Of a stretch of DNA of 33,956 nt, positions 1 to 33,956 are shown in pieces. The notes beneath the pieces are model-generated. The model saw only the letters and a program-made list of their open reading frames with translations. It ran no database searches and was not told the DNA's origin. Position 1 is the stretch's first letter. Every line of letters begins with the position of its first letter. Made by a program: the position numbers and the translations under genes. Location of the stretch: contig CACOLY010000012.1 in assembly GCA_902628195.1 (NCBI GenBank), positions 1 to 33,956 of the forward strand, in the 5' to 3' direction. The DNA comes from an uncultured Pelagibacteraceae bacterium (GTDB taxonomy: Bacteria > Pseudomonadota > Alphaproteobacteria > Pelagibacterales > Pelagibacteraceae).

Positions 1-265
1 CAATTTTTTCTGTAAATTCAATTTGTTTTTTTTGTTCAATTTTTTCTTGATTTTGCAAATCCTCTAATTTTTTACTCAAATCATTATAATCTTCATGTAA
101 AATTTTATATTTATCCTCTAATTGCTGCTTTTCAATTTCTAATTGATTCTTTTGAATGTTTAAATTTTCAATGTTTTTTTTTGTATCTGGATTTTTTAAA
201 TTTAAATTTTTTAATTTTGTTAACGCCAAATTAAGTTTTTTTTCTTTTTCGATCACAGAATTCAT
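1..265 (-). CDS. Coiled-coil protein next to tkt, probably DUF4164-like (partial, C-terminus beyond left edge)
   Basis: I translated this by hand. The reverse strand is open from ATG at 265-263 to the left edge, giving 88 codons with no stop. The product is rich in Lys, Glu, Asn, Gln and Leu, has no signal peptide or membrane segment, and from about residue 30 shows heptad-like spacing of Leu and Ile expected of a coiled coil. In many alphaproteobacteria a short DUF4164-type coiled-coil gene and zapA sit beside tkt, so I infer that family from position and character rather than from a diagnostic motif. A zapA gene just left of the window would support it. The gene diverges from tkt and the two share a 55-bp intergenic region. 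Confidence 0.6.
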   Translation of the reverse strand, partial: MNSVIEKEKKLNLALTKLKNLNLKNPDTKKNIENLNIQKNQLEIEKQQLEDKYKILHEDYNDLSKKLEDLQNQEKIEQKKQIEFTEKI

Positions 266-320
266 ATATATATAATTATATTATTAAATAGAATCTTCTT
301 AGTCTAGACAGGATAATTTT
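266..320. promoter_or_regulatory. Divergent promoter region between coiled-coil gene and tkt
   Basis: This is a 55-bp AT-only stretch followed by a short mixed segment between two divergent genes, so promoters for both must lie here or inside the coding ends. An AGGA at 310-313 sits 7 bases before the TTG of tkt and is the ribosome binding site. Several TATAAT-like hexamers occur in the alternating AT tract at 266-295, but composition makes it impossible to choose one by eye. Confidence 0.45.
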
Positions 321-2261
321 TTGAGCAAACATTATAAAGAATTGGCCAATTGTATCAGGTTTTTGTCAATTGATGCGGTTCAAAAAGCAAATTCAGGCCA
401 TCCTGGAATGCCAATGGGAATGGCTGATGTAGCGACAGTTCTTTTTAAAGATTTTTTAAATTTTAATCCAAAAAATCCTAATTGGATAAATAGAGATAGA
501 TTTGTTCTCTCGGCGGGTCATGGTTCAATGCTACTTTACTCTTTGCTCTATCTTACTGGTTATAAAAGTATTTCTTTAAAAGACATAAAGAACTTTAGAC
601 AAATTGACTCGATATGCGCAGGTCATCCTGAATATCACCCCAATACCGGCATTGAAACTACTACAGGCCCTTTAGGACAAGGAATTTCTAATGCAGTCGG
701 TTTTGCAATTTCAGAAGAGATTCTTAAAAATAAATTTGGAAAAAAAAAAATTAATCATAAAACTTATGTATTAGCGGGTGATGGCTGTTTAATGGAAGGT
801 ATAAGTCATGAAGCCTTAAGTCTAGCTGGACATTTAAAATTAAAAAATCTTGTTTTATTATTTGATAATAATTCTATTTCAATTGATGGTCCCACAAATT
901 TAGCTGTTTCAGATAATCATGAAAAAAGATTAAAAAGTTATGGGTGGAATTATCTTAAAATTAATGGTCATAATTATAATGAAATTTCAAAAGCTTTAAA
1001 GAAAGCTCAAAAATCTAATAAACCTATTGCAATCTCTTGTAAAACAACAATTGGTTTTGGATCACCTAATAAAGGTGGAAAAGCATCTTCTCATGGGAGT
1101 CCTCTAGGTGAAGATGAAATTAAATTAGTAAGAAAAAAATTAAAATGGAGCCATGAACCTTTTAAAATTCCAGATAATTTAATAATTGAATGGAGAAATA
1201 TTGGAAGAAAAGCAGAACAAAAAGCTAAAAAGCACAATGAAAAATTTCAAATTAATTTCCATAATTACAAGATAACTTCTCTAAAAAAACAAATTGAAAA
1301 AACAAAAAATGAATATTTAAAAAATTTAAAATCAATAGCTACAAGAAAAACATCTGAAATGTTTTTAGATATTGCAACTAATTTACCTAATTTAATTGGT
1401 GGTTCAGCTGATTTGGCTGGCTCAAATAATACTAAAACAAAAAATCACAAAATCATAAAGCCAGGTAATTTTTCAGGAAACTACATTCATTATGGAGTTA
1501 GAGAGCATGCCATGTGTGGAATAATGAATGGTATAGCGTTGCATAGTAATTTGATTCCTTATGGTGGAACTTTTCTAATATTCAGCGATTATTGCAAACC
1601 ATCAATCAGATTAGCAGCAATGATGAAACAAAGAGTTATTTATATATTCACACATGATTCCATTGGTTTAGGTGAAGATGGTCCTACACACCAACCAATA
1701 GAACAATTAACAAGTCTAAGATCAATTCCAAATCTAAATGTATTTAGACCTTCAGACCTTATTGAAACTTTTGAATGTTGGGAATTAGCACTTAAAAGCA
1801 AAAATACGCCAAGTGTTATAGCTTTAACTAGACAGAGTATTAATCCTGTAAGAGTAAAAAATTTCTCTAAAAATAAATCATCGAGTGGAGCTTACGAAAT
1901 TTTAAGAACTGGAGACAATATAAGTGTTACAATTATAGCAACTGGATCCGAAACTAGTTTAGCAAGTGAAGTTAGTCATAAATTAGCCACAGATGGTATT
2001 TATTCCAAAATAATATCAATGCCCTGCCAAAAATTGTTTGATCAACAAAGTGAAGACTACAAAAATAAAATTTTGAATGAAACTAATTTAATTGTTTCAA
2101 TTGAAGCTTCTGAAACACATTATTGGAAAAAGTATACTGGTAAAAATGGATTAAATTTTGGAATAAATGATTTTGGCAAAAGTGCTCCTTACAAAGATAT
2201 CTATAATCACTTCAAATTAAATTCTGAAAGTATAACAAAAAAGATTAAAGATAAATTATGA
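321..2261 (+). CDS. tkt: Transketolase
   Basis: Transketolase moves two-carbon ketol units between sugar phosphates (pentose phosphate pathway and sugar-phosphate recycling) using thiamine diphosphate in the cytoplasm. At 646 residues it is full length for the family. The N-terminal SGHPG has its conserved His at 27. The thiamine diphosphate motif starts with GDG at 153-155 and ends with an NN pair about 30 residues later, and the activating Glu is in YGVREH at 395. The C-terminal region also carries the conserved GEDGPTHQP stretch. The start is TTG at 321, supported by AGGA 7 bases upstream and by the family's usual N-terminus. The stop overlaps gap by four bases (ATGA), which suggests translational coupling. 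An 11-base A run at 740-750 encodes a Lys-rich loop. Confidence 0.97.
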   Translation: MSKHYKELANCIRFLSIDAVQKANSGHPGMPMGMADVATVLFKDFLNFNPKNPNWINRDRFVLSAGHGSMLLYSLLYLTGYKSISLKDIKNFRQIDSICAGHPEYHPNTGIETTTGPLGQGISNAVGFAISEEILKNKFGKKKINHKTYVLAGDGCLMEGISHEALSLAGHLKLKNLVLLFDNNSISIDGPTNLAVSDNHEKRLKSYGWNYLKINGHNYNEISKALKKAQKSNKPIAISCKTTIGFGSPNKGGKASSHGSPLGEDEIKLVRKKLKWSHEPFKIPDNLIIEWRNIGRKAEQKAKKHNEKFQINFHNYKITSLKKQIEKTKNEYLKNLKSIATRKTSEMFLDIATNLPNLIGGSADLAGSNNTKTKNHKIIKPGNFSGNYIHYGVREHAMCGIMNGIALHSNLIPYGGTFLIFSDYCKPSIRLAAMMKQRVIYIFTHDSIGLGEDGPTHQPIEQLTSLRSIPNLNVFRPSDLIETFECWELALKSKNTPSVIALTRQSINPVRVKNFSKNKSSSGAYEILRTGDNISVTIIATGSETSLASEVSHKLATDGIYSKIISMPCQKLFDQQSEDYKNKILNETNLIVSIEASETHYWKKYTGKNGLNFGINDFGKSAPYKDIYNHFKLNSESITKKIKDKL

Positions 2262-3262
2262 GTATAAAAGTTGGAATTAATGGAATGGGTAGAATAGGAA
2301 GAATGATCGTCCGATCAATCATTGAATATAATAACAAGAGCATTGAAATTAAACATATTAATAACAGAACTAACTCTGAAACTTGCTCATCTCTTTTAAA
2401 ATACGACTCCATTCATGGTAAATTTAAAGGTGAAATCGATTTTGATAAAAATAACCTAATTATCAATAAAAATAAAATTACTTTTAGTCAGGAGACTAAT
2501 ATAGATAACATCAACTGGAAAAAATATGGTGTTGATTATGTTTTTGAATGTACAGGTAAATTTAATTCTAAAGAAAAATTATTACCTCATCTAAACAATG
2601 GAGCAAAAAAAGTTATAGTTTCAGCGCCATGTAAAAATGCAGACAAAACTATTGTATTTGGGGTAAATGAGTCAGAATTAAAAAAAAAAGATAAAGTTAT
2701 TTCTGCAGCATCTTGTACTACAAATTGTCTCGCGCCAGTTGCTCACGTTCTTAATGAGAACTTTGAAATTGAAAAAGGTTTCATGACAACAATTCATGCT
2801 TTCACTAGTGATCAAAGAATTTTAGATAATTCTCATAAAGATCCTAGAAGGGCAAGATCTGCAGGCCAATCTATAGTGCCAACTTCAACAGGTGCATCTA
2901 AAGCGATTGGTGAAATTATACCTGCTCTGAAAGGTAAGTTAGAAGGTGTGGCTATGAGAGTTCCTACCCCAAATGTTTCTTTGATTGAACTAGTATTTTG
3001 TACAAAAAAAGATTTGAGTGTTGAAAAAATTAATTCAGCATTTCAAATCTTTAGTAGAAAAAACAAAGTTCTTGAAATCACAAAAGAAAAGCTTGTATCT
3101 ATTGATTTTAATCATAATCCTGCATCATCGATCGTTGACTTAAACTTAACTAATGTGGTTGGTAAAAATATGGGTAAAATTTCAGCTTGGTATGATAATG
3201 AATGGGGTTTCTCAAATAGAATGTCTGATATAGCAATATATTTGCATAAGAACTTTAACTAA
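2258..3262 (+). CDS. gap: Glyceraldehyde-3-phosphate dehydrogenase, probably NADP-accepting
   Basis: GAPDH interconverts glyceraldehyde 3-phosphate and 1,3-bisphosphoglycerate in the cytoplasm. The 334-residue length is normal. The Rossmann motif GINGMGRIGR is at 6-15, the catalytic Cys at 153 in SAASCTTNC, the partner His at 180, and the C-terminal WYDNEWG is present. Two cofactor positions are unusual. The Asp after the second beta strand that normally binds the NAD adenosine ribose is Asn36, followed by Arg37. The Leu-Pro pair of the S-loop is Asn191-Ser192. Swaps at these sites are known to shift GAPDH towards NADP, so I infer NADP or dual use, possibly in the gluconeogenic direction. It overlaps tkt by 4 bases and is followed by pgk after 11 bases. 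Confidence 0.96.
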   Translation: MSIKVGINGMGRIGRMIVRSIIEYNNKSIEIKHINNRTNSETCSSLLKYDSIHGKFKGEIDFDKNNLIINKNKITFSQETNIDNINWKKYGVDYVFECTGKFNSKEKLLPHLNNGAKKVIVSAPCKNADKTIVFGVNESELKKKDKVISAASCTTNCLAPVAHVLNENFEIEKGFMTTIHAFTSDQRILDNSHKDPRRARSAGQSIVPTSTGASKAIGEIIPALKGKLEGVAMRVPTPNVSLIELVFCTKKDLSVEKINSAFQIFSRKNKVLEITKEKLVSIDFNHNPASSIVDLNLTNVVGKNMGKISAWYDNEWGFSNRMSDIAIYLHKNFN

Positions 3263-3273
3263 AAAATTATTCA

Positions 3274-4449
3274 ATGAAAAAAATTGAGGATTTAAAAGAC
3301 TTAAATAAAAAAAAAATTTTGTTAAGGCTTGATTTGAACGTTCCTCTTAAAGATAGCAAAATAACAGATGCTACAAGAATAGATAAAATTTTACCGACTT
3401 TAAAATATTTAATCAAAAAAAACTCACAAGTTATCATAATTTCCCATATTGGAAGACCTAATGGTAAAAAAGACTCTAAACTATCAATGTTGCCAGTCTG
3501 TGAATATTTGTCCTCAAAATTAAATAAAGAAGTAGAATTAATTAACAAAAGAGTATTTGATATCAATCCTGTCTCATTTACAGAAAACAATAATAATAAA
3601 ATTTTTTTTCTAGAAAACATAAGATTTTATGAGCAAGAAGAAAAAAACGATGAAGAATTTGCAAAGAAATTGTCTAGTTTTGGTGAAATATACGTGAATG
3701 ATGCTTTTTCTTGCTCACATAGAAAGCACGCATCTATAGAGAAAATAACAAAATTTTTACCATCATATTGTGGTATTCAAATGAATGCTGAGGTTAATGC
3801 TTTAAAAAGAGTCACTACAGATATAAAAAAACCAATTGCGTGTATTGTAGGCGGTTCAAAAATTTCAACTAAAATAAGTGTGATTAAAAATTTAATACCA
3901 AGATTTGAAAATATCATAATAGTCGGAGCTATGGCCAACAACATTATAAAATTTAAAGGATTTAACATAGGAAATTCAATTATAGAAAATAATTGTGAAA
4001 ATATAGTTGAGGAAATTTTTTCTGTAGCAAATCGAAATTCATGTAAAATTATTTTTCCAAAAGACGTTGCTGTAGGAAAAAAACTTAATGATAAAGCAAA
4101 AATTAAAGATTTGTCAAATATACAAGATGACGACATGATTTTAGATATAGGACCCAAAACAATAAATTTAATCAATTCAATTTTAGAGAATAGTAAAACA
4201 GTCTTGTGGAATGGACCAGCTGGTTACTTTGAAAATTCCAATTTTGCAATTGGAAGTGAAGAAATTGCAAAAAAAATTGTAAGTTTAGGAAATAATATTT
4301 ACTCTGTAGCTGGTGGTGGAGATACAATTGCAGTTATAAATAAAATTAATGCATTTAAAAAATTAAATTTTGTTTCAACTGCAGGTGGAGCTTTTTTAGA
4401 ATATCTTGAAGGTAAAGAAATTCCTGGTATAAGAGCGCTAAAATCATGA
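3274..4449 (+). CDS. pgk: Phosphoglycerate kinase
   Basis: This enzyme transfers phosphate between 1,3-bisphosphoglycerate and ADP, acting directly after GAPDH. The 391-residue protein is full length. It has the N-domain substrate-binding segment RLDLNVPL with a following DATR, SHIGRP, the LENIRFY stretch and the NDAFSCSHRKHAS stretch. The C-domain has IVGGSKISTK, the WNGPAGYFE segment and the nucleotide-binding VAGGGDT, with STAGGA near the C-terminus. The start is ATG at 3274 in a short AT-rich gap after gap. The stop overlaps the fba start by 4 bases, so the two are likely translationally coupled. Confidence 0.97.
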   Translation: MKKIEDLKDLNKKKILLRLDLNVPLKDSKITDATRIDKILPTLKYLIKKNSQVIIISHIGRPNGKKDSKLSMLPVCEYLSSKLNKEVELINKRVFDINPVSFTENNNNKIFFLENIRFYEQEEKNDEEFAKKLSSFGEIYVNDAFSCSHRKHASIEKITKFLPSYCGIQMNAEVNALKRVTTDIKKPIACIVGGSKISTKISVIKNLIPRFENIIIVGAMANNIIKFKGFNIGNSIIENNCENIVEEIFSVANRNSCKIIFPKDVAVGKKLNDKAKIKDLSNIQDDDMILDIGPKTINLINSILENSKTVLWNGPAGYFENSNFAIGSEEIAKKIVSLGNNIYSVAGGGDTIAVINKINAFKKLNFVSTAGGAFLEYLEGKEIPGIRALKS

Positions 4450-5456
4450 CTGAATTAAATAAGTTAGCTCTTAAAATTTTAGAAAATGGAAAAGGTATTC
4501 TTGCTGCTGATGAAAGCACTGGAACGATGACTAAAAGATTACAAAGTGTAAAAATAGTCTCAACAGCTGAAAATAGAATTTTATTCAGAGAAACGCTATT
4601 TTCCTCAAAAGAAATGAAGGAATGTATCGGAGGAGTAATTCTATATGATGAAACAATTAAACAAAACGCTAGTAATGGTAAAAATATTTCTAAATTTATT
4701 TCTGATATTGGATCAATAGCTGGTATCAAAGTTGATACAGGTGCAAAACAATTAGCAGGAAGTCCTGATGAGAAAATTACTGAAGGACTTGACGGTTTAA
4801 GAGAGAGATTAAAAGAATACTCAAAACTTGGAGCTAAATTTACTAAATGGAGAGGAGTTTATAATATTTCAGATAAATACCCTAGCAAACTTTCAATAGA
4901 TACCAATGCTCATGCATTGGCAAGATATGCAGCATTAGTTCAAGAATGCAATATGGTTCCGATAGTAGAACCAGAAGTATTAATGGATGGAGATCATTCA
5001 GCTGATGATTGTTTTGAAAAAACATCAGCGGTAATAAAAAAATGTTTTGAGGAATTAATATTACATAAAGTTGATTTATCAGGGGTAATATTAAAACCAA
5101 ATATGATTTTAGCTGGCAATGATTCCAAAAATCAAATAACTAATGAGGAAACTGCAAAACTAACAGTCAAATGTTTAAAAGAGTCTGTACCAAATGAAGT
5201 GCCGGGAATTGCATTTCTCTCGGGAGGACAAACTGAGTTGCAAGCTACAGAAAATCTTAATCTTATAAATAAATTCAATGATACAAATTTTATAATGTCC
5301 TACTCTTATGGTAGAGCTTTACAACAAAGTGCCCTAAAACACTGGGCAAAAGATGTAAAAGATATTCAGGGAACACAAAAAGTGTTCGATCATAGGGCCA
5401 GAATGTGTACACTGGCTGCCCAAGGGAAATGGTCAAAAGAGCTTGAAAATAACTAA
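4446..5456 (+). CDS. fba: Class I fructose-bisphosphate aldolase
   Basis: It cleaves or forms fructose 1,6-bisphosphate from two triose phosphates through a Schiff base. The 336-residue protein matches the eukaryote-like class I family rather than the zinc-dependent class II type. Diagnostic stretches are KGILAADESTGT near residue 18, GVILYDETIKQ, the KWRGVYNI segment, VPIVEPEVLMDG, and VILKPNM containing the presumed Schiff-base Lys at 217. SGGQTE and the MSYSYGRALQ stretch follow. It overlaps pgk by 4 bases and the next gene by 14, so gap, pgk and fba form a tight triose-phosphate unit. No phosphofructokinase gene occurs in this window. Confidence 0.96.
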   Translation: MTELNKLALKILENGKGILAADESTGTMTKRLQSVKIVSTAENRILFRETLFSSKEMKECIGGVILYDETIKQNASNGKNISKFISDIGSIAGIKVDTGAKQLAGSPDEKITEGLDGLRERLKEYSKLGAKFTKWRGVYNISDKYPSKLSIDTNAHALARYAALVQECNMVPIVEPEVLMDGDHSADDCFEKTSAVIKKCFEELILHKVDLSGVILKPNMILAGNDSKNQITNEETAKLTVKCLKESVPNEVPGIAFLSGGQTELQATENLNLINKFNDTNFIMSYSYGRALQQSALKHWAKDVKDIQGTQKVFDHRARMCTLAAQGKWSKELENN

Positions 5457-6063
5457 TTCTAAAAAAAAATTTATTTATTTAATTTCACCTAATAATATTA
5501 AATCAGGATTTCTTTCCAATTTAGAAAAAATTTTATCAACAAAAAAAATAGAATTTTTTCAATTAAGGTTAAAAAATAGTTCTTTACAAAAAAAAATTAA
5601 TATTGGCAAAAAAATTAAAAAAATTTGTAAAAAATTTAAAGTAAAATTTTTAATTAATGATGACCCTAATTTAGCTAAAAGATTAAATGCTGATGGATGT
5701 CATCTTGGACAAAAAGATACAGATATTTTAACAGCAAGGCAAATTTTAGGTAAAAAGATAATTGGTATTACTTGTCATAACTCAATTAAATTAGCGAAAA
5801 CTGCAATTGAGTATAATCCAGATTATATTGCTTTTGGAGCGTTCTATCATACAAAAACAAAAAGAGTTAAATACAAGGCAAAAATATCAATATTAAAAAA
5901 AATAAAGAAATATTCAAAACTACCTATTGTAGCAATAGGTGGTATAAATGACGAAAACTACAAAAAACTTTTGTTGAACAAGGCAAACTTTTTGGCTATT
6001 TCAAGCTACATTTGGAATAATAAAAAATTAAAACCAATAGAGGCAATTAAAAAATTAAAATGA
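5443..6063 (+). CDS. thiE: Thiamine-phosphate synthase-like TIM-barrel protein
   Basis: ThiE joins the hydroxymethylpyrimidine and thiazole phosphates to make thiamine phosphate. The 206-residue protein has the family's order of motifs: QLRLK near residue 40 (usually QLREK), FLINDDP, ADGCHLGQ (usually ADGVHLGQ), a GITCH segment where many members have GVSxH, FGAFYHTKTK aligned with the GPIFPTxTK phosphate loop, and VAIGGI before the C-terminal AISS. The loss of the motif Glu and the altered loop leave room for a TenI-like or divergent role. The start is TTG at 5443, inside fba with a 14-base overlap. The 4-base overlap with efp at the other end suggests coupling. The product of tkt, its neighbour in the series, uses thiamine diphosphate. 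Confidence 0.75.
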   Translation: MKITNSKKKFIYLISPNNIKSGFLSNLEKILSTKKIEFFQLRLKNSSLQKKINIGKKIKKICKKFKVKFLINDDPNLAKRLNADGCHLGQKDTDILTARQILGKKIIGITCHNSIKLAKTAIEYNPDYIAFGAFYHTKTKRVKYKAKISILKKIKKYSKLPIVAIGGINDENYKKLLLNKANFLAISSYIWNNKKLKPIEAIKKLK

Positions 6064-6620
6064 AAATAAATGCAGGAGAAATTAGAGTAGGAATGCTACT
6101 AGAATATAAAAATGATTTATGGCAAGTACTTAAAACTCAACACGTAAAACCTGGCAAAGGAGGTGCTTTCGCACAAGTAGAAATGAAAAGTGTCAATAAA
6201 AATACTAAGTTAAATGAAAGATTTAGATCAAATGAAACTGTTGAAAAAGCTTCTTTGGATGAGATAAATTTTAATTTTTTATATGAAGATGAAAGTAACT
6301 ATTTTTTTATGAACCCAAAAACTTTTGATCAAATTGAAATCAATAAAAAAATAGTAGGTAATAAAGGAAAATTATTATCAGAAAATCTTGAAGTCTCTGT
6401 AAGTTTTTATAATGATGTACCTATTTCAGTTGAATTACCAAAACAAGTTAATTGTAAAATTAAGATAACAGATGTTGCATTAAAAGGTCAAACAGTTTCC
6501 TCATCATATAAACCTGCTACTTTAGACAATGGCCTTAATATTCAAGTGCCACCTTTTATAGAGTCCGGAGATATTGTTATAATCGACACTAGAACTTTAG
6601 AGTATATAAAAAAAATCTAA
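6060..6620 (+). CDS. efp: Elongation factor P
   Basis: EF-P binds ribosomes stalled at proline runs and promotes peptide bond formation. The 186-residue length is standard for the three-domain protein. The N-terminal KOW-like domain carries the tip loop VKPGKGGAF at 29-37, with Lys33 in the position that EpmA beta-lysylates in many bacteria, so a lysine-type modification is expected; the modifying genes are not in this window. The C-terminal half ends with the usual GLNIQVPPFIESGD and a DTRT segment. The start overlaps the thiE-like stop as ATGA, and suhB starts 4 bases after its stop. Confidence 0.97.
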   Translation: MKINAGEIRVGMLLEYKNDLWQVLKTQHVKPGKGGAFAQVEMKSVNKNTKLNERFRSNETVEKASLDEINFNFLYEDESNYFFMNPKTFDQIEINKKIVGNKGKLLSENLEVSVSFYNDVPISVELPKQVNCKIKITDVALKGQTVSSSYKPATLDNGLNIQVPPFIESGDIVIIDTRTLEYIKKI

Positions 6621-6624
6621 TTAG

Positions 6625-7365
6625 ATGAAAACGATTTCTGCAAATTTGAATATTATGATAAAAGCAAGTGATAAAGCTTCAAAAATATTGATTAGAGATT
6701 TTGGAGAAATCGAAAAGTTACAAGTTTCAAAAAAAGGACCAAAAGATTTTGTTACAAACTCTGACTTAAAGACTGAAAAAATAATAATAGATGAATTAAA
6801 AAAAGCTAGGCCCCACTATTCTATTTTAAGTGAAGAGAGTGGTTACAGTGAAAATAAAGATTTAAAAAATACATGGGTTATAGATCCAATTGATGGAACT
6901 ATAAACTTTTTACATGGAATACCTCATTTTGCAATTTCAATAGCATTAAAAACTAACAATGAGATAGTCTCAGGATTAATTTATGATCCAATTAAAGATG
7001 AAATGTTTTTTGCTGAAAAAGATAATGGAGCATATTTTAATAATCATAGAATAAGAGTATCTAAAAGAAATGATTTAAATGAATGCTTATTTGTAACCGG
7101 AGAAAAAATGAAAAATGAACCAGATATACCATTAAGAAAATCAGGTTGTGCCGCTTTAGATATGGCTTATATTGCTTCAGGAAGATATGATGGTTATTTT
7201 CAAGATAGATTAAATTTATGGGATATTGCTGCTGGCATCATATTGATTAAAGAGGCTGGAGGAATAATCAATGATATAAACCTAAGCAAAAGTGAAAATA
7301 TAAAAGTAATTGCCTCTAATTCAAATATTAACACTAAATTTAAGGAAAAATTAGTTAACTTTTAA
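6625..7365 (+). CDS. suhB: Inositol monophosphatase family protein (SuhB-like)
   Basis: Members are metal-dependent phosphatases for inositol phosphate and related sugar phosphates; bacterial SuhB also acts in rRNA transcription complexes. The 246-residue protein has the metal-binding signature: LSEESG near residue 70, WVIDPIDGT with Asp87 and Asp90, and WDIAAG with Asp200 before the family's EAGG. Length is slightly short for SuhB (about 260) but no domain is missing. It follows efp with a 4-base gap. Which substrate it uses cannot be read from the sequence. Confidence 0.93.
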
Positions 7366-7393
7366 TTGTTTTAGAAAAATCTTTTGCTATAAG
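7366..7393 (+). promoter_or_regulatory. Candidate extended -10 promoter for rpmE
   Basis: TTGTTT at 7366-7371 is followed after 16 bases by TATAAG at 7388-7393, and TG one base upstream of the hexamer makes an extended -10. The predicted start, about 7 bases downstream, falls at 7399-7400, immediately before the rpmE ATG at 7401. If used, the message would be almost leaderless. This is reading by eye, and AT-rich DNA gives chance matches. Confidence 0.45.
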
Positions 7394-7400
7394 TCCTGAG

Positions 7401-7631
7401 ATGAAAAAAAACATACATCCTAATTACCATGTAATAAAAGTTGAGATGACCGATGGTACTCAATTTGAAACAAAATCAACTTGGGGTGCTGAGGGAGATT
7501 TGCTAAAACTAGAAATTGATCCAAAATCTCATTCTGCTTGGACAGGCGGTAAGCAAAAATTGATGGATAAGGGTAGAATAAGCAAATTTAATAAAAAATT
7601 TCAAAACTTCAAAACAGATAAAAAAAGCTAA
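7401..7631 (+). CDS. rpmE: Ribosomal protein bL31, zinc-free type
   Basis: This is a large-subunit ribosomal protein that bridges the subunits. The 76-residue product begins [10 protein letters not shown] and contains the STWGAEGD and WTGGKQKL segments followed by FNKKF, as in alphaproteobacterial L31. It has no cysteines at all, so it belongs to the form lacking the CxxC zinc ribbon. The nearby rpmJ product is also cysteine-free, so both zinc-linked ribosomal proteins are in their zinc-independent forms. The stop is directly followed by the ATG of trcR with no spacer. Confidence 0.95.
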
Positions 7632-8198
7632 ATGTCAAATGCTCCTTTAATGCCAATGGCAACAGCTGTGTGGCTTGTAGAAAATACTACATTAACTTTC
7701 AAACAAATAGCAGAGTTTTGTAAACTTCATGAAGTAGAGGTGCAAGGAATTGCAGATGGTGAGGTTGCAAAGGGTATCAAAGGTTATAACCCTATAATAT
7801 CTGGTCAACTTTCTAGAGAAGAAATCGAATTATCATCAAAAGACGAGAATAGACCTTTAGAAATAAAAAGTACTGACATTAAGATATCAAATTCTGAAAC
7901 AAAGATAAAAAAATATATACCTCTCTCAAAAAGACAAGATAAGCCGGACTCGGCACTTTGGCTTATCAAGCAACATAATATTTTAAAAGACTCTCAAATT
8001 GCAAGATTAGTCGGTATTACAAAAAACTCAGTCTCTGCAATAAGAAATAAAAGCTATTGGAACTATAATAATTTAAATCCTAAGGATCCTGTAGCTTTAA
8101 ATTTATTTACTCAAAAAGATTTGATTGATGCAATAGAAAAGGCTCAAAGAAGAATTAAAAGAGAGCAAAAACAAAAAGAAAAACTTAAACAAGTTTAA
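7632..8198 (+). CDS. trcR: TrcR/DUF1013 family cell-cycle transcription regulator
   Basis: The 188-residue protein matches the alphaproteobacterial DUF1013 family, named TrcR after a Caulobacter protein associated with RNA polymerase and cell-cycle transcription. The N-terminus has MPMATAVWLVENT and TFKQIAEFC, followed by VQGIADGEVAKGI. The second half repeats the theme with SALWLIKQH and a helix-turn-helix-like SQIARLVGITKNSVSAIRN, and a Lys-rich tail ends the protein. The two similar halves suggest a pair of helical DNA-binding-like units. It starts directly after rpmE. Family assignment is firm; its role in this organism is inferred. Confidence 0.9.
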   Translation: MSNAPLMPMATAVWLVENTTLTFKQIAEFCKLHEVEVQGIADGEVAKGIKGYNPIISGQLSREEIELSSKDENRPLEIKSTDIKISNSETKIKKYIPLSKRQDKPDSALWLIKQHNILKDSQIARLVGITKNSVSAIRNKSYWNYNNLNPKDPVALNLFTQKDLIDAIEKAQRRIKREQKQKEKLKQV

Positions 8199-8215
8199 TT
8201 AATGAATAAAATAAA

Positions 8216-8242
8216 TAGACATAAAATTGTAAAAATGATAAT
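8216..8242 (+). promoter_or_regulatory. Weak promoter candidate for rpsU and tRNA-fMet
   Basis: TAGACA at 8216-8221 and GATAAT at 8237-8242 are separated by 15 bases, short of the preferred 17. A start near 8249 would give a leader of about 17 bases containing the GGAGG. The 55-base gap after trcR is one of the larger ones in this series, which makes an internal promoter plausible. Confidence 0.3.
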
Positions 8243-8255
8243 TAATCGTTTTTTT

Positions 8256-8260
8256 GGAGG
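8256..8260 (+). promoter_or_regulatory. Strong Shine-Dalgarno GGAGG that sets the rpsU start
   Basis: A consensus GGAGG lies 5 bases before ATT at 8266. Most genes in the window have only weak AG-rich sites or none, so this is exceptional. A TTG at 8254 overlaps the motif itself and therefore cannot use it, leaving ATT as the start with correct spacing. Confidence 0.75.
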
Positions 8261-8265
8261 TATTT

Positions 8266-8460
8266 ATTAAGATAGAAGTTAAAGATAATAATGTAGAACA
8301 AGCTCTTAGAGTTTTAAAAAGAAAACTTCAAAGAGATGGTTTTTTTAGGGTAATAAAGTTAAAAAATACTTATGAAAAACCTTCTGAAAAGAAAAAAAGA
8401 ATTCTTCAAGAAAACATTAAGCGGGTTAAAAAGTTAAATAAACTTAAAAATAGAATTTAA
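8266..8460 (+). CDS. rpsU: Ribosomal protein bS21, apparent ATT start codon
   Basis: bS21 sits beside the anti-Shine-Dalgarno end of 16S rRNA and takes part in initiation. From ATT at 8266 the product is 64 residues, reading (M)KIEVKDNNVEQALRVLK, then KLQRDGFFR, then NTYEKPSEKKKR and a basic tail. Alphaproteobacterial S21 usually starts as MQVxVRDNNVDQALK, so the ATT start gives exactly the family's N-terminal length, with GGAGG 5 bases upstream. The alternative TTG at 8254 would add four residues but lies within the Shine-Dalgarno. No ATG or GTG is available in frame nearby. An AUU start is best known from infC, where it permits feedback control. The stop is 6 bases before the initiator tRNA. 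Confidence 0.85.
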   Translation: MKIEVKDNNVEQALRVLKRKLQRDGFFRVIKLKNTYEKPSEKKKRILQENIKRVKKLNKLKNRI

Positions 8461-8466
8461 TTATAC

Positions 8467-8543
<77 letters not shown>

Positions 8544-8546
8544 AAA

Positions 8547-10079
8547 ATGATATTAAACAGATTACTCAGAAATCAAGAATACATTTCCTATTTCATTGTT
8601 TTGTTATTTGGTTTAATAATTTTTTTTTTAATTCAGGATCCTTATGAAAGTTTTTTTATTAATTATGATCAAGAGTTTTGGAATACTTATAATTCGTTGC
8701 TTATTTACTCTGGTCTAGAACAAGAAAAATATGATGAACCAGGTCATATCTCATATTTTTTATTTGCTGTATATCTAAAAATTATAAACTTTTTCCAAAT
8801 TATAGAAGTACCAACAATATATAAAATTAATGAAATTGAAAATGTTTCAAAAAAAATTGAGTCTTTAATTTTTCATAGCCGTTTATTTGGACTTATTATT
8901 AACTTAATTCTTTCATTTCTTATAATTAAGATATTCAAAAAATTTGATACTAAAAACTTAATTTTTATAACTTTAATTCTTGTTACATCAAATGGTTTTT
9001 TAACTCATACTTCTCAATATCGAGTAGAACCAATGACATTATTATTATTCTTAATTTCAATGATTACTTTTATTAATTTAATTGATAGTCAGAATAAAAC
9101 TTTCACAAAATTATTTTTTTTTAATTTCTTTATTATTCTATCTATAATCAATAAAGTACAAATAATATTTTATATTCCATTTTATTTATTAATTCTATTA
9201 AATTATAATAAATTTAATTTTCCTTTAAAAAAGAATATTCAAGTTTTATTAAGAAGTAAAAAAAATCTATTTTATTTTTTTTCAAGTAGTTTAATAATCG
9301 TTTGTGCAATTTTTCTAAGAAGTGAACAGATACATTCAACTATTTACCTGACATCAATATACTTTATTTTTTTGTTAAGTTTTTATTGTATTAAGGAAAT
9401 ACGATATAATGAAAAAATATTATATTTATTCAATATTTCACTTTTATTATCTTTTTTAATAATTTATTTTCTTATCAATTATGTCACGTACGGAGGAGTG
9501 AATAGTTTTTGGGTTTTTTTTAAAATATCAAAAATAAGAGGCTATTTAGGAGATACACTGTTAGATCAAAAACATGATACGTTTTTATGGATTAAAGATT
9601 TTATAATCTTTAGTTTTAAAAACCTCCAGGTAATGTTTTTTGAAATTTTTAAATTTAAAGTAAGTAATATAATTATATTTTTAACAATATTTTTAACAAT
9701 ATTTTCGAAAGAAATTGGCAGACACTTAAAATTAAATATATTCATAGGTATTTACCTAATAACAAAATTCATAACATTATTTAGAGGAGATAAGTTCTAT
9801 TATGAAATATATTTCGATTGGTTAGTTTTGCTAGGTATAATTATATTTTTTAATCATTTTAAGTTAAAAAAAAAATTTATAAATTTTATTTTCATTACCT
9901 TAATTTTTACAAATTTATTAAACAATTTTAATGAAAAAAATTTTTATCTAATTAATAGTGGTTCATATGATAAAGAGAGCTATTGTAGTAAGAACCAAAT
10001 TTATTCAGAAATGGGTATTTGGTCATATTACTCGAAAAAAATAAGCAAAAATCAAATACTAAATTTATGTAAATTTTAA
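8547..10079 (+). CDS. Multi-pass membrane protein resembling GT-C (PMT-like) glycosyltransferases
   Basis: The 510-residue protein has one N-terminal membrane helix (about 14-31), a periplasmic-type loop with acidic motifs INYDQEFW and YDEPGHISYF, then about ten more hydrophobic segments. A loop reading THTSQYRVEPMT resembles the R-x-E/P segment after the third or fourth helix of the PMT/ArnT group. GT-C enzymes use polyprenyl-linked sugars on the outer face of the membrane. I infer this fold from layout; no single motif proves it. The ATG is 3 bases after the tRNA CCA end and has no Shine-Dalgarno. Base use is more AT-rich than in trcR or pntB, and the gene ends one base from the convergent pntB, which suggests an accessory insertion at this point. 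Confidence 0.6.
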   Translation: MILNRLLRNQEYISYFIVLLFGLIIFFLIQDPYESFFINYDQEFWNTYNSLLIYSGLEQEKYDEPGHISYFLFAVYLKIINFFQIIEVPTIYKINEIENVSKKIESLIFHSRLFGLIINLILSFLIIKIFKKFDTKNLIFITLILVTSNGFLTHTSQYRVEPMTLLLFLISMITFINLIDSQNKTFTKLFFFNFFIILSIINKVQIIFYIPFYLLILLNYNKFNFPLKKNIQVLLRSKKNLFYFFSSSLIIVCAIFLRSEQIHSTIYLTSIYFIFLLSFYCIKEIRYNEKILYLFNISLLLSFLIIYFLINYVTYGGVNSFWVFFKISKIRGYLGDTLLDQKHDTFLWIKDFIIFSFKNLQVMFFEIFKFKVSNIIIFLTIFLTIFSKEIGRHLKLNIFIGIYLITKFITLFRGDKFYYEIYFDWLVLLGIIIFFNHFKLKKKFINFIFITLIFTNLLNNFNEKNFYLINSGSYDKESYCSKNQIYSEMGIWSYYSKKISKNQILNLCKF

Positions 10080-10080
10080 A

Positions 10081-11475
10081 TTAGAGATTTTTTGTAATAT
10101 CCTCTGTCATTTTTTTAGCATCTGCAAATAACATTAAAGTATTTTCTTTATAAAATAAGTCGTTATCTATTCCAGCATAACCTGGAGAAAGGCTTCTTTT
10201 TACAAACAAGACTGATTTACACTTTTCTACATCTAATACAGGCATTCCGTATATTGGACTTTGAGGATCTGTTTTAGCAACAGGATTAGTTACATCATTA
10301 GCTCCTATTACAAATGCTACATCCGCGTTAGCAAAATCATTATTGATTTCCTCTAATTCAAAAACCTCATCATAGGGGACATTTGCTTCAGCTAATAATA
10401 CATTCATATGGCCTGGCATTCGACCAGCCACTGGGTGAATTGCGTATGAAACTTTAATTCCATTCTTCTTTAATGTGTCAACCATCTCCCTTAAAGCATG
10501 TTGTGCTTGAGCAACTGCCATTCCATAACCTGGTACAATAATTACGGAAGAAGCGTTTTTCATTAAAAATGCAGCATCATCAGCATTGCCACTTTTTACT
10601 GGTTTTTGTTCTTTGTTTTGATTTGTTGATACTTGGTCAGTTCCACCAAAGCCACCTAATATGACATTAAAAAAGGATCTATTCATCCCCTTGCACATTA
10701 TATAAGAAAGGATAGCGCCTGATGATCCAACTAAAGCTCCAGTAATTATCAAAGCCGTATTTTCTAATGTAAAACCAATTCCAGCTGCGGCCCAACCAGA
10801 ATAAGAATTTAGCATTGAAATTACCACTGGCATATCTGCTCCACCAATAGGAATGATTATTAAAAATCCAATTAAGAAAGAGATAGCAATCAAAATCCAA
10901 AATAAATTAGATGACTGTGTTAAACATAACATATAAGCTAAAACTATAATTGAGATTAGAATTAATGCATTCAGTAAGTGTTGTCCTTTAAAAGTAATTG
11001 GAGCACCCGACATTATCCCCTGAAGTTTAAGAAAAGCTATCACTGAACCTGAAAATGTAATAGCTCCAACTGCAGCTCCAATAGACATCTCAATCAAGCT
11101 TGCAAGTTTTATATTTCCCGGTAATCCTAAATTAAAGGCCCCAGGATTTATAAATGCAGCAATAGCAACAAACACTGCAGCCAATCCTACTAAACTATGA
11201 AATCCAGCAACAAGTTCTGGCATTGCTGTCATAGGAATTTTATAGGCTATGAATGCTCCAATCGCACCACCTATTAATAAAATTACTATTACATATATAA
11301 AACCGCTTGAAAAATTTCCCACTGAAAGGAATGTTACTGATATTGCTATTATCATACCGATTATACCAAATAAATTACCTTGCCTTGATGTTTCCGGGGA
11401 GGACAGTCCACGAAGTGCTAATATAAATAAAACACCTGAAATCAAATAAAAAACTGCGGATAAATTTGCTGACAT
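10081..11475 (-). CDS. pntB: NAD(P) transhydrogenase subunit beta
   Basis: With PntA it couples proton flow to hydride transfer from NADH to NADP, supplying NADPH at the inner membrane. The 464-residue protein has about eight to nine membrane helices up to roughly residue 265. The soluble NADP-binding domain III begins about residue 300, with IIVPGYGMAVAQAQH, then HPVAGRMPGHMNVLLAEA and the FVIGANDVTNP stretch, and ends with KRSLSPGYAGIDN. It overlaps the pntAb stop by one base (TAATG) and is the last gene of the reverse series. Confidence 0.97.
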   Translation of the reverse strand: MSANLSAVFYLISGVLFILALRGLSSPETSRQGNLFGIIGMIIAISVTFLSVGNFSSGFIYVIVILLIGGAIGAFIAYKIPMTAMPELVAGFHSLVGLAAVFVAIAAFINPGAFNLGLPGNIKLASLIEMSIGAAVGAITFSGSVIAFLKLQGIMSGAPITFKGQHLLNALILISIIVLAYMLCLTQSSNLFWILIAISFLIGFLIIIPIGGADMPVVISMLNSYSGWAAAGIGFTLENTALIITGALVGSSGAILSYIMCKGMNRSFFNVILGGFGGTDQVSTNQNKEQKPVKSGNADDAAFLMKNASSVIIVPGYGMAVAQAQHALREMVDTLKKNGIKVSYAIHPVAGRMPGHMNVLLAEANVPYDEVFELEEINNDFANADVAFVIGANDVTNPVAKTDPQSPIYGMPVLDVEKCKSVLFVKRSLSPGYAGIDNDLFYKENTLMLFADAKKMTEDITKNL

Positions 11476-11786
11476 TATTTTTTATCTTTCTTTTTTTTTT
11501 TGTACATCGCAAGCATTCTCTGAGTAACCAAAAACCCTCCAAAAATATTTATAGCTGCTAACATAATCGCAAAAAACCCAAAAAAACTTGATGATGTAAA
11601 AACTTCTCCATTAATATTTGCCAATGCCGCTATTATAGCTCCAACAATTATTACAGATGAAATAGCGTTAGTAACTGACATCAAAGGTGTATGCAAAGAA
11701 GGGGTAACACTCCATACCACATAGTAACCTACAAAAATTGAAAGTATAAATATACTTAACCTAAAAATAAAAGGATCTATTTCCAT
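11475..11786 (-). CDS. pntAb: NAD(P) transhydrogenase subunit alpha, membrane part
   Basis: The 103-residue protein is the domain II piece of the alpha chain, encoded separately as in many alphaproteobacteria. It has three to four hydrophobic segments, including one around the conserved SVTPSLHTPLMSVTNAISS stretch, and a Lys-rich cytoplasmic tail. Position between pntAa and pntB, with gaps of 2 bases and minus 1 base, fits the three-gene form of the enzyme. Confidence 0.94.
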   Translation of the reverse strand: MEIDPFIFRLSIFILSIFVGYYVVWSVTPSLHTPLMSVTNAISSVIIVGAIIAALANINGEVFTSSSFFGFFAIMLAAINIFGGFLVTQRMLAMYKKKKKDKK

Positions 11787-11788
11787 AA

Positions 11789-12877
11789 TTATTTTAATAA
11801 AGTTTTTTCAATTATTTCATCCTCTAAATTTATATTGATCTTTTTATTTTTTTTATCATACAAATTCATGACAAAATTAAAGATATTTTTAGCATATAAA
11901 TTTGAAGCTGAAGTTGGTAATTTATTTAGTATGTTTGACTCACCCATTATTTTAACTCCTCTATTTATTATAACTTCATCCACTTTAGTCAATTCTGAAT
12001 TTCCTCCCTGTATCGCGGCTAGATCATAAATTACTGAGCCTGATTGCATATTTTTTATCATTTCCTCTTTTATAATAATTGGAGCTTTTTTACCTGGAAT
12101 TAAAGCTGTACAAATTACAATATCAATTTTTTTTAATGTGTCAGCTAGCAAAATTTCTTGTTTTTTTTTGAACTCCTCTGATGTTTCTTTTGCATAGCCT
12201 CCTTCAGTTTCAAGATTTTCTGAGCCTTCGACTATTAAAAACTTACCTCCTAAACTTTCAACTTGTTCTTTTGAAGCTAATCTCACATCCGTTGCAAAAA
12301 CAATAGCACCCATTCTTTTAGCAGTTGCTATCGCTTGTAAACCAGCCACTCCTGCTCCTACAACTAAAACTTTTGCTGCTGGTACCGTTCCAGCTGCTGT
12401 CATCATCATTGGAATTGCTTTTTCAAAATTTGAAAAAGCTTCTATTACAGCTTTATATCCAGCTAGGTTTGCTTGGGAAGATAAAACATCCATTGACTGT
12501 GCTCGAGTAATTCTTGGCAATAACTCTAGAGAGAAATTTTTAATCTTTTTTTTTATTAAATTATTTATTTTTTCTTTATTATTAAATGGATTTAATATAC
12601 CAATCAAATTTTGATTATCCTTTAAACTTTTAAGTTTTTCATCTGATGGTAATCCTAGTTGAACTAAAATATCTGCATCTTGGATTATTTTTTTTTCATC
12701 ATCAATTATGTTTGCACCTAAATTTTTATATTCATTATCACTGAAACCTAAATGATCACCGTAATTTTTATTTATTAAAACTTCAAAACCTTCGGATATA
12801 TATTTTTTTGTAGTTTCAGGAGTAATTGCAACTCTTTTTTCAATATTTTTATTTTCTAAAATTGAGGCTATTTTCAT
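11789..12877 (-). CDS. pntAa: NAD(P) transhydrogenase subunit alpha, NAD-binding part
   Basis: The 362-residue cytoplasmic subunit binds NAD(H) (domain I) and is related to alanine dehydrogenase. The N-terminal lobe has EKRVAITPETTKKY, the middle has RITRAQSMDVLSSQANLAGY, and the Rossmann motif VVGAGVAGLQA is followed by ATDVR. The complete open frame and the 2-base spacing to pntAb support an intact complex. Upstream, 7 bases separate it from the small oxidase-subunit-like gene. Confidence 0.96.
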   Translation of the reverse strand: MKIASILENKNIEKRVAITPETTKKYISEGFEVLINKNYGDHLGFSDNEYKNLGANIIDDEKKIIQDADILVQLGLPSDEKLKSLKDNQNLIGILNPFNNKEKINNLIKKKIKNFSLELLPRITRAQSMDVLSSQANLAGYKAVIEAFSNFEKAIPMMMTAAGTVPAAKVLVVGAGVAGLQAIATAKRMGAIVFATDVRLASKEQVESLGGKFLIVEGSENLETEGGYAKETSEEFKKKQEILLADTLKKIDIVICTALIPGKKAPIIIKEEMIKNMQSGSVIYDLAAIQGGNSELTKVDEVIINRGVKIMGESNILNKLPTSASNLYAKNIFNFVMNLYDKKNKKININLEDEIIEKTLLK

Positions 12878-12884
12878 AAAAAAT

Positions 12885-12995
12885 TTATAATAAAAAGATT
12901 GCCATTAAAACCAATACCAGGATTACAACAATTGTTCCCCACGTTACAAACTTGGTAAAATTATTCCATGTTTTTTTATGGTTTTCATTATCCAT
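12885..12995 (-). CDS. Small aa3-type cytochrome oxidase subunit IV-like protein
   Basis: I translated this 36-residue gene by hand from the reverse strand. It has a polar N-terminus (MDNENHKKTWNNF), then a TKFVTWGT segment leading into a single hydrophobic helix that runs to the C-terminus. This is the layout of the short alphaproteobacterial aa3 oxidase subunit IV family, in which a W-x-x-F/KF-x-x-WG motif precedes one membrane helix. In alphaproteobacteria such genes are often beside the pnt genes, which agrees with its place here: 5 bases after rpmJ and 7 before pntAa. Confidence 0.8.
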   Translation of the reverse strand: MDNENHKKTWNNFTKFVTWGTIVVILVLVLMAIFLL

Positions 12996-13000
12996 AAAAA

Positions 13001-13126
13001 CTATTTTTGTCTTGCTTTAAATTTTGGGTTAATTTTATTTATAATATAAACTCTACCTCTTCTTCTTACTAATTTAGAGTTTAAATCTCTTTTTTTAATT
13101 GATTTAAGTGAACTTTTAATTTTCAT
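13001..13126 (-). CDS. rpmJ: Ribosomal protein bL36, zinc-free type
   Basis: I read this 41-residue protein by hand on the reverse strand. It begins [14 protein letters not shown], has the [11 protein letters not shown] core and ends NPKFKARQK, the standard layout of alphaproteobacterial L36. It has no cysteine or histidine, so it is the form lacking the zinc site. The start ATG is 4 bases after the stop of the epimerase gene, and the next gene follows after 5 bases. Confidence 0.95.
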
Positions 13127-13130
13127 AAAT

Positions 13131-14009
13131 TTAACTCTTAATAAACGAAGAAATATAATCTTTCAAATTTATTTTTCCAAATCTACGAAATACCTTATTA
13201 TTTAGAGAAATTTTTGTTAAAGCAGAGGCATATCTTTCACCAGGTCTTCTTTTTAAATAAACTATTTTAGTTTTAAACATTTTTGCGACATTGATTATGG
13301 AATATGATTTTCTATGTGAAATTGAATAATGTGCACATTTATTTTTTTTCCATGCTTCAAAACAAACATTTACCGTATCTTGAATGTGAGTGAATCGTCT
13401 AGATTGAGTACCTGGCTTAACAACAGTAAGTGGTTTTTTATTTTTAAATCTATCCTCAAAAATACCAACTACAGTAGCCATAGATCCTCTTTTTATATGT
13501 CCAGGTCCATAAACATTATAAAAATAAATAACTTCAAATTTAAATTTAAACCATTTTTTTAAATTTTCTAATAATTCTAGATTTTTAGACTTAGTAAAAG
13601 CATATGGTGATAAGTCTTTATCTCTACCTCTATTTCCTAATGTTGCTGATGTTGCAGAATAAATCAATTTGATTTTGTTATGCAAACAAAACTTAAACAC
13701 TGCATTGGTACCTAACGAATTTGACTCAAAGCATTCTTCAAATTTTTTGAAACTTTGATATATTCTTGAAAATTCTCCAAAATGAAAAATTGAATGAATT
13801 TCTTTTTTATATTTCAACGCTATTTTTTCAATATCTAGAGTATTTCCAAAAATATATTTTACTCTATTACTTACAATATGATTGTTTTTTGATCCTGATG
13901 AATAATTATCTACACTTATAATCCTTTTTTTTGTTTTTTTTAAAAGTAGATTGATTAAATTAGAACCTACAAAACCTGCTCCACCAGTTACAATTATTAG
14001 ATTTTTCAT
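13131..14009 (-). CDS. NAD-dependent epimerase/dehydratase (UDP-sugar epimerase-like)
   Basis: This is an extended short-chain dehydrogenase of 292 residues that probably changes a nucleotide sugar in the cytoplasm. The N-terminus has [10 protein letters not shown] at about 8-17 and the acidic VDNYSSG at the end of the second strand (NAD rather than NADP). The active-site YAFTK (Y-x3-K) precedes a YNVYGPG substrate loop, and RRFTHIQDT matches the sugar-binding part. Overall it resembles UDP-glucose 4-epimerase relatives but is short, so the substrate is open. The ATG lies 11 bases after the 3' end of 5S rRNA with no terminator between them. The gene is an island-like function on the core side of 5S. 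Confidence 0.85.
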
Positions 14010-14020
14010 TTTAGAATTAT

Positions 14021-14136
14021 GCCTGGCAACGACCTACTCTTCCATATCTTAAGATAAAGTACCATCGGCGCAGAAAGGCTTGACTTCCGAGTTCGGAATG
14101 GGATCGGGTATAACCCTTTCGCAATAATCACCAGGC
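14021..14136 (-). rRNA. rrf: 5S ribosomal RNA, separated from 16S and 23S
   Basis: The reverse strand reads as 5S rRNA: the ends GCCTGG and CCAGGC form the closing helix, and the conserved CCGATCCCATTCCGAACTCGG and GGTAGCGCCGATGGTA-type elements are present in slightly changed form, with GAGTAGGTCGTTGCCAGGC at the 3' end. Length is 116 nt. No 23S sequence lies within 130 bases upstream; instead a divergent glycosyltransferase gene begins the surface-glycan island. In described Pelagibacter genomes the main hypervariable region lies between 23S and 5S, and this fits that edge. Exact ends are set by the terminal helix. Confidence 0.96.
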
Positions 14137-14267
14137 GGAACTCTTATAATTACTTTTTTAAAAAACGCAATTAAATATTTAAAAAAAATCTATCTAGTGT
14201 GATAAATTTATGTAAATTTTCAAATAAAAGAAATATTAATCAAGGTTATTAAAATTATTAAGCAAAA
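14137..14267. promoter_or_regulatory. Divergent control region between 5S rRNA and the glycan island
   Basis: This is a 131-bp non-coding AT-rich region. On the reverse strand TTGCGT (14165-14170) and TATAAG (14143-14148), 16 bases apart, predict a transcription start at about 14136, which is the 5' base of 5S. Promoter signals for the forward glycosyltransferase gene must lie in the other half but none stands out. No attachment site, repeat or tRNA fragment is visible. Confidence 0.5.
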
Positions 14268-15350
14268 ATGAAAAAAAACAAAACGGCTTTTGTTACATTT
14301 TTTCCAATTAAGCCGGATACAATGGGCTCCTCAGCAGTTGTAAATAGTAGATTCATTAATTGGCCAAACTATAAAAAAATTTTTCACTTATCACATTTAA
14401 ACAGGATTAATAACAGTAAAATTGAAACAATATTTATTAAAAAAGAGACACCTGTTAATAAAATACTAAAACTGCCAGAAATTATTTTTAAAATTCAAAA
14501 TTATCTAAAAAATTCAAAAAAAAAAACTATAGTAATCGAAGGTGCAAGTTGGATATTTTACAGTTTTGTAGTATTAATTTTTTTTAAACTTTTTAATTCA
14601 ACAGTAAAAGTTATCTATATTTCACATTCAGTCGAATCTGAAATAAGAAAAAAATATTCAAATATCTTGATTTATTTTTTAACTAGATACCTTGAAGGGT
14701 TGGTTTTTAAATATTCCGATATATCTACGTCTGTATCTCTGCGAGAAAAAAGATTAATTAAATCCCTATATAACATAAATACTATTTTATTACCTAATGG
14801 AATTTCTTTAAGAAAATTTAAATTAAAAGATAAATTAAAAATGAATTATATTATTTATACCGGTTCATATTCGTATAAGCCAAATAAAGATGCTATTAAT
14901 TATCTAAATAATCATATTATGCCTGAGCTTATAAAAAAAATTCCAAATCTTAAACTTGTATTGACTGGAGGTGGTTTTTACAAAAAATATCCATGGATAA
15001 TTAATAAAGGATTAGTTTCAAAAGATTTATTACATAATCTAATTTTTTTTTCTAAATGTTTATGTGTACCTTTGAAATTTGGATCTGGCACTAGAATAAA
15101 GATTATTGAAGCATTATGTTTAGGTGCAGTAGTAATTTCTACCAAAAAAGGAATAGAAGGTATTACACTAAAATCTATAAATCCTCCATTTATAGAAGAA
15201 AAAAAATCTAGATTTGTTAAAAAAATTTTACAAATAATAAAAAAAAATAAAAAAATTAAAAGTAAATCTATTAATCTTAAAAAATACTATTTAAAAAAAT
15301 ATTCTATGAAAAATATATTAAGTGAATTTATAAAAAGAAATGAGATTTAA
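14268..15350 (+). CDS. Glycosyltransferase, GT4-like (GT-B fold)
   Basis: The 360-residue cytoplasmic enzyme probably adds one sugar to the lipid-linked glycan. The N-terminal domain has a glycine-poor acceptor region and a hydrophobic segment around 90-110. The C-terminal donor domain has LPNGISLRKF, IIYTGSYSYKPNKDA, LKLVLTGGG, and the donor-binding stretch FGSGTRIKIIEALCLG followed by a GIEGI end, typical of GT4 enzymes. It is the first gene of the island, and its end overlaps the flippase gene by 11 bases. Donor and acceptor cannot be read from sequence. Confidence 0.85.
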   Translation: MKKNKTAFVTFFPIKPDTMGSSAVVNSRFINWPNYKKIFHLSHLNRINNSKIETIFIKKETPVNKILKLPEIIFKIQNYLKNSKKKTIVIEGASWIFYSFVVLIFFKLFNSTVKVIYISHSVESEIRKKYSNILIYFLTRYLEGLVFKYSDISTSVSLREKRLIKSLYNINTILLPNGISLRKFKLKDKLKMNYIIYTGSYSYKPNKDAINYLNNHIMPELIKKIPNLKLVLTGGGFYKKYPWIINKGLVSKDLLHNLIFFSKCLCVPLKFGSGTRIKIIEALCLGAVVISTKKGIEGITLKSINPPFIEEKKSRFVKKILQIIKKNKKIKSKSINLKKYYLKKYSMKNILSEFIKRNEI

Positions 15351-16692
15351 AGATTTAATTAAAAACAGTACTGTTCTTTCAACCCCGGGTATAATTTCAA
15401 TATTTATATCCCTTTTATCAATACCTATTCATTTAAACTATGCGGGGCCAGAAAATTATGGAAATTATATAATTTTTCATTTTATATTAATGTTTTCTAT
15501 TAATCTTAACTTTGGCATAGGAAAATCTACTGTAATAAGTATTAATAATATTCCAAATAAAAAAAAAGAAATTAGTTTTAAAGCATTAAGCTATACAACA
15601 AATATATCTATTTTAATCTTAATCTTGATTATTTCGTTATATTTTTTTAAAGAATTTTTAGTTTTTGATTATTCTCAGTTTTATAAATTTACTCTACATT
15701 TATTATTTGGATCAATAGTTTCAATATTTTTCATTTCTTTGGAAGGAATATTACAAGGAAATAGAAAATTTAAATTATTAAGTATTTTTAATTTATTTTT
15801 TTATAGTTTTAGCCTTTCCATTCCATCTATTTTATTAATATATAAAAAGTTTAGTCTAGAAAATTTAATTTTTATATCAATTTTAATAAAACTTATTTCA
15901 ACTTTAATAATGTTGATGATTGTAAAATATTATAATTTAATCAAAAAATCAGACAATAGAATCTTAGCTAATAATTTAAAAAAAAATGCAAGATGGATTA
16001 CTCTAAACAGTTTATTAATTCAATTATATGATTTATTTGATAAATACTTAATTAAAATTTTTTTAGGACCTATTGCAGTAGCAACCTACTCAATACCTCA
16101 GCAATTAACAGGAAAATTGAGTATAATTTCAAAAAGTTTTAGTGCTTTTCTTTTGCCAAATTTATCTAAAAAAAAAATAGATAATCAGAGTTTTAATTTC
16201 TCTTTACAAATATTTATTAAATTTATTCCAATAATAATTTTTTTGATAATACCAATCTACCCTATCTTATTAAAATTTTGGTTAGGTTCCTCATATAATG
16301 AAACTATTCTTAATTTAACTAAGATTTTTTCTTTAAGTGTTATTTATGCTTGTGCCTCACACATTTTGGTTACTAAATTTGAAGCTACAAAAACATTAAA
16401 TAAGAATTTAAAAATTGAATTTTTGTTAATGCCATTTTTCCTAAGTTCATTGTATTTTTTATCAAGTGAAAATTTTTCTTTATTATTAATAGGTATCTTG
16501 ATTTTGATTAAAGAATTAATCTTACTATTCTTAAGGCTAAAATTTTTAAATTTGAAAATTAAACAAATATATTCCTTTTATCTTTATCCAATATATTTTT
16601 TAATTATGTTATCATTATCATTTTATAATTATTATTTATATTACCTTATGTTATTGCCTCTAATGTTAAGTTTATTTAAAAATAATGATTAG
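15340..16692 (+). CDS. Polysaccharide flippase, Wzx/PST family
   Basis: Wzx-type proteins flip undecaprenyl-linked repeat units across the inner membrane. The 450-residue protein has about 12 to 14 hydrophobic helices spread along its length. The N-terminus has STPGIISIFISLLSIPI and GPENYGNYI, like the family's usual first two helices with a G-P/E-x-Y-G loop, and a LFDKYLIKIFLGP segment sits in the middle. The start lies within the preceding glycosyltransferase gene, and its stop overlaps the methyltransferase gene by 8 bases. Confidence 0.87.
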   Translation: MRFKDLIKNSTVLSTPGIISIFISLLSIPIHLNYAGPENYGNYIIFHFILMFSINLNFGIGKSTVISINNIPNKKKEISFKALSYTTNISILILILIISLYFFKEFLVFDYSQFYKFTLHLLFGSIVSIFFISLEGILQGNRKFKLLSIFNLFFYSFSLSIPSILLIYKKFSLENLIFISILIKLISTLIMLMIVKYYNLIKKSDNRILANNLKKNARWITLNSLLIQLYDLFDKYLIKIFLGPIAVATYSIPQQLTGKLSIISKSFSAFLLPNLSKKKIDNQSFNFSLQIFIKFIPIIIFLIIPIYPILLKFWLGSSYNETILNLTKIFSLSVIYACASHILVTKFEATKTLNKNLKIEFLLMPFFLSSLYFLSSENFSLLLIGILILIKELILLFLRLKFLNLKIKQIYSFYLYPIYFLIMLSLSFYNYYLYYLMLLPLMLSLFKNND

Positions 16693-17611
16693 TAATATTA
16701 TAAGAAAAATATTAACTTATTTAAGCGCTTGGTATCCAAATAAAAGAATATCAATTAAGAAAGATTTAAAATTAAGAAATTTCATTTTTAGAAAGTTAAT
16801 AAAAATTAATTTTGATAAAAAAAACTTAAAAAAAACTCATCTAGAATTTAATGATAACATTCATAATTTGCTAAAAAGTAAAAATATTAAAAATTTTCTT
16901 AGATATAACTTTATTCAAAAAATGTTTTTTTTACACAATAGACTTTTTATTTACCAAGAACTTAAAGAAATTAAAAAATCAAAAAATTGGAAATATTTTG
17001 AATATTTAATAAAAGAAGATCATATAGGGAATCCAATAAGATATTTTTTATATTTAGAAAGTTCTGGAAATAGAATTAATCATGGATATCATCTTTATAT
17101 CTTAGAAAAAGAGTTAAATATTTATATAAAAAAAGAAATAAAAAGTGTTTTTGAATTTGGGGGTGGATATGGGTGTATGGCAAGAATTTTTTCTAAAATT
17201 AATAAAAAAATAAAATTTACTTGCTTTGATACAAATTTTGTAAATCTATTACAGTATTATTATTTAAAACATAATAATTTAAATGTTGGATTTTCAAAAA
17301 AAAATAATTTCTTTCTTACATCAAATATAAAAAGTTTAAAAAATAAATATGATCTATTTTTGGCAAACTGGTCACTTTCTGAAACCCCCATGAATTATAG
17401 AAAAAAATTTTTTATAAAAATTAAAAATAGTAAATATATATTTATAAGTTTTCAGCAAAACTTTGAAAACCTAAACAATTTAAAATATTTTAATAATATA
17501 AGAAAATTATTATCTAAAAAATTTAAAATAAAAATTATAAAAAATAAGTTCTATCGTGGTAATTGGTTTAATAAACAAAATCATTATTTTTTAATAGGAA
17601 AAAAATTATAA
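16685..17611 (+). CDS. Putative sugar O-methyltransferase
   Basis: This 308-residue protein has the SAM-binding motif I as FEFGGGYGCMARIF at about 155-168, an acidic position in CFDTNFVNLLQYYYL, and a FLANWSLSETP segment, which match the putative sugar O-methyltransferase group found in O-antigen clusters. The N-terminal 120 residues are basic and helical. It would methylate a glycan or nucleotide sugar. It overlaps the flippase gene by 8 bases, and its 3' end overlaps the convergent membrane-protein gene by 6 bases. Confidence 0.75.
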   Translation: MISNIIRKILTYLSAWYPNKRISIKKDLKLRNFIFRKLIKINFDKKNLKKTHLEFNDNIHNLLKSKNIKNFLRYNFIQKMFFLHNRLFIYQELKEIKKSKNWKYFEYLIKEDHIGNPIRYFLYLESSGNRINHGYHLYILEKELNIYIKKEIKSVFEFGGGYGCMARIFSKINKKIKFTCFDTNFVNLLQYYYLKHNNLNVGFSKKNNFFLTSNIKSLKNKYDLFLANWSLSETPMNYRKKFFIKIKNSKYIFISFQQNFENLNNLKYFNNIRKLLSKKFKIKIIKNKFYRGNWFNKQNHYFLIGKKL

Positions 17612-18895
17612 TTTTATTTCTGGCAAATCAATCACGTTCAGGTCAATATATGAGTAAATAAATTTAATAAACTTTACAAATTCTGCGAATAAAGAACTCT
17701 TAAAAATACCATTAGGTTTTCCTTCTAATCTAAAACCAGCTACTTGATCTAACTTCCAGAGAAATAAATAGAAAAATATAAAAATAAATATAGTGTATTT
17801 TTTAAAAAGATTTTTTAAAATAAGATTAATCTCTTTTTTAAATTTAATAATATCCATTTTTAAAATTGAAAAAAATATAACTAAATAAAAAGATAAAAAA
17901 GCTAAATTTCTTCCATGATCACTAGTTAAAACAAAAGGAATTAAAACTGGTAAGAAGTAGAGCAAATATTTTTTTTGATATTTAGATTGAAAAAGTATTA
18001 TTTTTTTTTCCATAAAATATTGAAATAAGATTAAAAAGATCAAAAAACACAATATAAAGCTTAAAAATAAACTTATAAAGTCTTGATAAGAAAAATAATA
18101 AAAATGCCATTTGTAAAATCCTCCAACATAATGATAAAGACCACCGCCTAAGTATGGATTTAATTCTACATTAAATATACTTAAAACTTGGCTTAGATTT
18201 TCAAATTGTGATTGATTTCCAAAAAATAAAATTACTAATAAAATTGAAATTAAAAGCGGTGAATATATATAACTAACTTCCTTTATTTCTTTTTTATTCT
18301 TAGCAATGCCAATTGAAATTAAAATATGTAAACTTAATGAAAAAACTTGATACTCATGAGTCAAAATTACAAAAAATAAAATTGGGATTATAACAAATTT
18401 TAAATATCTTAAATACTCACCCTTATTCTTTTTTAGAATATTGAATTTATAAAAAATAAATGCATGAAATAAAAAAACTAATTTAATAATAGCATCTTTT
18501 AAAAAAAATAAATCTGGACTGTAAATATGAAATAAAAGAAGTGATGGTGAAAAAAAAATGAAAATAAAAAAAGCTTTAGATACAATAAATTTTTTAAATA
18601 AATTAAAAAATAAAATAATTTGAAAAAAATAGATTATCAAAAATAAATAACTAAAAAAAACTCTTGGTTCTATAAGAAAAATTTTATTTAGTTGCCAAGC
18701 AATTTCACCTAGAAAACCTCTTCTAATGAATCCTGCTTGGTAATTGATAAATAGTTCATTAAAAGCATAATTATTTATCTCAGGATTTTCTACTAAGTTT
18801 ATATAAAAATAAATAAAGTTTATTATTAAAAAAAAAATAAAAGTTATTTGTAAAATATAATTATCTATTTTTTTTTGATTAAAAAGATTTTTCAC
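17606..18895 (-). CDS. Multi-pass membrane protein of a polysaccharide-cluster family, function unknown
   Basis: The 429-residue protein has about ten hydrophobic segments. Between the first and second is a loop reading NYQAGFIRRGFLGEIAW, a Y-x-x-G-F-x-R-R-G-x-x-G-E pattern I recognise from uncharacterised membrane proteins of O-antigen loci. A later loop contains LTSDHGRNLAF. The arginine-rich loop could bind a lipid-phosphate or sugar-phosphate group, as in polymerases or GT-C enzymes, but this is inference. It is the last of four reverse genes and follows the 284-residue epimerase gene by 4 bases. Confidence 0.7.
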   Translation of the reverse strand: MKNLFNQKKIDNYILQITFIFFLIINFIYFYINLVENPEINNYAFNELFINYQAGFIRRGFLGEIAWQLNKIFLIEPRVFFSYLFLIIYFFQIILFFNLFKKFIVSKAFFIFIFFSPSLLLFHIYSPDLFFLKDAIIKLVFLFHAFIFYKFNILKKNKGEYLRYLKFVIIPILFFVILTHEYQVFSLSLHILISIGIAKNKKEIKEVSYIYSPLLISILLVILFFGNQSQFENLSQVLSIFNVELNPYLGGGLYHYVGGFYKWHFYYFSYQDFISLFLSFILCFLIFLILFQYFMEKKIILFQSKYQKKYLLYFLPVLIPFVLTSDHGRNLAFLSFYLVIFFSILKMDIIKFKKEINLILKNLFKKYTIFIFIFFYLFLWKLDQVAGFRLEGKPNGIFKSSLFAEFVKFIKFIYSYIDLNVIDLPEIKL

Positions 18896-18899
18896 TAAA

Positions 18900-19754
18900 T
18901 TAATTTTTTAAATAATAATAAATAATTTTTTCTATTCCTTCTTCAATACTATACTTTGGTTTCCAAAATTTAAAAAAAAATTTATTTGGGATATTATTTT
19001 TATTGTTTTGTAAATCATCTTTTTTATTTGATGAACTTATAGATATTTTAATTTTCTTTTGTAATAAAATTTTTCTTATTGTTTTAGCTATATCAATAAT
19101 CTTAATTCTTTTACCAGTTGTAAGATGAATCTCTTTTTTTTCTTTTGAAAAAAAATTAAATTTTTTCATTATTATATAAAGACCTTCTGAACAATCATCT
19201 GCATACAAAAATTCTCTACTTTCTCTTCCGTTTGTAAGCATATTTATATGTTTATTTTTTAAGGCTTTTAAAACAAAATCAGTTACTACATGAGATTTTT
19301 TTATATTTCTTTCAATTCCATAAACATTCCAAAATTTCACATAAATTGCATTTAATGATTTTGTAACATCTTCACCTAATCTCTTTAATGTACCATAGGG
19401 TGAAAAATCCATATTAGACATTTGACTACTGGCAAAAATAAATTTTTTTCTATGTTTTTTTAATAACCTGAAAGCGTTGCTTAAAATTAGTAAATTATTC
19501 ATCAAAAAATCATAATTTGATTGATATTTTTTTAAATATCTTGAACCACCAACATCAAAAGCTAAAAAAAAAACAAAGTCGCTATTTTTTATGCTTTTTT
19601 CTAAATTGTTATTATTAAAATTTCTAATATCAAATTTATTCCCTTGAACTAAATCAAACTCTATTATTTGAAAATTTTTCTTTTTCTTTAAAAAATCTAC
19701 TAAATGGCTTCCGATTTGTCCTTTTGATCCTAAAATTAAAATTTTTTTTTTCAT
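18900..19754 (-). CDS. NAD-dependent epimerase/dehydratase family protein
   Basis: This is a 284-residue extended short-chain dehydrogenase. The dinucleotide motif LGSKGQIGSHL is at 8-18, with an acidic residue in IIEFDLVQG. The catalytic Tyr-Lys is in SPYGTLK, followed by a WNVYGIE substrate loop and ESREFLYADDCSEG in the C-terminal half, a pattern shared with GDP- and dTDP-sugar reductases and epimerases. Exact substrate is unclear. It sits between a GT-A-like gene and a membrane-protein gene in the reverse block headed by the GDP-mannose epimerase. Confidence 0.85.
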   Translation of the reverse strand: MKKKILILGSKGQIGSHLVDFLKKKKNFQIIEFDLVQGNKFDIRNFNNNNLEKSIKNSDFVFFLAFDVGGSRYLKKYQSNYDFLMNNLLILSNAFRLLKKHRKKFIFASSQMSNMDFSPYGTLKRLGEDVTKSLNAIYVKFWNVYGIERNIKKSHVVTDFVLKALKNKHINMLTNGRESREFLYADDCSEGLYIIMKKFNFFSKEKKEIHLTTGKRIKIIDIAKTIRKILLQKKIKISISSSNKKDDLQNNKNNIPNKFFFKFWKPKYSIEEGIEKIIYYYLKN

Positions 19755-19766
19755 TCAATAAATATC

Positions 19767-20630
19767 TTAATTTTTTTTAAAAAAATTGAATATTTTTTTA
19801 AAGAAATTATATGGGTAAAAAATTAAATATGACAATAATAAATTGAAATTTAAATCTCTAAATCTAAAAAATTTAAAGATAAGATAATAATAAGATCCAT
19901 ATGCATATAATTGACTCAGATTATTATATTTTAAAAAATCAAGCAGATAACCTTGATTTTCCTTCCATGATTTTATTTGCCAATTCCTATCTTCTGTAAA
20001 AGCCTTAAAATCGTTATCGAATTTCATTACATTGCAATGCTTAAATAGATTTAGTCTTTTTAAATTCAAAGCTTCGCTTGCTGCTATATAGAAATTTTCA
20101 TTTATACCCCAGTCATATTGGTTGTAAGGTTTAATAATTTTTTGAAATTTAAGAGCTTTTTCTTTTGATATCTTGAACACAATTAAATCTATTCCATAAT
20201 GTGGCCAAAAATTATTTTTGACAATTCCATTTGTAATATGTGTATTAGGATAAATCAGCGCACAAAAGTTACTTTCATTTATTTTTGATAAAATTTTAAA
20301 CAAATTATTTGGAACTATTATATCCGCTGTTGAGTAAATTAAATATTCAAAGTTATCATTATTCAAAAATTGACTTAAGGCATTGTCTAACATTAATTTA
20401 TTCGAATATTTCTTGTTGTTTGGAAGTTCTCGTTTAGGAATATTTATATAAAAATTTTTTATATTTTTATTATCTATAAACTGTTTAACATTTTGTTCAT
20501 CAAATTGAGTAAGGCTAAAAGTTATATCTTCGTCTAAACTTTTGACAGATTCAACAAAAATACTTTGGTAAATATCATTGACTTTTGATTTTCCTATTGG
20601 CCTAAAGGATACTAGCCACAAAGCTTTCAT
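19767..20630 (-). CDS. GT-A-like glycosyltransferase or related protein
   Basis: The 287-residue protein begins MKALWLVSFRPIG and has a YLIYSTADIIVPNNLF segment about residue 97, which resembles the end of the GT-A nucleotide-sugar domain where a T-x-D or D-x-D motif binds metal. A YDWGINENFYI segment follows in the region of the catalytic base of such enzymes. The C-terminus is aromatic and basic, perhaps a membrane-surface patch. I do not recognise a named family. Position between two nucleotide-sugar enzyme genes supports a glycosyltransferase role. Gaps are 3 bases upstream and 12 downstream. Confidence 0.6.
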   Translation of the reverse strand: MKALWLVSFRPIGKSKVNDIYQSIFVESVKSLDEDITFSLTQFDEQNVKQFIDNKNIKNFYINIPKRELPNNKKYSNKLMLDNALSQFLNNDNFEYLIYSTADIIVPNNLFKILSKINESNFCALIYPNTHITNGIVKNNFWPHYGIDLIVFKISKEKALKFQKIIKPYNQYDWGINENFYIAASEALNLKRLNLFKHCNVMKFDNDFKAFTEDRNWQIKSWKENQGYLLDFLKYNNLSQLYAYGSYYYLIFKFFRFRDLNFNLLLSYLIFYPYNFFKKIFNFFKKN

Positions 20631-20633
20631 AAT

Positions 20634-21650
20634 TTATTCAGTTATTTTTTCAATATTGCCTTTACAAAATTTTTCAATATTTGATCCACTATGTATCTGT
20701 TGTTCAATCCACAAATATGTCTTTTCAAGACCTTCTCTAAGAGTAAAATCAGGCTTCCAGCCAATTTTTTTTTCAACATATGAGTTATCACTTGACCTTC
20801 CCCTAACACCTTTAGGCTTATCTAGTTGGTAATTTTTTTTTACTTTATAGTCAGCTATTTCCTCAATAATTTGAATCATTTCATTAATTGATACCTGTTC
20901 CTCACTTCCTATGTTAAACACGTCTTGTTTATTGCTTTCAAAAACATCTAATGTGCCTTTTATACAGTCATCAATGTATAAAAAACTCCTTGTCTGTTCT
21001 CCATCTCCCCAAACATCAATTATTTTCTCCTTATTTTTTTTAGCTAAAATAATTTTTCTACATAAGGCTGCAGGTGCTTTTTCTCTTCCGCCATCAAAAG
21101 TCCCAATTGGTCCATAAATATTGTGATATCTTACTACTCTTGTTTCTAATCCAAAATCCTCTGAAAAATGTCTGCACATTCTCTCACTAAATAATTTTTC
21201 CCAACCGTAGCCATCTTCTGGATCAGCTGGATAAGCATCTTCTTCTCGTAATCCTTTTACAAAGGTTTCATTTTGTTTTAATGAGTTATATACACAAGCA
21301 CTTGATGAAAAGAAAAATTTTTTACATTTATTTATTATAGCTGCTCTTAATAAATTTGTATTAACAAGAACTGAAAGCATACATTCTGCTTTATTATTTT
21401 CAATAAAACCCATACCACCCATATTACATGCAAAATTAAATATATAATCTACCCCTTGAGTAACTTTTAGAGCATTATCATAGTCTTTTAGATCTAAACT
21501 ATAATTACTAGAACCTTCAAAATTTTGAAACCAATTTTCAAGAGGTTTGATATCAGCACATATCAGTTTTATTTTGTCATCTAGAATAAATTTTGAGGCC
21601 AAATGTCCTCCAATAAAGCCACCTGCACCACATATTAATATTTTTGCCAT
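20634..21650 (-). CDS. GDP-mannose 3,5-epimerase-like enzyme
   Basis: The plant enzyme of this name turns GDP-D-mannose into GDP-L-galactose and GDP-L-gulose. This 338-residue protein follows it closely over most of its length: GAGGFIGGHL at 8-17, the NMGGMGFIE segment at 76-84, SSSACVY with the catalytic Cys at 119, YGWEK with Tyr148 and Lys152, the RYHNIYGPIGTFDGGRE stretch followed by KAPAA with Lys191, QTRSFLYIDD, and GVRGRSSDN near the end. The combination of Cys, Lys and the HNIYGP/GGREKAP loops separates it from ordinary UDP-sugar epimerases. It heads a four-gene reverse block. Substrate is a strong inference from motifs, not proven. Confidence 0.85.
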   Translation of the reverse strand: MAKILICGAGGFIGGHLASKFILDDKIKLICADIKPLENWFQNFEGSSNYSLDLKDYDNALKVTQGVDYIFNFACNMGGMGFIENNKAECMLSVLVNTNLLRAAIINKCKKFFFSSSACVYNSLKQNETFVKGLREEDAYPADPEDGYGWEKLFSERMCRHFSEDFGLETRVVRYHNIYGPIGTFDGGREKAPAALCRKIILAKKNKEKIIDVWGDGEQTRSFLYIDDCIKGTLDVFESNKQDVFNIGSEEQVSINEMIQIIEEIADYKVKKNYQLDKPKGVRGRSSDNSYVEKKIGWKPDFTLREGLEKTYLWIEQQIHSGSNIEKFCKGNIEKITE

Positions 21651-21745
21651 TAAGATTTAATATCCTAAAAACAAAAAAATAATAGTAAAAATTTTTAAAA
21701 TGAATAAATTCATAGTAATAGATTAATCTATAAATCAAGAAAATT
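21651..21745. promoter_or_regulatory. Divergent intergenic region, probable promoters both ways
   Basis: This is 95 bp of AT-rich DNA between the divergent epimerase and polymerase genes. It contains two small inverted repeats, ATGAAT-aa-ATTCAT near 21700 and AGATTAATCT near 21720. These could be operator sites but are also expected by chance at this composition. Confidence 0.35.
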
Positions 21746-23089
21746 GTGATGAATCAATTATTAGATAATTTCAAAAAAAGAACTGATTTAAATGATAAAA
21801 TATTAATATTATGTATATCTTTTGTACCCTTATCTCTTGCGATAAGTATTTTTGTTGCTGATTTTTTAGCATCTATAGCAAGTATAATTTTAATTTTTTT
21901 TTTATTAACAAAAAAAAATATAATTTTTTTTAAAAATTTGAAAAAAGAAATTATTTTTTTTTTTGTTTTATATTTTTTAATTCTTCTAAGTTTAATTTTT
22001 TCAAATTATAAAGAGGATTCATTTTTAGCGTCTTTTTTTTACTTTAGATATTTTCTACTATCATTAGCAATTTATTATCTTTTAAAAAAATATGACTTTT
22101 ATCTTAAAATTTTATTTTATTCTGTTTTAATTGGAACAAGTATTGTGGTCTTTGATGCTTATATTCAACAAATCTTTGGATACAATACTTTTGGTTATCC
22201 TAAAATAGGTACATTACAAAGAGATTCGCTTATATATTTAACTGGTTTTTTTGATGAAGAAAAAAAACTTGGAAGCTATCTTGTTCGATTTTTACCTTTA
22301 GTATTAAGTTTATTTATCTTTTTTAAAACTAAAAGAAAAACTTTTATTGAATCTATAATTTTAATTTTGGCAGGTATTGTAATATTTTTTTCATCAGAGA
22401 GAACGGCTTTGTTTCTCTTATTTATTATTTATTTTTTTTATTTTTTTATAAGCAATCATAAGATATTTTTTTTAACGACAATTTTAGTTTCTTTCATCAT
22501 TCTTTTTAATTATAGTGCTAATTCAGAATTAACAAAAAAATATATTGATTTTACTCTTCATCAAACAGGTTTAATAAATTTTATTAAAAAAGATATAACA
22601 GAAGAATATAAAGCTTTCGAGAAGAATAGTTTGTTAAGATATTATTCAGAAGAACACGAAAATCTTTCTTACACTGGATTAATAATTTTTCAAAATAATT
22701 ATTTTTTGGGTTCTGGGGTGAAAACTTTTTACAATGAGTGTGAAAATATAAAAAAAAAATTCATTAAAAAAACTAAAAGAAATAATAAATTAATTTGCTC
22801 AACACACCCACATAATACTTATATTCAAATTTTATCAGAAATTGGAATTTTTGGATTTATTTTGATAGCATATTTTTTTATAAAAGTTTTAATAAATAAC
22901 ATAAAAATTATTTTAAAAAAAAATAAATCTAATCTTGATAACGTTTATTTTTTGTTAAATTTAAACATAGTTATTAATATAATGCCATTAATACCATCTG
23001 GAAGTTTTTTTAATAATTGGATGAGTTTAATAATATTTTTCCCATTAGGGTTTTGGCTATATATTAATGAAAAATATCATCAAAAATGA
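21746..23089 (+). CDS. O-antigen ligase/polymerase family membrane protein
   Basis: The 447-residue protein has about ten to twelve hydrophobic helices and the family's large periplasmic loop between about residues 255 and 350. The loop ends in STHPHNTYIQILSEIGIFG, the H-x-H-N motif shared by WaaL ligases and many Wzy polymerases. It would join or polymerise lipid-linked glycans at the outer face of the inner membrane. The frame opens with GTG at 21746 directly followed by ATG at 21749; either could start it. It overlaps the next gene by 4 bases. Confidence 0.85.
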   Translation: MMNQLLDNFKKRTDLNDKILILCISFVPLSLAISIFVADFLASIASIILIFFLLTKKNIIFFKNLKKEIIFFFVLYFLILLSLIFSNYKEDSFLASFFYFRYFLLSLAIYYLLKKYDFYLKILFYSVLIGTSIVVFDAYIQQIFGYNTFGYPKIGTLQRDSLIYLTGFFDEEKKLGSYLVRFLPLVLSLFIFFKTKRKTFIESIILILAGIVIFFSSERTALFLLFIIYFFYFFISNHKIFFLTTILVSFIILFNYSANSELTKKYIDFTLHQTGLINFIKKDITEEYKAFEKNSLLRYYSEEHENLSYTGLIIFQNNYFLGSGVKTFYNECENIKKKFIKKTKRNNKLICSTHPHNTYIQILSEIGIFGFILIAYFFIKVLINNIKIILKKNKSNLDNVYFLLNLNIVINIMPLIPSGSFFNNWMSLIIFFPLGFWLYINEKYHQK

Positions 23090-24441
23090 TTATCAAATAT
23101 CAAAAAGAAAACATATTAGTTAAATTATTCATAATTTTTTCTTTTGGTATATGTTGGTTATCCATCTCAACTTCTATTGATGATCTGTTTATTTTAGAAA
23201 ACGATAAAGAATTAAATATTAAATTAATTATTAATTTCTTTAGACAAACTTTAATATATTTTTGTTTTTTTTTTTGTTTTATACTTTTGTTATTTTTTAG
23301 AAGAAGTATTTTTCAAAATGAAAATTTAACTTATATAATTTTTGGTATTTACTTTTTAGCTCAAATACCAGGTCTAACATATTCAGAAAATAAATTTGAG
23401 AATATCTATTTAGTATTTTCTGCATTAACTGCAATTTTAACAATGATTTTAATCGAGAGATTTTTCTCAAAAGATGAAAAAAAAATATTTATAATCATAT
23501 CCTTTTTAATATTATTGGTTGTTTTTTTATTGATTTTTATTCCACAATTAAAACTTTTTCTAAAAGGTGAGCAAATCTTTTATGGTAGCCTAATCAGAGA
23601 TTCCGAAATTTTTTTTGGTAAAGATTCACCAAGGTCCTCTGGTTCATCAAGAATATGTTTATTACTGATAATTTTACTTTATATTTTAGATCGCATGTTA
23701 TTTAAGAAAATAAAATTTATTACAAAATTTTTTGTAATTGTTTTATTATCAATAATATTATTATATCAGAGTAGAACAATAATTTTTTTATCAATATTAA
23801 TTTTTTCTTTAATATTTATTTATGAAAATAATTATTCTTTTAAAAAAGTTTTAAAATTCACCTGTGTATATTTTGTTATTCCCCTTTTGGTTTTCATTTC
23901 ATTAGTATCATATTATGCAAATCAAAATAAAGAAGATAAAAAAATAACTCAAATTATTGAAGGGGAAATTGTTTATCAATATCAGATTGATAGGCATTTA
24001 TTAGATTTACCTAAAAAAAAAACAATTAAAGATTATTTTACTTTAAGAAAATTAAGTGACTTCAGTTCAGGAAGGTTTAGTGATTGGAAAGAAATTTATA
24101 TGAAATTTTCAATTGAAAATATCTTTTTTGGATATGGATCTCAAGGAGACAGATATCTGATAAATCAAAGTGCATCCAATGCACTGATTTATGCTATATC
24201 ATCCTCTGGAATATTTGGTTTAATATTTTTTATTTTATTTTCTTTAATTGTCATAAAAAAAACTTCAAAATGTATTATAAATTTCAAGCAAATAGATTTT
24301 AATCAATATTATTTTTCTTTAATAATTTTAATAATTTTTTTAAGATCTTTATTGGAAAGTTCTTACTCAGTGTATGGCATTGATTTTATGATCATGATTA
24401 CTTCAATTTGTTTTATAAATAATTTTAAGACTAAAAATTAA
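23086..24441 (+). CDS. Second O-antigen polymerase-like membrane protein
   Basis: The 451-residue protein has about eleven hydrophobic segments and a soluble loop at roughly 280-360. It contains YQSRTIIFLSI, an S-R-T segment seen at the end of a helix in the O-antigen polymerase/ligase family, and FFGYGSQGDRYLINQSASNAL followed by SSGIFGLI, which takes the place of the H-x-x-x-L/GIFG stretch. The HPHN motif itself is absent. I infer a polymerase (Wzy) role, leaving the neighbour as ligase or the reverse. It is coupled to the upstream gene by an ATGA overlap. Confidence 0.75.
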   Translation: MIIKYQKENILVKLFIIFSFGICWLSISTSIDDLFILENDKELNIKLIINFFRQTLIYFCFFFCFILLLFFRRSIFQNENLTYIIFGIYFLAQIPGLTYSENKFENIYLVFSALTAILTMILIERFFSKDEKKIFIIISFLILLVVFLLIFIPQLKLFLKGEQIFYGSLIRDSEIFFGKDSPRSSGSSRICLLLIILLYILDRMLFKKIKFITKFFVIVLLSIILLYQSRTIIFLSILIFSLIFIYENNYSFKKVLKFTCVYFVIPLLVFISLVSYYANQNKEDKKITQIIEGEIVYQYQIDRHLLDLPKKKTIKDYFTLRKLSDFSSGRFSDWKEIYMKFSIENIFFGYGSQGDRYLINQSASNALIYAISSSGIFGLIFFILFSLIVIKKTSKCIINFKQIDFNQYYFSLIILIIFLRSLLESSYSVYGIDFMIMITSICFINNFKTKN

Positions 24442-24444
24442 ACA

Positions 24445-25452
24445 ATGAATTTTTATTATTTAATAACATTATTCTTTGTTCTTTTTAATTTGTTAATAAT
24501 AAAAAATTTTTCTAAAATAAAATTTTTTCATTTAAATATTGATAAGCCTGATAATAAAAGAAAGTTTCATCCTAAACCAACAGCCTTAGCTGGTGGTCAA
24601 ATCATCTATTTAAATATTTTGATATATTGGTTTTTTTTAATTTTTTTTGAAGATTTTTTGGAAAAAGAAATTTTCTTTCAGGATGTACATTCAATGAATA
24701 GTTTTATTTTAATCAGTTCGTTAATTTTTTTAATTGGTTTTATAGATGATAAAATCAATCTGAAAGCTAATCATAAATTTATAATTATTTTTGCTATTAT
24801 AATTTTATTTTTATTTTTAGATAAGAATATTATAATTAACCAAATTAAATTATCATTTATAGAAAGAGTTTTTTTTCTCAACCAATTTAATATTTTTTTT
24901 ACAATATTTTGTTTCCTTGTCTATTTAAATGCATTTAATATGTTCGATGGAATTAATTTACAATCAAGTTTTTATTCTCTTTTTATTTTTTTTTATATTA
25001 TGATTTTTTTTACTAATTCTTTATTGATAAATATTTTAATTATTTCATTAATTTGTTTTTCATATTTAAACTTTAAAAATAAAACATTTCTTGGTGATAG
25101 TGGCTCTCTTTTGTTGGCTTTCATAATCAGTTATTTTTTTATTAATTTATACAATTTAAATTATATTGATTATGCTGATAAAGTATGTTTATTCATGTTA
25201 ATTCCGGGGTTAGATTTACTAAGACTATTTACAGTAAGAATCTACAATAAAAAAAATCCACTAAATTCTGATAGGAATCATTTACATCATATTTTAATTA
25301 AAAGATATTCTTTAGAGAAAACATTGTTAATTATTCTTTTCATGATAAGTTTTCCTATAATTTTAGATTATTTCAATATTGATGTTATTTATACGATAAC
25401 ACTAACTTTTTTAACGTATTTTATTTTAATTATTTATCAAAAAAAAAATTAA
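24445..25452 (+). CDS. Polyprenyl-phosphate phosphosugar transferase, WecA/TagO/MraY family
   Basis: This enzyme starts a glycan by moving a sugar 1-phosphate from a UDP-sugar to undecaprenyl phosphate at the inner membrane. The 335-residue protein has about ten helices and all the family's cytoplasmic motifs: ALAGGQIIYL, FIDDKINL with Asp101-Asp102, NMFDGINL with Asp168, FLGDSGSLL with Asp218, and RNHLHHIL with the His cluster at 279-282. The donor sugar is not certain; a UDP-N-acetylhexosamine is usual. It ends the forward block, one base from the convergent GDP-fucose synthase gene. Confidence 0.93.
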   Translation: MNFYYLITLFFVLFNLLIIKNFSKIKFFHLNIDKPDNKRKFHPKPTALAGGQIIYLNILIYWFFLIFFEDFLEKEIFFQDVHSMNSFILISSLIFLIGFIDDKINLKANHKFIIIFAIIILFLFLDKNIIINQIKLSFIERVFFLNQFNIFFTIFCFLVYLNAFNMFDGINLQSSFYSLFIFFYIMIFFTNSLLINILIISLICFSYLNFKNKTFLGDSGSLLLAFIISYFFINLYNLNYIDYADKVCLFMLIPGLDLLRLFTVRIYNKKNPLNSDRNHLHHILIKRYSLEKTLLIILFMISFPIILDYFNIDVIYTITLTFLTYFILIIYQKKN

Positions 25453-25453
25453 A

Positions 25454-26383
25454 TTATTCAAAAGGATAAACTTTTTTTAAGTAATATTCACAATAATCTA
25501 TCAATCCTTTTTTTAAGGAAATTTTTGGTTTCCAACCTAATTTTTTAATTATTCTGGAATCTAGCTGTCTTCTTTTTACACCATCTGGATACTTCAAATT
25601 AAAAATAATTTTACCATTATAATTTGTAATCTTTTTTATCATTTGAGCTATTGACCTTATAGAATAATGTTCGCCTCCACCAATATTTATAAAATCATGT
25701 TTTATTTCTTTTTTTAAAACAAAAAAAATGGCTGATGATAAATCTTTAACATTTAAAAATTCTCTTTTAGCCATTCCTGAACCCCAAACCTCAACAGAAG
25801 ATTTATTTTCAATTTTTGCTAAAATGAATTTTTTTACTAGTGCTGGTAAAACATGGCTTGATTTAAGATCAAAATTATCACCCTCTCCATATAAATTCGC
25901 AGGCATTAAAGATATAAATTTTTGATTTTTATTTTTTTTATAAAACTGCAAATATTTTAAAGATAAAATCTTAGCTAAAGCGTATCCCTCATTTGTTTCC
26001 TCTAAGTAAGAAGAAAGTAAAAATTTTTCTTTGATTGGTTGGGCTGTTTTTTTAGGGTAAATACAGGCAGAACCTAAATTAATTAGTTTATTAACTTTAT
26101 ATTTGATTGAACAATTTATAATATTTAAACCTATCATTGAATTTATGTAAAGATAATCTGTCTGGTAATTTTTGTTATCTAAGATACCACCAACCTTACC
26201 TGCTGCATTTATAACAATGTTCGGTCTATATCTTTTAAACCATTTTTCAACTTCTAATTGATTAGTAAAATCCAAATCCTTTCTTTTACAATCAATTATT
26301 TTAAAATTTTTCTTTTTTAAAAATTCGTATACCGATCTACCAACCATACCCTCCTGACCAGCGATTAAAACTTTCTGTTTCAA
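25454..26383 (-). CDS. fcl: GDP-L-fucose synthase
   Basis: The enzyme epimerises and reduces GDP-4-keto-6-deoxy-D-mannose to GDP-L-fucose. The 309-residue protein shows AGQEGMVGRSV near the N-terminus, INAAGKVGGI, the LGSACIYPK segment with the catalytic Ser-Cys, YALAK with the Tyr-Lys pair, and the substrate loop MPANLYGEGDNFD followed by SSHVLPAL. PDGVKRRQLD near the C-terminus is also diagnostic. The gene follows gmd on the same strand after 5 bases, which is the classical pairing. Confidence 0.96.
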   Translation of the reverse strand: MKQKVLIAGQEGMVGRSVYEFLKKKNFKIIDCKRKDLDFTNQLEVEKWFKRYRPNIVINAAGKVGGILDNKNYQTDYLYINSMIGLNIINCSIKYKVNKLINLGSACIYPKKTAQPIKEKFLLSSYLEETNEGYALAKILSLKYLQFYKKNKNQKFISLMPANLYGEGDNFDLKSSHVLPALVKKFILAKIENKSSVEVWGSGMAKREFLNVKDLSSAIFFVLKKEIKHDFINIGGGEHYSIRSIAQMIKKITNYNGKIIFNLKYPDGVKRRQLDSRIIKKLGWKPKISLKKGLIDYCEYYLKKVYPFE

Positions 26384-26388
26384 AATCT

Positions 26389-27471
26389 CTATTTAATTTT
26401 TGATTTTCTTATGTTCTCTAGATCGTTATCCATCATTTCTTTGATTAAGTGACGTATATCAATTTTCGGTTTCCATTTAAGTAATTTTTTCGCTTTACTA
26501 GCATTACCTATCAAATTATTAACCTCGTTTGGTCTAAAATATTTTTTACTTATTTTGACAACAGTCATATTTTTTTTCAAAAATGGATATTGATTTTTAT
26601 CAAAATCAATAATTTTAGCAGTTTCATTTAAATTTTTTCCAAACCATTTAATTTTTATTCGAAGATACTTAAAACATTGGTCAACAAAAAATTTAACAGA
26701 ATATTGTTTTTCTGTAGCAATTACAAAATCGTCAGGTTTTTTATGTTGCAATACTTTCCAGCACATTTCAACATAATCTTTGGCATGACCCCAATCTCTT
26801 AAAGAATATAAATTTCCTAAGTATAAACAATTTTCTAAACCGAAAATAATTCTACTTAAACCTAATGTTATTTTTCTTGTAACAAAAGTCTCACCTCTTC
26901 TTGGAGACTCATGATTAAAGAGAATTCCATTTGAAGCAAACATTTTATAAGACTCTCTAAAATTTTTTGTAATCCAATAAGCAAATAATTTAGATGTCGC
27001 ATATGGGCTTTTTGGATAAAATTTTGTATTTTCTGATTGTTTTTTTTCTTGAATCTCCCCATATAATTCTGAGGTTGATGCTTGGTAGAATTTTGTTTTT
27101 GAAACAAGGCCACAATCATATATTGATTGTAGAATATTAAGTGTTCCAATTGAATTAACTTGTGAGGTATAATTAGGAAGCTTAAAACTTACTCCGACAT
27201 GACTTTGTGCTGCGAAATTATAAATTTCATCAGGTTTAATCTTTTTTATCACACTCGTAAGAGAATTTGGATCAAGTAAATCACCATAGTGTAAAAAAAA
27301 TTTATTTTTATATCTTTTATTTTCATAAATATGGTCAATTCTTGAAGTATTAAATGATGATGATTTTCTTTTAATACCATGGACTATATATTTTTTTTTT
27401 AGTAAAAACTCTGCTAGGTAAGATCCATCTTGACCAGTTATGCCAGTGATTAAAGCTTTTTTTAATTTCAT
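26389..27471 (-). CDS. gmd: GDP-mannose 4,6-dehydratase
   Basis: It converts GDP-D-mannose to GDP-4-keto-6-deoxy-D-mannose, the precursor of GDP-L-fucose. The 360-residue protein has LITGITGQDGSYLAEFLL at 8-25, HGIKRKSSSFNTSRIDH, the AAQSHVGVSF segment, ASTSELYGE with the active-site Thr and Glu, YATSK with the Tyr-Lys pair, and FNHESPRRGETFVTRKI. C-terminal features include the RDWGHAKDYVE loop. It diverges from the GT fusion gene across a 54-bp gap and is followed by fcl after 5 bases. Confidence 0.97.
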   Translation of the reverse strand: MKLKKALITGITGQDGSYLAEFLLKKKYIVHGIKRKSSSFNTSRIDHIYENKRYKNKFFLHYGDLLDPNSLTSVIKKIKPDEIYNFAAQSHVGVSFKLPNYTSQVNSIGTLNILQSIYDCGLVSKTKFYQASTSELYGEIQEKKQSENTKFYPKSPYATSKLFAYWITKNFRESYKMFASNGILFNHESPRRGETFVTRKITLGLSRIIFGLENCLYLGNLYSLRDWGHAKDYVEMCWKVLQHKKPDDFVIATEKQYSVKFFVDQCFKYLRIKIKWFGKNLNETAKIIDFDKNQYPFLKKNMTVVKISKKYFRPNEVNNLIGNASKAKKLLKWKPKIDIRHLIKEMMDNDLENIRKSKIK

Positions 27472-27525
27472 AAAAGTATCAATATCACTATTATATCAAA
27501 AGTTTTATTATGCAATAATTATAAA
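27472..27525. promoter_or_regulatory. Divergent promoter gap, perfect -10 for gmd
   Basis: The 54-bp AT-rich gap contains, on the reverse strand, a consensus TATAAT at 27490-27495 about 20 bases before the gmd start. Upstream of it a TTGCAT and a TTATTG occur, but the former has only 14-base spacing, so the -35 is uncertain. The forward promoter for the GT fusion gene has no clear hexamer pair. Confidence 0.4.
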
Positions 27526-29001
27526 ATGAAAATTTCAATAGTTACAGTAACATTAAATAGTGAAAAAACTTTAAGAGATACACTCAACTCTGTATTTTCT
27601 CAAACTTATAAAAATATTGAACATATCATAGTTGATGGCGGATCAAAGGATGGCACATTATCAATCTTAAAAAAATATCCAAATAAAAAAAAGAAAATTT
27701 TTATAAAAAAAAATTTTGGTATTTACGAATCTATTAATTATGCAATTCAAAAATCAACTGGAAAATATATCTGTATTTTAAATTCAGATGATATATTTCA
27801 ATCCAATACCATAGTTGAGGAGTTATTTTTAAAAGTGTCTAAAAATAAAAATATTGATATTTTATTAGGCAACGTAGCCTATTTTGATAATTCAGACTAT
27901 TATAACATAACAAGATTTTATACATCCACAGCTTTTAAAATTTGGAAAATGAAATTTGGTTTAATGCCACCACACCCAGCGTCTTTAATCAAAAAAAATA
28001 TTTATACTAAATATGGTGCTTACAATAAAGACTTTAAAATTGCAGCAGATTTTGAACTATTCTTAAGATTATTCTTAATAAAAAAAATAAAATTTAAGAA
28101 AATAAATAATACGATTGTAAGAATGAGATCTGGTGGTATTTCTGGTAAAAATCTTAAAAGCTATTGGATTTCGACAATCGAAATTCTAAAATCTTTTCAA
28201 ATTAACGGTTTAAAAACAAATATTTTTTTTATAATCATGAGAATTCCAGCAAAAATTGCTCAACTCTTTATTTATAATAAAGATTTAATTAATAGTACTT
28301 TCAAATTATTCAAATTCAAATTTGAAAATAATTATTACCAAGAAAATAGTTTTAAAATTATAGATAAGGTCCAAAAAATTCCATTTAAACAAAATTTTAT
28401 TTTATCGGGTATGAACTTAGCTTTTTTAGGTTATTTTGCAAATAAAGAAGTTTTTACAAAAAAGATTTTGTTTCATTGGCCTGATGGTATTTGGTTAAAA
28501 AAACATATTCAAATTAAAAAAATGCCAGGCAGAGATTTAATAAATAATTTAAAAATTCCAAAACATATAAAAAGAATAACAGTTCTTGGAAATTTAACGG
28601 AAAAATCAAAAATATTTTTACAAAAAAAATTTAAATTAAAGATATCTAATCAAAAATTGCCATTTGGAAATATAAATAAAATATTAAAAACTAAAATAAA
28701 ATTAAATGATAAATCTCTCACATTAATTACTCTACCTACACCAAAGCAAGAGCAACTCGCTTATTATCTTTCTGAGAAAAATTCAAAATATAAAATTATT
28801 TGTATCGGTGCATCAATAGCTATTGCCTCTGGAGAAGAAAAAGTAGTTCCAAATTTATTAAAAAACTATGAATTTATGTGGAGACTTAGAAATGATTTTT
28901 TTAGAAGATCAAAAAGAATTATTGAAACTTTTTTTTATTATTTAGTTGGAAAATACTTAACTAAAGCTTTTCATAAAACAAGATTTATTAAAATTGACTA
29001 A
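27526..29001 (+). CDS. Bifunctional glycosyltransferase: GT2 domain fused to WecG/TagA/CpsF (GT26) domain
   Basis: The 491-residue protein has two recognisable enzymes. Residues 1 to about 230 are a GT-A fold GT2 domain: SIVTVTLNSEKTL, IEHIIVDGGSKDGT, and ILNSDDIF with the D-D metal site, then DFKIAADFELFLRL with the catalytic acid. Residues about 295 to 480 match WecG/TagA/CpsF: LFHWPDGIW, a MPGRDLI segment, TLPTPKQEQLAYYL, ICIGASIAIASGEEKV and MWRLRNDFFRR. GT26 enzymes add the second sugar to undecaprenyl-PP-GlcNAc in wall or O-antigen pathways. A fusion could add two successive sugars to the lipid made by the WecA-like enzyme. No stop or frame break separates the halves. Confidence 0.88.
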   Translation: MKISIVTVTLNSEKTLRDTLNSVFSQTYKNIEHIIVDGGSKDGTLSILKKYPNKKKKIFIKKNFGIYESINYAIQKSTGKYICILNSDDIFQSNTIVEELFLKVSKNKNIDILLGNVAYFDNSDYYNITRFYTSTAFKIWKMKFGLMPPHPASLIKKNIYTKYGAYNKDFKIAADFELFLRLFLIKKIKFKKINNTIVRMRSGGISGKNLKSYWISTIEILKSFQINGLKTNIFFIIMRIPAKIAQLFIYNKDLINSTFKLFKFKFENNYYQENSFKIIDKVQKIPFKQNFILSGMNLAFLGYFANKEVFTKKILFHWPDGIWLKKHIQIKKMPGRDLINNLKIPKHIKRITVLGNLTEKSKIFLQKKFKLKISNQKLPFGNINKILKTKIKLNDKSLTLITLPTPKQEQLAYYLSEKNSKYKIICIGASIAIASGEEKVVPNLLKNYEFMWRLRNDFFRRSKRIIETFFYYLVGKYLTKAFHKTRFIKID

Positions 29002-29875
29002 AAAAAAATTATTTGTGTGGGTATGTGATTATTCCAAAACTTCTGGTGAAGGAAAACTTGCTAGATTATATTTAAAAGAACTTAATAAAAAAAAAGAATT
29101 TATTATTAAATTAAATCAAAAAAAAAAATTGTCACATAAATATATATCTACTATTTCCGGCATTATTTATTGTTGGAAAAGATACTTAAATGATGAGTCT
29201 GTTTGCTATTTAAATTACCTACCTCTTTGGAATTTTTTAATCTTTATACTTTTACCACCTAAAACAATCTTAGGCCCTATTACAGGTGGTGCCTTTTATT
29301 TAAAATCAAACATTCATACTTTTATTATACGGGGGGTAATCTTTCCTATTTTTTACAAAATTAGTGAATTTTTTTTAAATATAAGAACTGGAAACCCTAT
29401 ATTTTCCACTGATTTACTTAAAAAATACCTTTTTAAAAAAACTATTAAAAAAAGTTACTTTAATTTTGTTGTTAATACATTTTTTTTAAAAAAGAAATTA
29501 AAGAAAAAAAAGCAGATTGATTTTATAATTTATTATAGAAAACACAAAAACAAAGAATCTTTTTTTCCATTTAATCTTATAAAAAAATTGATTAAATTAC
29601 GTTTCAAAATTTACATTGTAGGAGATAATCTAAAATTACCTTACGTAAAAAACTGTGGTTATCTATCTAATAATAAAATATTAAATCTTCAATCTCATGC
29701 GAGATATACAATTTTATCAAGAGAAAATTTATATAGTTTCTTCATTTTAGAATGTATATCTAATAACGTAAAAGTAATTGTTGAAAAAAATATGATAAAA
29801 AAAATTAATTTTTTAAGAAAAAATTTTATTGGATTGAATTATAATTCTTTAAATAGTATTAAAAAATTAAAGTAA
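28994..29875 (+). CDS. Divergent GT-B-like glycosyltransferase, uncertain
   Basis: The 293-residue protein starts at TTG 28994, overlapping the GT fusion gene by 8 bases. The N-terminal part has VWVCDYSKTSGEGKLAR, like the opening loop of GT-B enzymes, and LGPITGGAFY. The C-terminal part reads IYIVGDNLKLPYVKNCGYLS, then an S-R-E-N-L-Y-S-F-F-I-L-E-C segment in the place of the E-x7-E donor site of GT4 enzymes, which is a recognisable although worn pattern. The C-terminus is short, and it may be an inactive or truncated family member. Position between glycan genes supports a glycosyltransferase role. Confidence 0.6.
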   Translation: MTKKKLFVWVCDYSKTSGEGKLARLYLKELNKKKEFIIKLNQKKKLSHKYISTISGIIYCWKRYLNDESVCYLNYLPLWNFLIFILLPPKTILGPITGGAFYLKSNIHTFIIRGVIFPIFYKISEFFLNIRTGNPIFSTDLLKKYLFKKTIKKSYFNFVVNTFFLKKKLKKKKQIDFIIYYRKHKNKESFFPFNLIKKLIKLRFKIYIVGDNLKLPYVKNCGYLSNNKILNLQSHARYTILSRENLYSFFILECISNNVKVIVEKNMIKKINFLRKNFIGLNYNSLNSIKKLK

Positions 29876-29889
29876 TTTGTAATATTGTA

Positions 29890-31617
29890 ATGATTAATTC
29901 TAAAATAATTCTTGGTGTAAATACATTTCATGCAGATTCCTCTGCATGTTTAGTAATTAACGGAAAATTAATTGCAGCTATTGAGGAAGAAAGATTAAAT
30001 AGAATTAAGCATTATGCTGGTTTTCCGATAAATGCGATAAAAGAATGTCTTTCAATTTCCAAACTTAAAGAAAGTGATATCACTGATATTGCTTTGAATA
30101 CAAAGCCCTTTAGCAATTTAATACCAAAAACTTTTCATTATTTAAAAAACTTATCATTTAAAGAAAGTACCTCAAAAAAAAATTTTTTAAGAAAAAAAAA
30201 TATAGATAGAGTTTTTAATGAAAAACTTAATCTGAATAAAAAAGTAAAATTTCATTATATCGAACATCACTTGGCACATATTAGCTCTGCCTTCTATCCA
30301 TCTGGATTTCAAAAAGCTTATGGGTTGTCGATAGATGGATCAGGCGATTTTGTGACTGTTGCTTTGGCTAAATGTGAAAATAATAAGATCTTAATCAAAG
30401 ATAAAATATTTTTTCCTAACTCATTAGGAATTTTTTATCATGCAATGACGCAATTCCTGGGATTTAAAAACTACGGTGACGAATACAAAATAATGGGTCT
30501 TGCTGCATATGGTAAGCCTATATTTTATAATAAAATTTTAAATAATTTATTTATTAATGATAGAAAAAACACAATTAAACTAAATTTACATTACTTTAAC
30601 CATCATAAAAAAAATTTTAAATATATTGCTGACGAAAATCTTTTAATCGACCAAATATATAATCTAAAGCTTATTGAATTATTTAAAAGAGATATGACGG
30701 ATGAAAATTTTAGAGAAAATTTTGCTTGCTCTGTACAAAATATATATGAACACTTCTTTAAAAAAATTATAGATAATTTGAAAAGAAAAAATTTCTCTAA
30801 AAATTTGGTTTTTTCTGGCGGATGTGCATTAAACTCAAGTGCTAATAAGATGATTACTTCAAACAACAACAATTTTGAAAAAGTTTTTATCAATTACGCT
30901 CCTGGGGACAATGGAGGAGCAATAGGTGCAGCTTTTGTTGTAGCGGCTAAAGCTAATTTAAAAATTGAAGGTTCACGAAATCCTTACGTTGGCTCAAAAT
31001 ATGAGGATAAATATATTAAAAAGGTTTTAGAAAATAATATTTATAAAGATAAATTTAATTATAGCTTTGAACCTAATGAAAAAAAACTTAACCAAATTAT
31101 TGCAAAAAATATTTCGGAGGGAAAAGTGGTAGGTTGGTTTCAAGGTAGGATGGAATTTGGTCCGCGCGCATTAGGTAATAGATCGATTTTAGCTGATCCT
31201 CGGAATCCAGAAATGAAAACTATAATTAATAAGAAAATTAAAAGAAGAGAATCATTTAGACCTTTTGCTCCTTCAGTTTTACAAGAATACCAAACTCAAT
31301 GGTTTGAAGGAAATTTTAATAGTCCTTACATGTCTTCGCTTGCAATAGTAAAAAAAGAACAAAGAAATTTGATTCCTGCTGTTACACACTTTGATAATAC
31401 ATCAAGATTACAAACAGTAAATCAAATTGATAATTTAAAGTTTGCTAATTTAATTTATGAATTTTATAAAATTACAGGTGTACCTATTCTATTAAATACA
31501 TCTTTTAATGAAAATGAGCCAATAGTTGAAAAACCTGAGGAGGCCTTAGAATGTATTTTAAGAACGGACATGGATTTATTGGTTATAAATAATTTTATTA
31601 TAGAAAAAAAAAATTAA
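29890..31617 (+). CDS. Carbamoyltransferase, NodU/CmcH family
   Basis: Family members transfer a carbamoyl group from carbamoyl phosphate, via ATP, to a sugar hydroxyl (nodulation factors, antibiotics). The 575-residue protein is full length. The N-terminal ASKHA-like half has NTFHADSSACLV, IEEERLNR, EHHLAHISSAFY, SIDGSGDFVT, and FKNYGDEYKIMGLAAYG, followed later by FSGGCALNSSAN and APGDNGGAIGAA. The C-terminal half has GWFQGRMEFGPRALGNRSIL, the RRESFRPFAPSVL stretch and ILLNTSFNENEPIV. Its substrate is presumably a sugar of the surface glycan. The 3' end overlaps the convergent GT4 gene by 4 bases. Confidence 0.95.
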   Translation: MINSKIILGVNTFHADSSACLVINGKLIAAIEEERLNRIKHYAGFPINAIKECLSISKLKESDITDIALNTKPFSNLIPKTFHYLKNLSFKESTSKKNFLRKKNIDRVFNEKLNLNKKVKFHYIEHHLAHISSAFYPSGFQKAYGLSIDGSGDFVTVALAKCENNKILIKDKIFFPNSLGIFYHAMTQFLGFKNYGDEYKIMGLAAYGKPIFYNKILNNLFINDRKNTIKLNLHYFNHHKKNFKYIADENLLIDQIYNLKLIELFKRDMTDENFRENFACSVQNIYEHFFKKIIDNLKRKNFSKNLVFSGGCALNSSANKMITSNNNNFEKVFINYAPGDNGGAIGAAFVVAAKANLKIEGSRNPYVGSKYEDKYIKKVLENNIYKDKFNYSFEPNEKKLNQIIAKNISEGKVVGWFQGRMEFGPRALGNRSILADPRNPEMKTIINKKIKRRESFRPFAPSVLQEYQTQWFEGNFNSPYMSSLAIVKKEQRNLIPAVTHFDNTSRLQTVNQIDNLKFANLIYEFYKITGVPILLNTSFNENEPIVEKPEEALECILRTDMDLLVINNFIIEKKN

Positions 31618-32741
31618 GAATATATTATATTTAGAGTTTCTCTTACAGTTTTGCTCCAATCAAATTTTCTTAAATGAGTATTTCCATTTGAAATTAATTT
31701 ATTTTTATAATCATTATTTTCAAAAATAGTTAATATACTCTCATAAATTTCTTGGTAATCATCAGGATTAAAGTAATGTGCTGCTTTACCATTTATTTCT
31801 GGTAAAGCTGACCTATTAGAAATTAAAACTGGACAACCCTGAGACATTGCTTCTAATGAAGTTAAGCCAAAGACCTCACAATATGAACTGAAAATATAAA
31901 GACTTGCTTTTTTGTAGAGATTTGCAAGATAAATACTATTTAAATTGTGAAAAAAAATAATTTCATTTTTTAAATCATTATTAATTATAAATTTTTCAAT
32001 TTCTTTAAAATAATCTTTATCTAAAATTTGCATAATGAATATAAGTTTCATTTTTGATTTTGTTTTATCCTTAAAAAGTTTAAAAGCTTTAAGTATATTT
32101 ATTATATTATGATATCTCACACATGATAAAACTGAAATAATGTAGTTGTCATATTTAAAGTCTGGAATTAAATTCTTATTTTCATCAGAGAATAAAAACT
32201 TTTTATCAATTCCAAGATATATAACAAAAACTTTTTTTGGGTCCAAATTTAAAATCTTAATTATTTCCTTTTTTGCAAATTCTGAATTAACAATTAAATT
32301 ATCACATAATTTAATTGAAAATTGCATTAAATACTTTGTTATTATATTTCTTATTAAATTCCCAGGCATCATATTAAAATAAACCCATGGTAAATTTGAA
32401 TGAAGTGCCAATGTAAGCTTTATTTTTAATATTCCTAAAATTAAAGGACTCATATTCATCGGAGAATAAAGTTGAGTTACTTTTAATTTTTTCAATTCAA
32501 AAGGGAATAAAAATTGCATCCAAAAAATCCTAAAAAAGACATTTGTATAGATATGAGATTTTACTTTAAATTTGATTTTTGAATTTTCACTTATTTTAAC
32601 ATCCTTTAAATAATCTTTTGTTATGAATATATAGATTTTTTCTTTCATGACATTTTTGTCTAAATAATTGCAAAAATTTAAATTATATGTCCTTGTACCA
32701 CTTCCTAAAGAGGTCCCTATCATATCTATGGCTAATGTCAT
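31614..32741 (-). CDS. Glycosyltransferase family 4
   Basis: This is a 375-residue GT-B enzyme. The N-terminus has IDMIGTSLGSGTRTYN, the acceptor-domain opening with a glycine loop. A hinge-region segment reads NSEFAKKEIIK, and VIYLGIDKKF is the start of the donor domain. The donor site is SYCEVFGLTSLEAMSQGCPVL, with the E-x7-E pair, then SALPEINGKAAHYFNP. The pattern is that of mannosyl- or other hexosyltransferases of the WbaZ/RfaB type. It could use GDP-mannose or a derivative, but specificity is not readable. It lies 75 bases downstream of the deacetylase gene, with no hairpin seen in that gap. Confidence 0.93.
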   Translation of the reverse strand: MTLAIDMIGTSLGSGTRTYNLNFCNYLDKNVMKEKIYIFITKDYLKDVKISENSKIKFKVKSHIYTNVFFRIFWMQFLFPFELKKLKVTQLYSPMNMSPLILGILKIKLTLALHSNLPWVYFNMMPGNLIRNIITKYLMQFSIKLCDNLIVNSEFAKKEIIKILNLDPKKVFVIYLGIDKKFLFSDENKNLIPDFKYDNYIISVLSCVRYHNIINILKAFKLFKDKTKSKMKLIFIMQILDKDYFKEIEKFIINNDLKNEIIFFHNLNSIYLANLYKKASLYIFSSYCEVFGLTSLEAMSQGCPVLISNRSALPEINGKAAHYFNPDDYQEIYESILTIFENNDYKNKLISNGNTHLRKFDWSKTVRETLNIIYS

Positions 32742-32816
32742 TTTTTAAAGTTAAATAAATATTTTTTATAATATTCAAAAAATAATAGATAGTTTTTTAA
32801 AATTAGAAATATAATT

Positions 32817-33647
32817 TTAATCTTCTTTTTTGAAATTATTTTTTATTATTGTTCTTTCGTTTTTATATATAAAATCAAGAAAACCACCCAAATATGTATA
32901 AAAATCAAAAATATTATCCTTTGGAGATACGTTATCTCTAAAAAAAATTTTTTTAGAATTAATATTATCACCTCTAATACCAGTAAAAATATATTTAAAA
33001 CGTTTTTTTGATAAATTCAATGTTTCAGGTGATATATCTTTTAATCTTCCAAAATTAAATGAAAAATTTAAAATTTTAATTTTTAAAATTTTTTCAAGTT
33101 TATTTGCACTTCCTATAATCTCAAAATAAAGTTTTTTTTTATTCTTAATCTTTTTTAAATTTACATGAGAATATGTGTGTGCTCCAATAATATTATTTAA
33201 GTGCATAATTTTTTTGATATCATCTGTATTCAAATTATTCATATTTGAACTCATTTTTCCTAATTTTAAATTGTTTTGAATAAAATCTTTTTTATCTTTT
33301 TTATTTTTCAATAAAATAAACTTTAAAGGAACAAAGAAAATACCTTTCAATTTTAGTTTATTCAAATATTTTTTGGCAACAATAAGATTACTTTTGAATC
33401 CGTCATCAAATGTAACCATTATATATCTCTTATTAATTTTTTTTTTTCCACTTGTGATTTTATAAAAATCATTTGGATTTATGAATGTCCATTCTTTTTT
33501 AAGTGCGAGAAGTTGATGATAAAATTTTTTAAAATTAACTATATCGTGAAACATTAAAATTCTAAAACTTTTTTCTGGTAATTTTAAGAAATTTATTTTT
33601 ATAAGGATAAAAATTAGAAAGTTAAAAATCTTTTTTAAAAGGAACAT
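32817..33647 (-). CDS. Polysaccharide deacetylase (NodB-type)
   Basis: This family removes N- or O-acetyl groups from polysaccharides with a divalent metal. The 276-residue protein has one N-terminal hydrophobic segment (about 5-20), so it is probably anchored in or exported across the inner membrane. Motif 1 is VTFDDGF with Asp81 and Asp82. Motif 2 is GAHTYSHVNL with metal-binding His157 and His161. The start overlaps the stop of the upstream acyltransferase as TAATG, so the two are likely coupled. Confidence 0.88.
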   Translation of the reverse strand: MFLLKKIFNFLIFILIKINFLKLPEKSFRILMFHDIVNFKKFYHQLLALKKEWTFINPNDFYKITSGKKKINKRYIMVTFDDGFKSNLIVAKKYLNKLKLKGIFFVPLKFILLKNKKDKKDFIQNNLKLGKMSSNMNNLNTDDIKKIMHLNNIIGAHTYSHVNLKKIKNKKKLYFEIIGSANKLEKILKIKILNFSFNFGRLKDISPETLNLSKKRFKYIFTGIRGDNINSKKIFFRDNVSPKDNIFDFYTYLGGFLDFIYKNERTIIKNNFKKED

Positions 33648-33956
33648 TAATACCGAATTTTTCTTGATAAATAATTTATTAATCTAATCTTTTTTAAATT
33701 ATCTTTTAAAAATAAGAATGGTATCAAAAATTTACCATAAAATGTGATAGGCAAGTTTTTATAATAAATATCAATCATATTATTTGACAATTTTTTTTTA
33801 TAAAATTCATTTCCAATAGTAAAATCAAATAATTCTCCTCCATTATTAAAAAAAAAATTTATCAAATTAAAAAGTAATATATTACCAGGTGAATAATTTA
33901 AAAATTTTTCAGAATAAGTTGGAAAAATATATAAAAATTTGTTTTTTTCAAGGAAA
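33647..33956 (-). CDS. CelD/FemAB-like acyltransferase (partial, N-terminus beyond right edge)
   Basis: The reverse strand is open from the right edge to TAA at 33649-33647, about 102 codons. The visible part reads PTYSEKFLNYSPGNILL, then FNNGGELFDFTIGNEFYKKKL. This matches the C-terminal half of the CelD/BcsL-type GNAT acetyltransferases, in which SPG, FDF and E-x-YK are conserved. A TTG at 33865 opens a shorter frame, but the motif continues upstream of it, so the gene must start beyond the window. With the coupled deacetylase it may edit acyl groups on the glycan. Confidence 0.75.
   Translation of the reverse strand, partial: FLEKNKFLYIFPTYSEKFLNYSPGNILLFNLINFFFNNGGELFDFTIGNEFYKKKLSNNMIDIYYKNLPITFYGKFLIPFLFLKDNLKKIRLINYLSRKIRY

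Follow-up and report, generated by a model that had tools for sequence, protein, structure and literature searches.

Comparison among relatives shows that the gene for ribosomal protein bS21 (rpsU) of SAR11 bacteria has its predicted start at AUU, positioned by an extended Shine-Dalgarno (SD) sequence on a very short leader. The gene appears to begin at a 'wrong' codon, AUU and sometimes AUC, AUA or ACG. The position of this putative start, the conservation there of a codon other than AUG, GUG or UUG, the strong SD and the coupled evolution of codon and SD are each shown by comparison; from pieces of other systems, we infer that the arrangement may provide a feedback on bS21 synthesis. A sequence-only reading of the window (i.e., the whole stretch of 33,956 nucleotides analysed, from a SAR11-type alphaproteobacterial genome) had placed the rpsU start at ATT behind GGAGG, and had suggested that a message depending on SD pairing could sense ribosomes with or without bS21. 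Beyond that reading, the analysis adds AUG avoidance in other Alphaproteobacteria, ATG lineages without SD, a promoter with a leader of ~15 nt, and a linked initiator tRNA. No prior report of a non-AUG start of SAR11 or alphaproteobacterial rpsU was noticed in the open-access literature searched.

Start codon and Shine-Dalgarno in the window and across the order

The rpsU gene occupies positions 8266-8460 of the forward strand (64 aa plus stop; Pfam PF01165, Ribosomal_S21, E = 1.3e-15), with ATT at 8266-8268 as its start; 21 relatives have ATG at the same codon. Read directly from the sequence, the leader consists of GGAGG at 8256-8260 and TATTT at 8261-8265, followed by ATT, which bears out the coordinates and the five-base spacing of the sequence-only reading. 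The extended SD, GGAGGTA (8256-8262, forward strand), pairs with UACCUCC of the 16S 3' end with a duplex energy of -11.4 kcal/mol. This had been called the strongest SD in the window, and none of the 30 other window open reading frames (ORFs) of at least 80 aa, as roughly called, exceeds it. It is also unmatched in strength by 168 ORFs of at least 80 aa in 200 kb of genome G012, which is a sample and not the whole genome. Between the preceding stop and ATT, the sole in-frame ATG, GTG or TTG is the TTG at 8254-8256 (forward strand), whose G is common to the SD, again as had been read.

Strong SDs are rare before the sampled SAR11 ORFs, which were obtained with a simple script at a minimum of 80 aa. 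GGAGG precedes the start of 0/30 other ORFs in the window, 1/168 in G012 and 0/186 in G459. A 4-mer SD is present before 3/30, 31/168 and 20/186 ORFs, respectively, and in the control region of 7/168 (G012) and 16/186 (G459), i.e., weak SDs are above control in G012. When the window and 400 kb were scanned for GG(A/G)GG, the recognisable genes with GGAGG-N5-ATT were the rpsU of the window and the rpsU of G012. One other sampled ORF start has GGAGG, before ATG, and belongs to a decarboxylase-like gene named by eye (L292, 3443-4627, reverse strand). The anti-SD is intact in the window's own genome, whose 16S gene, identified by Rfam (L240), ends in TGCGGCTGGATTACCTCCTTT. The exact anti-SD pattern was found in 12/20 genomes, and among the remaining genomes the 16S end was not always located.

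Starts of rpsU were taken from 225 loci of the order Pelagibacterales, corresponding to 212 distinct loci. Given that the loci are best matches plus chosen genomes, and that the ATG lineage was sought deliberately, the proportions given here are not population frequencies. Genomes with no rpsU match (13/101, 31/296 and 99/399) are outside the counts, and six loci were left out of the count: the divergent second S21 genes L147 and L148, the frameshifted L219 and L220, the fragment L221, and L290, which has no gene.

Non-ATG starts (ATT, ATC, ACG or ATA) were found in 191/212 distinct loci, and each of these has GGAGG, GGGGG or AGGAG before the start. The other 21 have ATG in the equivalent position, with a strong SD in 0/21. 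In the window genus there are 148 ATT, 2 ATC and 5 ACG loci, every one with GGAGG except six ATT loci with GGGGG; all 21 ATG loci belong to this genus, and AGG is present in one. Other genera of the same family contribute 20 ATT loci, with GGAGG in 17 and AGGAG in 3. The 196 distinct loci of the family are therefore divided into 168 ATT, 2 ATC, 5 ACG and 21 ATG, and the combination of an ATT, ATC or ACG codon with a strong SD is present in 175/175 of its non-ATG loci. The second family of the order presents 15 ATA and 1 ATC, with GGAGG in all 16 loci; the exact start codon is assigned there without a confirming ATG relative. Neither GTG nor TTG was found at the start position (0/212 distinct loci of the order), and neither AUG with a strong SD nor non-AUG without one is among the 212 loci. 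GGAGG lies 5 nt from the start in 154/155 genus loci and 8 nt from it in the 16 second-family loci. The median duplex energy to the 16S tail is -12.2 for genus ATT loci (range -13.1 to -9.3), -12.0 for ACG and -1.1 for ATG.

Conservation of GGAGG and ATT across SAR11, which the sequence-only reading had named as its check, is what these counts present. The part of that reading which placed the start at ATT and tied it to the SD stands, strongly backed by its conservation and by the lack of this SD in every ATG-start locus of the order; the sensing it suggested is kept as a conditional proposal and weighed below. Annotation restricted to ATG, GTG and TTG likely mis-starts or misses SAR11 rpsU.

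Two of the removed loci, L219 and L220, are frameshifted rpsU genes in the assembled genomes G516 and G678, by error or as pseudogenes. Divergent second S21-like genes, perhaps derived from phages, are present in some assemblies (L147 and L148 in G057; also G451 and G476).

AUG lineages and other Alphaproteobacteria

A 70-tip tree was obtained from flanking and coding sequence of 28 ATG, ACG and ATC loci, 40 ATT loci (10 picked, 30 random) and two outgroups. On this one tree, four changes by parsimony separate ATG without SD from the rest. A first ATG cluster places 13 ATG loci beside one ATT locus, and in a second cluster of 13, five ACG loci with SD are interleaved with eight ATG loci without it. 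Both clusters are recovered in a 174-tip tree of the loci with enough upstream sequence, where placement is weaker. The main evidence is given by these coupled swaps and by the absence of both mixed combinations, which indicate that codon and SD function as a single unit and that selection in the genus disfavours full-strength rpsU initiation. The interleaving of the second cluster could alternatively be caused by the leader recombining as a cassette. This division into non-AUG with SD and AUG without SD suggests that ribosome composition has long been under a self-limiting control. Given that 21 loci have AUG without a strong SD, the device of AUU plus SD is dispensable, and the AUG/no-SD and ACG/SD lineages constitute a natural mutant series for the trade-off between SD and start codon.

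Loss of the anti-SD in the ATG lineages was considered and is not supported, as the ATG-lineage genomes G654, G004, G479 and G591 have CTGGATTACCTCCTTT. The exact anti-SD pattern has no match in the complete ATG-lineage genomes G459 and G656. One-mismatch matches in G459 and G454 have no rRNA match, so the 16S ends were not located there.

Outside the order, 40 loci of the class were picked among the best-listed of 326 matching genomes. Their rpsU starts, assigned by alignment, are GTG in 25, TTG in 8, ATG in 5 and ATC in 2, with an upstream in-frame ATG in 3/40 and a frame open as far as the retrieved sequence extends in 7/40. The rpsO gene was sought in 39 of these 40 genomes and in G012; 30 loci were returned and read, and ATG is the start in 30/30, at the aligned start in 28 and within two codons of it in 2. 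Hence, rpsU avoids AUG in Alphaproteobacteria outside the order (35/40), whereas rpsO does not. The SD of rpsU is also the stronger, with a median energy of -9.95 versus -5.95 for rpsO. All five AUG-start rpsU genes of this sample have a strong SD (median -14.5), so AUG plus SD is permitted outside the order and there is no strict trade-off everywhere.

A possible feedback on bS21 synthesis and its rivals

The position of bS21 beside the anti-SD of 16S rRNA would allow two locks on rpsU initiation. A 30S subunit without bS21 would form the full SD helix, and the poor match between AUU and the anticodon would then be tolerated; on a complete 30S with IF3, the SD helix would form less well and AUU would be rejected. 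bS21 would be made while bS21-free subunits exist, and its synthesis would drop once these are filled. We consider this negative feedback the likeliest mechanism, tentatively and at just short of an even chance. It is supported by all 191 non-AUG loci having a strong SD and 0/21 AUG loci having one, with four switches between the two states, and by the class-wide avoidance of AUG in rpsU (35/40) and not in rpsO (30/30 ATG).

Further support is drawn from systems described elsewhere. According to passages of PMC9976891, bS21-free ribosomes of Flavobacterium johnsoniae (Bacteroidota) prefer the extended SD of rpsU, which is autoregulated. SAR11 shares with that system an rpsU SD that stands out among the sampled genes, as well as an intact anti-SD, and the rarity of GGAGG before sampled ORFs, reminiscent of the autoregulated Bacteroidia rpsU in those passages, supports the two-lock feedback. 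The phylum, however, is another, the SAR11 start is AUU, AUC, AUA or ACG and co-evolves with the SD, the predicted leader is of ~15 nt, and some other SAR11 genes do carry SDs. Sequestration of the anti-SD by bS21, bS18 and bS6, which belongs to the Bacteroidota system, would be a further point in common. The -11.4 of the window and the genus median of -12.2 fall short of the Bacteroidota mark of -13 kcal/mol, which counts against the feedback, though the values were obtained with different programs and tail lengths.

As regards the second lock, sections of PMC5472188 state that IF3 spares AUG, GUG and UUG and disfavours other starts. The SD-linked codons AUU, AUC, AUA and ACG fall outside that spared set, and GUG and UUG are found in 0/212 loci, which also supports the feedback. 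The same sections describe infC, with AUU and IF3 feedback, and Streptomyces sigR, whose GTC start is repressed by IF3. SAR11 rpsU (191/212) is like these in conserving a start other than AUG, GUG or UUG in a housekeeping or regulatory gene, but its product is a ribosomal protein beside the anti-SD, not IF3 or a sigma factor. Under in vitro conditions, IF3 accepted nothing but Watson-Crick pairing at codon positions one and two (PMC10158994); the five ACG starts are surprising in this light, which counts against the feedback.

Extended SDs combined with non-canonical starts are also described for Staphylococcus aureus in extracts of PMC13009471, where AUU and AUA starts give ~10% of AUG expression and up to 30% in one case. 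In cvfC1 (AUU), ccpN (AUA) and infC (AUA) an extended SD directs the non-canonical start, as proposed here for rpsU, and in cvfC1 both are conserved within the group; these are, however, other genes, in a lineage described as relying on extended SDs. Those extracts further state that E. coli bS21 sterically hinders an extended SD helix, which, together with the intact anti-SD of the window's own genome, supports the feedback. A review gives the opposite sign (PMC10931766), with E. coli bS21 assisting or providing SD pairing, and this weakens it.

A wider claim is possible, though we place it appreciably below even: that the extended SD and the IF3-disfavoured start form a conserved two-lock sensor of bS21-free 30S in SAR11 rpsU, milder (GUG/UUG) in many Alphaproteobacteria and evolved apart from the Bacteroidota loop, that in Pelagibacter it stands directly before the initiator tRNA as one initiation-capacity unit, and that viral bS21 escapes it via AUG or UUG. 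By reading of the sequence, 33 viral bS21 loci have 20 distinct starts, 17 ATG and 3 TTG, with no ATT among them; that of pelagiphage HTVC008M is ATG. Given these ordinary starts, rpsU control may matter in infection. If the feedback is true, it is present in one of the ocean's most abundant bacterial groups and in a second phylum, with the start codon as a different second lock.

The main rival, which we consider doubtful but well beyond a marginal possibility, is a fixed set-point without feedback, in which a poor start with a strong SD, or AUG with no SD, would yield a modest constant rate of bS21 synthesis. E. coli pcnB would be the model, as its AUU start reportedly limits synthesis and we know of no feedback or SD coupling in it. 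A constant low rate gives the same coupling of codon and SD and accounts for both solutions existing, which weakens the feedback, as does the presence of a 4-mer SD before 31/168 G012 ORFs versus 7/168 in the control. It is, moreover, a known general trend that start codon and SD compensate for each other (PMC5622118). A fixed set-point does not readily explain why none of the 212 loci pairs GTG or TTG with an SD of medium strength, or why so strong an SD is found at rpsU but at few of the sampled genes.

Control centred on IF3 is unlikely. AUU would in this case tie bS21 synthesis to the ratio of IF3 to ribosomes, as in infC and sigR, and bS21 would be no sensor. Every SD-linked start in the order is outside AUG, GUG and UUG, as this would have it, yet the exceptional SD is not required by IF3 alone. 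The infC starts, all of them inferred, were read in 18 loci: GTG in 8/8 of the window genus and in 4 of other genera, ATG in 2, apparent ATT in L224 and L238, and ATA or ATC in the second family's L226 and L229. Outside the window genus, ATT, ATA or ATC is thus the inferred start in 4/10 loci, which favours such control.

Translation from the TTG at 8254, with ATT as an internal Ile codon, is very improbable and was rejected, since the comparison already contradicts it. An in-frame TTG is found at -12 both in the window and in 144/175 non-ATG loci of the family, where it is common because of the T run of the leader; it is missing at that position in 31/175, and no in-frame ATG, GTG or TTG exists at all in 27/175, nor upstream of ATA or ATC in 14/16 second-family loci. 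The TTG overlaps the SD, and the 21 ATG relatives have their ATG at the ATT position. If the codon were an internal Ile, ATA, which makes up 32.7% of the Ile codons sampled in G012, would be expected among the loci; at this position, 168 ATT, 2 ATC and 0 ATA are observed in the family (p ~6e-30, a naive value that ignores the relatedness of the loci), which counts against an internal codon. That ATT is a sequencing or assembly error for ATG is vanishingly improbable, with no supporting point found and 168 distinct ATT loci in many genomes refuting it.

Neighbouring genes, promoter and leader

The gene order is an inositol monophosphatase-like gene, rpmE (bL31; 7401-7631, Pfam PF01197), a trcR-like gene upstream of rpsU (7632-8198, Pfam PF06242), rpsU, and tRNA-Met, with rpmE, the trcR-like gene and the tRNA on the forward strand. 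The last is an initiator tRNA-fMet at 8467-8543, 6 nt past the rpsU stop (tRNA-Met by ARAGORN, tRNA by Rfam, C1:A72 from sequence). Its 5' 15-mer has one match, at up to one mismatch, in the window's own 93%-complete genome, and the tRNA lies 0-8 nt past the rpsU stop in 176/176 genus loci. A requirement for the linked tRNA was rejected, given that other genera keep ATT although 11/19 readable loci are without it. In the 16 second-family loci, the tRNA is absent beside rpsU in 6 and the other 10 are too short to tell. The anticodon-stem pairs, from sequence, are AU/GC/GC; the stem is TCAGG/CCTGA or CAAGG/CCTTG in the window and relatives, not three G:C pairs.

A sigma70-like promoter is predicted at 8216-8244 of the forward strand, with TAGACA (8216-8221), a 17-nt spacer ending in TG+A (8236-8238) and TAATTA (8239-8244). 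The form T(A/G)GACA-N17-TANNNN with TG before the -10, at a spacing of 17, is present in 152/155 non-ATG and 21/21 ATG genus loci, and a form of the element in 14/20 loci of other genera; shuffled sequence yields 0.16%. In non-ATG genus loci, 21-22 nt separate the end of the -10 from the start, and the leader is therefore probably ~15 nt long. In the window, the position of the -10 predicts a 15-nt 5' leader at 8251-8265 (forward strand), with transcription starting at ~8251 within a T run (8249-8255). No leader RNA was matched by Rfam in the rpsU leader at gathering scores.

A weak dyad followed by the T run overlaps the promoter at 8232-8252 of the forward strand (arms 8232-8237 and 8247-8252) and is perhaps the terminator of the upstream operon (trcR). 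In register S=12, 76.5% of cells are paired over 8 pairs and 129 loci, with one clearly covarying column pair; values of 0.62-0.81 are also attained in the adjacent A/T-rich registers S=13-16, so support for the dyad is weak. A regulatory role of the hairpin AAARTG...CAYTTT was rejected, as the predicted transcript start falls inside its 3' arm and covariation amounts to one column pair.

In 141/155 non-ATG genus loci, the T run where the transcript is predicted to begin has at least 5 T. It might enable reiterative transcription with UTP sensing, by analogy with E. coli codBA and upp. Elsewhere in the window, Rfam places a pntA RNA (RF01810) at 12938-12999 and a 5S rRNA at 14021-14135, both on the reverse strand.
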